Source of the DNA: Gammaproteobacteria bacterium
Lineage (GTDB): Bacteria > Pseudomonadota > Gammaproteobacteria > Steroidobacterales > XN24
Reading direction: 5' to 3'
DNA length: 64,000 nt
NCBI GenBank assembly: GCA_024640085.1
Contig: JAHEFR010000005.1
Coordinates: 62,001 to 126,000 of the forward strand
The position numbers and the translations under genes were made by a program. The notes under the pieces are model-generated. The model saw only the letters and a list, made by a program, of their open reading frames with translations. It searched no databases and was not told the DNA's origin. Of the stretch, positions 1 through 64,000 are shown in pieces; within the stretch, counting starts at the first letter, position 1, and the number at the start of each line of letters is the position of its first letter.

Positions 1-1458
1 GGGGTAGGCACGCTGGAGCTCGTAGACCTCGTCCACCCAGCGGTCGGACAGGGTAAGGTCGTCGAGGTCATGAAGGATGGCACCGAGGACTCCGGCACAT
101 GCAGAGTACAGCCCCTCCACGTCTGGCAGATCACCTGCCCGGAACCCGTCATAGGCCCGCTCGAACAGGCGCCTGCTCTCCCTGGGCGCGGTTGACAAAC
201 GGCACACGCCCAACCAGTACTGCATCCATGGATCGGAGGACGATCGCTCCCGGGGCAGATCGTCCAGCCACTGCTCAAGAGTCTCCGCCCGGCCCTGCTC
301 CACCAGGTCCCCGGCCCGTTCGCGGATAATCTGTTCGAGCTTGTCCCAGTCGCCTGACTCGACCAGGAGCGTGACCGTGTCTTCCGAACGACCGCTCTTC
401 TCCAGCAACGCCGCCGCCCGGCTCCGGAGTTCCGAGCGCTGACTGTCTTTGAGGCGGGCACGGCCGTGGCTCAACAGGAAGTCGCGCATCAGCGGGTGAT
501 ACTGGAACACGACCTCTCCGGCGACCTGGCGGGCGGAGACAAGATAGTAGCTTCGGACGAGTTCGGTGAGGATGCCCGACGCATCGGGATTACCCGACAG
601 GACCTCGGCGTCCGAGGCTGTCATCTGCGGCAGGAACGCCGTCTGGATCAGTAACTCCTGGACGTCCTGCTCGAATCCCTCGAACATCTCGCCGGCCAGG
701 TAATCGAAAATAGCCTGGGGAGCATTGCCCACCAGGGGATCCGCCGGGTCCCGGCCCCGGGAGAGTTGCTCCATCATCAGCACGAGGCCGGCGGCCCAGC
801 CCTGGGTGCGCTCGAACAGAAGTTCGCGAGCCCGGGCATCCAGGTTGGGATAGCGCATCTCGGCCATCGCCTCTGTCTCCTCCCGGGTCAGCCGTAACTC
901 GTCCCAGCCGACCAGATCCAGCGACTGGCTGGCCCGATAGCGGGCCAGCGTAGGCGACGGGTCGCTGCGGCTGATGAAGATCACCGAGCAGCCGGCCGGT
1001 ACTTCCGCCAGACCGTCGCGGATCACTTCGTGGAACCTGGAGTGGATCGGCACGTCCTGGTAGTTGTCGAAGACGATGGCGAAGGGCGCCTGGAGCCGGG
1101 AAAACAATTCCCGAAAATAGAGGTGGGCGAAGGCGCTCAGGTCCCCTGTGTATTCCGGGGCCAGCCGCGGCATCGGCGTGCCGACGCCGGATACGGCTTC
1201 GACCGCCATGCCCATGTAATAGAAGAAGGTGGCGACGTCGGCCTCGCCCGGATCCATCTGATACCACAGGCTGGCGATATCCCGCTCCTCGATGTAATTG
1301 GCGGCCAGGGTGGTCTTGCCCGAGCCGGGCGGCCCGGACAGCCAGACCACGGGCTTGCGGGTGGCCTGGTCCAGGCGAGAGAACAATCTCTCCCGCGGCA
1401 GGATCCCTGACAGGCTTGGGCGGGTCGTCTTCGCCAACCCGATCTTTGGGATGGACAT
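1..1458 (-). CDS. MalT-like STAND ATPase regulator, 3' end cut by window edge
   Basis: The reading frame runs open from ATG at 1458 to base 1, giving at least 486 residues. The N-terminus resembles the nucleotide-binding domain of MalT-type LuxR regulators: Walker A GPPGSGKTT at residues 42-50 and a Walker B-like FAIVFDNY near 126-133. Helical, TPR-like sequence follows. In this family an inducer and ATP drive multimerisation, and a C-terminal LuxR helix-turn-helix binds DNA. That part would lie beyond the window, so I cannot see it. AGGAG sits 9 bases before the ATG. A frame covering 590-1537 on the same strand is a shadow: the MalT frame carries the motifs. The target genes cannot be named from here. 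Confidence 0.85.
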   Translation of the reverse strand, partial: MSIPKIGLAKTTRPSLSGILPRERLFSRLDQATRKPVVWLSGPPGSGKTTLAANYIEERDIASLWYQMDPGEADVATFFYYMGMAVEAVSGVGTPMPRLAPEYTGDLSAFAHLYFRELFSRLQAPFAIVFDNYQDVPIHSRFHEVIRDGLAEVPAGCSVIFISRSDPSPTLARYRASQSLDLVGWDELRLTREETEAMAEMRYPNLDARARELLFERTQGWAAGLVLMMEQLSRGRDPADPLVGNAPQAIFDYLAGEMFEGFEQDVQELLIQTAFLPQMTASDAEVLSGNPDASGILTELVRSYYLVSARQVAGEVVFQYHPLMRDFLLSHGRARLKDSQRSELRSRAAALLEKSGRSEDTVTLLVESGDWDKLEQIIRERAGDLVEQGRAETLEQWLDDLPRERSSSDPWMQYWLGVCRLSTAPRESRRLFERAYDGFRAGDLPDVEGLYSACAGVLGAILHDLDDLTLSDRWVDEVYELQRAYP

Positions 1459-1731
1459 GTCTCCGCGCTCCTTCTGCGGCTGCCGGTCTTCGGCCGGACG
1501 TCCCGCAAGAGTACTCGCACCCGGCCGGATCCGGCACTTACACGTCGCTTACAGGCAGCTGCCTGGACCCGGCGGAGAAGATGCGCCGGTTTGCTGCGGC
1601 ACCGGTCACCAGCGGATGGATCTGTATGCCGGCTGTAACCGTTCAGTCAGTCGATCGTGGGCGGCGGTGCCTCAGCATGACAACCTCAGCGGGCCGGATC
1701 GTCCGGACCGCAACCGACGAGGGACCGGAAG
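1459..1731. other. Intergenic region, no supported gene
   Basis: This holds the presumed promoter of the leftward MalT-like gene and the 14-bp palindrome at 1552-1565. I see no RNA gene, no IS end and no convincing coding frame. Open frames crossing it have no ribosome binding site and unnatural composition. Confidence 0.6.
1552..1565. promoter_or_regulatory. 14-bp perfect palindrome upstream of the MalT-like gene
   Basis: CAGGCAGCTGCCTG is a perfect inverted repeat about 95 bases upstream of the regulator start at 1458. It could be an operator for the regulator itself. That is inference from position only. Confidence 0.3.
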
Positions 1732-1845
1732 ATGAGAGGCGAAGAACGACCCTGGGACCTGGAACCTTCGATGATCGCCCTGGGCGCCGTTTACGCCGCG
1801 TCCATCCTGGGCAGCATCGTGATGTTCGCCGTCTTCGGCTTTTGA
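1732..1845 (+). CDS. Putative 37-residue single-span membrane microprotein
   Basis: An ATG at 1732 opens a 37-codon frame ending TGA at 1843-1845. Residues 1-13 are charged and polar (MRGEERPWDLEPS). Residues 14-37 form one continuous hydrophobic helix (MIALGAVYAAS ILGSIVMFAVFGF) ending at the stop. This fits a small inner-membrane peptide with a cytoplasmic head. GAGG lies 8-10 bases before the ATG. It is convergent with fadE and I know no family for it. The composition argues for coding, but with so short a frame chance cannot be excluded. Confidence 0.45.
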   Translation: MRGEERPWDLEPSMIALGAVYAASILGSIVMFAVFGF

Positions 1846-1874
1846 GCCCGGCGTCGCGCCAGGCCTCACGAGGA

Positions 1875-4298
1875 TCAGGAAGCGTCGACTCGCAACGCTT
1901 CCAGACGTGCCTGCTCGGCAGCGAGCAGCTCCTCGGCCTCGGCGGGGGACATCAACCGCGCCGCCACCGCCGATTCCACGCGGTCCTCGAAGGGACCGTC
2001 GGCGACAAGGTCCATGAGTTCCCCTTCCCGGAGCTTCGCAACCAATGGTGCTGTCGCGGTCACCTTGCGGAGCGCAGTCTCCAGACGTGACAGTGGCTCT
2101 TCCGGATCCGTGGGCAGGAAGATGCCGGCAGTGAGCCGATCACGACCGCTGCTGGGGACGCTAATCAGCTCGGCGAGGCGGCGGTCCAGCTTGTCCGATG
2201 GTCTCGACCATGGCCCCCCGAGTGGCAAGATCATGAAACGCAGGGCCCTGCCCAGGAAACGGCCCGGCAGGTTCCGGCAGATTTCGACGATGGCCACTTG
2301 TGCCCGCCACAGACAGTCGGCGAGCACCCAGTGCTTGAGGTCGTCCATGCTGTCATCACGGCCGACCTGGTCCATAAGTCTCAGCGCCCCACTGGCGATA
2401 TACATCTGACTCAGGATGTCGGCCATCCGTCCGGACATGCGCTCGCTTGTCTTGATCGAATCCCGGAGGCTGAACAGCATGACGTCGGCCAGGAGCGCGA
2501 AGGCCGCACTCAGCCGGCCGATCTGCCGGTAACCGGAGCGGTGTCGGGAACGGGCAGGCACCGCTGCCAGCCGGCCCCCGGTCACCCCGTGGACCAGAGT
2601 GCGCAACAGATTCCGCGCGAGGTGCCTCAGATGACCGGCGAGAGCTCGGTCGAAAGCCCGAGCGCCATCTCCGCGGGGCGCATTCAATGCCTCGAGTTCT
2701 TGCCTCAGAAACGGATGGCAGCGCATCATGCCCTGCTCGAAGGTGAGCAGGCTGCGGGTGAGGATGTTTGCCCCCTCGGCCGTCACACCGATGGGCGAGA
2801 ACTTGTAGAACTCGCCGATAAGGTTGCGGGGGCCGAGCATGATGCCCGCGCCCCCGTGCACGTCCATGGCCAGATTGAGAGCCTTGCGACAACGGTCCGT
2901 CAGGTTGTACTTGACGATGCTGGCCGCCACGGCCGGTCGGGCACCAGCCAGAATCTCCGCCAGGACGAGCTGACGCGCCCCTTCCATGGCGAAGGTATGA
3001 CCCGCAATGCCGGCCAGCGCCTCCTGCACGCCCTCGAACCTCGCGATGGGCTGGTGGAACTGATACCGCACCCTGGCATACGCCCCGGTGGCGCGGGTCG
3101 CCATCTTGCCGGCCGCACAGGACAGCGCCGGCAGGGTGACAGCCCGGTCGTCGGTCAGGCTCTCCGTCACCATGGCCCACCCCCGACCGGCTCCTTCCGG
3201 CCCGCCGATAACAAAGTCGATCGGGACGAATACACCCTCGCCCCGGACTGGTCCGTTGTGGAATCCCATCTGCAGAGGATCGTGTCGCGGGCCGCGCTCG
3301 ACCCCGGGAGCATCCGCCGGCACCAGGGCGATCGTGACCCCGAGATTCGACTCTTCCCCCAGGAAACCGTCGGGATCGAACAGCTTGAACGGAACCCCGA
3401 TAAGGGTGGCGATGGGTCCCAGCGACACGTACCTCTTGTCGAAACTGATCCTCACGCCGAGCACGTCCTGGCGACCGCGCCATTGTCCGTGACAGACCAC
3501 TCCGACGTCGGGGATCGCCGCGCCGTCGCTGCCGACCTCCGGCCCGGTCAGTGCGAAACACGGTATCTCCTGCCCGTTTGCCAGTCGTGGCAGGAACTCG
3601 CGCTTCTGCTCATCCGTCCCATAGTTGAGGATCAGCCGCGTGGGGCCGAGGGCATTAGGGATCATCACCGTCACCGCGGCACTGATGCTGCGCGAGGCAA
3701 TCTTCATGAGGGCAGCTGCCTGACCGCAATGGGAAAGATCCAGGCCGCCGTAAGCCTCCGGTATTCCCATGCCGAAGAATCGTTGCTCGCGCAGTAATTC
3801 CCATGCCGCCGGAGGAAGGTCACGGTCGCGGCTATTTAGCCGGTAGTCGTTGATCAGAGCACAGAATTCCTCCACGGGCCCTTCGACGAACGCGAGTTCC
3901 CGGGCGTCGAGCTTCGGTCCGGGTATCCGGCGTAGCCGCCGCCAGGCGGGCCGGCCGCCAAAGAGCTCCTTCTCCCAGCCCTCCCCGCCCGCATCCAGCG
4001 ATTGTTTCTCAACGGTCGGGATGGCGGGGCCCCTGTCACGCATCACACGCATGACCCTGGCCGTGAGGACACGCCCTCGCACCGCCGGGACGCCGAGCAG
4101 CGTATAACTCGCCACTGCCAGGATCCAGACCACGACATCGATCCCCGGGCCGGCTTCGGCCAGGATAGTGAATGCCAGCAATGCCGGGACGCCCACGGCT
4201 AGCCACACCCAGAACCCGCTGCCAAACCAGACGAGGATCAGAGCCGTGGCGGATAGGACAACCCACCAGAACCAGGCACTTGTCAGAAGTTCGGTCAC
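1875..4298 (-). CDS. fadE: Long acyl-CoA dehydrogenase, FadE type
   Basis: This 807-residue protein has the length and layout of E. coli FadE (about 814 residues). It starts with a hydrophobic membrane-associated segment (residues 1-80), followed by the acyl-CoA dehydrogenase core and a long helical C-terminal extension. Core signatures include CFALTGPEVGSD, QMGFHNGP, the FAD-domain DVHGGAGIMLG and TAEGANILTRS. It catalyses FAD-dependent alpha,beta-dehydrogenation of acyl-CoA, the first step of beta-oxidation. The start is GTG at 4298, with AAGGAGA 9 bases upstream. It lies 41 bases downstream of the HAD gene on the same strand, so it may be read from the tyrosine operon as well as from its own promoter. 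Confidence 0.93.
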   Translation of the reverse strand: MTELLTSAWFWWVVLSATALILVWFGSGFWVWLAVGVPALLAFTILAEAGPGIDVVVWILAVASYTLLGVPAVRGRVLTARVMRVMRDRGPAIPTVEKQSLDAGGEGWEKELFGGRPAWRRLRRIPGPKLDARELAFVEGPVEEFCALINDYRLNSRDRDLPPAAWELLREQRFFGMGIPEAYGGLDLSHCGQAAALMKIASRSISAAVTVMIPNALGPTRLILNYGTDEQKREFLPRLANGQEIPCFALTGPEVGSDGAAIPDVGVVCHGQWRGRQDVLGVRISFDKRYVSLGPIATLIGVPFKLFDPDGFLGEESNLGVTIALVPADAPGVERGPRHDPLQMGFHNGPVRGEGVFVPIDFVIGGPEGAGRGWAMVTESLTDDRAVTLPALSCAAGKMATRATGAYARVRYQFHQPIARFEGVQEALAGIAGHTFAMEGARQLVLAEILAGARPAVAASIVKYNLTDRCRKALNLAMDVHGGAGIMLGPRNLIGEFYKFSPIGVTAEGANILTRSLLTFEQGMMRCHPFLRQELEALNAPRGDGARAFDRALAGHLRHLARNLLRTLVHGVTGGRLAAVPARSRHRSGYRQIGRLSAAFALLADVMLFSLRDSIKTSERMSGRMADILSQMYIASGALRLMDQVGRDDSMDDLKHWVLADCLWRAQVAIVEICRNLPGRFLGRALRFMILPLGGPWSRPSDKLDRRLAELISVPSSGRDRLTAGIFLPTDPEEPLSRLETALRKVTATAPLVAKLREGELMDLVADGPFEDRVESAVAARLMSPAEAEELLAAEQARLEALRVDAS

Positions 4299-4339
4299 GG
4301 GGTGTGTCTCCTTACCCGCCCGTGGACCCGGCTCGAGCC

Positions 4340-5005
4340 TCAGACGGCCGGCGGGCGGTCCAGCAGGGCCGCGAGTTCGTTCATTCGGGTAAAGACTGTA
4401 GCACCGGCCGAGCGCAGGGCGCGAGGCTCGGCGCGCTCAGCATATCCGAACACTCTCATCCCTGCGGCCACCGCCGCCGTAACACCTGGCACGGAGTCCT
4501 CGACGACGACACATCGGTCGACCGGAAATCCGGTACACCGGGCGACGTGCATGAACAGGTCCGGAGCCGGTTTTCCGCAGGCGACGTCCTCGCGGCTGAA
4601 GATCACCTCATCCGGGAACCAGCGGTCCAGGCCTGTGAGCTTCAGGCTCACCCTGATCCTGGCATGACTGCCGCTGGAAGCGACGCATCGCGGAAGACCC
4701 ACCTGCCGCAGTACCGTCTCTACGCCGCGGACAGGCCTGAGGGATCGATGGAAGGCCTCGACGGTCCTCCGTTCGACTTCTTCCACGAAATCCGCGGGCG
4801 GGGGAGCTCCCAGCATCTGGGTGACGGCCCTGGACCATGAATCCGTGCTCAGCCCGGTGAACCGGGCGGCGGACTCCGCCAGACTGATCTCAAGGCCCAG
4901 TTCGTTCAGAGCCTCGTTGAGGACGGCTCCGGCCAGCGGTTCCGAATCCACGAGGACCCCGTCGCAGTCGAAGACGAGGAGCGTGTCCCCCGGCGCCCGG
5001 TTCAT
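4340..5005 (-). CDS. HAD-superfamily subfamily IA phosphatase
   Basis: A 221-residue HAD hydrolase. The nucleophile motif is VFDCDGVLVDSEP near the N-terminus. Motif II is VASSG, and motif III/IV is K in CGKPAPD followed by VVEDSVPGVTAA. The cap resembles YieH/beta-phosphoglucomutase-like sugar-phosphate phosphatases, but the substrate cannot be assigned. Its start overlaps the maiA stop by four bases (ATGA), so it is translationally coupled to the homogentisate genes. A phosphatase is not a recognised step of that pathway, so its job here is open (metabolite repair is one possibility). Confidence 0.88.
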   Translation of the reverse strand: MNRAPGDTLLVFDCDGVLVDSEPLAGAVLNEALNELGLEISLAESAARFTGLSTDSWSRAVTQMLGAPPPADFVEEVERRTVEAFHRSLRPVRGVETVLRQVGLPRCVASSGSHARIRVSLKLTGLDRWFPDEVIFSREDVACGKPAPDLFMHVARCTGFPVDRCVVVEDSVPGVTAAVAAGMRVFGYAERAEPRALRSAGATVFTRMNELAALLDRPPAV

Positions 5006-5655
5006 TCCGCGTCCGGCTGGACCTCCGGCGCCGCCCGGCTGAACGCGTCAAGCTCGAGACAGGCAGCGTCGATCTGCATGATGCGCGGGAACCCTGCCAG
5101 GTCGCAATCGAATCTTCGGGCGTTGTACACCTGGGGCACCAGGAAGACGTCCGCGAGCCCGGGCGTGTCGCCGTGGCAGAAGCGGCCGGTCTCCGGCTCC
5201 CGCGCCAGCCGGATCTCGATCGCCCGAAAGCCCGCCTCGATCCAGTGCCGGTACCACGCGAGGCGAGCGTCCTCGCTGACGCCCAGCTCCCGTCCGAGGT
5301 ACTTTTGTACGCCACTGTTGTTGAGTGGATGGATGTCACAAGCAACCATCAGGGCCAGGCTACGGACCCGGGCCCGTTGGGCCGGACCGCAAGGCAGGAG
5401 GGCAGGATCGGGCCGGATTTCCTCCAGGTACTCGATGATTGCCAGGGACTGGTTGATCACCAGATCGTCCACCTTCAGCAACGGGACCAGGCCCTGGGGA
5501 TTCAGGCCCAGATACCCGGGCTTCTTCTGGTCGCCCCCTTCCCGGACCAGGTTCACCGGACGGGACTCGTACCCGATGCCCTTGAGATTCAGGGCGATGC
5601 GCACTCGGTATGAAGCCGAACTGCGCCAGTAGGTATAGAGAACGGGGTCGCTCAC
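5002..5655 (-). CDS. maiA: Maleylacetoacetate isomerase (zeta-class GST)
   Basis: A 217-residue glutathione-S-transferase fold protein. The zeta-class active-site motif SSASYRVRIALNLKG is at residues 12-26, with the GSH-binding NPQGLVPLL and NQSLAIIEYLEE downstream. It isomerises 4-maleylacetoacetate to 4-fumarylacetoacetate using glutathione, the penultimate step of tyrosine degradation. It overlaps fahA upstream by four bases and the HAD gene downstream by four bases, so translation is coupled through the operon. Confidence 0.95.
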   Translation of the reverse strand: MSDPVLYTYWRSSASYRVRIALNLKGIGYESRPVNLVREGGDQKKPGYLGLNPQGLVPLLKVDDLVINQSLAIIEYLEEIRPDPALLPCGPAQRARVRSLALMVACDIHPLNNSGVQKYLGRELGVSEDARLAWYRHWIEAGFRAIEIRLAREPETGRFCHGDTPGLADVFLVPQVYNARRFDCDLAGFPRIMQIDAACLELDAFSRAAPEVQPDAE

Positions 5656-6641
5656 GGGCCATCATACCTGGAGATAATGTGCTCCACGGCGCCGAATATT
5701 GAACGGCCGTCGGCATCCAGCATCTCGATCCGCACCGAGTCCCCGAAGCGCATGAACGGGGTCGTCGCCTCGCCGTCTGCGATGACCTCGAGGACCCGGC
5801 GCTCCGCCAGGCAGGACGATCCCCTTGACTCGTCGGCATTGGCGATGGTGCCGGACCCGATTATCGTCCCCGCCGCCAGCGGCCGTGTGGAAGCCGCGTG
5901 GGCGATCAGTTCGCCGAACCCGAACTGCATATCCTCGCCGCACTCGGGATTACCGAACAGCCGGCCGTTGTAATGCGTAACCAAAGGGAAATGAATCTTG
6001 CCGTCCCGCCACCGGTCGCCGAGTTCGTCCGGCGTCACCGCGACGGGCGACAGCGCCGAGCGCGGTTTGCTCTTCATGAAGCCGAAACCCTTGCCTAGCT
6101 CCGCGGGGATCAGGTTCCGCAGCGACACGTCGTTGACCAGACACAGCAGGCGCACGTGGCCCAGGGCGTCAACGGCCGATACCCCCATGGGGACGTCGTC
6201 GGTAATGACGCAGACCTCGGCCTCGAAATCGATGCCGAAATCCTCGCTCTGTACGGCGATAGTTCCGGTAGGAGGATGGAAGCTGTCCGAAACAGCCTGG
6301 TACATCAGCGGGTCGGTCAGGAAGCTTGGCGGCATCTCCGCCCCCCGGGCCCGTCGCACCCTCTCGACGTGGACCAGGTAGGCGCTTCCGTCCAGGAACT
6401 GGTAGGCCCTGGGCAGGGGCGACGCCAGCTCGGCGAGATCAACGTCGAACGCGCCCTCTGCCCTGTCCGCGGCGAGCGATGCAGAGAGCTGGCGCAGCCG
6501 ATCCTCGACCTCCGGCCAGTGTTCCAGGGCATGCTGCAGCGTGGGCGCGATGCCGTCCGCCCGGGCGGCGCGGGACATATCCGGACTGGTGACGGCCAGA
6601 GTCCCGTCCCGTCCCCCGTCTTTCAGGGATGCCAGTTTCAT
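5652..6641 (-). CDS. fahA: Fumarylacetoacetase (bacterial short form)
   Basis: A 329-residue FAH-fold hydrolase that splits fumarylacetoacetate into fumarate and acetoacetate. The metal-site motif DFEAEVCV carries E140 and E142. Further landmarks are CLVNDVSLRN, KGFGFMKSKPRS and the glycine-rich GTIIGSGTIANAD. The protein is about 90 residues shorter than the eukaryotic enzyme, as is usual for bacterial versions. It lies 37 bases after hmgA and overlaps maiA by four bases. Its position between homogentisate dioxygenase and maleylacetoacetate isomerase fixes the specific function. Confidence 0.93.
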   Translation of the reverse strand: MKLASLKDGGRDGTLAVTSPDMSRAARADGIAPTLQHALEHWPEVEDRLRQLSASLAADRAEGAFDVDLAELASPLPRAYQFLDGSAYLVHVERVRRARGAEMPPSFLTDPLMYQAVSDSFHPPTGTIAVQSEDFGIDFEAEVCVITDDVPMGVSAVDALGHVRLLCLVNDVSLRNLIPAELGKGFGFMKSKPRSALSPVAVTPDELGDRWRDGKIHFPLVTHYNGRLFGNPECGEDMQFGFGELIAHAASTRPLAAGTIIGSGTIANADESRGSSCLAERRVLEVIADGEATTPFMRFGDSVRIEMLDADGRSIFGAVEHIISRYDGP

Positions 6642-6678
6642 TGTGTCCTCTCGTTACTTTGGCAGACAAAGAGGCCGT

Positions 6679-7800
6679 TCAGGCCTTCCACGAATCAACG
6701 TAGCCCTTCCACTCGACGTCGCTCGCCGGCGGCGCCACATCGAGGGCGTCTCGGGTGTCGATCATGACCGCCACCTCGTTGGTGCCCTCGGACTTCTGGA
6801 CCAGCATGTTGTCGAGCGCCTTCGGGTGTGGCCCGTGGGTGAAGCCGCACGGATGCATGGTGATCATTCCCGGGTGGATGTTGTCCCGAGAGAAGAACTC
6901 ACCCGCATGATAGAAGATCACTTCGTCGAAATCGTCATTGTTGTGGAAGAAGGGCACCTTGAGGGCACCGGGATCGGTTTCGAAGGGGCGGGGAACAAAG
7001 GTGCAGACCACGAATCGCCGCGCGATGAACGTCGTGTGAGCCGATGGCGGGAGATGGTAGCGATGACTCATCAGGGGCCGGATGTCCCGCCAGTTCAGGC
7101 GCACCGGCGCCAGATCGCCTTTCCAGCCCACGGCGTCGAGGGGACTGAAAGGATAGTCGATGGTCGATAGTGCGTCCCGGCGTTTCACCACTACCGACCA
7201 CGGCGAGTCGTCCTGCTGGGCGAGGAAGGCCTCGTCGATGACCGGCGTCTGCAGGACGGCCTCGTCGAAGATCGCATGGGGCCCGGCCAGGCCTCTGTCG
7301 GGCAACTGGTACGCTTCATTGGTGGCCTCGATCAACAGGGCCGCCACCGGCTCGGTCACCTCGACCCGCCACATGGTGCCTCGCGGGATGACGATGTAGT
7401 CGCCTTCGCCGAAGGGCATCGTGCCATAGTCGCACAACAGGTATCCGGCTCCCTGATGCACGAAGACCAGTTCGTCTCCGTCAGAATTGCGTACCAGCGC
7501 CGTCATGCTCTCGGCCTGTCGCCAGTACCGGATCCTGACGGCGCCGTTGTACAACATCAGTCGGGCGTCCCAGGGGGAGGCCCCGGCGGCATCCAGGCGC
7601 GTAGTATCGAACGCCCGGGGCTGCAGAGGGCCCTCGAAGCGGGTCCAGGCCGTCGGCGGGCGCCGGTGATACATGTGCGTGGCCGGGCCGAAGAATCCCT
7701 CCCGCCCGAGCTCCCGCTCGTAAGTGCCATCGGGCAGGTCGGCATGGGCCTGCCGCGATGCCCTCCCCTCAAGTCGGGGCAGCGAGATCCATTTTCTCAT
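6679..7800 (-). CDS. hmgA: Homogentisate 1,2-dioxygenase, compact form
   Basis: A 373-residue cupin-fold Fe(II) dioxygenase that opens the homogentisate ring to maleylacetoacetate. The expected iron ligands are visible as H286 (FFHNN), E293 (FDEVIF) and H322 (THGPHP). It is shorter than the roughly 430-residue classical enzyme, matching compact bacterial versions. I chose the ATG at 7800 because GGAG lies 8 bases upstream and the start falls just after the hpd stop. A start at 7905 would run through the hpd 3' end. It sits second in the operon, 25 bases after hpd. Confidence 0.92.
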   Translation of the reverse strand: MRKWISLPRLEGRASRQAHADLPDGTYERELGREGFFGPATHMYHRRPPTAWTRFEGPLQPRAFDTTRLDAAGASPWDARLMLYNGAVRIRYWRQAESMTALVRNSDGDELVFVHQGAGYLLCDYGTMPFGEGDYIVIPRGTMWRVEVTEPVAALLIEATNEAYQLPDRGLAGPHAIFDEAVLQTPVIDEAFLAQQDDSPWSVVVKRRDALSTIDYPFSPLDAVGWKGDLAPVRLNWRDIRPLMSHRYHLPPSAHTTFIARRFVVCTFVPRPFETDPGALKVPFFHNNDDFDEVIFYHAGEFFSRDNIHPGMITMHPCGFTHGPHPKALDNMLVQKSEGTNEVAVMIDTRDALDVAPPASDVEWKGYVDSWKA

Positions 7801-7825
7801 CTGTGTTGCTCCGGCGCGCCCGGGC

Positions 7826-8881
7826 TCAAAGGACGCCGCGGCGAAGTTGATCGCGCTCGATGGATTCGAACAGTGCCTGGAAGTTGCCTTCGCCGAAGCC
7901 TTCATTGCCTTTGCGCTGGATGATCTCGAAGAAGATCGGGCCGATACAGGTCTGGGTAAATATCTGCAGCAGGAGTTGCTTCCTGGTCTCGGGGTCGCCG
8001 TCGATAAGGATTCGATTCTCCTGCATCCGCTTCAGATCCTCGCCGTGCCCGGGGAGGCGCTCGTCGACCATCTCGTAATACGCGTCGGGCACGTCCAGGA
8101 ATTCTATTTCCTGCTGCCGGAGCCTCTCCACGGTCTCGTAGATGGAGTCGGTAAACAGCGCGATATGCTGGATGCCCTCCCCCTTGTACTCCTCCAGGTA
8201 CTCGGCAATCTGCGACTTGTTGTCGGTGGCCTCGTTGATCGGTATCCGTACCATGCCGTCCGGCGCCGTCATTGCGCGGGACACCAGTCCCGTCTGGGCT
8301 CCCTTGATATCGAAATAACGGATCTCACGGAAGTTGAAAATGCGCTCGTAGAATCCGGCCCACTCGTCCATGTTGCCCTGGTAGACGTTGTGGGTCAGGT
8401 GGTCGATGAAGCCCAGCCCGAATCCCCGGGGATGCTCGTCCACCCCGGGAAAGAAATCATATTCCTCGTCGTAGACCGTGCTCTCGCCATAGCGATCCAC
8501 GAGATACAGGACGCTCCCGCCGATGCCCTGCACGCCGGCCACGTCGACGGCAAGCCCACCTGCGGAGTCCGGCAATGCCTTGGCGCCGTTTTCCAGCGCA
8601 CTGGTCCTCGCGCGCTCCGCGTCCGACACGCGCACGGCGAAGCCGCAGGCGCAAGGCCCGTGGGTGCGCGAGAACTCCGCAGCAAAACTGTCAGGCTCTT
8701 CGTTGACAAGGAAATTGATATCGCCCTGGCGATAGAGCGTGATCTGCCTGGTGTGGTGCTGGGCCACCGCGGTAAAACCCAGGCGGGCGAAAAGCCTGTG
8801 CAGCAGCACTGCGTCCGGCGCAGCGAACTCGACGAATTCAAATCCGTCGATGCCCAGGGGATTGTCGTGCTTGTCGGTCAT
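7826..8881 (-). CDS. hpd: 4-hydroxyphenylpyruvate dioxygenase
   Basis: A 351-residue, two-domain vicinal-oxygen-chelate enzyme that converts 4-hydroxyphenylpyruvate to homogentisate. The iron triad is visible as H161 (IDHLTHNV), H239 (GIQHIAL) and E319 (GPIFFEIIQRKG). The C-terminal GFGEGNFQALFESIE is the typical active-site lid. The ATG at 8881 is preferred because GGGAG lies 8 bases upstream. An ATG at 8911 would sit inside the perfect hairpin 8902-8920. First gene of hpd-hmgA-fahA-maiA-HAD(-fadE), divergent from a MarR gene that probably represses it. Confidence 0.96.
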   Translation of the reverse strand: MTDKHDNPLGIDGFEFVEFAAPDAVLLHRLFARLGFTAVAQHHTRQITLYRQGDINFLVNEEPDSFAAEFSRTHGPCACGFAVRVSDAERARTSALENGAKALPDSAGGLAVDVAGVQGIGGSVLYLVDRYGESTVYDEEYDFFPGVDEHPRGFGLGFIDHLTHNVYQGNMDEWAGFYERIFNFREIRYFDIKGAQTGLVSRAMTAPDGMVRIPINEATDNKSQIAEYLEEYKGEGIQHIALFTDSIYETVERLRQQEIEFLDVPDAYYEMVDERLPGHGEDLKRMQENRILIDGDPETRKQLLLQIFTQTCIGPIFFEIIQRKGNEGFGEGNFQALFESIERDQLRRGVL

Positions 8882-8901
8882 GATGCGGCTCCCGAAGGAC
8901 A

Positions 8902-8920
8902 CGGGGCCCATTGGGCCCCG
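8902..8920. promoter_or_regulatory. GC hairpin in the hpd leader
   Basis: An 8-bp perfect inverted repeat (CGGGGCCC / GGGCCCCG) with a 3-base loop lies in the predicted hpd mRNA leader. It begins 21 bases before the start codon at 8881 and ends just upstream of the GGGAG ribosome binding site. It could limit ribosome entry or stabilise the 5' end. There is no U-run, so it is not an intrinsic terminator. Confidence 0.45.
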
Positions 8921-8931
8921 CGTTATTGCAT

Positions 8932-8978
8932 TAGTTTCAGATGTAACTATTATAGTCCCAACACTCCCGCCACAACAA
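8932..8978 (-). promoter_or_regulatory. hpd promoter with overlapping operator-like palindrome
   Basis: On the minus strand a perfect -10 TATAAT (8954-8949) follows TTGTTG (8978-8973) with an 18-base spacer. That places transcription start near 8942. An inverted repeat TAGTT-8 bases-AACTA (8932-8949) covers the start site and touches the -10. This is where a MarR-type repressor would block RNA polymerase, and the divergent MarR gene begins at 8995. Promoter boxes and palindrome are seen; repressor binding is inferred. Confidence 0.6.
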
Positions 8979-8994
8979 GCTGCAGCGCATCAAT

Positions 8995-9456
8995 ATGAAC
9001 GAACCTGTCCTCGACCTTGACAGCTTCCTGCCGTACCGCCTCTCGGTGCTGACAAACACCATCAGTGGAGTGTTGGCGGACGCCTACGGCAAGCGCTACG
9101 GCCTGAGCATCCCGGAATGGCGCGTGATGGCCATACTCGGTCGTTTCCCCGGCTCCTCGGCCGGAGAGGTCGCCGAACGCGGCGCGATGGACAAGGTAGC
9201 GGTCAGCCGGGCCGTGTCCCGCCTGCTGGACGCCGGCAGGATCCGCCGCCGCTTCGCCGACGCCGACCGGCGCCGCTCAATCCTCGAACTCAGCGACGAG
9301 GGTTGGCGGATCTACAGCAAGATCACGCCGACGATACTGTCCTACGAATCGCAGTTGCTGTCGGGGCTCAGTCGCGGCGAGCGCCGCCAGCTGGACCGTT
9401 TGCTGTCGCGCCTGGCGGGCAGGGCGAGAGAGCTGCCGCCGCCCGAAGTGGCCTGA
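8995..9456 (+). CDS. hmgR: MarR-family regulator, probable repressor of the homogentisate operon
   Basis: A 153-residue MarR-type winged-helix protein. Dimerisation helices flank a DNA-binding core at about residues 50-110: GSSAGEVAERGAMDKVAVSRAVSRLLDAG followed by the wing with DADRRRSILELSDEG. It is divergent from hpd across a 113-base region holding an operator-like palindrome. In pseudomonads an adjacent regulator, HmgR, represses homogentisate genes, with homogentisate as inducer (HmgR there is IclR-type, so the functional label here is by position). No clear ribosome binding site precedes the ATG. It ends 3 bases from the convergent kynA stop. Confidence 0.8.
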   Translation: MNEPVLDLDSFLPYRLSVLTNTISGVLADAYGKRYGLSIPEWRVMAILGRFPGSSAGEVAERGAMDKVAVSRAVSRLLDAGRIRRRFADADRRRSILELSDEGWRIYSKITPTILSYESQLLSGLSRGERRQLDRLLSRLAGRARELPPPEVA

Positions 9457-9459
9457 GGA

Positions 9460-10323
9460 TCAGCCGGCGGGCTCTTCGATATAGGTTCGGACGTCGATCA
9501 GCTCCGGGAACAGCCGGAAATCCAGCGCCTTGCGGAGAAAAGCAACGCCCGAGGATCCACCCGTCCCGCGTTTGAAGCCGATGATCCGCTCCACCGTCTT
9601 CAGGTGTCGGAAACGCCAGAGCTGGAAGTTCTCCTCCACGTCCACAAGCTTCTCGCACATATCATAGGCTTCCCAGTGGCGGGCCGTATCCTCGTAGATC
9701 TCCTTGAATACCGCCACTACGCCAGGATGCTGTTCGTAGGGCTGGGACCAGTCCCGCTGCACCCGCTCGCCGGGCACCGCATGGTCGTGACGGGCGAGAT
9801 ATCTGAGGAATTCGTCGTAGATGCTCGGGGACTGCAGCACCTGTTCCAGGTGGCCATGGACCTCGGCCTGGTGCTCGAATACACCCAGGCAGGCGGCGTC
9901 CTTGTTGCCGAGCATGAACTCCACCTCGCGGAACTGGGCGGACTGGAAGCCGGACGCGTGGCCGAAAACATGCCTGAACTGCGCGTACTCGCTCGGGGTC
10001 AGCGTCTCGAGAACCGCCCACTGATTGAACAGCTGCTGCTGCACTTCCTTGATCCGTGCCAGGATCTTGAAACACGGCGCCAGCCGGTCATGACGGATGT
10101 GAGCCACTACGGCCCGGAGCTCATGGATGATCAGCTTGAACCAGAGTTCCGAGATCTGGTGCTGGATGATGAACAGCATTTCGTCATGGTGCGCGGGGCG
10201 GCTCAACGGATGCTGGCTGTTCAGCAGCGTTTCCAGGTCGAGATAATCTGAATAGGACAAGCTTGCGGTCAGATCGCAATGGATCCCGGTCTCGATTTCG
10301 CGTGTCTTCATGGCGTGACCCAT
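9460..10323 (-). CDS. kynA: Tryptophan 2,3-dioxygenase
   Basis: A 287-residue all-helical haem enzyme that oxidises L-tryptophan to N-formylkynurenine. Signatures are [18 protein letters not shown] at the N-terminus and [22 protein letters not shown] near the C-terminus. The proximal haem ligand is H240 when counted from the ATG at 10323. A second in-frame ATG at 10311 is equally possible. The later kynurenine-pathway genes are not nearby, so those steps must be encoded elsewhere. It is convergent with the MarR gene and divergent from pdhA. Confidence 0.95.
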
Positions 10324-10439
10324 TGTCTGCTCGGAGTTAGCATTCGGCGTCCTCGGTAACGCGATGGCTGCTCTCGAGGGTACCGGCGAGGATGCGCCGA
10401 TTGCTGCGGCGCGTCAAATTTGTCGCTAACAACTTCGGT

Positions 10440-10445
10440 TATAAT
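10440..10445 (+). promoter_or_regulatory. Probable -10 box of the pdhABC operon
   Basis: A perfect TATAAT occurs 133 bases before the favoured pdhA start. No good -35 is present at 16-18 bases: TTGTCG at 10420-10425 is only 14 bases away. The promoter may therefore be activator dependent or lie elsewhere. The region 10324-10548 shows nothing else definite. Confidence 0.35.
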
Positions 10446-10548
10446 TCCCGGCCATTCTAGGCTGCTTGCCCGGATTTTCGCAGCCCGACCTGACACGCAA
10501 TCCAACGGATAACAGCCGCGATCTTCCGCGACCGCTCGCGGGAGAGAC

Positions 10549-11655
10549 GTGGTGGGCCCTGGAGGGACTCCTTTGAAATCTATCGCCGAATTCCAGATCG
10601 GGTACAGCCAGTATCTGGACCCGGAAGGCAAGGCCGTTCAGGATCTGCCGGACTTCGCCAGGGATCAGGAAGAAATGTTGAGCATGTACCGCCTGATGAC
10701 CCTGACGCGCAGTTTCGATGCCAAGGCCGTCAATCTCCAGAGGACAGGCAAGCTGGGTACGTACGCATCCTGCCTCGGCCACGAGGCCGCCCACGTGGGC
10801 ATCGGCGCGGCCATGCGCGAGGAGGATAGTTTCGCACCCATGTACCGCGAGTATGGCACCCAGTTCTGGCGCGGGGTGAAGATGTCCGATGTGCTGCTGT
10901 ATTGGGGCGGGGACGAGCGGGGCAACGATTTCGCGGGCCCGCCCCATGACTTCCCGTGGTGTGTCCCGATCGCGACCCAGTGTCTGCATGCCGCGGGCGC
11001 CGCTCTGGCGTTCAAGCTCCGTGGTGAGAAGCGTTGCGCCGTGACCGTGGTCGGTGACGGCGGCACGTCGGAGGGACATTTCTACGAGGCGATGAACGTC
11101 GCTGGCGTGCGGAAGCTGCCGGTAGTCTTCGTGGTGGTCAACAACAAGTGGGCCATCTCGGTACCGCTATCGATCCAGACGGCCACGGAGACGCTGGCGC
11201 AGAAGGCCATCGCCGCCGGGATCCCCGGCATCCAGGTCGACGGCAACGACATCGTCGCCGTCAGGCAGGCGATGGAGGCTGCTCTCACGCGAGCCAGAGA
11301 CGGCGATGGCCCTACCCTGGTGGAAGCGGTCACCTACCGCCTGAGCGACCACACCACTGCCGACGATGCGAGCCGTTACCGCAAGAAAGAGGAAGTGGAA
11401 CAGGCCAGATTGCTCGAACCTCTGATCCGGCTCAGACGTTACCTCACAGAAACCGGCGCCTGGGACGAGGCCAGAGAGGAGGAATTGCTGGCCGATTGCC
11501 AGAGACAGGTGGACGAGGCGGTAGAAGCTTACCTGAACACACCGGTCCAGGAGGCCGGCGCCATGTTCGACTTCATGTTCGCAACGCTGCCGGAGGCGAT
11601 GGTCGAGCAGCGCGAAAACGCGTTGCGCTACGAGCCGGAAACGGGGGAACACTGA
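10549..11655 (+). CDS. pdhA: Pyruvate/2-oxoacid dehydrogenase E1 alpha subunit
   Basis: Up to 368 residues, of the heterotetrameric E1 alpha type. The thiamine-diphosphate motif GDGGTSEGHFYEAMNVAG ends with the expected VVVNNKWA. The enzyme decarboxylates a 2-oxoacid and reductively acylates the lipoyl domain of E2. There are two candidate starts: GTG at 10549 and TTG at 10573. The TTG has a strong GGAGGG exactly 6 bases upstream and gives 360 residues; I favour it. The stop overlaps the pdhB ATG (TGATG). Pyruvate is the default substrate, but branched-chain 2-oxoacids cannot be excluded. Confidence 0.9.
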   Translation: MVGPGGTPLKSIAEFQIGYSQYLDPEGKAVQDLPDFARDQEEMLSMYRLMTLTRSFDAKAVNLQRTGKLGTYASCLGHEAAHVGIGAAMREEDSFAPMYREYGTQFWRGVKMSDVLLYWGGDERGNDFAGPPHDFPWCVPIATQCLHAAGAALAFKLRGEKRCAVTVVGDGGTSEGHFYEAMNVAGVRKLPVVFVVVNNKWAISVPLSIQTATETLAQKAIAAGIPGIQVDGNDIVAVRQAMEAALTRARDGDGPTLVEAVTYRLSDHTTADDASRYRKKEEVEQARLLEPLIRLRRYLTETGAWDEAREEELLADCQRQVDEAVEAYLNTPVQEAGAMFDFMFATLPEAMVEQRENALRYEPETGEH

Positions 11656-12632
11656 TGGCCAAGATCACCTTGATCGAGGCGGTCACTATGGCGCTGGCCC
11701 ACGAGATGGAGCGGGACGACTCCGTGACCATCCTCGGCGAGGACGTCGGCGTAAACGGCGGCGTGTTCCGCGCCACCGCCGGCCTCCAGGACAGGTTCGG
11801 CTCCGAGCGGGTGATGGATACGCCTCTGGCGGAATCGATGATCGCCGGGCTTTCCGTCGGCATGGCCGCCATGGGCATGAAACCGGTGGCGGAGATCCAG
11901 TTCATGGGATTCATCTATCCCACAGTGGATCAGTTGATCAATCATGCGGGACGTTTGCGGCACCGGACACGCGGCAGGATGTCGTGCCCGATGGTGTTGC
12001 GGGCACCGTTTGGAGGTGGCATACACGCGCCGGAACATCACTCGGAGAGCACCGAGGCCTTGTTCGCCCACATGCCCGGCATTCGCGTCGTGATCCCATC
12101 TTCCCCGGCCCGGGCATACGGCCTGCTGCTGGCGGCCATCCGTGATCCGGACCCCGTGGTCTTCCTCGAGCCCAAACGCATCTACCGGCTGCAGAAGCAG
12201 GAGGTCGCCGATGACGGCAAGGCCCTGCCCCTGGATGTCTGCTACACGCTCAGGGAAGGCGAGGACGTCACCCTGGTGACCTGGGGCGCGATGATATTCG
12301 AAACCCTGAAAGCCGCCGAACATCTGAGCAAGGAAGGGATCGACTGCGAAGTCATCGACGTCGCCACTGTCAGCCCCATCGACATGGAGACGATACTGGA
12401 ATCGGTGGAAAAGACCGGTCGCCTGGTGATCGTGCACGAGGCCGCCAGAAGCTGCGGTGTGGGTGCGGAGATCGCCGCCAGCGTCGCCGGAAAAGGGCTG
12501 TACGACCTGGAAGCGCCGATCGAGCGGGTGACCGGATACGATACGGTGATGCCGTTGTTCCGGATGGAATACCAGTATCTGCCCAGCGTCCAGCGTATCG
12601 TTGACGCGGCCAAGCGGACAGTCGAAGACTGA
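11655..12632 (+). CDS. pdhB: Pyruvate/2-oxoacid dehydrogenase E1 beta subunit
   Basis: A 325-residue transketolase-like E1 beta subunit. It starts MAKITLIEAVTMALAHEME and contains GEDVGVNGGVFRAT, DTPLAESMIAGLSVGMA and EIQFMGFIYPTVDQL, all typical of this subunit. It supplies part of the thiamine-diphosphate site and the E2-docking surface. The ATG at 11655 overlaps the pdhA stop, indicating coupled translation. A longer open frame reaching back to 11148 is only read-through of another frame inside pdhA. Confidence 0.94.
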   Translation: MAKITLIEAVTMALAHEMERDDSVTILGEDVGVNGGVFRATAGLQDRFGSERVMDTPLAESMIAGLSVGMAAMGMKPVAEIQFMGFIYPTVDQLINHAGRLRHRTRGRMSCPMVLRAPFGGGIHAPEHHSESTEALFAHMPGIRVVIPSSPARAYGLLLAAIRDPDPVVFLEPKRIYRLQKQEVADDGKALPLDVCYTLREGEDVTLVTWGAMIFETLKAAEHLSKEGIDCEVIDVATVSPIDMETILESVEKTGRLVIVHEAARSCGVGAEIAASVAGKGLYDLEAPIERVTGYDTVMPLFRMEYQYLPSVQRIVDAAKRTVED

Positions 12633-12671
12633 GGAAAAACCTCCCGGCCAGGGAGCGAGGACAGAGACCAG

Positions 12672-13841
12672 ATGAAGACATTTAACCTGCCCGACCTCGG
12701 AGAGGGCCTACAGGAGGCCGAGATCGTCGCCTGGCACGTCGGCGAGGGCGACGAGATCCGCACGGACCAGCCGATGCTTTCGGTGGAGACGGCCAAGGCA
12801 GTGGTCGAGGTGCCCTCCCCCTACACGGGCCGGGTTGCGCGGCTTCATGCCGGGGAAGGTGATCTGGTCGAAGTCGGCAGACCGCTGATCGATATCGACA
12901 CCGGCTCCGGCGCAGAGGCGCCGGCAGCCGCCTCGTCCGGGGCTGACAGCGGCACCGTCGTCGGCAGCATGCCCGTCAGTGACGAGGAACTGGTGGAGAC
13001 CGCAGTGGCGGGAAGCCGGAAGCGGCGGGCCACTGGCAAGGTCAAGGCAGCGCCCGCCGTCCGGGCGCTGGCAAAGAAGACGGGTGTCGATCTCGCGCGC
13101 ATCGAGGGATCCGGCAAGGGCGGCCGTGTAACCGCCGAAGACGTGCGCCAGGCCGGGCAATCCGCGCCTTCCGCCGCGCCGGCCTCGGCGGTGCATCTGT
13201 CGCCAGGGGTGGCCGAGCGGCTGCGCGGCCCCCGGCGCGCCATGGCCCAGAGCATGACCTTGTCCCGTAACGAGGTATGCCCGTGCACGATCTTCGATGA
13301 CGCGGATATCCACGCATGGGCTCCGGGTCAGGACATCACCGTCCGCCTGCTGCGCGCCATCGTGGCCGGGTGTCGATCGGAGCCCGCGCTGAACGGCTTC
13401 TACGACGGCGCAGCCGCCAGCAGGAAGCTGGAATCCAGGGTGGACATCGCCATCGCCGTGGACACGCCGGACGGCCTGATCGTCCCGGTGGTCCGTGGTG
13501 TGGAGCAGAAATCGGCCGAAGCCCTGCGGGCGGATCTCAATGCGCTGAAGGAGAGGACACGTAACCGCACGGTCGCGCCTGACGAGATGAAGGATTTCAC
13601 CTTCACCCTTTCGAACTTCGGCATGATGGCCGGACGGTATGCGACACCCGTGGTGGTGCCGCCGACCATCGCGATCCTCGGCGCAGGGGGCCTGCGCCAC
13701 GACGTGGTGCCGGTCATGGGCGACATCGAGACCCATCCCCGGATTCCGCTTTCGCTGACGTTCGACCATCGCTGCGCGACCGGAGGCGAGGCCTGCCGGT
13801 TCCTGGCGGCTGTCATCCAGGACCTGCGGTCTCCGGGCTGA
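12672..13841 (+). CDS. pdhC: Dihydrolipoamide acyltransferase (E2)
   Basis: A 389-residue E2 component. It has one lipoyl domain (about 1-78) with the lipoylated lysine K42 in SVETAKAVVEVPSP. A linker leads to a peripheral-subunit-binding domain (about 126-160, APAVRALAKKTGVDLARIEGSGKGGRVTAEDV) and the acyltransferase core. The active-site histidine H366 is in DHRCATGGEA. The usual DHRxxDG aspartate is replaced by T370. Similar TGG variants occur in other E2 proteins to my knowledge, so activity is probably kept. No E3 (lpd) follows, so E3 must be shared. Confidence 0.92.
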   Translation: MKTFNLPDLGEGLQEAEIVAWHVGEGDEIRTDQPMLSVETAKAVVEVPSPYTGRVARLHAGEGDLVEVGRPLIDIDTGSGAEAPAAASSGADSGTVVGSMPVSDEELVETAVAGSRKRRATGKVKAAPAVRALAKKTGVDLARIEGSGKGGRVTAEDVRQAGQSAPSAAPASAVHLSPGVAERLRGPRRAMAQSMTLSRNEVCPCTIFDDADIHAWAPGQDITVRLLRAIVAGCRSEPALNGFYDGAAASRKLESRVDIAIAVDTPDGLIVPVVRGVEQKSAEALRADLNALKERTRNRTVAPDEMKDFTFTLSNFGMMAGRYATPVVVPPTIAILGAGGLRHDVVPVMGDIETHPRIPLSLTFDHRCATGGEACRFLAAVIQDLRSPG

Positions 13842-13947
13842 ACGCCACGACCTGGGCCGCCGGGGCCAGGTCATGGACGGTGATCGCGCCCGGTAGAACG
13901 CGGTAGAATTGGGCCACCTTCAGACCGTTACCTGGCGAATCTTGCGA

Positions 13948-16900
13948 ATGGAACAGAATGCGGCGGACGCGAGGCAACGCGTGCTCGACGAAATCATTGG
14001 CTGCGCCCGCGGGGCCGCCAGCGAAGACTGCCTGCCCCACCTCGATGCCTTCATCGGCCAGTACTACCGGAACATCTCCCTCGACGATCTGAGGGCTCGG
14101 AACCCGGACGACCTGGCCGGGGCGGCGCTCGGGCACCTGAGCTTTGCGCTGTCACGTAAAACAGGCACACCGAAAGTCCGCATCTTCAATCCAACGGCGG
14201 AACGCAACGGCTGGGAGTCCGACCACACCATCCTGGAGGTGGTCAACGACGACATGCCTTTCCTGGTGGACTCGCTGGGGATGGCCATCAACCGCCACGA
14301 CCTCTACATCCACCTCACCGTCCACCCCGTGATTCACGTCCGGAGGGACGGCAAGGGCCGGCTGCTTGAAGTGCTGGAGACGGGACAGGCCGCAGAAGGC
14401 GCCATCCCGGAATCCCTGATCCATGTCGAGGTCGACCGGACCGGTAGCGAGATTCAGTTCAAGGAAGTGGAAGACGACCTCCTGTCTTCCCTGAACGACG
14501 TCCGCCTGGCATGCGAGGACTGGGCGGCGATGCGGGCCAAGGCCCGTGAGATCTGCCAGGAACTCAGGACGAATCCGCCGCCACTGAGCGCGGAGATCGT
14601 CGAGGAGGGCCGGGCGCTGATCGAGTGGATGGAGGACGACCACTTCACGTTCCTCGGCTACCGCGAGTATGAACTGGTTAAAGGTGAGGACTTCGACACG
14701 CTGAAGGTCATCCCGGACACCGGCCTCGGCATCCTCAGGCAGCCGTCCATCGGTGGTACGGGCAGCACGGTCATCGGTCGGGCTATCCGGCGCCAGGCCA
14801 GGTCCAGGGACCTGCTGCTGATCACCAAGGCCAATTCCCGCTCCACTGTCCACCGCCCGACCTACCTGGACTACGTGTCGGTCAAGCATTTCGACGACGC
14901 GGGCCTAGTCATCGGCGAAAAGCGCTTCCTCGGTCTGTTTACCTCGGTGGCATACAGCCGCAGCCCCCGCAGCATCCCGTTGCTGAGGCACAAGGTCAGC
15001 CAGGTGAAGGAGGAATCCGGCCTGAGACCGGAGAGCCACGGCGGCAAGGCCTTGCAGCACATACTCGACACCTTCCCCCGGGACGAGCTCTTCCAGGCCT
15101 CCGTCGACGACATCAAGCGCATGGCGCTGGGCATCCTCAGCCTCCAGGAACGGCAGCAGGTCAGGTTGTTCATGCGAAGGGACGCCTTCAGGCGGTTCTT
15201 CTCCTGTCTGGTCTTCGTGCCGAGGGACCGATACAACACCCAGGTCCGGGAAAAGATCCAGCATATCCTGGCGACCGCCCTGAAAGGTCACGGAGTGGAA
15301 TCGGACGTGCAGATGTCCGAATCCCAGCTGGCGCGAGTCCATCTTATCGTCCGCACCGATCCGGACGACCCTCCCCGGGTTCACATCCAGTCCCTCCAGG
15401 CCCAGGTGGCAGACGCGGTTCGTACCTGGCAGGACGAACTGGGGGACCTGCTGGTGGAGAGATTCGGCGAGGCCGAGGGGCTACGCCTCCTGCACGTCTA
15501 CGGTGACGTTTTCCCCGCCGCCTACATCGAGGATGTAACGGCCCGGGAGGCAACCTTCGACATCGAGCGCCTGGTGGCGCTGGAGGAGAATCCGACCGAC
15601 CTTCCGATGAGCCTCTACCGCCCACCCTCCTTCTCGGAGCAGCACATCAGGTTCAAGACCTTCCACATGCGCGAGCCGCTGCCCATCTCCGACATCCTGC
15701 CGATGCTGGAACACCTGGGCCTCAGGGTCATCAGCGAACGCCCTTACCGCGTCCGCCTCAAGGACGATCTGGACGTCTACGTACAAGATTTCGACATGCT
15801 GTATGGCGGCGACACGCTGGTACCCGCGGAAGTCAACGAGACCTTCCAGGAGGCGTTCAGGAATATCTGGCTCGGTGCCGCTGACAATGACGGATTCAAC
15901 GCCCTGGTCCTGCGCGCCGGCCTCGACTGGCGGCAGGTCGTGGTACTGCGGGCCTACTGCCGGTACTTGTTGCAGACAGGGATGCCATTCAGTCAGCCGT
16001 ATATGGAGCAGGTCATCTGTTCCTATCCGGCGATCGCACGCATGATGATCCAGAAATTCGAAGCGCTCGCCGATCCGGAACTCAATGACAAGAGACGCGA
16101 ACGTGAGGACCTGACGCTCACCCAGGCCCTGGACCATTCCATGGATGCCGTGGTCAGCCTCGACGCCGACCGGATCGTGAACGCCTTTAGGGCCATGATC
16201 AGGGCGACCCTGCGTACCAACTATTTCCAGCGAGACAGCGACGGGTGTCACAAGCCATATGTATCGTTCAAGTTCGATCCGTCGAAGATCCCTGATCTAC
16301 CGAAACCGCGGCCCAAGTACGAGGTATTCGTCTATTCTCCACGCGTAGAAGGCGTACATCTGCGTGGCGGGAACGTGGCCCGTGGCGGATTGCGCTGGTC
16401 GGACCGCAAGGAGGACTTCCGTACCGAAGTGCTCGGCCTGATGAAGGCCCAGGCCGTCAAGAACACCCTGATCGTGCCCGTGGGTGCCAAGGGCGGCTTC
16501 GTCGCCAAACGTCTCAACCAGCTGCCGCGTGACCAGATCATGCAGGAGGTCAAGGGCTGCTACCAGACCTTCATCCGTGGACTGCTGGACCTGACCGACA
16601 ATATCGAGGACGCGGAGATCGTTCCGCCAGCGGCGACCGTCAGGCGGGACGGCGACGACCCTTACCTGGTGGTGGCGGCGGACAAGGGCACGGCGACATT
16701 CTCCGATATCGCAAACGGGATTTCGGCGGACTACGGGTACTGGCTGGGGGATGCTTTCGCATCCGGCGGTTCGGTAGGCTACGACCACAAAAAGATGGGG
16801 ATCACGGCGCGAGGCGCATGGGAGGCGGTCAAACGGCACTTCCGCGAACTCGGCCTCGACACGCAGACCATGGATTTCTCCGTCATTGGAATCGGCGACA

Positions 16901-18774
16901 TGTCTGGCGACGTGTTCGGTAACGGCCTGCTGCAGTCGCGCCACATCCGTCTGCGGGCCGCGTTCAACCACCGGCATATTTTCCTCGATCCGCAACCGGA
17001 CTCCGAAAAGAGCTTCGATGAAAGGCAGCGCCTGTTCGACCTGCCCGCATCGAGCTGGACCGACTACGACCAGTCGCTGATCTCGGAGGGGGGAGGGGTC
17101 TGGTCCCGTGACGAGAAAGTGATCCGTCTGTCGCCCCAGGCCCAGGAGATGCTGGGGATCACCGAAGAGCGGCTCGCTCCCCACGAGGTGATCCGCGCCA
17201 TCCTGCGCATGCCGGCGGATCTGCTCTGGAACGGCGGCATCGGGACGTACGTCAAGGCGAGTATCGAGTCCAACAGCGACGCCGGCGATCGCAGCAACGA
17301 TGCGGTGCGCGTCAACGGGCGCGATCTTCGGTGCCGAGTGGTGGGAGAAGGCGGGAATCTGGGATTCACCCAGCTTGGCAGGATCGAGTACGCCCTGCAC
17401 GATGGCAGGATGAACACCGACTTCATCGACAACTCCGGCGGCGTGGACTGCTCCGACCGGGAAGTGAACATCAAGATCCTGCTGAACGTGGCCACCAAGC
17501 AGTCCGGGCTGACTGCGGCCCGCCGCAAGCGGCTGCTGGCCGACATGACAGACGAGGTCGCCGACCTGGTGCTGAGGAACAACTACCTCCAGACCCAGGC
17601 GATCAGTCTGCTGGAGGCCAACGCCGGCGAACGCATTAACGAGCACGCCTACATGATCCGCCTACTCGAGCGGCGGGGCATCCTCGACAGGGCGCTGGAG
17701 TTCCTCCCCAGCGACGAGGAAATCGAGCTGCGCGGCAAATCCGGGCGAGGCCTGACCAGGCCGGAACTGGCCGTACTGCTCAGCTACGGGAAGATGCTGC
17801 TCTACAGCGACATGATCGGATCCAACGTCCCGGAGGACGAGTACCTGGGCAAGGAACTGATCAGCTACTTCCCGAGTCCTCTGCAGCGCCGGTACAAGGA
17901 TCTGATGGGCGAGCACCGACTGTCGCGGGAGATCATCTCGACGCTCATCACCAACAGCATGGTCAACCGCATGGGACCGGTGTTCGCCTACCGGACCCAG
18001 GACGAGACCGGGTCGGACCTGGCTTCCGTGGCCAGGGCCTACGCCATCGCCAGGGAGGTGTTCGACATCCGCTCCCTCTGGGCCGGCATCGAGTCCCTCG
18101 ACAACCAGGTGCACGCCAACGCCCAGTACTCGATGATGAACAGGACCAGCCGACTGCTTAAACACGGTACACACTGGTTCCTGGACCGACCGGCCCTGGT
18201 CAGCGACATCGCTGAATCAGTTAAACGCTTCGGGCCGGCCACCATGGAACTCACCCTGTCGATGTCCGAGCAACTACGTGGCCGTGAACTGCAGCGGTTC
18301 ACCGAGGCCGCCAGCCTCTATCGTGAGATCGGTATCCCGGAGGCCACCGCCCAACGAATGGCCAGCCTCAACGCCATGCATTCGAGCCTGGACATCGTCG
18401 AGGTGTCGCAGCTCACCTCGGAGACGCCGTCGAGGGTGGCCCAGTCCTATTTCATCCTCGGAGAAGAGATGGGACTGGACTGGCTCCGGCACCAGGTGGA
18501 GCGTCTGTCTGTCAGCGGCAGGTGGCAGGCGATGGCGCGCAACAGCATGCGGGAAAACCTCTATTTCCTCCAGGGTCAGCTTACCCGACAGGTCATCGAC
18601 GAGGGCGGTCGGCGGCGGTCACCCGAATCGGCGTTCGGCTCCTGGACCGAGACCCGGACCGAAAGGCTCACGCACGTCCGGGAGATCATCGGGGAGATGC
18701 GGGCCTTGGGGTCCATGGATTTCCCCACGCTCTCCGTCGCAATCCAGGAGGTCCGAAGGCTCACACAAATCTGA
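13948..18774 (+). CDS. gdhB: NAD-specific glutamate dehydrogenase, large (type GDH-180)
   Basis: About 1608 residues, close to the 1620-residue Pseudomonas aeruginosa GdhB. A long N-terminal region with ACT-like segments (for example DHTILEVVNDDMPFLVDSLGMA) precedes the catalytic domain. That domain is marked by RGGLRWSDRKEDFRTEVLGLMKAQAVKN and PVGAKGGFV, which carries the catalytic lysine; a Rossmann part and a long helical tail follow. It deaminates glutamate to 2-oxoglutarate with NAD and serves catabolism of arginine and polyamines, which fits the rest of the window. The ATG at 13948 is preferred over an upstream TTG at 13909 because it matches the family start better; its ribosome binding site is weak. 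Confidence 0.95.
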   Translation: MEQNAADARQRVLDEIIGCARGAASEDCLPHLDAFIGQYYRNISLDDLRARNPDDLAGAALGHLSFALSRKTGTPKVRIFNPTAERNGWESDHTILEVVNDDMPFLVDSLGMAINRHDLYIHLTVHPVIHVRRDGKGRLLEVLETGQAAEGAIPESLIHVEVDRTGSEIQFKEVEDDLLSSLNDVRLACEDWAAMRAKAREICQELRTNPPPLSAEIVEEGRALIEWMEDDHFTFLGYREYELVKGEDFDTLKVIPDTGLGILRQPSIGGTGSTVIGRAIRRQARSRDLLLITKANSRSTVHRPTYLDYVSVKHFDDAGLVIGEKRFLGLFTSVAYSRSPRSIPLLRHKVSQVKEESGLRPESHGGKALQHILDTFPRDELFQASVDDIKRMALGILSLQERQQVRLFMRRDAFRRFFSCLVFVPRDRYNTQVREKIQHILATALKGHGVESDVQMSESQLARVHLIVRTDPDDPPRVHIQSLQAQVADAVRTWQDELGDLLVERFGEAEGLRLLHVYGDVFPAAYIEDVTAREATFDIERLVALEENPTDLPMSLYRPPSFSEQHIRFKTFHMREPLPISDILPMLEHLGLRVISERPYRVRLKDDLDVYVQDFDMLYGGDTLVPAEVNETFQEAFRNIWLGAADNDGFNALVLRAGLDWRQVVVLRAYCRYLLQTGMPFSQPYMEQVICSYPAIARMMIQKFEALADPELNDKRREREDLTLTQALDHSMDAVVSLDADRIVNAFRAMIRATLRTNYFQRDSDGCHKPYVSFKFDPSKIPDLPKPRPKYEVFVYSPRVEGVHLRGGNVARGGLRWSDRKEDFRTEVLGLMKAQAVKNTLIVPVGAKGGFVAKRLNQLPRDQIMQEVKGCYQTFIRGLLDLTDNIEDAEIVPPAATVRRDGDDPYLVVAADKGTATFSDIANGISADYGYWLGDAFASGGSVGYDHKKMGITARGAWEAVKRHFRELGLDTQTMDFSVIGIGDMSGDVFGNGLLQSRHIRLRAAFNHRHIFLDPQPDSEKSFDERQRLFDLPASSWTDYDQSLISEGGGVWSRDEKVIRLSPQAQEMLGITEERLAPHEVIRAILRMPADLLWNGGIGTYVKASIESNSDAGDRSNDAVRVNGRDLRCRVVGEGGNLGFTQLGRIEYALHDGRMNTDFIDNSGGVDCSDREVNIKILLNVATKQSGLTAARRKRLLADMTDEVADLVLRNNYLQTQAISLLEANAGERINEHAYMIRLLERRGILDRALEFLPSDEEIELRGKSGRGLTRPELAVLLSYGKMLLYSDMIGSNVPEDEYLGKELISYFPSPLQRRYKDLMGEHRLSREIISTLITNSMVNRMGPVFAYRTQDETGSDLASVARAYAIAREVFDIRSLWAGIESLDNQVHANAQYSMMNRTSRLLKHGTHWFLDRPALVSDIAESVKRFGPATMELTLSMSEQLRGRELQRFTEAASLYREIGIPEATAQRMASLNAMHSSLDIVEVSQLTSETPSRVAQSYFILGEEMGLDWLRHQVERLSVSGRWQAMARNSMRENLYFLQGQLTRQVIDEGGRRRSPESAFGSWTETRTERLTHVREIIGEMRALGSMDFPTLSVAIQEVRRLTQI

Positions 18775-18804
18775 GCCCCCGATCCCTCCGGTAAAGGAAT
18801 CTTC

Positions 18805-19545
18805 ATGTCCCAGGAACCATTGATCGCCGTATTCGTCGACTTCGAGAATCTCGCCCTCGGCGTCCGCGATCTGAAAGGCGCAGCGCAGTTCGACATCCAG
18901 CTCGTCATAAAACGCCTGCTCGAGAAGGGCCGCATCGTCTACAGGCGCGCCTATTGCGACTGGAGCCAGTATCGCAACTACGTGCAGGAGTTCCATGCGA
19001 ACGGCGTGGAGATGATCGACATACCTCAGAGCAGGCAGAGCGGGAAGAACAGTGCCGATATCCACATGGTCGTCGACGCTCTCGACCTGTGCTACGCAAA
19101 ACAGCATATCGATATCTTCGCCTTGCTATCGGGAGACAGCGACTTCTCGGCCCTGGTGTCGAAACTCAAGGAAAATAACAAGAGGGTCATCGGCTGCGGG
19201 GTGAAGAGTTCGACCTCGAATCTGCTCATCGCAGGCTGTGACGAATTCATCTACTACGACGATCTGGTCCGTTCGGCGCGCAAGTCCCGGGGGCGGAAGA
19301 GCACGGATCGCAAGTCCGAGGCCATGGACCGGCTGGTGGAGATCGTCGAATCCCTCAGCGGAGAGTACGACCAGCTCTGGGGATCCATGGTCAAACAGAC
19401 GATCAAGCGAGTCTATCCCGGCTTCAGCGAATCCTATTACGGCTATGGCAGCTTCTCGGAAATGCTCGAAGATGGCGCCTCGCGCGGCATGATCCGCGCG
19501 GACTACGACAAAAGCCGGGGCAACTACCTTGTAGGCCTCCCCTAG
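18805..19545 (+). CDS. NYN-domain putative ribonuclease with C-terminal OST-HTH/LOTUS domain
   Basis: A 246-residue, two-domain protein. The NYN (PIN-like) nuclease domain occupies about 1-155, with the conserved acidic residues D12 and N15 (FVDFENL), D85 ([10 protein letters not shown]), D91, and D111/D113 (LLSGDSDF). An Arg/Lys-rich linker (157-170) leads to an OST-HTH/LOTUS-like RNA-binding domain (about 172-246). Homologues such as LabA/MARF1-type proteins cleave or bind RNA; the target here is unknown. AAAGGA precedes the ATG, and the gene begins 30 bases after gdhB, so the two are probably co-transcribed. Confidence 0.88.
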
Positions 19546-19619
19546 AAAGGCCATGGATGCCGCAATGCAGCACCAAAACCGCTAGAATTCAGGCATCCGG
19601 AAACCAGGGAGAATCGATC

Positions 19620-20369
19620 ATGTCTGTCAGGCTTGTCCTGCTCCGCCACGGCCAGAGCGAGTGGAACCTCAAGAACCTGTTCACCGGCTGGACCGACGTC
19701 GACCTGACGGACCAGGGCCGCAAGGAAGCCCTTGAGGCCGCCCGGCTACTGGAGGAGGAGGACCTGAAGTTCGACGTGGCCTTCACCTCGGTACTGAAAC
19801 GGGCGATCCGCACGCTGTGGATCGTCATGGACGACATGGACCGGATGTGGGTGCCCGTGCATCGAGCCTGGGAACTCAACGAACGTCATTACGGCGACCT
19901 GCAGGGGCTCAACAAGGCCGAGACCGTGGCGCGGCACGGAGCGGATCAGGTGCAGACCTGGCGCCGCTCCTACGGGACTCCACCTCCTGCGCTGGCTGAC
20001 GACGATCCCCGGCACCCCCGTTTCGACCCGCGGTACGCAGGCGTGGACCCCGCGCGGCTGCCTGGCACTGAGTCGCTGAAGGACACGCTGGCGCGTGTCC
20101 AGCCTTACTGGGATGCCAATATCTTGCCCTGCCTGAGGCAGGGAAAGAGGATACTCATCGCCGCTCACGGCAACAGCTTGAGGGCGCTGGTCAAGATGCT
20201 CGACGGAATGAGCGAGGAAGAGATCGTCGGGTTCAATATTCCGACCGGCGTCCCGCTGGTGTACGAGCTGGACGACGATCTGAAGTCCCGTGGCCGAACA
20301 TTCCTCGGCGACCCCGAGGCCGTCGCGGCCGCAGCCAAGGCCGTTGCGGATCAGGCCAAGGCTACCTGA
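19620..20369 (+). CDS. gpmA: 2,3-bisphosphoglycerate-dependent phosphoglycerate mutase
   Basis: A 249-residue cofactor-dependent mutase that interconverts 3- and 2-phosphoglycerate. The phosphohistidine is H10 in [23 protein letters not shown] and the second histidine in [13 protein letters not shown] complete the site. I chose the ATG at 19620 because AGGGAGA lies upstream and it gives the standard N-terminus. An earlier in-frame start at 19557 would add 21 unrelated residues. Confidence 0.96.
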
Positions 20370-20417
20370 CCGGGGCTTCTTCCCGGCGGCAGCGCGGTTG
20401 CGACGCTGACTGCGGAC

Positions 20418-20879
20418 TCATTCCACCGGTCCGGAGAAGCCACAGCGCGCGGACGTCCGATTGCATCCGGTCCTGTCGGCACCCGACTGGGTCTGGTACA
20501 GGACCGTAATCTTGGCGTAGCGCGGCTGGTCGCCGGTCGAAGCCAGGTCGACCGATAACTGCTGCCACTTCTCCTCGTTGCTGCGGTGGAACCCAAGGAT
20601 CTGGACGTCACCGATTGAACATGTCTTCTTCTCGATATCGCATTTCGACCAGTCCTTCCTCGTGCCCCTGTCCTGGGCATCCACGAATACCTTTGTCCTG
20701 GCGATCTTTGCGCCCAGCGGCAGCTTTACACCGAGCTGAACCTTACCGTTCCGTGGCACTTCCGCCGTGAAATACCGCAACTTCAGATCACTCTCCCCGC
20801 TCTTTCCGTATCCCGCATGGGCATCAGAGGCTCCGATCACAAGCGCCATGACCGTAGCCACCATCCACAAGCACTTCAT
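20418..20879 (-). CDS. Secreted four-cysteine protein, unknown function (paralogue A)
   Basis: A 153-residue predicted exported protein. A signal peptide of about 22 residues ends in DAHA. The mature part is mostly beta-strand-like, with paired cysteines C80/C87 and C139/C146, suggesting two small disulfide loops. It is clearly homologous to the next upstream gene (20971-21429) over about 115 residues, including GVKLP, DW-S-C, IGD and RCGF/KCGF. GGAGA lies 6 bases before the ATG at 20879, which is preferred over an upstream in-frame ATG at 20954. I recognise no named family. Convergent with gpmA. Confidence 0.82.
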   Translation of the reverse strand: MKCLWMVATVMALVIGASDAHAGYGKSGESDLKLRYFTAEVPRNGKVQLGVKLPLGAKIARTKVFVDAQDRGTRKDWSKCDIEKKTCSIGDVQILGFHRSNEEKWQQLSVDLASTGDQPRYAKITVLYQTQSGADRTGCNRTSARCGFSGPVE

Positions 20880-20970
20880 CCTGATTCTCCAGGGCGCACC
20901 GCAGGGCGTCCGTCTCCGGGGAGGGGGAAGGGATGGAGGCATTTCTGGCCCCACCCCCTCCCTGTGTGCG

Positions 20971-21429
20971 CTATTTCGCGGTCACGACATTCGAAAATCC
21001 GCACTTCTCGTATTCGCCGCAACCGGATTCGTCCTCGCCGGCCTGGGGCTGGAAGTTGACCTGGATCTTGGCAAATCGGACCTGACCTGAGCTGCTCCTG
21101 ACGTTCACCGCCAGTTCCTCCCACTTGTCCTTCTCCGCGCGGACGAAGCCGACGATCCTGGCGTCACCGATCTCGCACTTCTTGGTGTCGATGTTGCACG
21201 TGCTCCAATCCATCTTCTGGCCCTTGTCCGTCGAATCGACATACACGCTCGTCTTCGCGATCAGGGCGTTCCGGGGCAGCTTCACGCCGATGAGCACTTC
21301 CCCCCCGGGGGGAATCTCGGCAACATAGAATCGCTGCTCCAGCGCACGCTCGGCCTCCACGCCCTGGGCCTGACCAAGCACGGGAACCAGCACCGCGGCC
21401 AGCGCGCACGTCGTTATGAATTTCGTCAT
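20971..21429 (-). CDS. Secreted four-cysteine protein, unknown function (paralogue B)
   Basis: A 152-residue predicted exported protein with a signal peptide of about 22 residues ending near GQAQG. The mature part carries C78/C85 and C137/C143, in the same arrangement as the downstream paralogue A. The shared core reads AE-P-GG-V-IGVKLP, then K-VD--D-G---DWS-C-I--K-C-IGD, then GF--- -KW--L-V and CGF. By eye the two are roughly 40-45% identical, so this is a tandem duplication that has diverged. Gap to paralogue A is 91 bases. No catalytic motif is visible; a structural or ligand-binding envelope role is possible. Confidence 0.82.
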   Translation of the reverse strand: MTKFITTCALAAVLVPVLGQAQGVEAERALEQRFYVAEIPPGGEVLIGVKLPRNALIAKTSVYVDSTDKGQKMDWSTCNIDTKKCEIGDARIVGFVRAEKDKWEELAVNVRSSSGQVRFAKIQVNFQPQAGEDESGCGEYEKCGFSNVVTAK

Positions 21430-21537
21430 TCTCCATTCCTCCTATACGCCGTAGCTGGCGGACCTGCCTGCGAGGCAAAAAATTCGACACCCTGACACGA
21501 GCACGCGGACCGGCTCGTCATCCGCGGCAGGATATCG

Positions 21538-22326
21538 TCAATCCCTGAGCCGCATTTCTTCCGACCGCTCTCGGGCGGAGACGTTCAGTTCGTGGAGCTT
21601 GAGATACTTGATGGTCCTGTAGTTGGCCGCCAGCAGCGACCAGACGAACCCGGGGAACCCGTTCAGCCAGTTTCCCCGGAGCAGATAATAAACCAGAAAC
21701 GACACCGGCATCCGGCAAATGATTCCGGCCACCGACGCCCGCCTGCCGTCCCGCTGCATCTGCCGCGCCATGGTCGTCGTGTATCGATTGAACTTTTCGA
21801 AATACTCGTCCAGGTCCCGGTAGCTGTAGTGAAGCAGCCTCCCCTGAAATGTCCCAACCGGCCCCTGCACATGAGCTCGCTCGTGGATCGGCGCATCGTC
21901 GAACCCGCCCCGCCGCCGGTCGAAAAGCCGGAGTACCGGGTCCCGGGATTCGCTGCCGTGGGTGAACGGTCGGCCCATGAAACAGAGACGCCTCAAAACC
22001 TGGAAACCCGCGGGCTCGACGGTCGCGGACCGGCGCCAGGCCTGAATGGATGCCTGCAGCCGATCGTCCAGCACTTCGTCAGCGTCGACACTGAGGATCC
22101 AGTCGTGGCTCGCCGCCGCCGCTGCCAGGCGCTTCTGCGGCCCGTAGCCGAGAAATGGCTGCGCGATGACCCGGCAGTTAGGGTAGGCACCGGCGATCTC
22201 TAGCGTGCAGTCGGTGCTGCCCGAGTCCACGACCACGATCTCGTCGCACCATGCCACGGATTCCATGGTTCGGCCCAGGCTACGCTCTTCGTTGAGAGTG
22301 ATGATGACTGCGCTCAGTCGATGCAT
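21538..22326 (-). CDS. Family 2 glycosyltransferase, LPS-core type (WaaE/KdtX-like)
   Basis: A 262-residue GT-A fold transferase. It starts MHRLSAVIITLNEE, with VVDSGSTD at 33-40 and the metal-binding D81-A-D83 in SVDADE. The C-terminal YSYRDLDEYFEKFNRYTT is typical of the family that adds a beta-1,4-glucose to inner-core heptose. Donor and acceptor cannot be fixed from sequence alone. The ATG at 22326 is preferred: GGAG lies 10 bases upstream, and an alternative at 22353 adds nine residues. It is divergent from a Kdo/WaaP-type kinase, consistent with an LPS-core locus. Confidence 0.85.
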   Translation of the reverse strand: MHRLSAVIITLNEERSLGRTMESVAWCDEIVVVDSGSTDCTLEIAGAYPNCRVIAQPFLGYGPQKRLAAAAASHDWILSVDADEVLDDRLQASIQAWRRSATVEPAGFQVLRRLCFMGRPFTHGSESRDPVLRLFDRRRGGFDDAPIHERAHVQGPVGTFQGRLLHYSYRDLDEYFEKFNRYTTTMARQMQRDGRRASVAGIICRMPVSFLVYYLLRGNWLNGFPGFVWSLLAANYRTIKYLKLHELNVSARERSEEMRLRD

Positions 22327-22453
22327 CCGGGCGACGCTCCGCGGACAGGACAATTACCTTCGAATGGGTGAGACTATAAGGACACGCAGCCCGCTGGTCG
22401 ACTCTGCCAACCGTCGACCGCTGGCCATCGAACCCATTCTTGTCCAAAGGCCG

Positions 22454-23149
22454 ATGTTCCGATCCGACAGAGACAAGAACGGCCCCGCCGTTCGCCGCAT
22501 CCTCGCCTCTGGCCACCGGACCCTGATCCATCGGCGCGAGGTCCGTGGCGTGCTCCGGGAGGTCTTCCTGACCGACGACGGGCACGTCCTGAAGCGTTAC
22601 AGCCACAACGGCCCTCCCCCCCGGTTCCGGCAACCCTGGATCATGGAATACAGGGCGCTTCACCGCCTCGCCGGACGTGGCGCGCCCCGGGTGATCGGCT
22701 ATGTCACGGAGACGACGGATCGGGGCGTTCGAGCGATCCTCGCGCGGCGTTTCCTGCCCGGCGACGCCATCGGGGCGGTCGATCCAGCCCTCGCGACCGC
22801 GATCGCCGCCCTCCTGGCGACCTTCCACTGCGACGGCGTCACCACGGATGACGCTCATCTCCAGAATTTCATCCGCCTCCCGGAAGGTGGCCTGGCATTC
22901 CTGGACTTCGGGCGCGCCCGGACTTTCTTCCCCTGGAGCCCCCTGCTGCTCGCCGGGATCGCCGTCGATCTGCATCGTTTCCTGCGGGCGTCCGTGAAAA
23001 GCGATTCGCAGATCCGGAGACGCTTCCTCGACGAGTATTTCCGGCAGTGTCCCTTCGGTCCGATCCGGCGGAGCCTGATCCGCAGGCTGGTCGCGTTCGA
23101 TATGTGGCGTTACAGGCTCGTGAAGGGCACGGGACGGCTTCAGGCTTGA
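22454..23149 (+). CDS. Lipopolysaccharide core kinase family protein (KdkA/WaaP-like)
   Basis: A 231-residue eukaryote-like kinase fold. It shows the beta-3 lysine K47 (HVLKRYS), helix-C glutamate E65 (MEYRAL), catalytic loop DDAHLQNF (D133, N138) and FLDFGRA (D151). These match the family that phosphorylates Kdo or heptose of LPS inner core. AAAGG precedes the ATG at 22454; the same frame is open further upstream but lacks a ribosome binding site there. The stop overlaps the convergent patatin gene by 10 bases. The glycosyltransferase next door supports an LPS role. Confidence 0.82.
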   Translation: MFRSDRDKNGPAVRRILASGHRTLIHRREVRGVLREVFLTDDGHVLKRYSHNGPPPRFRQPWIMEYRALHRLAGRGAPRVIGYVTETTDRGVRAILARRFLPGDAIGAVDPALATAIAALLATFHCDGVTTDDAHLQNFIRLPEGGLAFLDFGRARTFFPWSPLLLAGIAVDLHRFLRASVKSDSQIRRRFLDEYFRQCPFGPIRRSLIRRLVAFDMWRYRLVKGTGRLQA

Positions 23150-23952
23150 TCCGCAAGCCTGGCCTCGGCGATTTCGGCGCCGAGGGCTATCAGCTCCGCA
23201 GCCCTGTAGAACTCGTAGGACGTACACGCGTCACGGGGAATCTCGATCACGACATCTGGAGAGTAGGCCGCGAGCTTGAGCCTGGCGATGGCGTTCTGCA
23301 TCGTGTCCAGGGTCATGGCCATCGCGTCCAAGATTCCCGGGACGGCCACCTCCGATTTTTTTTCGGGCAACTCGCGGGACCGGCGCCCACTGGCGTTGAC
23401 GGCGATAATGAAATCCGTGGCGTGGTTTAACGCCGGCGCGATCGGCAGAGGATTCAGCAGCCCGCCGTCCACCAGTATCCGCCCCTGATATTCCCACGGG
23501 GTGAAGATCGTCGGGATCGCCATGGACGCCCGGATGGCGTCGAACAGCGGCCCGCTGTTGAGCCATATCTCCCGCTGCTCCAGCAGGTCAGTGGCGACCG
23601 CCGTGAATCCGACTTCGAGGTCCTCGATGTTGTGCTCCCCGGTAATCTCGCGAAGGGCCCCGATGATCCGTTCCCCCTTGAACAATCCCTGACGGCCGAA
23701 AGACAGGTCCAGCAGGCCGATGACGTCCTTGCGTTCCAGCGCGCAAGCCCACGTCTCGTATGCTTCCAGTTCGCCGGCGGCAAAAATGCCGCCGACCAGG
23801 GCCCCCATGGAACACCCGGAAATGTACGTGATGTTGACGCCGACGGACTGCAGGTACTTGATGACACCGATATGGGCCAGCCCCCTGGCGCCTCCGCTGC
23901 CGAGGACGAGGGCGACCGACTTCCCCGAGTACTGACACGATTTCTTTTTCAT
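23140..23952 (-). CDS. Patatin-like phospholipase (RssA/NTE type)
   Basis: A 270-residue patatin-domain acyl hydrolase with a Ser-Asp dyad. The oxyanion glycines GSGGARGLAHIG are at 18-29, the nucleophile S48 is in GCSMG, and D162 is in VDGGLLNPLP. It probably releases fatty acids from lipids. It starts one base after the stop of the enoyl-CoA hydratase, so it is the last gene of the acyl-CoA operon that begins at the thiolase, which would link lipid cleavage to beta-oxidation. No signal peptide is seen; it is probably cytoplasmic or membrane-peripheral. Confidence 0.9.
   Translation of the reverse strand: MKKKSCQYSGKSVALVLGSGGARGLAHIGVIKYLQSVGVNITYISGCSMGALVGGIFAAGELEAYETWACALERKDVIGLLDLSFGRQGLFKGERIIGALREITGEHNIEDLEVGFTAVATDLLEQREIWLNSGPLFDAIRASMAIPTIFTPWEYQGRILVDGGLLNPLPIAPALNHATDFIIAVNASGRRSRELPEKKSEVAVPGILDAMAMTLDTMQNAIARLKLAAYSPDVVIEIPRDACTSYEFYRAAELIALGAEIAEARLADQA
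23141..23161. terminator. Hairpin at the convergent kinase/patatin ends
   Basis: CAGGCTT-7 bases-AAGCCTG forms a perfect 7-bp stem. It spans the overlapping stop codons of the kinase (ends 23149) and patatin (ends 23140). It lacks a U-run on either strand, so terminator activity is uncertain; it may instead protect 3' ends. Confidence 0.3.
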
Positions 23953-23953
23953 G

Positions 23954-24766
23954 TCACTCCGGCAGGCGGACGGAAGTACGCCCGAACGAAGGTTCGCGGC
24001 CCTCGAGCCCGGCCCTGGCTGCCTCCATCTGGTTCTTCCCCCCCAGCAGGCTCATCTGCAGACGCGTCTCGAAATCAAGACCCTCCTTGTCATTCAGCCG
24101 CGGCGCCCGATGCAGCAGTCGCTTGATCGCCCTCACCGCATCGGGGGAGTGTCTGGCGATAGCGGTCGCCGTGGCGACGGCGTTGGCGACGGGATCGTCG
24201 GCAACCCTGGTGGCGAGGCCCAGCCCCCGGGCCTCTTCGCCTGTGATGATGCGTCCGGTCAGAGCAAGCTCCATGGCGACATCGTAACCGACCAGTTCTT
24301 TCAGAATGCGGCTGCCCGCCATATCCGGGACCAGTCCCCAACGGACCTCCATGATGGACAATCTTGCGTCCGGCGCCACGACACGGATGTCGGCGCCCAG
24401 GGCGATCTGGAATCCCCCGCCGAACACTTCCCCGTGCAGCGCCGCGATGACCGGGACCGGTAGCTCCCGCCAGGCCCACGAGACGCGCTGGGCCAGATTC
24501 GCGGGATCGCCAGGCGCCTTCTCCAGAAGGGCCCGGATCGTCTCCGGATCGCCCATGAACCCGGCGACGTCTAGTCCGGCGCTGAAAGCGCCGCCCTCGC
24601 CTTGCAACACGACCGCACGGACGTCGGGGTCGTCGGCGAGCCCGTCGGCCGCCGCTGCCAGCGCCTGGAACATGGCCAGATCCAGGGCGTTTTTCTTCTC
24701 GGGCCGCGCGAGCCTGACCCGCGCAACGTGATCGGCCACGGAGACCCTGACTCTTTCCTCTGACAT
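23954..24766 (-). CDS. Enoyl-CoA hydratase/isomerase (crotonase), copy 1
   Basis: A 270-residue crotonase-fold protein with the CoA-binding AFSAGLDVAGF and oxyanion-hole LHGEVFGGGFQIALGADIRVV. The region that normally carries the second catalytic glutamate reads MEVRWGLVPDMAG, with E and D as candidates, so hydratase or isomerase remains open. The ATG at 24766 follows AGGAG by 9 bases and gives the standard crotonase start. It lies 16 bases after the racemase-like gene and one base before the patatin start. Confidence 0.88.
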   Translation of the reverse strand: MSEERVRVSVADHVARVRLARPEKKNALDLAMFQALAAAADGLADDPDVRAVVLQGEGGAFSAGLDVAGFMGDPETIRALLEKAPGDPANLAQRVSWAWRELPVPVIAALHGEVFGGGFQIALGADIRVVAPDARLSIMEVRWGLVPDMAGSRILKELVGYDVAMELALTGRIITGEEARGLGLATRVADDPVANAVATATAIARHSPDAVRAIKRLLHRAPRLNDKEGLDFETRLQMSLLGGKNQMEAARAGLEGREPSFGRTSVRLPE

Positions 24767-24782
24767 GCCTCTGTGCTCCTCG

Positions 24783-25937
24783 TCAGCTGATCTGGGGAAT
24801 GACACCCCGGTCCGACAGGGACCCGAGCCGTCTTTCGTCGAATCCTGCCTCCCGGAGGACGGATTCGGTATCCGCTCCGGGGGTCGCCGCGGGGCGGGGT
24901 GTCCCCGCCGGTGTCCGTGAGAACCGGGGAGCCGGCGCATTCTGGGTCACGGAATCGACGTCCACAAACGTGCCGCGGGCCACGTTGTGGGGATGCGCTG
25001 GCGCCTCGCTGAGACCGAGCACCGGCGAGACACAGGCATCGCTGCGCTCGAAGGATTCGGCCCACTCATCCCGGGTACGACTCCGGAAGACCTCGGCCAT
25101 TCGGCGCTTGAGGGCCGCCCACCCCTCCGGTTCCTGTCCGCCCCGGAGACCCCCGAACCCGCGCGGAAGGAATTCGGCGGCGTCGAGTCCGAGCATTTCG
25201 ACCATCCGCTGATAGAATTCGGGTTCGATGCACGCCACCGCAACGAAACCACCGTCGGCGGTCTCGTAGGTATCGTAGAAGTGAGCCGCGCCACCGAGCA
25301 TGCTCCGCCCCGGCCGCTCGTCGAATGCCCCCATGGCCCGGAACCCGCAGAACATGCCCATGAAGGACGCCGCAGCATCGAGCATGGCCGCATCCACGAC
25401 CTGGCCCCGACCGGACCGGGTCCGTTCCAGCAGCGCGGCGACGATACCGAAGCACATGAGCAACCCGCCGCCGAAATCGCCGATGAGATTCAGTGGCGGC
25501 ACCGGCTTGCCTCCCGCCGGGCCGATGGCCATCAGCGCTCCGGACAGGGCGATATAGTTGAGATCGTGGCCGGCACTGCCGGCCAGGGGCCCGTCCTGTC
25601 CCCAGCCGGTGATCCGGCCATACACCAGACCCGGATTACGGGCCATACACGTCTCGGGGCCGACACCGAGCCTCTCGGCGACACCGGGACGGAAGCCCTC
25701 CATCAAGACATCGGCAGAGTCGGCGAGAACCAGCAGTGCCTCGACGCCTTCGGGCTGCTTGAGATCCAGGGCGATCGAGCGCCGCCCCCGCGCCAGAACA
25801 TCCGGCATCGGAGCAGGCGGAGGCATCCGCTCCACCCGTATGACGTCGGCCCCCATATCAGACAGCATCATGCCCGCATAGGGCGCGGCCCCCAGGCCCG
25901 CGAGTTCGATGATACGGATGTTTGCGAGCGGGCCCAC
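24783..25937 (-). CDS. Alpha-methylacyl-CoA racemase homologue (family III CoA-transferase fold)
   Basis: A 384-residue CaiB/BaiF-fold protein. The racemase catalytic residues can be placed: H124 (AGHDLNY), D154 (LNLIGDFGGG) and E238 (ACIEPEFY). These correspond to the His/Asp/Glu of the Mycobacterium racemase. The segment AGHDLNYIALSGAL closely resembles animal and bacterial racemases. The enzyme epimerises (2R)- to (2S)-methylacyl-CoA so that branched chains can enter beta-oxidation. It lies 6 bases after an acyl-CoA dehydrogenase, inside an operon with crotonases and a thiolase. A CoA-transferase role is the main alternative. Confidence 0.85.
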   Translation of the reverse strand: MGPLANIRIIELAGLGAAPYAGMMLSDMGADVIRVERMPPPAPMPDVLARGRRSIALDLKQPEGVEALLVLADSADVLMEGFRPGVAERLGVGPETCMARNPGLVYGRITGWGQDGPLAGSAGHDLNYIALSGALMAIGPAGGKPVPPLNLIGDFGGGLLMCFGIVAALLERTRSGRGQVVDAAMLDAAASFMGMFCGFRAMGAFDERPGRSMLGGAAHFYDTYETADGGFVAVACIEPEFYQRMVEMLGLDAAEFLPRGFGGLRGGQEPEGWAALKRRMAEVFRSRTRDEWAESFERSDACVSPVLGLSEAPAHPHNVARGTFVDVDSVTQNAPAPRFSRTPAGTPRPAATPGADTESVLREAGFDERRLGSLSDRGVIPQIS

Positions 25938-25943
25938 GCCGCC

Positions 25944-27125
25944 TCAGGCGCGCCTGCGCTGTTTCAGCCCCGCCGCGGCGCGGGGATCGAGACCCATCCC
26001 TCGAGCGATGATCTCCCTCATGATCTCCGAGCTGCCGGCATAGATGCGGGAAACCCTGGCATTGGCGTACATCCGGGAGATCGGATACTCGTCCATGTAA
26101 CCGGCCCCGCCGTGTAGCTGGAGGCATTCGTCGGTGACCTGCCCTTCCAGCTCACTGCAAAACAGCTTCCCTTCCGCCGCTATCTCCGGCGTGAGCCTGC
26201 CGGCGTTGCGCTCCATGACCAGGCGATCGACGAACACCTGCGCCACGTCGATGCGGGTGCGCATGTCGGCCAGCTTGAAGCGGGTATTCTGGAACATCGC
26301 TACCGGCCGCCCGAAGGCCGTCCGCTCGTGAACGTATTCCAGCGTTGCCTGCAGGGCTGCCTCGGCCGCCGCCACGCAGCCGCAGGCCACGACGAGGCGT
26401 TCCTCAGCCAGGAACTGCATGAGGTAATAGAAACCCTTGCGGGGGTCTCCCAGCGCGTTGTCCCGCGGCACCCGGACGTCGTCGAAGAACAGCTCCGCCG
26501 TGTCCTGGGCCTTCAGCCCCAGTTTCTTCAGATTGCGGCCGCGTCGGAAACCCTCCATGCCGCGCTCCACCAGGAACAGCCCGATGCCGTGAGGGCTGTT
26601 GGGGTCGGTCCGGGCCGCAACAACGAACAGATCGCCGTTGATGCCGTTGGAGATATAGGTTTTCGACCCGTTGAGGACGAAGTGATCGCCGCGATCCTCG
26701 GCCCGGGTGCGGATTCCTGACACGTCGCTGCCGGCCCCGGGCTCGGACATGGCGATCCCGAGGATGGTTTCGCCGGAAATACAACCGGGCAGGAACCTGG
26801 CCTTCTGCTCGCGGCTGCCCAGCTTGCCCAGGTAGGGGCCGACCAGGCGATTGTGCAGGGACAGGCCGAACCCGGGATCACCGGACTTCGCCATCTCCTC
26901 GAGGAGGATCTGCTCGTAGCGAAAGTCGTCGACCCCGAGGCCGCCGTATTCCTCCTCCGCCCACATCAGGCAGAGCCCGTGCTCGCCCGCCTTGAGAAAG
27001 GCGTCGCGATCGACTATCCCCACCTCGCACCAGCGATCGACGTTGGGTTTGATCTCCGCCTCGAGGAATCGCCGGACCGAGTCTCTGAATATCTCGTGCT
27101 CGGTCTCGAATATCGTCCGCTCCAT
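25944..27125 (-). CDS. Acyl-CoA dehydrogenase (LCAD/isovaleryl type)
   Basis: A 393-residue FAD-dependent dehydrogenase. Signatures are AMSEPGAGSDVSGI, LNGSKTYISNG and QLHGGAGYMDEYPISRMYA. The C-terminal motif is YAGSSEIMREIIAR, where medium-chain enzymes have the catalytic Glu in YEGT. Here that position is Ala, and a glutamate is present in AEERLVVACG (E242), the helix-G position used as base by long-chain and isovaleryl enzymes. This suggests long or branched substrates. It sits 42 bases after the PaaG-like crotonase and 6 before the racemase homologue. Confidence 0.92.
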   Translation of the reverse strand: MERTIFETEHEIFRDSVRRFLEAEIKPNVDRWCEVGIVDRDAFLKAGEHGLCLMWAEEEYGGLGVDDFRYEQILLEEMAKSGDPGFGLSLHNRLVGPYLGKLGSREQKARFLPGCISGETILGIAMSEPGAGSDVSGIRTRAEDRGDHFVLNGSKTYISNGINGDLFVVAARTDPNSPHGIGLFLVERGMEGFRRGRNLKKLGLKAQDTAELFFDDVRVPRDNALGDPRKGFYYLMQFLAEERLVVACGCVAAAEAALQATLEYVHERTAFGRPVAMFQNTRFKLADMRTRIDVAQVFVDRLVMERNAGRLTPEIAAEGKLFCSELEGQVTDECLQLHGGAGYMDEYPISRMYANARVSRIYAGSSEIMREIIARGMGLDPRAAAGLKQRRRA

Positions 27126-27167
27126 ACGGTCTCCTCCGGCAGTGGCAGGTTTCTCGGTCCGGGCTGG

Positions 27168-27950
27168 TCAGCGCCCCTCGAATTTCGGCGGGCGCTTCGC
27201 GAAGAATGCGCGCAGACCCTCGGCAGCGTCTTCGCTCGCGCCGCACATACCCTGCAGCCTGGCCTCGACACTGATCGTCTCGTCGATCGAGGCATGCATC
27301 GCCAGGCGCATGGCCTGCTTGGTCGCGGCCAGGGCCAGGGGCGCACGCTGCGCCAGCGCCTCGGCCCAGGTCACCGTCTCGTCCATGAGACTGTCGGCTG
27401 CTACGACCCGGTTGCACAGTCCCGCGCTCAAGCACTCGGCGGCAGTCAGTCTGCCGGCCTCCGCGCAGAGCTGGTAGGCGCGGTGATACCCGAGCCGGCG
27501 GGCGAGCATCCAGGTGGCGCCACCATCGGGCACCAGGCCGATAGTCGTGAAGGCCGGCAGGATATAGGCGTCATCCGCCATGACCACCAGGTCGCAGATC
27601 AGCGCGAATGCCAGGCCGATCCCGGCGGCCGGGCCGGCCACGGCGGCGATGACGGGCTTGTCCATGGTGGCCAGGAGATCGAGACTCGGGCGATAGCGGT
27701 TGTTGATCACCTCCTCCAGGGTCTGATCGTCCGGCATCCCCTCGCGGATATCGGCACCGGCGCAGAACGCACCGCCGGCGCCGGTCAGGATGACAACCCG
27801 CACCGCGGCATCGGTCGCCGATTCCGCCAGAGCGGAACGCAATGCCGCTGAATTGGCCTCGCCCAGCGCGTTACGAGTCTGCGGGCTGTTGATCGTGACC
27901 ACTGCAACTGGATCCTGCCGGACTAACGTGACCAGATCCCTTCCGCTCAT
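27168..27950 (-). CDS. Enoyl-CoA hydratase/isomerase (PaaG-like crotonase), copy 2
   Basis: A 260-residue crotonase with AFCAGADIREG and VAGPAAGIGLAFALICDLVVMADDA forming the CoA and oxyanion sites. TTIGLVPDGGATWMLAR places a single catalytic aspartate where hydratases have glutamate, a pattern typical of PaaG-type isomerases. The likely role is shifting double bonds or hydrating unusual enoyl-CoA esters. It lies 12 bases after the fadB-like gene and is co-directional with the acyl-CoA operon. Confidence 0.88.
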   Translation of the reverse strand: MSGRDLVTLVRQDPVAVVTINSPQTRNALGEANSAALRSALAESATDAAVRVVILTGAGGAFCAGADIREGMPDDQTLEEVINNRYRPSLDLLATMDKPVIAAVAGPAAGIGLAFALICDLVVMADDAYILPAFTTIGLVPDGGATWMLARRLGYHRAYQLCAEAGRLTAAECLSAGLCNRVVAADSLMDETVTWAEALAQRAPLALAATKQAMRLAMHASIDETISVEARLQGMCGASEDAAEGLRAFFAKRPPKFEGR

Positions 27951-27962
27951 GATGACATCCTC

Positions 27963-30095
27963 TCAGCGCGTCGTGGACCGGCCGCGCAGCCAGTCCGGAG
28001 GCGAGAACCTGGGCCCGTGTCGGCTCGCGAGCTGCTCGCATTCCTCGACGAACCTCGACAATCCCACGGTATCGATCAGGGACAGCGTCCCGCCGGTCCA
28101 TGGTGGGAATCCCCATCCCAGGATGGACCCCACGTCCGCGTCCGCCGGTTCGTCCACCACGCCCTCCTCCATGCATCGCGCCGTCTCAAGCGCCTGCACG
28201 TAGAGGAGTCGCTTCCGGACGTCTCCAACGGAAGGCTGATGGTCCACGGGCGGATATTCCTCTACCAGGCCCGGCCACAGGAATTTCTTGCCGTCCCGGG
28301 GATACTCGTAGAACCCGGCGCCGAAGCGCTTGCCCTTGCGCTCCAGGTCCTCCTGAAAATGGCGCACGACCTCGTCGGCCGCCACCGGAACATAGGCGTC
28401 GCCCAGGTCCTTCCTCGTCTGCATCATGATCTTGTACGACAGATCGATGGTGACCTCGTCATGGACTGCCAGAGGGCCGACAGGCATGCCGGCCATCCGG
28501 GCGGCATTCTCGATCAGGGCGGGCTTGACGCCCTCGGCGAGCAGCTCCATGCCCTCCTTGACGTAGGTCGAGAACACCCGGCTGGTGTAGAAACCGCGGC
28601 TGTCGTTGACCAGGATCGGGGTCTTGCGGATCTGCCGGACATAATCGAGGGCCACGGCGATGGCCTTCTCGCCGGTGGCCTTGCCGAGGATCACTTCCAC
28701 CAGGGGCATCTTGTCCACCGGCGAAAAGAAGTGGATACCGATGAACTGATCGGGCCGCGTCGAAGCTTCGGCGAGCCCGGTGATCGGAAGCGTCGATGTG
28801 TTGCTGGCGAAGATCGACGCTTCCGGTATGACTGCTTCGGTCTTGCGGGTCACGTCCGCCTTGATGCGCCGGTCCTCGAAAACGGCCTCGATCACGAGAT
28901 CGCAGCCCTCCAGCTCGGCGTAGTCGGTCGCAGGCGTAATTCGCTCGAGCACGGCTGCGGCCTGCTCCTCGGTCATCCGCCCGCGGGCGACCCGCTTCTC
29001 CAGAAGTCCGCGGGAGTAGGCCTTGCCTTTCTCGGCGTCCTCGAGGGACCGATCGAGCAGGACCACCTGCTGACCGGAGAACGCCGAAACGTAGGCGATG
29101 CCGGCACCCATCATCCCGGCGCCGAGGATGCCGAGCTTCTCGACCCGGGTCTCGGGAATGTCTTTCGGGCGGCGCACCAGCTTGTCCGCGGCGCCCTTGT
29201 CGATGAACAGGGTGCGGATCATGTTGCGGGCGACGGGTCCCGCCAGCAGCTTGGTAAAGTACTGGAGTTCGATCTTCAGCCCCTTGTCGATGGGCAACTG
29301 CGTCCCCTCATAGACGCAGGCCATGATCGCGATCGGCGCCGGGTAGTTGTGCTGGGTCTTCTCCGCGACCATGGCGTTGCCCGCCATGAAAGTCTGGACG
29401 ACCCCGGGGTGCATGCCGCCGGATCCGCCCGGGACCTTGAAGCCCCTCTTGTCCCAGCGTGCCACCGGGTCGCCGGTATCCAGGATCCACCGCCGTGAGC
29501 GCTCCATCAAGTCTTCGATGTCGCCCGCCAGCTCGTCACAAATCCCGAGTTCGACCGCCCTTGTCGGCTTCAGATGCGTCCCCTCGAGCATCAGCGGCAG
29601 TGACTCCCGAATCCCGATAAGTCTTGGCAGCCGCTGGGTGCCCCCGGCCCCTGGCAACAGGCCCACCTTGACTTCCGGCTGCCCGATGACGGCCTTCGGG
29701 TTGTCCAGGACGACGCGGTAATGACAAGCCAGCGCCAGTTCGAGGCCGCCCCCCAGGGCAGTGCCGTTAATGGCGGCGGCAAAAGGCTTTCCGCAGGTCT
29801 CGATTTTCCTGTAGAGAGCCGAGTACTTGCCGGCGAACTTGTAGATCTCGTGCTCGTCCAGATTTTCGCCGAATACGCCGACCAGTTCCTTCAGGTCGGC
29901 TCCGGCGATAAATGACGACTTGCCCGAGGTGACCACGGCGCCCCTGACGGCGTCGTCCGCCGCGACCCTGTCTATGGCCCGGTCGAGGTCGGCCATGAAT
30001 TCCGGGGTCAGCACGTTCATGGATCTGTCGAGGATGTCGATGGTCAGGATGGCGACGCCGTCGTCACCCAGCTGATACTTGATGGTTTCGCTCAT
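27963..30095 (-). CDS. fadJ: Bifunctional enoyl-CoA hydratase / 3-hydroxyacyl-CoA dehydrogenase (FadB/FadJ type)
   Basis: A 710-residue multifunctional beta-oxidation alpha subunit. The N-terminal crotonase domain (about 1-190) has both catalytic glutamates: E119 (GGGLELALACHYRV) and E141 (GQPEVKVGLLPGAGG). The NAD-binding domain starts with GILGAGMMGAGIA at 322-334, and the dehydrogenase histidine H455 is in IGIHFFSPVDKMPLVEV. It hydrates enoyl-CoA and oxidises 3-hydroxyacyl-CoA. It lies 48 bases after the thiolase, the partner beta subunit. The FadJ label is by domain order and length and could equally be FadB. Confidence 0.93.
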   Translation of the reverse strand: MSETIKYQLGDDGVAILTIDILDRSMNVLTPEFMADLDRAIDRVAADDAVRGAVVTSGKSSFIAGADLKELVGVFGENLDEHEIYKFAGKYSALYRKIETCGKPFAAAINGTALGGGLELALACHYRVVLDNPKAVIGQPEVKVGLLPGAGGTQRLPRLIGIRESLPLMLEGTHLKPTRAVELGICDELAGDIEDLMERSRRWILDTGDPVARWDKRGFKVPGGSGGMHPGVVQTFMAGNAMVAEKTQHNYPAPIAIMACVYEGTQLPIDKGLKIELQYFTKLLAGPVARNMIRTLFIDKGAADKLVRRPKDIPETRVEKLGILGAGMMGAGIAYVSAFSGQQVVLLDRSLEDAEKGKAYSRGLLEKRVARGRMTEEQAAAVLERITPATDYAELEGCDLVIEAVFEDRRIKADVTRKTEAVIPEASIFASNTSTLPITGLAEASTRPDQFIGIHFFSPVDKMPLVEVILGKATGEKAIAVALDYVRQIRKTPILVNDSRGFYTSRVFSTYVKEGMELLAEGVKPALIENAARMAGMPVGPLAVHDEVTIDLSYKIMMQTRKDLGDAYVPVAADEVVRHFQEDLERKGKRFGAGFYEYPRDGKKFLWPGLVEEYPPVDHQPSVGDVRKRLLYVQALETARCMEEGVVDEPADADVGSILGWGFPPWTGGTLSLIDTVGLSRFVEECEQLASRHGPRFSPPDWLRGRSTTR

Positions 30096-30143
30096 GATTC
30101 GTTCCAGATACTCAATCTTGTCCGAATGGGGTTCCCGACGGTC

Positions 30144-31352
<1,209 letters not shown>

Positions 31353-31755
31353 GGAAACACTTCCTCCTTCAGACAGCTGCCGGACAGGCAACGGGTCGAA
31401 CAGACCCGGAGGCTGCGCGCCCTGGCGAAGGACCGTGCCCCCGATTTTCCTGACGATTTTCCGTGGGACCCGAGGCCATGGATCAGGGCCTGCTAACTCT
31501 ATCGGCCAGGCGGCCGCCGGATCCGCTGTTTTCGGCCCGCTGGGCGCCGCGAGCGCGGTGTAGCCCGGCTACATGAACGAGTGGCATCCCCGCGGAGCGG
31601 GGAAAGCGGCCCGGCCCTCTCACGGCAGGCGATCAGCGATCTTCCGGACCACGACGGGTCCCGCGATCCGTCGTCCGGCAATGGTCCTGATCATACACTT
31701 TCCGGGCCTTTTTTGCTGCTCCGCATCATGGCGGCGCGTGGCCTGTCGCCAGGGA
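31353..31755. other. Intergenic region with two short hairpins
   Basis: This 403-base gap lies between the thiolase start and the 3' end of the alpha/beta hydrolase, both on the minus strand. It should hold the acyl-CoA operon promoter, which I could not pin down. Two compact inverted repeats stand out: TGTAGCC-C-GGCTACA at 31559-31573 and TCCCCGC-GGA-GCGGGGA at 31587-31603. I see no gene, tRNA or IS end. Confidence 0.55.
31559..31603. repeat. Pair of adjacent perfect hairpins
   Basis: TGTAGCC-C-GGCTACA (31559-31573) and TCCCCGC-GGA-GCGGGGA (31587-31603) are each 7-bp perfect stems separated by 13 bases. They could be a REP-like intergenic element or rho-independent-like structure. Neither has a U-run. 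Confidence 0.4.
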
Positions 31756-33246
31756 TCACTCGGAGCGGCCCGCAGATCGCTTCAGCGGCTCGATGAAGTC
31801 TCTGATCCTCGCCTTCATATAAGGGAAGAACGGGTTGTACCGGAGCCTGGAGAACTGGGTAAGGGGCAGGGTGAGCACGTTTCGCTCGCCCTTGGGATTC
31901 AGGTTGCCGAGGGTGTATCGGCCGTCAGCACCGATCCCGTATACCGGATCGTCCTCCGGGAACGGCACGGCAACGTGGGACATGGAGTACACCTGGCGCG
32001 GCCAGCCCAGACCCAGCGGTTCGCCCAGGATTTCCGCGCCGCCGGGCAGGCGGGACCGGGCGACCACGTCTTCGCGCTCCGGTTCCAGGTTGCTCAGGAC
32101 CGTCAATGTGTAACCCCGGGTCTGTTTCGCCAGCATCCGGTCCAGCATCCTCGGGTAGTGGTTGCCGAGGAAATCGCCCAGGGAGTCCAGCCGGTTGACG
32201 TCGAACACGACCAGCTCGCTGTGGGGGACAGTCAGCCGGTCAAAGAGCTGTGTGACGATGGCCTCGGTGAGGACAGTGGCGTCCGCCAGCGACTGGAAAC
32301 AGAGCACCGGCGGCATCGCCTCCAACCGACCGTTGGCCTGCAGGCGGGCAAGCTGGGCATGCAGCTCCCGGGCCAGCATCCAGGATTCGTGGCCGGCGAT
32401 TTTGGGGAAGGAATTGTATTTGTACGGGTCGAACTCCGGCAGGATGGACTCCCAGCGGAATTTCTCGAAATACGGGATGGAGGCCAGCAGCCTGTGCCAG
32501 CTCGCGATTCGGGCGAATGCCGTGATGCCAATGGCGGGTGAGAACAGGTAGACCTGATCCGGCACGTCGAGCGCGGTGTCCTCGAGGGCGTCGAGGGTGT
32601 ATCGGGTGACGAGTGCGCCGCCATTCGAATATCCTCCCAGGAGCAACGGCGCATCCGGGCCGATGGTTTGCCGCGCTCTTGTTACCGCCAGCCGGACCAC
32701 CGCCAGCCAGTCCGCGCGGGTCACCTCGATCAGTGCGCCCGGGGCCAGTCCATGTCCGGGCATCCGGGGGGCGACCACGTGGACCCCCATATCGCGGAAA
32801 CTCTCCGCCAGGGTCCTGACGCTGTACGGTGAATCCGTCAGCCCGTGTACGAGCACGATGGCGGCCCATGGATCTTCCGGCGCCATCTCAAAACTGCGGT
32901 TCCAGTCGGGCTTGCGGGCCCCCGGGTAGAACTTCGACGACCGGTTGTAACGCGAGGCCCGATCACCCAGGTCGGTGGTCACTTCCGACTCGAGTTCCCT
33001 GAATACGGCGGCCTCCCGTGACAGGTACTCCCCCCAGTCTTCGCCGGCATCGCGATCAGCCCGGTATTCGGTTTCGAACCTGTTTGTATGCCAGGCCTGC
33101 AGATCGGGTTGGCGCCGGGCGTCAAATGCCCTGACCAGCATGATAGTGAAGACGATCAGGACCAGGCCGAGCGCGATCCTGATAATCCATCTCAACAGCG
33201 CCAGAAGAAGCTTTCTCACGCCCAACTCTCCATCTTGGTGCGGCAT
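31756..33246 (-). CDS. Membrane-anchored alpha/beta hydrolase
   Basis: A 496-residue serine hydrolase. One N-terminal membrane span (about 16-38) anchors it. The hydrolase core has the oxyanion HG in IVLVHGLTDSP (129-140) and nucleophile S207 in GGYSNGG. Between them is a lysophospholipase/lipase-like segment, MPGHGLAPGAL. The roughly 85 residues after the span and the long C-terminal part match no family I recognise. The substrate is unknown: a lipid, ester or lysophospholipid is plausible. It is divergent from murI. Confidence 0.82.
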   Translation of the reverse strand: MPHQDGELGVRKLLLALLRWIIRIALGLVLIVFTIMLVRAFDARRQPDLQAWHTNRFETEYRADRDAGEDWGEYLSREAAVFRELESEVTTDLGDRASRYNRSSKFYPGARKPDWNRSFEMAPEDPWAAIVLVHGLTDSPYSVRTLAESFRDMGVHVVAPRMPGHGLAPGALIEVTRADWLAVVRLAVTRARQTIGPDAPLLLGGYSNGGALVTRYTLDALEDTALDVPDQVYLFSPAIGITAFARIASWHRLLASIPYFEKFRWESILPEFDPYKYNSFPKIAGHESWMLARELHAQLARLQANGRLEAMPPVLCFQSLADATVLTEAIVTQLFDRLTVPHSELVVFDVNRLDSLGDFLGNHYPRMLDRMLAKQTRGYTLTVLSNLEPEREDVVARSRLPGGAEILGEPLGLGWPRQVYSMSHVAVPFPEDDPVYGIGADGRYTLGNLNPKGERNVLTLPLTQFSRLRYNPFFPYMKARIRDFIEPLKRSAGRSE

Positions 33247-33366
33247 CCGGACCGGTTTTCCGCAAACCCCGAATATATCGGAATCCGCGGGTCGGCGACC
33301 GGCTCTGGCTGCCCCGGCCAGCCAACTCTATGATGGACGCTCGCCAGGCAGAAGCCGAGCAGGCTT

Positions 33367-34164
33367 ATGGATCCCATGGAGCGACCGGTGGGCATCTTCG
33401 ACTCGGGTGTGGGCGGATTATCCGTGGCCCGCGCTATCCGGCGTCTCATGCCGCAGCTGGACCTCATATACGTGGGGGACTCCGGGCACGTGCCCTACGG
33501 TGGCCACGATCTGGCTTTCATCTCTGGGCGCGCAAGGCTGATCGTGGATTTCCTGGTCGGACGGGACGCTCGCGCCATCGTCATCGCTTGCAACACGGCC
33601 ACCGCAGCCGCTGCATCCGACCTGAGGCGCACGCTTTCCATACCGGTAGTGGCGATGGAACCGGCAGTCAAGCCCGCTGCCGCCGCGACCCGGACCGGCA
33701 TCGTCGGCGTGCTGGCGACCGCTGGCACCCTTGCCAGCGCCAGATTTGCCGGCCTCCTCGATCGATTCGGGGAAGGCATCAGCGTGCTCACGGAACCGTG
33801 CCCCGATCTGGTGACCCTGGTCGAACAGGGGGAACTGGAGGGACCGGAGACGACGCGGCGCATCGCGGCACACGTCAGACCCCTGGTGGACGCCGGGGCA
33901 GATACCCTGATCCTTGGTTGCACCCATTTCTCGTTCCTTCGCCTCTCGATCGAACGGGAGGCCGGCCCGGGCATCGCCGTCATCGACACAGGTCCCGCAG
34001 TAGCCAGGCAACTGATGCGCGTGCTGGCACGAGACGCGGCCGACAGGAGCGCCGGCTCCGGCCGCGTGGATATTTTCACCAGTGGTGATACCTCGGCCTT
34101 CTCCGCCACGTCGCGGCGCCTCTGGCCGGAGTTGCCGCCGGCGAGCCAGCTGCCGGAAGACTGA
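33367..34164 (+). CDS. murI: Glutamate racemase
   Basis: A 265-residue Asp/Glu racemase that makes D-glutamate for peptidoglycan. The N-terminal IFDSGVGGLSV carries D12, and the two catalytic cysteines are C75 (ACNTATA) and C185 (GCTHFSF, where GCTHYP is usual). An alternative in-frame ATG three codons downstream would remove only MDP. It is flanked by tyrA on the opposite strand, three bases away at the 3' end. Confidence 0.93.
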   Translation: MDPMERPVGIFDSGVGGLSVARAIRRLMPQLDLIYVGDSGHVPYGGHDLAFISGRARLIVDFLVGRDARAIVIACNTATAAAASDLRRTLSIPVVAMEPAVKPAAAATRTGIVGVLATAGTLASARFAGLLDRFGEGISVLTEPCPDLVTLVEQGELEGPETTRRIAAHVRPLVDAGADTLILGCTHFSFLRLSIEREAGPGIAVIDTGPAVARQLMRVLARDAADRSAGSGRVDIFTSGDTSAFSATSRRLWPELPPASQLPED

Positions 34165-34166
34165 AC

Positions 34167-35291
34167 TCAGACGTCGGCGGGGGGGCGACGGCTGGCGAGG
34201 TACTCGCGACCCCGATCCATCAGTTCCACGAACGCAGCCGCATCGTCGGCCGCCACGGATCTGCGGATCCTGTCCACCGAACGCGCCAGGGCATCCAGGG
34301 CATCCCGGCCATGCTCGTTGAGGGACTGGATTTCGAAGTAGAGCCAGGGATTCTCGGCCGCCACGCGGCGGCAGACCTCGAGCTGGGCGTCGAAAGTCGT
34401 GCTGGACAATTGCGCCAGCAAGGGCACATCCGCGCCGCTTTCCGCCAACGCGGTGAAAAACGCAATGTTGAGCGCGTGGGACAATCCGAGGACGAAGGCG
34501 ATGAGGCGGTCGTGCTGATCCAGTGACATTTCCACCTGCTCCGCCATGGTGGAATCGAACAGCTCACGGGCCTCGCGGGTGGCGCCGGCATCTCCCACGT
34601 CGGTGAAGATCACGTGACGACCCGACAACAGGCGCGTGTCGGGGCCGAACATGGGATGCACGGACGTGACCCGGCACCCGGCGGCGGCCAGCGCCGCGAG
34701 GCCGCGTCTCAAGGGTGATTTGAGGGAGCCGACGTCGAATATCAGACCGGGGGGGCGGAGTTCGGCCAGGGCTTCCAGGATGGCGCCCGACATCGTCAGC
34801 GGCGCGGCGACCACGATGAGGTCCTGGTCCAGGGGGCCCTCCTTCCACTCCTGGCGCACCGCTGGCTCGGCCGGATCTGCGGCCGGATCCGCGATCTCCA
34901 CCCCGTACCCCTGGGTCGCAAGAAAGTCCGCGAACCATCGTCCCATGCGCCCGGCGCCACCGATCACCAGCGCCCGTCGCCCGCTTCCGCGCCCCTCGCT
35001 GACCACACGGTCCTGTTCCTGGGTGGTCAGTGAGGAGCGGATCAGGAGGCGCATCATCACCTCCGCCAGATCGCCCGGGAGGCCAAGCTCGCGGGCCTTC
35101 GCCACGGCGCCGTGGATGACGTCCTTCTCCCTGGCGAAATCGCGGGTAGGCTGTCCCTTGCCCTGCTTGTGGCGGCCGATGGCCTCCACCAGGTGCTGCC
35201 TCTCCGCGACCAGCTCGAGTAGCCGGTCGTCGATTTCCGTCAGCCTTCGTCGCAATTCGACGAGGTCGGCGCGATCCTTATCCGTGCTCAT
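34167..35291 (-). CDS. tyrA: T-protein: chorismate mutase fused to prephenate dehydrogenase
   Basis: A 374-residue fusion matching E. coli TyrA (373 residues). An AroQ-type chorismate mutase covers about 1-90 (ELRRRLTEIDDRLLELVAERQHLVEAIGRHK). The NAD-dependent prephenate dehydrogenase follows, starting with RALVIGGAGRMGRWFADFL. It turns chorismate into 4-hydroxyphenylpyruvate, the precursor of tyrosine and also the substrate of Hpd encoded elsewhere in this window. The fusion is characteristic of gammaproteobacteria and is one basis for the taxonomic guess. Confidence 0.95.
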   Translation of the reverse strand: MSTDKDRADLVELRRRLTEIDDRLLELVAERQHLVEAIGRHKQGKGQPTRDFAREKDVIHGAVAKARELGLPGDLAEVMMRLLIRSSLTTQEQDRVVSEGRGSGRRALVIGGAGRMGRWFADFLATQGYGVEIADPAADPAEPAVRQEWKEGPLDQDLIVVAAPLTMSGAILEALAELRPPGLIFDVGSLKSPLRRGLAALAAAGCRVTSVHPMFGPDTRLLSGRHVIFTDVGDAGATREARELFDSTMAEQVEMSLDQHDRLIAFVLGLSHALNIAFFTALAESGADVPLLAQLSSTTFDAQLEVCRRVAAENPWLYFEIQSLNEHGRDALDALARSVDRIRRSVAADDAAAFVELMDRGREYLASRRPPADV

Positions 35292-35384
35292 TATGTACCG
35301 CCGTCATTATCGTCCATGCCCGCCTTCGCTCCCGTATGGGAGCGGAGGTATTCTTCTGCAATCGCGACAGGCTTGGCAAACCCT

Positions 35385-36125
35385 ATGTTCAAGGACCACT
35401 TCTCCACTGCAGCTCGCGGCTACGCCAGATTCAGGCCGGAATATCCGGACGGCCTGTTCCGCTGGCTCATCGAAGTCTCCCCCGCGCGGGACTGCGCATG
35501 GGATGCGGCAACCGGCACCGGTCAGGCGGCCCTGGGCCTCGCCCCGTATTTCGTGGAAGTGATCGCCACTGACGCTAGCCTCGCGCAGATCCGCCATGCC
35601 AGAGCCCATCCCGCGGTGCGCTACGAGGTGGCACCGTCCGAGTACGTCCCCATTGAAAACGCCTCCGTGGACCTGGTGACGGTCGCCCAGGCGCTGCACT
35701 GGTTCGATTTCGACGCCTTCTACAGTGAAGTGCGGCGGGTTTCACGGCCTGGCGCTGTGCTGGCGGCAATCAGTTACGGACTCGCCAGGATCGAGCCGGA
35801 CATCGATGCCATCGTCGACGACCTCTATCGCGGCCCGCTGGACACCTACTGGCCTCCGGAGCGGGCCTATGTGGATCAGCATTACCGCACGATCCCTTTC
35901 CCGTTCGAGGAGATCGATCCGCCGCCGTTCCTGATGAGGTCAAGCTGGACCCTGGACCACCTGCTGGGGTACCTGGGCACCTGGTCGGCCGTAAACCGGG
36001 CCAGGGAACAATCGGGTGAGGACCCGCTGACGGCGATCGCGCCCGCGCTGCGCGGCGCCTGGGGCGAACCGCTCGAATTACGTGACGTTACCTGGCCGCT
36101 GAACCTGCGCGTCGGGCGGGCCTAG
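35385..36125 (+). CDS. SAM-dependent class I methyltransferase
   Basis: A 246-residue methyltransferase of the SAM-binding 11-type. Motif I is CAWDAATGTGQAALGLA at about 37-53, followed by an acidic loop (ATDASLAQI) and the post-motif VTVAQALHWFDFDAFYSEVRRV. Enzymes with AQALHWFD often act on small carboxylic acids or trans-aconitate-like compounds, but no substrate can be assigned. The ATG at 35385 gives the usual F-x-x-x-A-x-x-Y-x-x-x-RP-x-YP start. Confidence 0.85.
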   Translation: MFKDHFSTAARGYARFRPEYPDGLFRWLIEVSPARDCAWDAATGTGQAALGLAPYFVEVIATDASLAQIRHARAHPAVRYEVAPSEYVPIENASVDLVTVAQALHWFDFDAFYSEVRRVSRPGAVLAAISYGLARIEPDIDAIVDDLYRGPLDTYWPPERAYVDQHYRTIPFPFEEIDPPPFLMRSSWTLDHLLGYLGTWSAVNRAREQSGEDPLTAIAPALRGAWGEPLELRDVTWPLNLRVGRA

Positions 36126-36141
36126 AGCCGGTCGACCGCCC

Positions 36142-37599
36142 CTAGCGCCGCGACATGCCGCCGAGGATGCCGCGCAGAAGCTGCCGGCCAAGAGTACGGC
36201 CGACCGTGCTCCCGAGGCTGCGCAGGACGCTCTTGGTCACTGCCTCGCCGTAGCTCTGGCGGCCCGATCCCGACTTGCGGGACGCCTCCCGGGGCGTCTC
36301 CTGGGCGATCTTTTCCGCCCTCCGGGCGAGGAGTTCATGAGCCGACTCCCGGTCCACCAGCCTGTCGTAACGTCCTCCAACCGGACTCCGGCTCATGATC
36401 TCGGCGCGCTCGCTTTCGTCTGCTGGGCCGATCCTGGAGCGCGGCGGACAGATCAGACATCGCTGGACCACACCGGGCACCCCCTTGTCCTCCAGCATGG
36501 AGACCAGAGCCTCCCCGACGCCGAGTTCAGTAATGACCTTCTCTGCATCCAGTGCCGGATTCTGCCTGAAGGTCGACGCTGCAGCCCTGACCGCCTTCTG
36601 GTCGCGTGGCGTGAAGGCTCGCAGCGCATGCTGGATCCGGTTGCCAAGTTGCCCCAGCACATCGTCCGGCACGTCCAGAGGATTCTGGGTGACGAAGTAC
36701 ACGCCCACGCCCTTCGACCGTATGAGCCGTACCACTTGTTCGACTTTCTGCATCAGCGCCTTTGGAGCATCGTCGAAAAGCAGGTGAGCCTCGTCGAAGA
36801 AGAACACGAGTTCGGGCCTGTCCGCGTCTCCGACCTCCGGCAACTCCTCGAACAACTCACTCAGCAGCCACAGCAGGAAGGTTGAGTACAGGCGGGGCCG
36901 CTGGATCAGCTCCCGCGCGTCGAGCACGTTGACCACGCCGCGGCCGGTCATATCCCTGCGCCGGATGTCCGCCAGCTCCAGCGCCGGCTCGCCAAAGAAC
37001 GCCCGGGCCCCCTGATCCTCAAGCACGAGAAGGCGACGCTGGATGGCGGCGACCGACTGGCGGCTCACGTTGCCATACCTGCTCGAATAATCGGCGGCAT
37101 TCCGAGCCAGATGGTCGAGCATGGATCTCAGGTCGTCCATGTCCAGTAACAACAGGCCTTCCTCGTCGGCCACCCGGAAGGCCACGTGTAGCACACCCTC
37201 CTGGGTCTCGTTCAATTCCATCAGACGGGACAACAGTAACGGGCCCATCTCGGAGACCGTTGTGCGTATGGGGTGCCCTGCCTTGCCGAAGAGATCCCAG
37301 AAGACCACCGGCGCGGCGGCGGGCGCGTAGCCCTCGATGCCGATGCGATCGATCCGTTCGGTAACCCGAGGCCCAGGGACGATCGGACGGGAAATCCCGG
37401 ACAGATCGCCCTTGACGTCGGCGAGGAACACCGGAACGCCCATGGCGGAAAACCCTTCAGCGAGGACCTGGAGACTCACCGTCTTCCCTGTCCCGGTGGC
37501 CCCGGCAATGAGGCCGTGGCGGTTCGCGTAGCGGCCGGCCAGCCGGACCTGGCGGTCGCCACCCCCAACAAGGATCGAATCATGGTCGTTCACAGGCAT
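36142..37599 (-). CDS. HerA/YjgR-like ATPase (DUF853)
   Basis: A 485-residue P-loop ATPase of the YjgR/DUF853 group. Walker A is GATGTGKT at 33-40, and Walker B FFFDEAH is at 266-272. FLADVKGDLSG after Walker A and YFVTQNPLDVPD and FTPRDQKAVRAAA later are characteristic of the family. The basic C-terminal tail ends KSVLRSLGSTVGRTLGRQLLRGILGG. Family members are annotated as helicase HerA-like, but the biological role is not established. It is convergent with the methyltransferase. Confidence 0.9.
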   Translation of the reverse strand: MPVNDHDSILVGGGDRQVRLAGRYANRHGLIAGATGTGKTVSLQVLAEGFSAMGVPVFLADVKGDLSGISRPIVPGPRVTERIDRIGIEGYAPAAAPVVFWDLFGKAGHPIRTTVSEMGPLLLSRLMELNETQEGVLHVAFRVADEEGLLLLDMDDLRSMLDHLARNAADYSSRYGNVSRQSVAAIQRRLLVLEDQGARAFFGEPALELADIRRRDMTGRGVVNVLDARELIQRPRLYSTFLLWLLSELFEELPEVGDADRPELVFFFDEAHLLFDDAPKALMQKVEQVVRLIRSKGVGVYFVTQNPLDVPDDVLGQLGNRIQHALRAFTPRDQKAVRAAASTFRQNPALDAEKVITELGVGEALVSMLEDKGVPGVVQRCLICPPRSRIGPADESERAEIMSRSPVGGRYDRLVDRESAHELLARRAEKIAQETPREASRKSGSGRQSYGEAVTKSVLRSLGSTVGRTLGRQLLRGILGGMSRR

Positions 37600-37913
37600 C
37601 CCCCGGCGGGAATTACGGCTACGTTCGTCCTATTTTGCAGTTCGCCCGGCGCCGTGGGTAGTCGGGCGCACCGCGATGATGCCACCTGGAGGGCGACCAG
37701 CACCGTCCCGGTGCACATCGGCCACCGCGCTCCCGGGCTCCGCCGACTGAAATGCTCGCCTGGCAGGGAATCCGCGATCTGGTACGAATCCTGCTTACTA
37801 AGATCCAGATGGCGCCGGGTCTGATCGGGACGGCCACCCTGGTCGTTGACCGCCTGGCGCCAGGGAAGGTGCCGCCGGAAGAAGCATGTCTGTTTTTTGC
37901 GACAGAAAATAAT
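37600..37913. other. Intergenic region, nothing definite
   Basis: Region between the YjgR-like start and the promoter of the outer-membrane gene. The presumed leftward promoter of the ATPase lies here but I cannot place it. No coding frame with plausible composition, RNA gene or repeat was found. Confidence 0.5.
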
Positions 37914-37944
37914 TTGACCTGCGCGGCGATTTTGCGTGTTAAAA
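37914..37944 (+). promoter_or_regulatory. Probable promoter of the TIGR02001-type gene
   Basis: TTGACC at 37914-37919 is a good -35. A -10 follows as TGTTAA (37937, 17-base spacer) or TTAAAA (37939, 19-base spacer). The surroundings are AT-rich compared with the rest of the window. Transcription would begin near 37950, just before the palindrome at 37956. Confidence 0.45.
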
Positions 37945-37955
37945 TTCATCGGATT

Positions 37956-37971
37956 GATGACACCTGTCATC
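37956..37971. promoter_or_regulatory. 16-bp perfect palindrome in the leader of the outer-membrane gene
   Basis: GATGACA-CC-TGTCATC is a perfect inverted repeat immediately downstream of the predicted transcription start and 30 bases before the ATG at 38002. It can be an operator on DNA or a 7-bp hairpin in RNA. No regulator can be assigned. Confidence 0.55.
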
Positions 37972-38001
37972 CTGTTAAAAAAATCAGCAAGGGGAAGTTG
38001 T

Positions 38002-38727
38002 ATGAAAACTGCAACAGCACTGTTGGCCATGATCGGGCTATTGGCCAGCGCCGCAGCGGGAGCGGCCGTGGAAGCCACGATCACCGGCACCACGGACTAC
38101 GATTTCCGCGGCGTGTCCCAGACAGCGGACGACCCGGCGATCCAGGGTGACGTCAGCCTTTCCACGGAGCAGGGCCTGTATGTCGGCATCTGGGCCAGCA
38201 ACGTGGATTTCGGCAACTGCTGTGACGAGGACTACGAAGTCGACTGGTATGCCGGCTTCTCGGCGGGCGAGACCATCGAGTGGGACGCCGGTATTGTGTA
38301 CTACAGCTACCCCGGGGCCGACGAGTCCCTCGAGTACACAGAAATCTACCTGGGCGGTACCTACTACGGCGACGAAGAGAAGTGGGACGTCGGCGTGAAG
38401 CAATGGTTCAGCCCCGACTGGTTCGGCTATAGCGATGAGGGGTGGTATTCGGAACTGAACGCCAGTTACTCACTCCCGTGGTGGGGCCTCGGCCTCACGG
38501 GTCACTACGGTTACACCTGGGGTCACGGCCCGAAGAACAACACGGACGATTCCGGTCTCGACGAATATGCAGACTGGTCTATCGGACTGACCAAGTCCCT
38601 GTGGCATCTGGACTTCGATCTCCGCTGGGTCGATACGGACCTGGACGGCGACCTCGAGGTCAGCAATGGGGCAGGCACCAACGACAGCCGCGCGATCTTC
38701 TCGGTTTCGACCACGTTCCCCTGGTAA
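38002..38727 (+). CDS. TIGR02001-type outer-membrane beta-barrel protein
   Basis: A 241-residue exported protein with a signal peptide of about 22 residues (MKTATALLAMIGLLASAAAG AA). The mature part is rich in alternating aromatic beta-strands (TDYDFRGVSQT, LYVGIWASNVDF, GLTGHYGYTWGHG), ending in aromatic W as barrels often do. The N-terminal TDYDFRGVSQT is the hallmark of the Gcw_chp/TIGR02001 family, whose function is not established. GGGGAAG precedes the ATG at 38002. A well-formed bidirectional terminator follows. Confidence 0.85.
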   Translation: MKTATALLAMIGLLASAAAGAAVEATITGTTDYDFRGVSQTADDPAIQGDVSLSTEQGLYVGIWASNVDFGNCCDEDYEVDWYAGFSAGETIEWDAGIVYYSYPGADESLEYTEIYLGGTYYGDEEKWDVGVKQWFSPDWFGYSDEGWYSELNASYSLPWWGLGLTGHYGYTWGHGPKNNTDDSGLDEYADWSIGLTKSLWHLDFDLRWVDTDLDGDLEVSNGAGTNDSRAIFSVSTTFPW

Positions 38728-38771
38728 TGATCGACCGCCGGGCTATCTGAGCCGGCGACGAGACGAAACGC

Positions 38772-38804
38772 AAAAGGCCCGCTCCTCTCCGGAGCGGGCC
38801 TTTT
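38772..38804. terminator. Bidirectional rho-independent terminator
   Basis: A 14-bp perfect stem (AAAAGGCCCGCTCC / GGAGCGGGCCTTTT) with loop TCTCC has T-runs on both strands. It serves the outer-membrane gene on the plus strand and mmsA arriving on the minus strand. Confidence 0.92.
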
Positions 38805-38841
38805 CTTTTCTGCGGTCGGCCCTGCAGGAGACGAGCCGGGT

Positions 38842-40365
38842 CTATTTCATGGTCGGCATGGTGTATTCGGCCCGCGTCGGCGACTGGTCCGGCCAGCGGG
38901 CAGTCACGGTCTTCAGGCGGGTATAGAACCGCACGCCGTCAGGCCCATGGACATGCAGGGGGCCAAACAAGGACCGTTTCCAGCCGCCGAAACTGTGAAA
39001 TGCCATGGGCACCGGAATGGGCACGTTGACTCCGACCATCCCGGCTTCGACCGCATGCACAAAGCGGCGCGCGGACCGGCCGTCAGCCGTAAATATCGCC
39101 GTGCCGTTACCGAACTCGTGATCATTGACCAGCCGGAGCGCCGATTCCAGGTCGTCAACCCTGAGGACGACCAGCACGGGTCCGAAGATCTCCTCGCGGT
39201 AGATTCGCATCCCTTCGGTGACGTGATCGAAGACGCAGCCGCCCATGTAGAAGCCGCCTGCCTCACCCTCCACGGGTGCATTCCTGCCGTCAACGACCAG
39301 GGTGGCGCCTTCCGTGACTCCCAGGTCCACGTATTCCCGGACCTTCGCCAGATGCTCCCGGGTCACCAGGGGTCCCATCTGCGCGGTCTTGCTGCTGGCG
39401 GGGCCGATCACGAGATCGCGCACCATCGGTGCCAGGGCCTCGATCAATCGATCGCCTGCCTCGCCGACAGCCACCGCCGCGGAGATCGCCATGCAACGCT
39501 CGCCGGCAGACCCGTAGGCAGCTCCCATCAGGGCGTTCGCTGCCTGGTCCATGTCCGCATCGGGCATGATCACCATGTGATTCTTCGCGCCGCCCAGGGC
39601 CTGGACCCGTTTTCCATGGGCGCTGGCGGTGGTGTAGATATATTCGGCCACTGGCGTCGAACCGACGAAACTGACCGCGCCCACCCGGGGATCGGTCAGC
39701 AGGACGTCCACCGCCTCCCGGGCGCCATTGACGACGTTGAACACGCCGGCGGGCAATCCCGCCTCCTGCAGCAGCCGCGCCAGAAACAGGGCCGCCGAGG
39801 GGTCTTTCTCCGACGGCTTTAGCACGAAGGTATTGCCGCAGGCCAGGGCCACCGGGAACATCCACATGGGGACCATGGCGGGAAAGTTGAAAGGCGTGAT
39901 CCCGGCGCAGACTCCCACCGGTTGTCGCAGGGACCAGCTGTCGATATGGGTTCCCACGTTCTCGGAGAACTCGCCCTTCAGCATCTGGGGAATCCCGCAT
40001 ACGAACTCCACGACCTCCATCCCCCGGGTGACTTCTCCCAGGGCGTCGTCGTGGAGCTTGCCGTGCTCGGAGGAGATGATTCGCGCCAGTTCGTCGGCAT
40101 TGTTTTCGAGCAGCTCGCGGAACCGGAACATGACCCGCGCCCGCCGCAGGGAAGTCGTTGACGACCATCCGGGCAGAGCGCGGGCCGCCGCGGTCACAGC
40201 CTGCCGGGTCAGGTCGGCATCGGCCAGCGGGACTCGCGCCGTCACCCGCCCGGTGGCCGGGTCGAATACGTCGCCGAACTGCCCGCCGGCGCCGCCGACT
40301 GGTTGGCCGTCGATGAAATGCTCCAGGGTGACGACGGGCACCGCCTGATCGGCCGCACGACTCAT
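38842..40365 (-). CDS. mmsA: Methylmalonate/malonate-semialdehyde dehydrogenase (CoA-acylating)
   Basis: A 507-residue aldehyde dehydrogenase of the CoA-acylating subfamily. The catalytic cysteine is C291 (SAGERCMA). The usual general-base glutamate is replaced by Asn in ALGGAKNHMVI, diagnostic of this family. It converts malonate semialdehyde to acetyl-CoA or methylmalonate semialdehyde to propionyl-CoA, with release of CO2. The ATG at 40365 lies one base beyond the ald stop, giving tight coupling. Because bauA is in the same operon, malonate semialdehyde from beta-alanine is the likely main substrate. Confidence 0.93.
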   Translation of the reverse strand: MSRAADQAVPVVTLEHFIDGQPVGGAGGQFGDVFDPATGRVTARVPLADADLTRQAVTAAARALPGWSSTTSLRRARVMFRFRELLENNADELARIISSEHGKLHDDALGEVTRGMEVVEFVCGIPQMLKGEFSENVGTHIDSWSLRQPVGVCAGITPFNFPAMVPMWMFPVALACGNTFVLKPSEKDPSAALFLARLLQEAGLPAGVFNVVNGAREAVDVLLTDPRVGAVSFVGSTPVAEYIYTTASAHGKRVQALGGAKNHMVIMPDADMDQAANALMGAAYGSAGERCMAISAAVAVGEAGDRLIEALAPMVRDLVIGPASSKTAQMGPLVTREHLAKVREYVDLGVTEGATLVVDGRNAPVEGEAGGFYMGGCVFDHVTEGMRIYREEIFGPVLVVLRVDDLESALRLVNDHEFGNGTAIFTADGRSARRFVHAVEAGMVGVNVPIPVPMAFHSFGGWKRSLFGPLHVHGPDGVRFYTRLKTVTARWPDQSPTRAEYTMPTMK

Positions 40366-40366
40366 A

Positions 40367-41485
40367 TCAGGCTCCGAATGCCTTTTCGAACGGCACGTAG
40401 TCGTAATCCAGGTCCTGGGCGACCGCTTCGTAGGTGACCTGGCCCTTGTGCACGTTGAGACCCGCGCGGAGGTGTGCGTCTTCCCGCATGGCCGCCTCGG
40501 GCCCGCGATTGGCCAGGCGGACGACGAAGGGGAGCGTAGCGTTGGTGAGCGCAAAGGTGGACGTCCGCGCCACCGCCCCTGGCATGTTGGCCACGCAGTA
40601 GTGGACCACCTCGTCGACCACATAGGTGGGATCCTGGTGGGTGGTCGGCTTGCTGGTCTCGAAGCACCCGCCCTGGTCGATCGCCACGTCCACGACGACG
40701 GCGCCGCGCTTCATCAGGGCCAACTGCTTGCGCCGCACCAGCTTGGGCGCCGCGGCTCCCGGAATCAGTACCGCCCCGATCACCACGTCCGCATGAGCGA
40801 GCTGGTGCTCGATGCTGTCGGCGGTGGAGAACAGGGTCTTCATCCGCGGCCCGTAGAGTTCGTCCAGTTCCACCAGCTTGTCCGGTGAGCGCTCCATGAC
40901 GATCACGTCGGCGCCCAGCCCCATGGCCATGCGGGCCGCGTTGACGCCCACGACGCCTCCGCCGATGACGACAACCCTGCCCGGCGTGACGCCCGGCACG
41001 CCGCCGAGCAATGTGCCGTTTCCGCCCTTGTGACGCTCGAGGGCGTGAGCGGCCGCCTGTATGGACATACGACCGGCCACCTCGCTCATCGGGCGCAGCA
41101 GCGGCAGGCCGCCGCGGCCGTCGGTGACCGTCTCGTAGGCGATCGCAGTTACCCCGGACGCGACCAGCAGCCGGGTCTGTTCCGGATCCGGCGCCAGGTG
41201 GAGGTAGGTGAACAACGTCTGGCCCTCGCGCAACATCCCGCATTCGCCGGGCTGGGGTTCCTTGACTTTGACCACCATCTCCGCGCGCTCGAAGATCTCG
41301 CCAGCGCTGTCGATGATTGTGCCGCCCGCGGCCACATAGTGCTCATCGTCGAGGCCGATGCCGTGGCCGGCCATGGTCTCGATCATCACCTTGTGTCCAT
41401 GACCGGTCAGCTCACGCACGCCGGCAGGCGTGAGACCCACACGGTATTCGTTGTTCTTTATCTCTTTTGGTACGCCAATTAGCAT
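40367..41485 (-). CDS. ald: Alanine dehydrogenase
   Basis: A 372-residue NAD-dependent L-alanine dehydrogenase that interconverts alanine and pyruvate plus ammonia. It starts [27 protein letters not shown]. The NAD-binding [21 protein letters not shown] and [21 protein letters not shown] are family hallmarks. It sits between bauA (57 bases upstream) and mmsA (one base downstream). BauA turns pyruvate into alanine, so this enzyme can recycle it to pyruvate. Confidence 0.96.
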
Positions 41486-41542
41486 GTCGGATCACCCAAG
41501 TTGAGGGAGGAGTACCGGACCGGCGCTGGCCGGGCCGCGGAT

Positions 41543-42886
<1,344 letters not shown>

Positions 42887-42951
42887 GGATATCCTCGCTG
42901 TCCGGGGACAGATCCCGGAGATAAAGAATTATCAGAAGAAATTCAACACAC

Positions 42952-42978
42952 TTGCCACTTTTATACTCGATATGGCAA
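42952..42978. promoter_or_regulatory. Inverted repeat between bauA and the PuuR-type gene
   Basis: TTGCCA and TGGCAA flank a 15-base AT-rich spacer in the divergent region. The position suits an operator governing either gene. A possible plus-strand promoter follows: TTGGCG at 42982-42987, 18 bases, TATACA at 43006-43011. Confidence 0.35.
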
Positions 42979-43017
42979 TTTTTGGCGCGGCGGTGTTAAA
43001 TATCTTATACACTTTTC

Positions 43018-43578
43018 ATGGACCGGACAATGAGCATCGACCTCGGAGCACGGCTGAAGGTCATCCGCAAACTGCATGGCCTGTCCCAGCGCGAACTCGC
43101 CAAACGCGCCGGCGTCACCAATGGCACCATTTCGCTGATCGAGCAGAACCGTGTGAGCCCTTCGGTGAGCTCTCTCCGCAAGGTGCTGTCGGGCATCCCC
43201 ATGTCCCTTGGCGAGTTCTTCACGTCAGATTTCAGCCCAACCCCCGAGGTGTTCTTCACCAATGAGGACCTCACCGAGATCGGGGACGGCCAGGTCAGCC
43301 TCAGGCTGGTCGCCGCGGACCGCAGGCGTCGCGCCATGTCGGTGATGCACGAAACCTATGCCCCTGGCGCCGATACCGGAGATGACATGCTCACCCACGA
43401 AGGCGAGGAAGGCGGTGTCATTGTAAAAGGCAGTATCGAGATCACGGTCGGCGGCAACAAGCGCATCCTCGGTCCGGGAGACGCCTACTATTTCGACAGC
43501 AACCTGCCCCACCGCTTCCGCAACCCCGCTGACGAGGACTGTGTCATCATCAGCGCCAACACGCCGCCCAGCTTCTGA
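43018..43578 (+). CDS. puuR: PuuR/PauR-type XRE-cupin repressor
   Basis: A 186-residue regulator with an N-terminal XRE helix-turn-helix (about 10-65: LKVIRKLHGLSQRELAKRAGVTNGTISLIEQNRVSPSVSSLRKVL) and a C-terminal cupin sensor (about 105-180: HEGEEGGVIVKGSIEITVGG, PHRFRNPADE). This is the architecture of PuuR and PauR, which repress putrescine catabolism until the polyamine binds. ATG 43018 lies only a few bases after a possible -10, so the mRNA may be leaderless; ATG 43030 is the alternative. It is upstream of puuC on the same strand. Confidence 0.9.
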   Translation: MDRTMSIDLGARLKVIRKLHGLSQRELAKRAGVTNGTISLIEQNRVSPSVSSLRKVLSGIPMSLGEFFTSDFSPTPEVFFTNEDLTEIGDGQVSLRLVAADRRRRAMSVMHETYAPGADTGDDMLTHEGEEGGVIVKGSIEITVGGNKRILGPGDAYYFDSNLPHRFRNPADEDCVIISANTPPSF

Positions 43579-43579
43579 T

Positions 43580-43624
43580 AGACCGCAAGCCCGGTGCCGC
43601 ACCGCGCGCGTCGCGGTCTTTCTC
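43580..43624 (+). terminator. Weak terminator-like hairpin between puuR and puuC
   Basis: AGACCGC (43580-43586) pairs perfectly with GCGGTCT (43613-43619) across a 26-base loop, followed by TTTCT. The loop is long, so it is at best an attenuator. The puuC ribosome site (GGAGG) follows directly. Confidence 0.3.
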
Positions 43625-43637
43625 ACGGAGGAAACAG

Positions 43638-45140
43638 ATGCCCCGACCCCGTTCCCTGGACGACTGGCAGGACCTGGTCGCCGGTCTGTCGATCCGTTCC
43701 CAGGCCTTTATCGACGGTCGCTACGTTGACGCCGCCAGCGGTGAGACATTCGAGTGCATCAACCCGGCGGATAATGGCCCGATCGCCAGCATCGCTGCCA
43801 CCGACTCGGAGGATGTGGACAGGTCAGTCGCTGCCGCGCGGCTGGCATTTGAGACCGGCGGCTGGAGCCGCCGGGCACCCGCGGAACGAAAAACCGTGCT
43901 ACTGCGCTTCGCCGAGCTGATCCGCCAGCACCAGGACGAGCTGGCGGCCCTGGAGACCATTGACATGGGCAAGCCCATCTCCGACAGCACCACCATCGAC
44001 ATCCCGGGCGCCGCCGGCTGCATCGCCTGGTACGGCGAAGCCGTGGACAAGATATACGACGAGGTGGCCCCCACGCCCCATGACCAGATCGGCTTGATCA
44101 CGCGGGAGCCGGTGGGTGTGGTCGCCTGCGTGGTGCCTTGGAATTTTCCGCTGCTGATGGCCGCCTGGAAGATTGGGCCCGCCCTGGCCGCTGGTAACAG
44201 CGTCATCCTCAAGCCCTCGGAGAAATCGCCCCTGACCGCCCTGCGGGTAGCCGAACTCGCCATGGAGGCCGGACTCCCCAAAGGCGTATTCAATGTGCTC
44301 CCCGGCTTCGGCCATACGGCCGGCAAGGCGCTCGCGCTGCATCGGGATGTGGATTGCCTCGCGTTCACGGGCTCCACAGCGGTAGGCAAGCTGATCCTGC
44401 AATACGCCGGCCAGTCCAACATGAAGCGCGTCTGGCTGGAATGTGGTGGCAAGAGCCCGAATATCGTCTTCGCCGATTGCCCCGACCTGGACGCCGCGGC
44501 CGAGGCCGCCGGATTCGGTATATTTTTCAACCAGGGAGAGATGTGCTCCGCGGCGTCGCGCCTGCTGGTTGAGGACGAGATCCGGGAACCCTTGCTGGAG
44601 AAGATCCTCACCTTCGCCGGAACCATGCAGCCGGGCAATCCCCTTGACCCCGGCACGCGGATGGGAGCCATCGTCGACAAGACCCAGTTCGACACGGTGA
44701 TGGGCTACATCAGCAAGGGTCAGGAAGAAGGCGCGACGCTGAGGACGGGGGGCGGGCGTGCCCTGGAGGAGTCCGGGGGCTGGTTCGTGGAGCCGACCGT
44801 TTTCGACGACGTGGATAACGACATGACCATCGCACAGCAGGAAATATTCGGCCCGGTACTGTCCACGATCCGATTCGACACCGTCGAGGATGCCCTGCGA
44901 ATGGGCAATGACGTCCAGTACGGACTGGCCGCCGCGGTGTGGAGCCGTGACATCAGCAAGGCCCATCGGGTAGCGAAAGGGCTGCGGGCGGGTACCGTCT
45001 GGATCAACTGTTACGATGCCGGAGACCTGACCGTGCCGTTCGGGGGCTTCAAGGAATCCGGCAACGGCCGCGACAAGTCCCTGCACGCCCTCGACAAGTA
45101 TGTGGAACTGAAGACGACCTGGCTGGAACTCGGCGGATGA
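43638..45140 (+). CDS. puuC: Gamma-glutamyl-gamma-aminobutyraldehyde dehydrogenase
   Basis: A 500-residue NAD(P)-dependent aldehyde dehydrogenase with catalytic C303 (NQGEMCSAASRL) and general base E268 (LECGGKSPN). The N-terminal extension before the core and LKPSEKSPLTALRVAELA match PuuC/KauB enzymes. It oxidises the aldehyde formed by PuuB to gamma-glutamyl-GABA and may also act on 4-aminobutanal from the SpuC route. GGAGGAAA lies just before the ATG. It follows puuR by 59 bases. Confidence 0.9.
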   Translation: MPRPRSLDDWQDLVAGLSIRSQAFIDGRYVDAASGETFECINPADNGPIASIAATDSEDVDRSVAAARLAFETGGWSRRAPAERKTVLLRFAELIRQHQDELAALETIDMGKPISDSTTIDIPGAAGCIAWYGEAVDKIYDEVAPTPHDQIGLITREPVGVVACVVPWNFPLLMAAWKIGPALAAGNSVILKPSEKSPLTALRVAELAMEAGLPKGVFNVLPGFGHTAGKALALHRDVDCLAFTGSTAVGKLILQYAGQSNMKRVWLECGGKSPNIVFADCPDLDAAAEAAGFGIFFNQGEMCSAASRLLVEDEIREPLLEKILTFAGTMQPGNPLDPGTRMGAIVDKTQFDTVMGYISKGQEEGATLRTGGGRALEESGGWFVEPTVFDDVDNDMTIAQQEIFGPVLSTIRFDTVEDALRMGNDVQYGLAAAVWSRDISKAHRVAKGLRAGTVWINCYDAGDLTVPFGGFKESGNGRDKSLHALDKYVELKTTWLELGG

Positions 45141-45204
45141 AACCGGGAGAGATGTCGACGGCGCAGAGGCCGAGTCCGACGCCTGCAGCGGATTCCCTGC
45201 GCCC

Positions 45205-45726
45205 GTGAACGTACTTTCGGCGGATGGGCTCGTCCTCGAACCCCAGCGCGAAGAGCATGCGCTGGAGATGTTCACGGTCCTCGGCGACCCGGCTATCTAT
45301 GAGTTCGAAAACGAGCCGCCGCCGTCCGTGGAGTGGCTCAGAAACCGATATCGCCTGCTCGAGTCGCGGCGCTCCCCGGACGGCGCCGAGCATTGGCTGA
45401 ACTGGATCGTCCGTCTGCCCGACTCCCGCGCCGCCGGCTATGTACAGGCGTCCGCCCGGACCGACGGCCATTGCCACATCGCCTACGTGCTCGGCAGCGC
45501 GTACTGGGGCCAGGGCCTTGCGCGCCGCGCAGTCGAGGCCATGATCGGTGAACTGGCCAGCACTTACGGAGCGCATACCCTTTGGGCGGTATTCAAGGAG
45601 CAGAACGAACGCTCCCGCCGTCTCCTCGACCGACTGGGGTTCGAGCCGGGCGCCGCAGAGTCGCAGGAAGAGCATGGGGTGGAGCCGGGGGAATGCATCA
45701 TGACCCGGGCAGCGGTCGAACCCTAA
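45205..45726 (+). CDS. GNAT-family N-acetyltransferase (RimJ/RimL-like)
   Basis: A 173-residue acetyltransferase. The acetyl-CoA loop is in YWGQGLARRAVEAMIGEL, followed by the C-terminal NERSRRLLDRLGFEPG. It starts with GTG at 45205. Family members acetylate protein N-termini, aminoglycosides or small amines. Its placement between puuC and puuB makes a polyamine or aminoaldehyde substrate worth considering, but nothing in the sequence shows it. A long inverted repeat follows the stop. Confidence 0.8.
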   Translation: MNVLSADGLVLEPQREEHALEMFTVLGDPAIYEFENEPPPSVEWLRNRYRLLESRRSPDGAEHWLNWIVRLPDSRAAGYVQASARTDGHCHIAYVLGSAYWGQGLARRAVEAMIGELASTYGAHTLWAVFKEQNERSRRLLDRLGFEPGAAESQEEHGVEPGECIMTRAAVEP

Positions 45727-45791
45727 CATCCGATCCCCGGGATGAAGCGGATGCAATCCGCGGACCCGGTTCAGCGCCTTCTGTCCCCGAT

Positions 45792-45834
45792 CTAGCAGGC
45801 TGTTGAAAAACGAGGTTTTTCGGCAGCCTGCTAG
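45792..45834. terminator. Long inverted repeat ending the GNAT and puuB genes
   Basis: CTAGCAGGCTGTTGAAAAA (45792-45810) pairs with TTTTTCGGCAGCCTGCTAG (45816-45834) across the 5-base loop CGAGG. The stem is 19 bp, with two mismatched positions that become G-U pairs in one RNA orientation. The puuB stop codon (45831-45833) lies inside the right arm. The A5/T5 tracts are within the stem, so it differs from a classical terminator. The sequence resembles short dispersed repeats, but only this copy is in the window. Confidence 0.6.
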
Positions 45835-47132
45835 AGCAGATCCCGAAGCCGAAAATAGGCCATCGCCAGAACAAGCGCCGGCGTACGCAGGGCCGGGCCG
45901 CCGGGGAACGGCATGTGCGGGATGCGTGAAAACAGATCGAAACGCTCGGCCGTGCCGGCCACGGCCTCGGCAATCAGCTTGCCGGCAAGCCCTGTCAGGG
46001 CGATGCCGTGACCTGAGAATCCCTGGGCAAAGTAGATGTTGCGGCCGGTGCGGCCGAAATGAGGGGCGCGGTTGACGGTAATGGCCACGAACCCACCCCA
46101 CGAGTACTCGATGGCGATGTCTGCAAGTTGCGGGTAGACCTTGACCATCCTCCCCCGGATGGAACGGGACAGGTTCGGTGGCGGAATCTTCGAATAGCTC
46201 ACGCGCCCGCCGAACAGCAAGCGTGCGTCTTCGGACAGACGGAAATAGTCGAGAACGAAATTGATGTCGGCCACCGCCATGTCGTTCCGGATGAGGCTCC
46301 GGGCCAGGTCATCGCCGAGGCGCTCTGTCGCGACGATGTAGGTTCCTACTGGCATGATTCTCGATCGCAGCGGCCGCAAGAGATCGCCCAGGTATGCGTT
46401 GCAGCACACCACGACATGCCGGCAACGGACCTCGCCGCCCGGCGTGCGCACCGTAACCCTCTCGCCGCCCTCGTCCACCGACGTGACGGGGCTGTTTTCG
46501 AACACGATGGCGCCGGCCCGCTGGGCGGCCATGTTCAGCCCCAGCGTGTAGTTGAGCGGGTGCAGGTGACCGCTGTTGGTGTCGATCAGGCCTGCGATAT
46601 ACCGGTCCGTGGCCATCAACTCACGAAGTTCGTCCGCCTCGGCCAGGCGCAGGCTGCGATAACCGTAGTCATCTTCCAGCAACCGCTGCCACTGGACCAG
46701 CTCCTCCCTTTGGCGGGGCTTGATAGCCGCGTGCATCTGGCCGGCCCGGTATCCGCACTCGATGCCGTGGTCGCGGATTCTCGATCGCATCAGATCCAGG
46801 GACTCGATCGACATGTCCCACAGCTTTCGGGCGTCGTCCCTGCCGACGATCCTCTGGAGTTTCGTCTGATCGCAACCGAACCCGAATATGGCCTGACCAC
46901 CGCTGCGGCCGGAAGCGCCCCAGCCGACCCGCTTCGCCTCCAGCAGGACCGTCGAGTATCCGCGCTCCGCCAGCTCGAGCGCTGCGGAAGAACCGGTGAT
47001 CCCGCCGCCGATGACGCAGACGTCGCACTCATCGGTTCCCGCCAGAGCCGGCCGGTCGGGGAAAGGGACAGCGCTTGCCGCATACCAGGATGCGACATGG
47101 CCGCTTTCGCCGGAGTCTATGGTGTCCTTCAT
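45831..47132 (-). CDS. puuB: Gamma-glutamylputrescine oxidase (FAD-dependent)
   Basis: A 433-residue DAO-type flavoprotein. The FAD dinucleotide motif VCVIGGGITGSSAALELAERG lies near residues 38-58, and AKRVGWGASGRSGGQ follows. The C-terminal YFAQGFSGHGIALTGLAGKLIAEA closes the FAD site. It oxidises gamma-glutamylputrescine to the gamma-glutamyl aminoaldehyde with H2O2 release. The ATG at 47132 overlaps the puuA stop by four bases (ATGA), so the two are coupled. The stop lies inside the inverted repeat that separates it from the GNAT gene. Confidence 0.92.
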   Translation of the reverse strand: MKDTIDSGESGHVASWYAASAVPFPDRPALAGTDECDVCVIGGGITGSSAALELAERGYSTVLLEAKRVGWGASGRSGGQAIFGFGCDQTKLQRIVGRDDARKLWDMSIESLDLMRSRIRDHGIECGYRAGQMHAAIKPRQREELVQWQRLLEDDYGYRSLRLAEADELRELMATDRYIAGLIDTNSGHLHPLNYTLGLNMAAQRAGAIVFENSPVTSVDEGGERVTVRTPGGEVRCRHVVVCCNAYLGDLLRPLRSRIMPVGTYIVATERLGDDLARSLIRNDMAVADINFVLDYFRLSEDARLLFGGRVSYSKIPPPNLSRSIRGRMVKVYPQLADIAIEYSWGGFVAITVNRAPHFGRTGRNIYFAQGFSGHGIALTGLAGKLIAEAVAGTAERFDLFSRIPHMPFPGGPALRTPALVLAMAYFRLRDLL

Positions 47133-48502
47133 ACGGTCCGCAGGTACCACTGGTATTCGAGGGAGGTTACGTGGGAGGCGAAAGACTCCCGCTCGAAGCG
47201 TTTGCAGGCTGCGTAGATCTGCATGAAGCGCTCGCCCAGGTAGTCCCGCATCACATCGCTGTCCTCAAAGGCCTCGACCGCATGCAGCCACCCGGAGGGC
47301 AGCTCCCGATCGACCTGCTCGACGGCGTTCCCCGTGATCGGCGGGCCAGGATCGATCCGGGCGGTAATGCCATGATGGATACCGGCCAGCACCGCGCCCA
47401 TCACCAGATACGGGTTGGCGTCGGCGCCGGCGACGCGGTGTTCGACCCGGGTAGCCTCCAGGTCCCCGGCGGGTACCCGGATGGCTACCGTGCGGTTGTT
47501 CACGCCCCAGCTGGGCGCCAGAGGGACAAAGCTGTCGGGCTGGAACCGCCTGTACGAGTTGGCGTTGGGCGCCAGCAACGCCATGGCCTCGGACATGGTC
47601 TCCATCAGACCGCCAGCGGCCCAGCGCAGGGTCTCGCTACCCATCTCGTCATCCCCGGCAAAAACATTCCGGCCCTTTCCGTCGACCAGGCTGACATGCA
47701 CGTGCATCCCGCTGCCGGACTGTTCCGGGTAGGGCTTGGCCATGAACGTGGCCTCCATGCCGAGGCTGTTGGCCGCGCGCTTGACGATGCGCTTCAGCAT
47801 CACCGCGTGATCGCAGGCCCGGACGGCATCCGGCAGGTGGCTGAGATTGACTTCGTACTGGCCGGGCGCGTATTCGGATACGGCGGTATCAGCCGGCACG
47901 CCCTGGATATCCGCAATCCGTCTCACCTCGTCCATGAACTCGGTGTAGTCGTCGAGTTCGGCCATCCCGTACACCTGGGTGGACGACTCCCTCTGTCCGG
48001 TCACCGGGGATTTCGGCGGTTGGGGTCGCCCGCCCTCGTCCCGCTCCGTATCGAGCAGGTAGAACTCCAGTTCCACTGCGACCACCGGCGTCAGTCCGAG
48101 ATCGCCGAAACGGGCGACGATGTCACCGAGCACCACCCGTGGATCGGCCTGGAAGCGGGATCCGTCGTCATCCAGCATGGTCATCAATAGCTGAGCGCCC
48201 GCCCCGGTTCGCCATCCGGTCAGGGTCAGGGTTCCGGGCACCGGGTAGCACATGTTGTCCGCATCGCCCTTCTCGAACCCCAGGCCAGTCTCCTCCACGG
48301 TCTGCCCGCAGGTGTCGAGGCCAAAGATGGAGCCCGGCAGGCAGATGCCATTGGAGTACACCTTCTCCAGGTGGTCGTCGTTGATGCGCTTGCCCCGTAC
48401 GATGCCGTTACCGTCGGCGATCAGAAGGTCAATGCTGCTGACGTCGGGGTTGTCTTCGATAAACGCCCGGGCCTCGCCGGAATCAGGTTTCTTGTCAGCC
48501 AT
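47129..48502 (-). CDS. puuA: Gamma-glutamylpolyamine synthetase (glutamine-synthetase family; PuuA/SpuI)
   Basis: A 457-residue GS-family ligase. It has the beta-grasp N-domain (IDLLIADGNGIVRGKRI) and catalytic-domain motifs VELEFYL, GSGMHVHVSL and NRTVAIRVPAG. It joins glutamate to putrescine with ATP. In P. aeruginosa the corresponding spuI is also divergent from spuABC. The ATG at 48502 is chosen because a promoter maps at 48527-48555. A start at 48562 would lie upstream of it. Confidence 0.92.
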   Translation of the reverse strand: MADKKPDSGEARAFIEDNPDVSSIDLLIADGNGIVRGKRINDDHLEKVYSNGICLPGSIFGLDTCGQTVEETGLGFEKGDADNMCYPVPGTLTLTGWRTGAGAQLLMTMLDDDGSRFQADPRVVLGDIVARFGDLGLTPVVAVELEFYLLDTERDEGGRPQPPKSPVTGQRESSTQVYGMAELDDYTEFMDEVRRIADIQGVPADTAVSEYAPGQYEVNLSHLPDAVRACDHAVMLKRIVKRAANSLGMEATFMAKPYPEQSGSGMHVHVSLVDGKGRNVFAGDDEMGSETLRWAAGGLMETMSEAMALLAPNANSYRRFQPDSFVPLAPSWGVNNRTVAIRVPAGDLEATRVEHRVAGADANPYLVMGAVLAGIHHGITARIDPGPPITGNAVEQVDRELPSGWLHAVEAFEDSDVMRDYLGERFMQIYAACKRFERESFASHVTSLEYQWYLRTV

Positions 48503-48520
48503 ATGTGCCCGCACAATGTC

Positions 48521-48555
48521 CAAAATATTTTGATTATTCAGTCGGGATCGATCAA
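48521..48555 (-). promoter_or_regulatory. puuA promoter with 12-bp palindrome over the -10
   Basis: On the minus strand TTGATC (48555-48550) and CAAAAT (48532-48527) are spaced by 17 bases. The -10 lies inside the perfect palindrome CAAAATATTTTG (48521-48532). A repressor such as the PuuR-type protein could act here; binding is inferred. Confidence 0.45.
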
Positions 48556-48603
48556 GCCGCACAAGTCGCGCGGGACCGCGGCCGAATCGTCCGGGGATAC
48601 GCT

Positions 48604-48631
48604 TGAATTACCCCAAGCCGTTAATATATTG
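48604..48631 (+). promoter_or_regulatory. Probable spuA operon promoter
   Basis: TTGAAT (48604-48609), a 16-base spacer, then TATATT (48626-48631) read toward the spu genes. Transcription would start near 48638, about 85 bases before the ATG at 48724. Confidence 0.45.
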
Positions 48632-48723
48632 TAGCCAAGCGATAAATACGAGTGGTTCAGGCCGCGATCCTGACGCCTGTCAAGGACGACGATCTACCGG
48701 AGCAGCCGCTTAAAATAATAGAC

Positions 48724-49488
48724 ATGGCGCGACATAAACCCGTCATCGGCGTGCCGGCCTGCCGGCGTATGCTGGAACCGCATTTTTTCCACGTCGCCGG
48801 GGAAAAATACCTCACAGCGATCGCCGAGGCTTCCGGCTGCATCCCGCTGGTGATTCCGGCCCTGGGAGTGGCGATGGAACTGGAGGTCCTGCTGGACCGA
48901 CTCGACGGGCTGTTGATGACCGGGAGCCCGTCCATGGTCGATCCGCGGCATTATTCCGGCCCGCCCAGCGAACCGGGGACGCCCCATGACCCTCACCGCG
49001 ACGAAACCACTCTCCCGGTGATCAGGACGGCCGTGGCAGCCGGGATCCCGGTCCTGGCGATCTGCAGGGGATGCCAGGAGATGAATGTGGCGTTCGGCGG
49101 CTCGCTGCACCAGAAGATACACGAGGCAGGACCATTCGCCGACCACCGCGAGGACGCCGATCTGCCACTGGACGAACAGTACGGGCCGGCCCATGAAGTG
49201 CGCCTGGTCCAGGACTCGATCCTCAGGGAGATCACCGGCAAGGACGCGCTGACGGTCAACTCGCTCCACGTCCAGGGCGTCGATCGCCTGGGGAGGGGCC
49301 TGGCGGTCGAGGCGGTCGCGCCCGACGGGCTCGTGGAGGGCTTCCGGGTCGCGGATTCGGCCGCCTTCGCCCTGGGCGTACAGTGGCATCCCGAGTGGAA
49401 GGTAACTCAGAACGAAGACTCCATGGCCCTGTTCCGTCGCTTCGGCGACGCTGCGCGGTCCTATGCAAAGGAAAAGCGTCATGCTTGA
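48724..49488 (+). CDS. spuA: Gamma-glutamyl-GABA hydrolase (class I glutamine amidotransferase-like; PuuD/SpuA)
   Basis: A 254-residue peptidase C26 protein, the same length as E. coli PuuD. The triad is visible: C114 (AICRGCQEMN), H222 and E224 (QWHPEW). It hydrolyses gamma-glutamyl-GABA to glutamate and GABA, the last step of the gamma-glutamylated putrescine route. The ATG at 48724 gives the standard MARHKPVIGVPACRR start. It overlaps the next gene: the spuB ATG at 49481 lies within its last codons. Confidence 0.93.
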   Translation: MARHKPVIGVPACRRMLEPHFFHVAGEKYLTAIAEASGCIPLVIPALGVAMELEVLLDRLDGLLMTGSPSMVDPRHYSGPPSEPGTPHDPHRDETTLPVIRTAVAAGIPVLAICRGCQEMNVAFGGSLHQKIHEAGPFADHREDADLPLDEQYGPAHEVRLVQDSILREITGKDALTVNSLHVQGVDRLGRGLAVEAVAPDGLVEGFRVADSAAFALGVQWHPEWKVTQNEDSMALFRRFGDAARSYAKEKRHA

Positions 49489-50809
49489 TGAGATCAAACA
49501 GTGGCTGACGGACCGCGGCATTACGGAAGTCGAGGGTCTCGTGCCGGACATGGCAGGCTCTCCGCGCGGCAAGATCGTCCCGGCGGCCAAGTTCTGCAAG
49601 GAAGACGGCATGAGACTGCCGGAGTCCCTGTTCAAGCAGACCGTCACCGGCGATTACGCCGAGGTCGGCGACGACATCGAGCACGACATGGTCTGTCAGC
49701 CGGACGCCAACACGATCCGGCCGGTCCCATGGGCCAGCGATCCTACTGCCCAATGCATCCACGACTGCTTCCATCATGACGGCGCCCCGGTAGAAACCGC
49801 TCCCAGGCACGTGCTCCGGCGGGTGCTCGACCTCTACGAGGCCGAGGGCTGGAAACCGGTGGTGGCCCCGGAGGTCGAGTTCTTTCTGGTAAAGAGAAAC
49901 CTGGACGCGGACTACGAACTGGAACCGCCCGTGGGGCGATCGGGACGCCCCGAGACTGCCCGGCAAACCTACAGCATCGACGCGGTCAACGAATTCGACC
50001 CCGTCTTCGAGGACATGTACGACTTCTGCGAGGCCCAGGAACTGGAGCTGGACACCCTGATCCACGAGGGCGGGGCCGCGCAGATGGAGGTCAATTTCAT
50101 CCACGGGAACCCGATGGACCTGGCGGATCAGGTGTTCCTGTTCAAGCGGACCATGCGCGAGACCGCCCACCGCCACGGCATATACGCCACCTTCATGGCC
50201 AAACCGATGGCAGGGGAACCGGGCAGCGCCCTGCACTTGCATCAGAGCATCGAAGACGCAGGCACCGGCCGCAACCTGTTCAGCAGTCGGAGTGGCAAGG
50301 ACAGCAAGTTGTTCCGTCACCATGTGGGAGGTTTGCAGCGCTTCCTGCCGGAAGCGACTTGCCTCCTGGCGCCCTACGTCAATTCCTATCGGCGGTTCAC
50401 CCGGTATTTCGCCTCGCCCATCAACGTCCACTGGGGCGTGGACAATCGCACGGTGGGACTGAGGGTGCCGGTGTCGGACGCCCAGTCGCGACGGGTCGAG
50501 AACCGGATCGCGGGAGCCGACGTCAATCCCTACCTCGCCATCGCTACCTCGCTGGCCTGCGGGTACCTGGGGATGAAAGAGGCGATCAAGCCGACGCCCC
50601 CGCTTAGTGAGGACGCGTATATGAAGCCGTTCGTCCTGCCGCGCGACCTGTACACCGCATTGGCCAGGGTCAAACAGTGCGACCCCTTGATCGAAATCCT
50701 GGGCGAGCGCTTCCTCGAGTTGTTCTGTGGCGTCAAGGAGAGCGAATATGAGACCTTCTTCCAGGTCATCAGCCCATGGGAGCGTGAGTTCCTGCTGCTG
50801 AACGTATGA
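49481..50809 (+). CDS. spuB: Second gamma-glutamylpolyamine synthetase (GS family; SpuB-like)
   Basis: A 442-residue GS-family ligase, clearly different from puuA but with the same motifs: VVAPEVEFFLV, GSALHLHQSI and DNRTVGLRVPVSD. The start overlaps the spuA stop (ATGCTTGA), with AAAGGA 8 bases upstream. Position and order equal P. aeruginosa spuB. The amine substrate may differ from that of PuuA, for example spermidine or another diamine; the sequence does not settle it. Confidence 0.9.
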   Translation: MLDEIKQWLTDRGITEVEGLVPDMAGSPRGKIVPAAKFCKEDGMRLPESLFKQTVTGDYAEVGDDIEHDMVCQPDANTIRPVPWASDPTAQCIHDCFHHDGAPVETAPRHVLRRVLDLYEAEGWKPVVAPEVEFFLVKRNLDADYELEPPVGRSGRPETARQTYSIDAVNEFDPVFEDMYDFCEAQELELDTLIHEGGAAQMEVNFIHGNPMDLADQVFLFKRTMRETAHRHGIYATFMAKPMAGEPGSALHLHQSIEDAGTGRNLFSSRSGKDSKLFRHHVGGLQRFLPEATCLLAPYVNSYRRFTRYFASPINVHWGVDNRTVGLRVPVSDAQSRRVENRIAGADVNPYLAIATSLACGYLGMKEAIKPTPPLSEDAYMKPFVLPRDLYTALARVKQCDPLIEILGERFLELFCGVKESEYETFFQVISPWEREFLLLNV

Positions 50810-50858
50810 CCCGCGCGACCGGGCAGTAAGCAGCCCCCACCAGCAGAGATCGATCTCC

Positions 50859-52235
50859 ATGAACGGACAGACTCATCGCAGCACCGCCGAACTCCAGGCC
50901 CTCGATTCCGCCCATTACCTGCACCCTTTCACCGACCACAAACAGCTCGGCGCAAAGGGATCCAGGATCATCACCCGGGCCGAGGGCATCTACCTGTGGG
51001 ACTCGGACGGCAACCGGATCCTCGATGGCATGGCCGGCCTGTGGTGCGTCAACGTCGGCTACGGTCGTAAGGAACTCGCCGACGCGGCCTACGCACAGAT
51101 GCAGGAACTGCCGTACTACAACAGCTTCTTCCAGACCTCCCACGTCCCGGCCATCCGGCTGGCGGAGATGCTCGCGGAGATCACGCCGCCAGGACTGGAA
51201 CACGTGTTCTTCACGGGCTCCGGTTCCGAAGCCAACGATACCGTCGTGCGCATGGTCAGGCACTTCTGGAACTGCCGCGGCAAGCCGGGGAAAAAGGTCA
51301 TTATCAGCAGGGAGAACGCCTACCACGGCAGCACCATGGCCGGCGCGAGCCTCGGCGGCATGAAACCCATGCACGCCCAGGGCGGGCTCCCCATTCCCGA
51401 CATCGTCCACATCGAGCAGCCCTACTGGTTCGAGAACGGCAACGGTCTCTCCCCGCGCGAATACGGCGTCAAGGCCGCAAAGGCTCTCGAGGCCAGGATC
51501 GACGAGATCGGCGAAGACCGCGTGGCCGCCTTCATCGCCGAGCCGATACAGGGCGCAGGCGGCGTGATCATCCCGCCCGATTCCTACTGGCCGGAGATCA
51601 AGCGCATACTGGACAGGCGTGACATCCTCCTGATCGTGGACGAGGTGATATGCGGCTTCGGCCGCACCGGCCACTGGTTTGGATCGGATCTCTACGGGAT
51701 TACGCCCGACCTCATGCCGATGGCCAAGGGGATGTCCTCGGGCTATCTTCCTATCGGAGGCGTGATGGTCTCCGGCCGGGTCGTGGAGACTCTCTCGGAG
51801 GGCGGTGAGTTCTTCCACGGTTACACCTATTCCGGGCACCCGACCTGTTGCGCCGTAGCCATCAGGAACGTCGAGATTCTCAAGGACGAGAAGATCGTGG
51901 AACATGTGCGCGATGTGGCGGCGCCACACCTGGCGCGACGATGGGCGGAGCTGGGGGACCACCCGCTGGTCGGCGAGGCCCGGAGCAAGGGACTGTTGGC
52001 CGCCCTGGAACTGGTGAAGGACAAGAGTACTAACGAACGATTCCCGCAACTGGGGAAGACCGGCACCCTTTGCAGGGACATCTGCTTCGACAATGGTGTC
52101 ATCATGAGGGCGGTGAGGGACAGCATGATCACGTCGCCGCCGCTGGTCATCACCACCGACCAGATCGACGAACTCGTCGACCTCGCCTGGCGGTGCCTGG
52201 ATCAGACGGCCGCTGCACTCGGCGTGCGCGCCTGA
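50859..52235 (+). CDS. spuC: Putrescine:pyruvate aminotransferase
   Basis: A 458-residue class III PLP aminotransferase with K290 (MAKGMSSGYLPIGGV) as the PLP lysine and D261 (LLIVDEVICGFGR). The N-terminus HYLHPFTDHKQL and GMAGLWCVNVGYGR match SpuC. It transfers an amino group from putrescine to pyruvate, giving 4-aminobutanal and alanine: a direct route parallel to the PuuA-PuuB path. Alanine produced here can be recycled by Ald encoded at 40367. Confidence 0.92.
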   Translation: MNGQTHRSTAELQALDSAHYLHPFTDHKQLGAKGSRIITRAEGIYLWDSDGNRILDGMAGLWCVNVGYGRKELADAAYAQMQELPYYNSFFQTSHVPAIRLAEMLAEITPPGLEHVFFTGSGSEANDTVVRMVRHFWNCRGKPGKKVIISRENAYHGSTMAGASLGGMKPMHAQGGLPIPDIVHIEQPYWFENGNGLSPREYGVKAAKALEARIDEIGEDRVAAFIAEPIQGAGGVIIPPDSYWPEIKRILDRRDILLIVDEVICGFGRTGHWFGSDLYGITPDLMPMAKGMSSGYLPIGGVMVSGRVVETLSEGGEFFHGYTYSGHPTCCAVAIRNVEILKDEKIVEHVRDVAAPHLARRWAELGDHPLVGEARSKGLLAALELVKDKSTNERFPQLGKTGTLCRDICFDNGVIMRAVRDSMITSPPLVITTDQIDELVDLAWRCLDQTAAALGVRA

Positions 52236-52337
52236 TCCTGTCGAGACACGTCCGCCTGGCGGGCGAACTGGCGACCGGCGCGGAGGATGTATCCCGTCCT
52301 CCCCCGGCAAACGATTGAGAGCAAAGAGGAAAACGAC

Positions 52338-53441
52338 ATGAAGTTATCTGGAAACTCTGGCATGGCGGTCGGCATCGTCGCCGCACTGCTGGTTGCCGGC
52401 GCCGCCGTTGCCGACGACGAGAAGGTGTTGAACATCTACAACTGGTCCGACTACATCGCGGAAGACACGATCGCGAATTTCGAGGCCGAAACCGGAATCA
52501 AGGTCAACTACGACGTATTCGACTCCAACGAGGTCCTCGAGGCCAAGCTGCTCGCCGGCAGCACGGGCTACGACCTGGTGGTGCCCAGCGCCTCTTTCCT
52601 GGAACGGCAGATCAAGGCCGGCGTGTTCCAGCCGCTGGACAAGAGCGTGCTGACGAATTACGGCAACCTCGATCCAGAGATCATGGCCCGGGTCTCCATG
52701 CATGATGACAACAATCTCTACTCCGTGCCATATATGTGGGGAACGACGGGATTCGGCTACAACGCGGACATGGTGGCCAAGGTCCTGCCGGACGCCCCCG
52801 TCGACAGCTTCCGCATGCTGTTCGATCCGGAGGTGGTGTCGAAGCTCGCCAGCTGCGGCGTCACCCTGCTGGATGCGCCGTCGGAAGTCTTCGCCGCCGT
52901 CCTGTCCTACATCGGCAAGGACCCCAACAGCGAGGACCCGGCCGACCTGGAAGCCGCCTCGGCAGTACTGGACAAGATCCGGCCCTACGTCAGGTACATC
53001 CACTCGTCCCAGCAGATCAACGATCTCGCCAACGGAGAGATCTGCGTCGCCATGGGATGGAGCGGCGACATGATGATCGCCGCCGACCGGGCCGCGGAGG
53101 CGGAGAACGGGGTGGAGATCTCCTACACCATCCCGGAGGAAGGCACGATCATCTGGTTCGACATGCTGGCCATCCCCAACGACGCCCCGCATCCGGAGAA
53201 TGCACTCGCCTTCATCGACTACCTGCTGGAGCCGGAAGTCATCGCGGCCGTGACCAACTACGTGTTCTACGCGAATCCCAACGCAGCGTCGCTGGAATTT
53301 GTGGACGAGGAGGTCAAGGACGATCCGGGCATCTACCCGCCCGCGGAGATCATGGTCAAGCTTTTCCCCGATCTGGTGAAGACGCCGCGTTACGATCGCC
53401 TGGTGACACGCGCCTGGACACGCTTCAAGACCGGTCAGTGA
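52338..53441 (+). CDS. spuD: Periplasmic putrescine/spermidine-binding protein (SpuD/PotF-like)
   Basis: A 367-residue exported solute-binding protein. The signal peptide of 25 residues ends AVA before DDEKV. Polyamine-site residues known from PotF can be placed: W36-S37-D38 (YNWSDYI), S in VVPSASF, W/D in GWSGDM and D in WFDML. AGAGGA precedes the ATG at 52338. It follows spuC by 102 bases and is separated from the ATPase gene by a strong hairpin. Only one binding protein is present. Confidence 0.93.
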   Translation: MKLSGNSGMAVGIVAALLVAGAAVADDEKVLNIYNWSDYIAEDTIANFEAETGIKVNYDVFDSNEVLEAKLLAGSTGYDLVVPSASFLERQIKAGVFQPLDKSVLTNYGNLDPEIMARVSMHDDNNLYSVPYMWGTTGFGYNADMVAKVLPDAPVDSFRMLFDPEVVSKLASCGVTLLDAPSEVFAAVLSYIGKDPNSEDPADLEAASAVLDKIRPYVRYIHSSQQINDLANGEICVAMGWSGDMMIAADRAAEAENGVEISYTIPEEGTIIWFDMLAIPNDAPHPENALAFIDYLLEPEVIAAVTNYVFYANPNAASLEFVDEEVKDDPGIYPPAEIMVKLFPDLVKTPRYDRLVTRAWTRFKTGQ

Positions 53442-53457
53442 TAAGCTGAGGCAACAA

Positions 53458-53482
53458 GCGGCGCGCCCTCGCGGCGCGCCGC
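53458..53482. promoter_or_regulatory. Strong intercistronic hairpin between spuD and spuF
   Basis: GCGGCGCGCC (53458-53467) pairs perfectly with GGCGCGCCGC (53473-53482) across the loop CTCGC. It is a 10-bp all-GC stem 17 bases after the spuD stop and just before the spuF ribosome site. There is no U-run. Such hairpins after binding-protein genes commonly stabilise the upstream mRNA, keeping the binding protein in excess over the membrane parts. Confidence 0.7.
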
Positions 53483-53501
53483 GTCCATTCCGGGAGCAGT
53501 A

Positions 53502-54641
53502 ATGGCCTCGTCAACGACCTTCAGTACCTTCGAGCCCTGGAAGGATCCCGCCGAAAAGCCCTACGTCTGTATCGACCGGGTCACCAAGAAATTTGGCGAT
53601 TTCGTCGCCGTCAACGATATCTCCCTGGACATCTACCGCAAGGAACTCTTCTGCCTCCTGGGAGCATCCGGATGCGGCAAGTCCACGCTGCTCCGGATGC
53701 TGGCCGGCTTCGAGGAGGCCAGCAGCGGCCGCATCCTCATCGACGGTATGGACATGGCCGAGATCCCGCCCTACGAGCGGCCGGTCAACATGATGTTCCA
53801 GTCCTACGCGCTGTTCCCGCACATGAACGTGTCCCAGAACGTCTCCTTCGGTTTGAAGCAGGAAAAGCTCACCGGCCAGGTGATCAAGACTCGGGTCGAA
53901 GAGATGCTGGAACTGGTAAAGCTGACGCAATTCGCGAAGCGCAAGCCACATCAGTTGTCGGGCGGCCAGCGACAGCGTGTTGCCCTGGCGCGGAGCCTGA
54001 TCAAGCGGCCGAAACTGCTCTTGCTCGACGAGCCCCTGGCGGCGTTGGACAAGAAGCTTCGGGAACACACGCAGTTCGAGCTTATGAACATCCAGGAGCA
54101 GCTCGGCGTGACCTTCATCGTGGTAACCCACGACCAGCAGGAGGCGATGACCCTGGCCACTCGAATCGGGGTCATGGAGGAAGGTTATATCGCTCAGGTC
54201 GGGACGCCGACCGAGATCTACGAGTTTCCGGGCTCGCGCTTCGTCGCTGATTTCATCGGGTCGGTCAACAGCTTCGAAGGCAGGATCACGGTCGATGAAC
54301 CCGATCACGTGATCATCCGGATGCTGGATCAGGACGTGGACATCTTCGTGGACCATGGCGTGAGCGCTTCGCCGAACGCCCGCGTCTGGGCCGCGATCCG
54401 ACCCGAGAAGATCCATATCAGCCGAACCGATCCGGGGCAGGCCCGCAACGTCATCCGCGGCAAAGTCAAAGAGATCGCCTACATGGGCGATTTCTCCATC
54501 TACCTGGTGGAGCTCGCGGGCGGCCGTACAGTCCGCGTCACTCAGCCGAACCTGAGGCGTGGAGACCCCGAGCGCATCACCTGGGACGAGCAGGTCTTCC
54601 TGCACTGGCTCCCTTCCAGCATCGTGGTGCTGACGGAATGA
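53502..54641 (+). CDS. spuF: Polyamine ABC transporter ATPase (PotG/SpuF)
   Basis: A 379-residue ABC ATPase. Walker A GASGCGKST is at 54-62, signature LSGGQ at 152-156, and Walker B LLLLDEP at 172-178. A TOBE domain occupies the C-terminal third (ARVWAAIRPEKIHIS, YMGDFSIYLVEL). It energises putrescine/spermidine import with SpuG/SpuH. GGGAG lies 6 bases before the ATG. Its stop overlaps the next ATG by four bases. Confidence 0.95.
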   Translation: MASSTTFSTFEPWKDPAEKPYVCIDRVTKKFGDFVAVNDISLDIYRKELFCLLGASGCGKSTLLRMLAGFEEASSGRILIDGMDMAEIPPYERPVNMMFQSYALFPHMNVSQNVSFGLKQEKLTGQVIKTRVEEMLELVKLTQFAKRKPHQLSGGQRQRVALARSLIKRPKLLLLDEPLAALDKKLREHTQFELMNIQEQLGVTFIVVTHDQQEAMTLATRIGVMEEGYIAQVGTPTEIYEFPGSRFVADFIGSVNSFEGRITVDEPDHVIIRMLDQDVDIFVDHGVSASPNARVWAAIRPEKIHISRTDPGQARNVIRGKVKEIAYMGDFSIYLVELAGGRTVRVTQPNLRRGDPERITWDEQVFLHWLPSSIVVLTE

Positions 54642-55642
54642 CGACGCGCGGTATACCGGCGGTCACCGGCCGCATCATCCGCCAGGCAGAGTCGCTGCTC
54701 AAACGCGCCGGACTGGAGGGGCTGGCTATCTGGCTTGCCCGCCGGGTGCGGAGGGTCCGGCACCTGGGCCGGAACCTGGTGATCGCCATCCCCTACGCAT
54801 GGCTGCTGGCCTTCTTCCTGATCCCGTTCGTCATCGTCCTGAAGATCGCCCTGTCCGATGCCGCCATCGCTCAGCCGCCCTACACGCCGTTGTGGGAATG
54901 GGTCGGGGACCAGTATCTGAATATCAAGGTCAACCTCGGCAACTTCATGTTCCTTGTCGAGGACAATCTGTACTGGAAGTCGTATCTCAATTCGGTGAAG
55001 GTGGCGCTGGTCTCGACGGTGGCATGTCTCCTCATTGGGTACCCGATGGCTTACGGTATTGCCCGGGCGAAATCCGCCTACCGCACCATCCTTCTCATGC
55101 TGGTCATCCTGCCCTTCTGGACTTCGTTCCTGATCCGGGTCTACGCATGGATAGGCATCCTCAAAAACAACGGATTGCTCAATAATTTCCTGATGTGGCT
55201 GGGCGTGATCGACTCGCCGATCGTCATGCTGCAGACAGACTTCGCGGTCTACCTGGGCATTGTCTACTCCTACCTCCCGTTCATGATCCTGCCCTTGTAC
55301 GCGAACCTGGAAAAACTGGACGAGACACTGCTGGAGGCGGCCTACGATCTGGGCTGTAAACCAGCCCGCACCTTCCTGACAGTGACGCTTCCACTTTCGG
55401 TTCCCGGGATTATTGCCGGCTCCATGCTGGTGTTCATCCCAGCGGTGGGCGAGTTCGTTATCCCGGCACTCCTCGGGGCTCCGGACACGCTGATGATCGG
55501 CCGGATCCTCTGGGACGAGTTCTTCGGCAACCGGGACTGGCCGGTAGCTTCGGCAGTCGCTATCGCCCTGCTGCTGTTACTCGTGATCCCGATCGTTATC
55601 CTCCAGCACAACCAGGCCCGTAACTCGGAGGCGAACTCGTGA
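54638..55642 (+). CDS. spuG: Polyamine ABC transporter permease (PotH/SpuG)
   Basis: A 334-residue membrane permease with about six spans: the first at about residues 46-68 after a long basic N-terminus, the others in the C-terminal two thirds. The EAA loop is LLEAAYDLGCKPARTFLTVTLPLSVPGI, the contact to the ATPase. It starts ATGA-overlapped with spuF and ends overlapping spuH. Confidence 0.94.
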   Translation: MTTRGIPAVTGRIIRQAESLLKRAGLEGLAIWLARRVRRVRHLGRNLVIAIPYAWLLAFFLIPFVIVLKIALSDAAIAQPPYTPLWEWVGDQYLNIKVNLGNFMFLVEDNLYWKSYLNSVKVALVSTVACLLIGYPMAYGIARAKSAYRTILLMLVILPFWTSFLIRVYAWIGILKNNGLLNNFLMWLGVIDSPIVMLQTDFAVYLGIVYSYLPFMILPLYANLEKLDETLLEAAYDLGCKPARTFLTVTLPLSVPGIIAGSMLVFIPAVGEFVIPALLGAPDTLMIGRILWDEFFGNRDWPVASAVAIALLLLLVIPIVILQHNQARNSEANS

Positions 55643-56475
55643 AGCGGCGTTCGCTGTTCCTGATCTCGGCCATGGTGTTCGGATTCGCGTTCCTGTACGT
55701 GCCGATCATTTCCCTAATCGTCTATTCCTTCAACAAGTCGAAACTCGTCACCGTCTGGGCCGGGTTCTCAACCCAGTGGTACGGCGCCCTCCTGCAAAAC
55801 GACCAGATCCTGCAGGCGGCCTGGATCAGCCTGCGGATCGCGACACTGAACGCCACCGTGGCCATGGCCCTCGGCACCATCGCGGGCTTTGTTCTGGCGA
55901 GGTTCAAGCGCTTCCGCGGGCGAACGCTGTTCACCGGCCTGGTCACCGCTCCGCTGGTCATGCCCGAGGTCATCACCGGACTGTCCCTCCTGCTCCTGTT
56001 CGTCGCCCTCGAGAGCATCATCGGCTGGCCCTCGGGACGGGGCTTCGCCACAATCACCATCGCGCACATCACGTTTTCCCTGGCCTATGTCGCGGTGATC
56101 GTCCAGTCCCGGCTGGCCGACATGGACGAGTCGATCGAGGAGGCGGCACTCGATCTCGGCGCGCGCCCGCTGAAGATCTTCTTCATGATCACCTTGCCGA
56201 TCATCGCGCCGGCCCTGGTCGCCGGCTGGCTGCTCGCCTTCACCCTGTCGCTGGACGACCTGGTGATCGCCAGCTTCGTCTCAGGCCCCGGCTCCAGCAC
56301 CCTACCCATGGTGATCTTCTCCAAGGTCCGGCTCGGCGTAAGCCCCGAGATCAACGCCCTGGCGACCATCCTCGTGGCTCTGGTGGCTGTCGGTACGATC
56401 ATCGCAGGGGTGGCCATGCTCCGCAGCCAGAAGGTGCGCGAGCGGGATGTGCAGATGGCGGCTGCCGATAATTGA
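55639..56475 (+). CDS. spuH: Polyamine ABC transporter permease (PotI/SpuH)
   Basis: A 278-residue inner-membrane permease with about six spans and the EAA loop SIEEAALDLGARPLKIFFMITLPIIAPAL. It starts with GTG at 55639, overlapping the spuG stop (GTGA), so the three transporter genes spuF-spuG-spuH are translationally coupled. Last gene of the spu operon; it is convergent with the MarR gene at 56548. Confidence 0.94.
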   Translation: MKRRSLFLISAMVFGFAFLYVPIISLIVYSFNKSKLVTVWAGFSTQWYGALLQNDQILQAAWISLRIATLNATVAMALGTIAGFVLARFKRFRGRTLFTGLVTAPLVMPEVITGLSLLLLFVALESIIGWPSGRGFATITIAHITFSLAYVAVIVQSRLADMDESIEEAALDLGARPLKIFFMITLPIIAPALVAGWLLAFTLSLDDLVIASFVSGPGSSTLPMVIFSKVRLGVSPEINALATILVALVAVGTIIAGVAMLRSQKVRERDVQMAAADN

Positions 56476-56547
56476 TGGACTCGACCGACCCCCAGGGGCG
56501 GATGTCCGGCGGATTGACGGGGCGCGGACCCGACCCGTCCGCCCGGG

Positions 56548-57048
56548 TCAGGCGGCCACTTCCGGCGCGCTCAGCATGAGCTTTCGCATCAGCTTCGCCA
56601 GCGTCCGTTTCTCCTTGTCCGACAGCCCGGCCATCCCTGCATGCGCCGCCTGGAAGCGGACCTCCAGGGCCTGATCGACGACTTTTCGACCCTCATCAGT
56701 CAATGCCACCATCACGCTGCGGCGATCATCCGGGCGGGACCGGCGCTCGACCAGCCCCTTCTCTTCCAGGCGATTGATCCGGTGGGTCATGGCCGCCGGG
56801 CTCAACTGGGCCAGACGTGCGAGGCGCGACACGGGCAGGCTCCGGAGTTCGCCCTGGCGACGCAGGGCCGCCATCACCTCGTATTCCCAGATCTCCAGTT
56901 CGAGACGAGCCAGGCAGCGCACGGCTTCCTGCCGGAAACGCCGGCCAACCATCTGCACGCGCACCGCCACCGACAGTGGCGAAGCATCCAGCTCCGGCCG
57001 TTCTCGCGCCCACTGCTCCAACATCTCGTCGACAAGGTCTCTGCTCAT
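56548..57048 (-). CDS. MarR-family transcriptional regulator
   Basis: A 166-residue winged-helix regulator: helix-turn-helix around 71-105 (LPVSRLARLAQLSPAAMTHRINRLEEKGLVER) and a wing with RPDDRRSVMVALTDEG. The ATG at 57048 gives the usual MarR length; the frame is open further upstream, but that part runs through the palindrome and promoter. It is divergent from a 58-residue charged protein, with a 21-bp palindrome between them. Ligand unknown. It could also sense a compound handled by the spu genes, with which it is convergent. Confidence 0.88.
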   Translation of the reverse strand: MSRDLVDEMLEQWARERPELDASPLSVAVRVQMVGRRFRQEAVRCLARLELEIWEYEVMAALRRQGELRSLPVSRLARLAQLSPAAMTHRINRLEEKGLVERRSRPDDRRSVMVALTDEGRKVVDQALEVRFQAAHAGMAGLSDKEKRTLAKLMRKLMLSAPEVAA

Positions 57049-57076
57049 GGGCGCGAGTCTATCGGGGAGATAATTC

Positions 57077-57117
57077 GATATCAAATATATTGACATCAAA
57101 CAAAAAAGACTTATCTT
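57077..57117 (+). promoter_or_regulatory. 21-bp palindromic operator overlapping a plus-strand promoter
   Basis: GATATCAA-ATATA-TTGACATC (57077-57097) is an inverted repeat with one mismatch, of the size and AT-richness of MarR operators. A plus-strand promoter overlaps it: TTGACA at 57090-57095 (perfect -35), a 16-base spacer, TATCTT at 57112-57117. The palindrome also lies about 30 bases upstream of the MarR start at 57048, so one site could control both directions. Confidence 0.6.
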
Positions 57118-57123
57118 CGACCC

Positions 57124-57186
57124 ATGGACGGCCTGGAGCGGGTCAGACGCGCCGGTCTCATGCCCGGACCTCAATTTGCGCGCTGA
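57124..57186 (+). CDS. Possible leaderless 20-residue upstream peptide
   Basis: An ATG at 57124 falls at the predicted transcription start of the plus-strand promoter and opens a 20-codon frame ending TGA at 57184-57186. There is no ribosome binding site, so it could only be read as a leaderless start. It might be chance; its interest is the exact coincidence with position +1. Confidence 0.2.
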   Translation: MDGLERVRRAGLMPGPQFAR

Positions 57187-57245
57187 CGCCGGGTCGCCCA
57201 ACCAACGTTGACCGGAACGAACACCCGGTATGTGGAGAAAGAGAC

Positions 57246-57422
57246 ATGGGTCTTAACCCGCGCTTCCTGCCAGAGGATCCGGAGGAGTTGGATTCACTGG
57301 ATTTCGAGGAAGATTCCAGGCACGGCGTCCGCAAGTTCAGGGAAGGCGAGGAGCATCGGCCGCAAAAGAAGCAGCAGCGGCATCGGCCCCGTCATCGAGA
57401 GACGCGGACCGACGACGATTAG
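57246..57422 (+). CDS. 58-residue highly charged small protein
   Basis: Starts ATG 57246 after GGAGA and ends TAG 57420-57422. The N-terminal half is acidic (EDPEELDSLDFEEDS); the C-terminal half is strongly basic (EHRPQKKQQRHRPRHRETR) ending in three Asp. No hydrophobic core or known domain is present, so it is probably disordered, perhaps a nucleic-acid or ribosome-associated factor. A good promoter and MarR-type operator lie 120 bases upstream. The stop is 8 bases from the convergent thrC stop. Confidence 0.65.
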   Translation: MGLNPRFLPEDPEELDSLDFEEDSRHGVRKFREGEEHRPQKKQQRHRPRHRETRTDDD

Positions 57423-57429
57423 CCCCTGA

Positions 57430-58746
57430 CTAGCAAGGCTCGTTGGAGAGGCTCTCCAACTCGCGTCTGAATGCGTCCGGGTCCGGTTCTAGCGGTCTGG
57501 CTGACGCCGGCCGGGCAAGCAGCCGCGCCAGCGCATCCGGGACCGGCACAGCCTCGCCAGCCAACGGCTCCACCACGGTATCGAACTTGCCGGGATGGGC
57601 GGTTGCCACGACGATCCATGGCCTGCGACGGGAAGCCAGGTCCATGGACTCCCAGACGTGGACGGCGGCGGCGGTGTGTGGGCACCACAGCTGGCGCCAT
57701 CGGTCGCCCCCCGTCCGGATAGCGGTCCGGATCTCATCGTCCGATACGGAGACCGATGTCAGCGCTGACCGCAGGCAATCGATGTCCGGGAACAGCCACT
57801 GCAGGCGTTCCATGTTGCTGGGATCGCCAACGTCCATGGCCGAAGCCAGCGTCGGCACCGACGGCCGCGGCCGCCACACACCGGTCTCCAGGAAATCGGG
57901 GACCGGCCGATTGGCGTTGGTGGCGAGCGCCATTGGCCCGATCGGCAGGCCCATTGCGCGGACTAGCGCGCAGGCGAATGCATTACCCAGGTTGCCGGTG
58001 GGGATAATGAACCCGGGTGCAGGCTCACCCCGGCGATTCCACTCCAGGGCCGCCGACGCGTAGTAACTCATCTGCGGGAGCAGCCGCCCAAGGTTGATAC
58101 TGTTGGCCGAGTTCAAACCCAGCAGGGATGAAAGCTCGGGATCGGAGAAGGCCGACTTCACCATCCGCTGACAGTCGTCAAAGGTACCGGAGACCTCATA
58201 GGTCCGGACATTTCCGCCCCAGCAAGCCAGCTGGTGGGCCTGGCGCGGAGACACCAGACCCCGGGGATACAGTACGACGACACGGAACCCGGGCTTGTTG
58301 TGAAACGCCGCCGCCACCGCGCCGCCCGTATCGCCCGACGTCGCTACGAGGATTGTGGTATCCCGTCCGGAACGTCGGTGGAGCCGGATGAGGCAACCGG
58401 CGAGAAAACGCGCGCCGACGTCCTTGAACGCGCAGGTAGGCCCGTGAAAGAGTTCCAGCACGGCAGGCGCCGGGCTGCCCGGCAACGGGACTACTGGCAT
58501 CGGGAAATCCAGGGCTTCGTCGCAGATTTGCGCCAGGTCCGCCTCGATGGCGTCGCCGGCGAAAAAGGGTGCCAGCAGCCGTGCCGCCACCGTCTGCATG
58601 GTCCCGCAACCCTCGAAATCGGTCGTCCGCATTTCCGGGACGGAATCCGGCACATAGAGGCCGCCATCGTCAGCCAGGCCGCGCCAGATGGCTTCGCTGA
58701 CCGGCACTCCCGCCTCATCGTTCCCGCGCGTGCTGTGGTAACGCAT
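57430..58746 (-). CDS. thrC: Threonine synthase
   Basis: A 438-residue PLP enzyme. It begins MRYHSTRGNDEAGVPVSEAIWRGLADDGGLYVP, and the PLP lysine is in CAFKDVGARFLAGCL. SGDTGGAVAAAF and IPTGNLGNAFAC bind the phosphate. It converts O-phosphohomoserine to threonine. The ATG at 58746 is four bases after the thrA stop, so the two are tightly coupled. Homoserine kinase (thrB), which makes its substrate and sits between them in enterobacteria, is not here. Confidence 0.94.
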   Translation of the reverse strand: MRYHSTRGNDEAGVPVSEAIWRGLADDGGLYVPDSVPEMRTTDFEGCGTMQTVAARLLAPFFAGDAIEADLAQICDEALDFPMPVVPLPGSPAPAVLELFHGPTCAFKDVGARFLAGCLIRLHRRSGRDTTILVATSGDTGGAVAAAFHNKPGFRVVVLYPRGLVSPRQAHQLACWGGNVRTYEVSGTFDDCQRMVKSAFSDPELSSLLGLNSANSINLGRLLPQMSYYASAALEWNRRGEPAPGFIIPTGNLGNAFACALVRAMGLPIGPMALATNANRPVPDFLETGVWRPRPSVPTLASAMDVGDPSNMERLQWLFPDIDCLRSALTSVSVSDDEIRTAIRTGGDRWRQLWCPHTAAAVHVWESMDLASRRRPWIVVATAHPGKFDTVVEPLAGEAVPVPDALARLLARPASARPLEPDPDAFRRELESLSNEPC

Positions 58747-58750
58747 CGGC

Positions 58751-61219
58751 TCAGATGTTCGCGCCGAGGAACGTGCAGAGCCGGAGCAGATCGGAGAACA
58801 CACCGGCCGCGGTGACGGCGGGCCCGGCACCGGGTCCCCTGACGATGAGAGGGTTCTCGCTGTAGCGATGAGTGACGAACTGCACCACGTTGTCGGTCAG
58901 ATTGATGCGCGCGAAAGGGTGGTCCTCCGGCAGCTTCTCCAGCCGCACCGTCGCCTCGCCGTCGGGGCCCAGCCGTCCTACATACCGGAGGACCTGACCG
59001 GCATCGCGAGCCTCCTCGTACATGGACTTTATCGTGGCGTCCTGGGCCGCCAATCCGTCGAGGAAACTCTCCACGTCCCCGGCCTCCAGGGATTCCGGCA
59101 CCAGCGACTGGACCTGGACGTCATGGAGTTCCAGCCCCATCCCCGCCTCCCTTCCCAGGATGACGACCTTGCGCGCCACGTCCATGCCGGAGAGATCGTC
59201 ACGCGGATCCGGCTCCGTGTAGCCCTTGGCCTGGGCCTCTCTGACGATCTCGGAAAACGGCCGGGTGCCGTCAAAAACGTTAAACAGATAGGCCAGAGTT
59301 CCCGACAGCACGCCCTCGATGGATACGATTTCATCCCCGGTCTCCCGCAGGTCCCTGAGCGTGTGCAAGATCGGCAGCCCGGCTCCCACGGTTGTCTCGT
59401 AGAGATACCGGGATCCCCCGGCGCGACGAGCCCGCTCGATCGCCCGCTGGTACTCCAGCGGTCCGGTGCTGGCTTTCTTGTTGGGCGTGACCACGTGAAT
59501 GCCAGCGGCCAGCCAGTCCGCATAGCGGTCTGCGATGTCCTGGCTCGCGGTGCAATCGATAATGACCGCGTGGGGCAGATGGTCGGCGTGGACGTGACGG
59601 ACGAACTCCTCCAGATCCAGCGGCGCTCCGTCCCACTGCAGTGACTCCCGCCAGCCATTCAGCGAAAGGCGCGTGTCGTCCGTCAGGACACGAGTCGATG
59701 TGGCGATGCCGCGGACCCTGATATCGACGTTGACCTGCTTGGCCAGCCTGTCCACTTCGGCGGCCAGCTGGTCCAGCAGCGCCGACCCCACGGTCCCGGC
59801 CCCCAGCACGCCCACCGAAACGGTCTGGGGAGATAAATAGAAACCGGAGTGGACCGCGCGCAGCGCCCGCGCCGACTCCTCGCTGTCGATGACGGCGGAG
59901 ATATTGCGCTCGGACGCGCCCTGAGCGATGGCTCTGACATTGACCCCCGAGCGCCCGAGGGCCCCGAACAGGGTCGCGGCCACTCCCGGCACGCCCCTCA
60001 TCCCGTCACCCACGATAGCGAGGATGCTGCAGCCGTTCTGCACCTCCACGCCCTGGATCTGTCCCTGCTCCATTTCCAGCGCGAAAGCCTGGCGAACGAT
60101 GTCCTTCGCCCGCCTGCCGTGGGGTTCCGGGACGGCGAAGCAGATGGAGTGCTCTGAGCTCCCTTGGGAGATCATCACTACCGAGATGCCGGCCTCGCGC
60201 AGGGCGCCGAACAGGCGATCCGCGGTGCCCGGAACACCGATCATGCCGGCGCCCTCCAGATTGACAAGCGCCATGCCGTCGATGGTCGTGATGCCCTTGA
60301 CGCGATTGCCGTCACCGCCGGCGGGGGAGATGCACGTACCTGCGCCTCCCGGGCGGAAACTATTGCGGATAAACAAGGGTATGCCGCGCTCCACTAGCGG
60401 CGCCATGGTCCCCGGATGGATGACGCGAGCCCCGAAGTACGCCAGCTCCATCGCCTCGTTGTATGAAAGCTCGGGGATGACGGAGGCTTCCCGGACCATC
60501 CTCGGGTCGCCGCTCATGACGCCGTCCACGTCGGTCCAGATGCTGACGGTATCCGCCTGCAGCAAGGCGGCGAATATGGAAGCGGAGAAATCGCTGCCGT
60601 TCCGGCCCAGGGTCGTCGGCACACCATCCCGGGTCCTGGCCACGTATCCGGTGACCACCAGGAGTTCTTCGCTGTCATCTGCCAGCCGTTCCGAGAGACG
60701 CCGCGACGATGTCTCCCAGTCGACCACGGGACCCAGTTCCGCGGGCTCCACGGTCAGGACCTCCCCGGCATGCAACCATCGGGAGGGGATACCGCGCTCC
60801 TCAAGCATGGCGGCGAGCAGGCGGGCGGACCAGACTTCGCCGTAGCCGGACACCAGGCTTGCGGCCTCCTGCGGGGCGCTGCGCAATAACCGGATGGCCT
60901 CCAGCACGGCGGCGACGGTATTCATATCGGCGTCGAGGGCGTCGCAGTAGACGCGGCTGGCGGCTTCCGACAACACCGCCGCGGACAACGTATCGTGATG
61001 AGACCGTATGGACTCCAGCTGTCCGGGCAGAGACTCCGGATCGGTCACGGCCGCGTCGAGGAGCCTGAGCAGTCGGTCTGTCACCCCGTAGGAGGCTGAG
61101 ACAACGACTGCCTGCCGCGCCGACTTGCCTTCGGCCAGTATCTCGGCTACCCGGCAAAACTCCCAGGGACCGGCAAGACTCGCGCCGCCGAACTTGTGAA
61201 CGGTCCAACTCTGCTTCAT
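58751..61219 (-). CDS. thrA: Bifunctional aspartokinase / homoserine dehydrogenase
   Basis: An 822-residue fusion. The aspartokinase domain (about 1-300) has KFGGASLA at 9-16 and GRNGSDFSAS at 206-215. Two ACT-type regulatory repeats follow (about 315-455: INLEGAGMIGVPGTADRLFGALREAGI and a second VGDGMRGVPGVAATLFGALGRSGV). Homoserine dehydrogenase starts with VGVLGAGTVGSALLDQL at about 469. It phosphorylates aspartate and reduces aspartate semialdehyde to homoserine; the ACT domains suggest feedback control. GGGAGAGG lies upstream of the ATG. It is 117 bases downstream of a response-regulator gene on the same strand. Confidence 0.95.
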   Translation of the reverse strand: MKQSWTVHKFGGASLAGPWEFCRVAEILAEGKSARQAVVVSASYGVTDRLLRLLDAAVTDPESLPGQLESIRSHHDTLSAAVLSEAASRVYCDALDADMNTVAAVLEAIRLLRSAPQEAASLVSGYGEVWSARLLAAMLEERGIPSRWLHAGEVLTVEPAELGPVVDWETSSRRLSERLADDSEELLVVTGYVARTRDGVPTTLGRNGSDFSASIFAALLQADTVSIWTDVDGVMSGDPRMVREASVIPELSYNEAMELAYFGARVIHPGTMAPLVERGIPLFIRNSFRPGGAGTCISPAGGDGNRVKGITTIDGMALVNLEGAGMIGVPGTADRLFGALREAGISVVMISQGSSEHSICFAVPEPHGRRAKDIVRQAFALEMEQGQIQGVEVQNGCSILAIVGDGMRGVPGVAATLFGALGRSGVNVRAIAQGASERNISAVIDSEESARALRAVHSGFYLSPQTVSVGVLGAGTVGSALLDQLAAEVDRLAKQVNVDIRVRGIATSTRVLTDDTRLSLNGWRESLQWDGAPLDLEEFVRHVHADHLPHAVIIDCTASQDIADRYADWLAAGIHVVTPNKKASTGPLEYQRAIERARRAGGSRYLYETTVGAGLPILHTLRDLRETGDEIVSIEGVLSGTLAYLFNVFDGTRPFSEIVREAQAKGYTEPDPRDDLSGMDVARKVVILGREAGMGLELHDVQVQSLVPESLEAGDVESFLDGLAAQDATIKSMYEEARDAGQVLRYVGRLGPDGEATVRLEKLPEDHPFARINLTDNVVQFVTHRYSENPLIVRGPGAGPAVTAAGVFSDLLRLCTFLGANI

Positions 61220-61336
61220 GTCACCGCCTCTCCCACGGGACCCGCGTATTCGCGACCCGAATGGGCAAGCCTACGAAATTGCATGTTGCACGGCAACACG
61301 AGAAAAGCCTGCCGGCCGCGCCGCGGTGCCGCCGAT

Positions 61337-61993
61337 TCAGGGCTGGGTGAGGCCCTCGCGGATCGCGAATCTCGCCAGCCTCACGCGATCATGGATATCC
61401 AGCTTCTCCATCAGGTGATCACAGTGCTTCTCGACGGTCTTCGGCGAAATGTCCAGCAGCCGGGCGATCTCCTTCTTCGGCATGCCGCTGGCGAGGTAAC
61501 CGAGGATCTCCCGCTCCCTCGGTGTGAGCAGGTGTAACCGGCTGCTCCCCCCAGACGCGAGCCGGACGCCGCCTGCCTCGAGCACGATGCGGTCCCTGAC
61601 GGACTTGGAGAAACGGGTCGACCCGCGGAAAGCGCGGCGTACCGCATCGATCACGACCTCGGCCGGTTCCTGCTTCGACAGGTAACCCTGGGCCTCGATC
61701 TCCAGCGCCTGATCGATATATTGATCGTTGACGTAAGCGCTCAGGAAAACCAGCTTCACGTTCGGATTCCGGTCCCTGATCGTCCTTGCGGCCTCGAATG
61801 CGGAGATGCCCGGCATATCGATGTCCATGAGGATGACGTCCGGCGAGCACTCGGCTGCCCGGGTCACCGCCGCACCGGCGTCTGGCGCCGTACCAACGAT
61901 GTCGATATCGGTCTCCGTCGCCAACCGTCCGGCCAGAACATCCCGGACCAGAGCGTGATCGTCGACGATCAGGACCTTGATATGGCCGATCAT
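61337..61993 (-). CDS. NarL/FixJ-type response regulator
   Basis: A 218-residue two-domain regulator. The receiver (1-120) has the acidic pair D11-D12, phosphoacceptor D57 (ILMDIDMPG) and K107 (YLSKQEP). The LuxR-type helix-turn-helix is at about 155-215 (LTPREREILGYLASGMPKKEIARLLDISPKTVEKHCDHLMEKL). The start overlaps the stop of the sensor kinase by four bases (ATGA), so it is the cognate partner. Target genes are unknown; thrA downstream has its own ribosome site and may or may not be co-transcribed. Confidence 0.93.
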   Translation of the reverse strand: MIGHIKVLIVDDHALVRDVLAGRLATETDIDIVGTAPDAGAAVTRAAECSPDVILMDIDMPGISAFEAARTIRDRNPNVKLVFLSAYVNDQYIDQALEIEAQGYLSKQEPAEVVIDAVRRAFRGSTRFSKSVRDRIVLEAGGVRLASGGSSRLHLLTPREREILGYLASGMPKKEIARLLDISPKTVEKHCDHLMEKLDIHDRVRLARFAIREGLTQP

Positions 61994-63810
61994 GCCACAG
62001 GCCCTTTCCGTCTCCCGGGACCGGTCAGGGCTACCGCCAGACGTCGCAGGTCGCCGATCCGCACCGGCTTTCGCAATACCATCACGTCAGCGCCGAGCCG
62101 CCGCTCCATCTCCGGCGTCAGGTCATAGGTCAGAACAATGGCTGGCCCCGAGTATCCACGCTGGCGGATCGCCTCCAGGCAGGTCACACCACAGCCTCCC
62201 GGGAGGTCCGCGTCCAGCACGATGAGATCGGCAGCGGACTCCCGTTGCTGCTGGAGGGCGCGGAACTCCGGGCAGGTCCTGACCGGCGTCACCGAGAAGC
62301 CCGTGTCTTCCAGCGCCGTCGCCAGAATATCCCGCACGTAGGCGTGCCCCTCGGCGAGGAAGATCGTGCCGGAACCGCGCGTCTGCGCCTCCTTCGCTGG
62401 CGCCTCCTCTTCCGCTTCCGGCGGTGTTTCCGTCACCGGTAGCCTGAGCGACACGCTCGTGCCGGATCCGGGTCGGGAATCGATATGTATCGACCCGCTG
62501 TGGCTGGCGACGATCCCATGAACAAGGGACAGGCCCAGTCCGGTCCCGTCTCCGGGATCCTTGGTGGTGAAGAACGGCTCCTGCGCACGCCGCAATACCT
62601 CCGCCTCCATTCCGAGCCCGGTGTCCGATACGCGCACGACTACCACCCCGGCTCCTTCCGGAGCCTCGAGGGACACGGTGAGCTCCCCGCCGTCGGGCAT
62701 CGCGTCCCGGGCGTTGACCGCCAGATTCAGCAGCACCTGCTGGAGCTGCCCCGGGTCACCAAACACCCAGACGCTGGGATCCGGCCCGGTCTCGAGACGC
62801 AACCTCACGGTCCCGGGCAGGAACCTCCGCAGGCCGGCTGCTCCGTCCTTCAATAGTCGGACGAGATCCACGGGTTTCCTTTCCGCCGCTCCCTTCCGGC
62901 CGAAGGTCAGTAACCCACGGGTCACATCGTCCGCCTGGTCCGCAGCATCCTCCACCCGGCTCAAGGCCATCCGGGCGGGGTGCTCCGGCGCCAGCTGCTC
63001 CCGGGCGAGGGTCGTGTAACCCCGAATAGCCGTCAGCAAATTGCTGAAATCGTGGGCGATGCCGCTGGCCAGCCGTCCCACGGCCTCCATCTTCTGGGCC
63101 TGAGCGAGCTCCACCTCCAGCTGCGTCCGGGCGTCCGCTTCCCGACTGAAGGCGTCCGCCCACTGGCGGATCCGCCGGGCGAGATACAACCACATACCCA
63201 CGCAGATGGCGACGATGGCGACGGCGACCCCCAGGGAGCGAAATTCGTGGACGCGGTGCCCTTCCATCTCGGCACGGAGATATCCCAGGAACGAGTCGAT
63301 GAAGGTCTCGGCCGAAGTGGTAAATCGTTCCGACCAGATCTGATAGGCGCCGCCGGAAAGCAGCTCCAGACCAGCAGATACATTACCCTGTGCAGCCAAC
63401 TGGAACGCGTCGGTCTCGACCCGGCTCAATCCCTGTACCGCCTCATGAACGTCTGTCAGTGCCGCCACGTCGTATCCCGGGCGCGGTTGTGCGATGGCAG
63501 CGGAAACCGACGCGAGCAGGTTTCTCTCCACCCTGTGGTGTCGGCTCAGCCACTCCTCGTTGCGGGTCGCCACCAGCAGGAGGGCGGTCAGCGACAACTC
63601 CTGTTGCCGCTCCATAATCAGGTCCTTGAGCGCTTCCCCTCCGAGGTAGGCCGCCGTCAGTTCCTTGCCCACGTGCAGGGTCTCGTCCACGTGATAAGCC
63701 AGCAGGCCGAAGAGGACGAGAGTCATGCCGCTCGCGATCAGGATCCAGATGCGCGGCCGACTTCCCGGGATGCGAGCATCACGTCGACTGTCGTTCACCG
63801 GTCCAGCCAT
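61990..63810 (-). CDS. Hybrid sensor histidine kinase with C-terminal receiver
   Basis: 606 residues. Two membrane spans (about 20-39 and 192-210) bracket a roughly 150-residue helical periplasmic sensor. The dimerisation domain has the phosphohistidine H253 (GIAHDFSNLLT). The catalytic domain has N366 (LNLAVNARDAM), D396 (DTGLGM) and GTGLGLSLVHGIV. A receiver follows at about 480-595 with D533 (LIVLDADLPGG), T561 and K581. One of the usual acidic-pocket residues is missing: the motif reads FLAEGHAYVR, with only E487. GGGAGG lies just before the ATG. Confidence 0.92.
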   Translation of the reverse strand: MAGPVNDSRRDARIPGSRPRIWILIASGMTLVLFGLLAYHVDETLHVGKELTAAYLGGEALKDLIMERQQELSLTALLLVATRNEEWLSRHHRVERNLLASVSAAIAQPRPGYDVAALTDVHEAVQGLSRVETDAFQLAAQGNVSAGLELLSGGAYQIWSERFTTSAETFIDSFLGYLRAEMEGHRVHEFRSLGVAVAIVAICVGMWLYLARRIRQWADAFSREADARTQLEVELAQAQKMEAVGRLASGIAHDFSNLLTAIRGYTTLAREQLAPEHPARMALSRVEDAADQADDVTRGLLTFGRKGAAERKPVDLVRLLKDGAAGLRRFLPGTVRLRLETGPDPSVWVFGDPGQLQQVLLNLAVNARDAMPDGGELTVSLEAPEGAGVVVVRVSDTGLGMEAEVLRRAQEPFFTTKDPGDGTGLGLSLVHGIVASHSGSIHIDSRPGSGTSVSLRLPVTETPPEAEEEAPAKEAQTRGSGTIFLAEGHAYVRDILATALEDTGFSVTPVRTCPEFRALQQQRESAADLIVLDADLPGGCGVTCLEAIRQRGYSGPAIVLTYDLTPEMERRLGADVMVLRKPVRIGDLRRLAVALTGPGRRKGPVA

Positions 63811-64000
63811 GAGCCTCCCACGGATCCGTCAAATCCACCTACGTGAGGATAGCACCGGGCCGGCGTTATGCAGGTCGGGCGACAGGCGCCGGAGGCCTCG
63901 CAACCGGGGGCCGGTCCGGGGCTGGTGCGCCCCCGGGGCGTTGAATCGCGGCGTCGCAGGCCTCATCCTGCGACCGATACGAGTGAGAGCACCACGGAGC
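63811..64000. other. Window end, no gene seen
   Basis: Upstream region of the kinase gene, probably holding its promoter. I see no coding frame, terminator or repeat that can be supported in these 190 bases. Confidence 0.4.

Follow-up and report, generated by a model that had tools for sequence, protein, structure and literature searches.

Ig-like domains of Gram-positive pilins and adhesins are parts of larger, sortase-anchored proteins. Several of them, namely FimP of Actinomyces oris (PDB 3uxf), SpaA (3htl), SAK_1440 (4uzg) and collagen-binding-type domains, resemble the predicted structures of the two small proteins described here, as all-beta sandwiches with ~105 residues aligned. Another structural match, TTHA1873 from Thermus thermophilus (PDB 7wrk, 7wwn and 7wwo), carries the title 'hypothetical protein'; in a limited collection of papers, no text was retrieved by its name, and nothing relevant by its PDB codes. 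I analysed a stretch of gammaproteobacterial DNA of 64,000 nucleotides (hereafter referred to as the window), which encodes the adjacent proteins P0001 and P0002 (Table 1). The reading that I favour, and to which I give about an even chance, is that these are tandem duplicates, encoding lineage-specific, Sec-exported, disulfide-clasped, Ig-like binders without catalytic activity, which act periplasmically or extracellularly.

Table 1. Coordinates of the gene pair and of the genes around it, in window positions.
Feature	Position	Strand	Description
Phosphoglycerate-mutase-like gene (His_Phos_1)	19599..20369	+	PF00300, E 1.1e-34; convergent with the pair (encoded on +), syntenic marker
P0001	20418..20879	-	153 aa, apparently exported paralogue, second gene of the pair
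P0002	20971..21429	-	152 aa, apparently exported, first gene of the pair
Family 2 glycosyltransferase	21538..22341	-	PF00535, E 7.5e-16
Kinase-like gene	22454-23149	+	Adjoins the glycosyltransferase

The initial annotation had reported two neighbouring open reading frames, with about 115 aligned residues, a common cysteine pattern and common GVKLP, DWS-C and CGF blocks. Both frames are present at the positions it gave, and both lie on the minus strand. In a single BLASTP comparison, their products are identical at 63 of 146 aligned residues (43%, E 1e-44), a somewhat longer alignment than reported; judged on sequence, this similarity is far beyond chance. The three blocks are common to both proteins, as is a C-x6-C spacing in the middle, and the spacing near the end is C-x5-C in P0002 and C-x6-C in P0001. 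The present analysis adds three points: the orientation of the frames, a third paralogue elsewhere in the genome, and a gene for a glycosyltransferase immediately upstream of the pair, in the same orientation.

An AGGAGG motif is found 8 nt 5' of the P0002 ATG. For P0001, the ATG at 20879 was preferred over a GTG at 20954, since it is preceded by GGAG and followed by a signal-like segment. By eye, both N-termini show a short hydrophobic segment and a possible cleavage site, apparently a putative type I signal peptide, and no lipobox was seen at the expected place. Codon differences between the two genes amount to 0.56 at position 3, and to 0.37 and 0.39 at positions 1 and 2, with a different codon used at 33 of the 64 identical residues in this comparison, a pattern as expected for two protein genes that would both be under selection. 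Their GC content is 0.589 and 0.610, versus 0.642 for the window, and their GC3 is 0.75 and 0.82, versus 0.79-0.84 in the seven neighbours computed. The spacer between the two genes contains an imperfect inverted repeat (20919-20962; 14 nt, G-rich/C-rich, 86% complementary), possibly due to chance.

The third paralogue, identified by a search of the window's own genome, is located on contig C49 (33% identity, E 8.2e-11), and is 181 or 198 residues long, according to the start chosen. With P0002 as the query, matches were obtained in 4 of 59 relatives, a count that includes the own genome. One homologue each is encoded by G001, G003 and G004, all gammaproteobacterial genomes related to that of the window; together with P0001, P0002 and the C49 paralogue, these form the six-sequence set used below. 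Within the order, a profile of the six matched 4 of 396 genomes; it matched 1 of 369 genomes of the class (the own genome) and, at E 0.05, 2 of 398 genomes of the phylum (the own genome and a match that I rejected), these genomes being draws from larger groups, where relatives outside the sample are possible. The rejected match, in genome G779 (E 0.0078, 17.4 bits over 51 positions), falls in a 152-residue frame with one C-x6-C and without the four-cysteine pattern, antisense to a frame that I take to encode a CMP-Kdo synthetase; about three such matches are expected in 398 genomes. A first scan of named genomes returned no relative, and a second confirmed three loci among 67 stretches (L013-L015, from MAGs titled Gammaproteobacteria), the proteins of which coincide with those of G001, G003 and G004 and add no members. 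All accepted matches fall within the window's own taxonomic family, in which 3 of 7 genomes (G002, G005 and G006, of one genus) have no member. Among the genomes searched, the protein family is narrow in range.

I also looked for traces of a mobile or phage origin. P0002 had no match at E 0.01 in 50,697 phage records or in 72,556 plasmid records, and in viral contigs no relative was confirmed. The window contains no tRNA or Rfam match, and positions 20300-21600 contain no direct repeat of at least 14 bases.

The initial annotation had proposed that loss of the cysteines in orthologues would count against it; all four are kept in the six sequences, down to 22% identity to P0002. This cysteine frame, the 43% identity of the paralogues and the existence of a third one bear out its view of a real family. 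In full-length P0002 numbering the cysteines are C78, C85, C137 and C143, and they are included in the 16 invariant columns of the six sequences, the others being R33, E38, P40, V49, P52, G70, W75, R97, R118, K121, V124 and G144. The family can be described by the pattern R-x-[YF], E-[IV]-P, W-x2/4-C-x6-C, R-[FY]-x-K and C-x5/6-C-G-[FY], with a signal-like segment seen by eye at the N-terminus; all six sequences carry it, which is a description rather than a test, as it was derived from the same six. The DsbA and DsbB Pfam families both score over the cut-off in the own genome, and disulfides can therefore probably be made, although the Pfam DsbA family also takes in other thioredoxin-like enzymes.

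As the initial annotation had supposed, nothing credible was found in Pfam, NCBIfam, PHROGs, PADLOC or the PDB sequences. Pfam returned 0 families for P0001 and P0002, with a best E of 0.14 for all six members. The NCBIfam scan, which covered P0001-P0005, all members but the C49 paralogue, gave 11.8 bits for P0001 (cut-off 420) and 21.5 bits over residues 6-45 for P0005 (cut-off 44), and no match for P0002, P0003 or P0004. The best PDB sequence match to P0002 has an E of 0.74. Matches of the six-member profile to PDB sequences (best E 1.4) were taken as chance. PHROGs matches of P0001 and P0002 are weak and short, and the best PHROGs match (PHROG 37428, E 0.0057) spans only residues 10-35, largely the signal segment. 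Going by these sequence searches, P0001 and P0002 belong to an orphan family, with no described counterpart among the libraries searched.

The family is found at three unrelated loci. The C49 paralogue is flanked by an mgtE-like and a radical-SAM-like gene, as is the single match in G001, which is far from the NYN gene of that genome (one stretch inspected for this contains runs of N). The G003 member (L014) adjoins a glutamate-synthase-like gene; in the same genome the mgtE and radical SAM matches are only 60 bases apart, indicating a site without the family gene there. Gene-absent versions were seen for two of the three loci, in sister genomes, and none of the neighbouring genes is shared by all three. 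As a unit, the pair is not conserved. The claim of the initial annotation that the proteins are kept as a divergent pair is not borne out outside the window's genome, the only one in which two copies were seen at the locus; the syntenic locus in G004 (L015) is single-copy.

In the tree, the trio from the phosphoglycerate-mutase locus is split from the other trio with a support of 100/99. P0001 and P0002 are sisters (92/94, below the tool's mark of 95), with branch lengths of 1.29 and 0.66 respectively, and two alternative topologies are not rejected (p-AU 0.112 and 0.083). Considering the single-copy syntenic orthologue and the moderately supported sister grouping, a local duplication in the window's lineage would be the likeliest and simplest reading, and an older duplication with loss in G004 is possible.

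The gene order in the window is dehydrogenase, NYN protein, phosphoglycerate mutase (presumably gpmA), P0001, P0002, glycosyltransferase, kinase-like, patatin; for genes without a family scan, labels are my assumption from the translations. The kinase-like gene, which I take to resemble lipopolysaccharide-core kinases, has no Pfam match to E 0.1 and no NCBIfam match to E 0.01. Its homologue in L031 (4481-5194, minus strand; 33% identity over 212 to the window gene) has a weak match to a serine/threonine kinase model (E 1.7e-4), below the cut-off. Across window positions 18805-23952 and the stretches L015, L030, L031 and L033, the region from the NYN and phosphoglycerate-mutase genes to the patatin gene varies among genomes of this taxonomic family: glycosyltransferase, kinase-like, porin-like and exported genes are present in some and missing from others, and the order of the flanks is constant.

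The glycosyltransferase gene ends 108 bases from the P0002 start, on the same strand, and a single glycosyltransferase-P0002-P0001 operon is possible. The exported proteins could then be accessory envelope proteins of this enzyme, which build, hold or regulate a surface glycan, such as the lipopolysaccharide core. I consider this improbable, if less so than the other alternatives. It fits that in L015, where the window's order recurs with a single exported gene and without the kinase-like gene, the glycosyltransferase is again directly upstream of the exported gene, and that both genes are missing at this locus in G002 and G005, where almost nothing separates the phosphoglycerate-mutase gene from the patatin gene. 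At E 1e-30, G001, G002, G005 and G006 also gave no close relative of the glycosyltransferase. In G003, however, the locus comprises patatin, porin-like and kinase-like genes (the last 33% identical to the window's) and the glycosyltransferase, which adjoins the NYN gene, but neither the exported gene nor the phosphoglycerate mutase. No glycosyltransferase was recognised beside the other paralogue group, whether at the mgtE/radical SAM or at the glutamate-synthase-like locus, and the association is seen in only two genomes, of shared descent.

Structural models of the mature proteins were generated with AlphaFold2, using five sequences as input. The models of P0002 (pLDDT 85.0, pTM 0.79) and P0001 (pLDDT 86.5, pTM 0.80) possess the same eight strands and no helix, in agreement with the strand-rich fold suggested initially. 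In the P0002 model, C57 and C64 (mature numbering) are located at a short hairpin, and C116 and C122 in the stretch before the last strand; from this strand assignment, local disulfides are plausible. VIA-align identified FimP as the best match for both models (P0002: Z 7.3, rmsd 3.4, 107 aligned; P0001: Z 7.0, rmsd 3.4, 105 aligned), and Gram-positive pilin or adhesin domains, going by their titles, make up about half of the 50 rows listed for each model. Phage tail, protease and GPI-transamidase domains, as well as TTHA1873, are also among the matches listed. All PDB matches are below Z 8 for both models, a range in which, as the program warns, a match may reflect only a common arrangement, and I therefore claim only the common fold, with both proteins predicted to be Ig-like beta-sandwiches. 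Foldseek gave no PDB match to the P0002 model at E <= 0.001, the top two being phage baseplate chains (E 2.7e-3 and 9.9e-3, TM 0.30 and 0.29). Against a viral structure library, a single match passed E <= 0.001 (6.9e-4, TM 0.38), and the many beta-sandwiches obtained came from diverse sources; I read these results as generic.

The VIA-align matches, FimP first and then further pilin and adhesin domains from Gram-positive bacteria, raise the question of whether P0001 and P0002 assemble with each other on the cell surface into a heteromer, as subunits of a polymer or adhesin, in the manner of pilin or MSCRAMM domains. This appears more doubtful still than a role beside the glycosyltransferase. 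Besides the low Z-scores, none of the six sequences has a C-terminal sortase signal: they continue for 5-22 residues beyond the CG[FY] motif, and LPxTG is absent from five of them, the LPATG of the G003 member being located mid-protein, just after the second conserved cysteine. No pilus or secretion genes were recognised by eye among the open reading frames listed around the loci, and the family is single-copy in three of the four genomes that have it. Least probable is a periplasmic inhibitor, acting on a protease, a lysozyme or a rival's toxin through the clasped loops, which would suit the size, apparent export, cysteine loops and paralogue divergence (44% identity, unequal branches), but for which there is no inhibitor-family match in Pfam or PDB sequences, no defence-family match for the six members in PADLOC, and no gene for a toxin or an immunity protein that could be recognised by eye in the listed neighbourhoods.

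A non-catalytic binder of the envelope or extracellular space is favoured over these alternatives since no neighbour is shared by the three loci and no enzyme-like motif was recognised in P0001 or P0002. The share of pilin and adhesin titles among the VIA-align rows also speaks for it. In such a binder, both proteins would be exported via Sec and lose their signal peptide, and each mature part would fold into a single eight-strand Ig-like beta-sandwich, with two short cysteine loops, one (C-x6-C) following the conserved Trp and the other (C-x5/6-C) ahead of the last strand. Both loops would probably be closed by disulfides, through the DsbA/DsbB system of the genome. A protein or a glycan may then be bound by the clasped loops, together with the conserved polar residues Arg12, Glu17, Arg76, Arg97 and Lys100 (mature P0002), and the duplicate copy would widen or split the binding specificity. 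A broader proposal, which I regard as unlikely, is that an orphan family of exported, disulfide-clasped beta-sandwiches arose within one gammaproteobacterial family and came to occupy, one gene at a time, three unrelated chromosomal loci, where I noticed no trace of mobile elements; duplication in one lineage would then have given a functionally split, possibly heteromeric pair for a lineage-specific surface ligand.

This analysis defines a small protein family that is absent from the family libraries searched here. It is an example of how exported proteins in uncultured Gammaproteobacteria can be specific to a lineage, here with a confidently predicted fold, a constant set of cysteines, and sister genomes in which the corresponding sites lack the gene. 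By itself the family reveals no new mechanism, and its significance is modest, as exported beta-sandwich proteins of orphan families with a narrow range appear to be common.

Compared to the Gram-positive pilin and adhesin domains, which reach Z 7.3 at best with ~10% identity, P0001 and P0002 differ in that their family is devoid of the C-terminal anchor motif of sortase proteins. TTHA1873, at most a possible relative, was absent from the PDB sequence matches of both P0002 and the six-member profile. It aligns to the models over 101-105 residues (Z 5.4-5.7, rmsd 3.5-4.0, 10-12% identity), with a Foldseek E of 0.031 and a probability of 0.91 for 7wrk against the P0002 model, and, like P0001 and P0002, it is a small stand-alone protein, of ~160 residues.
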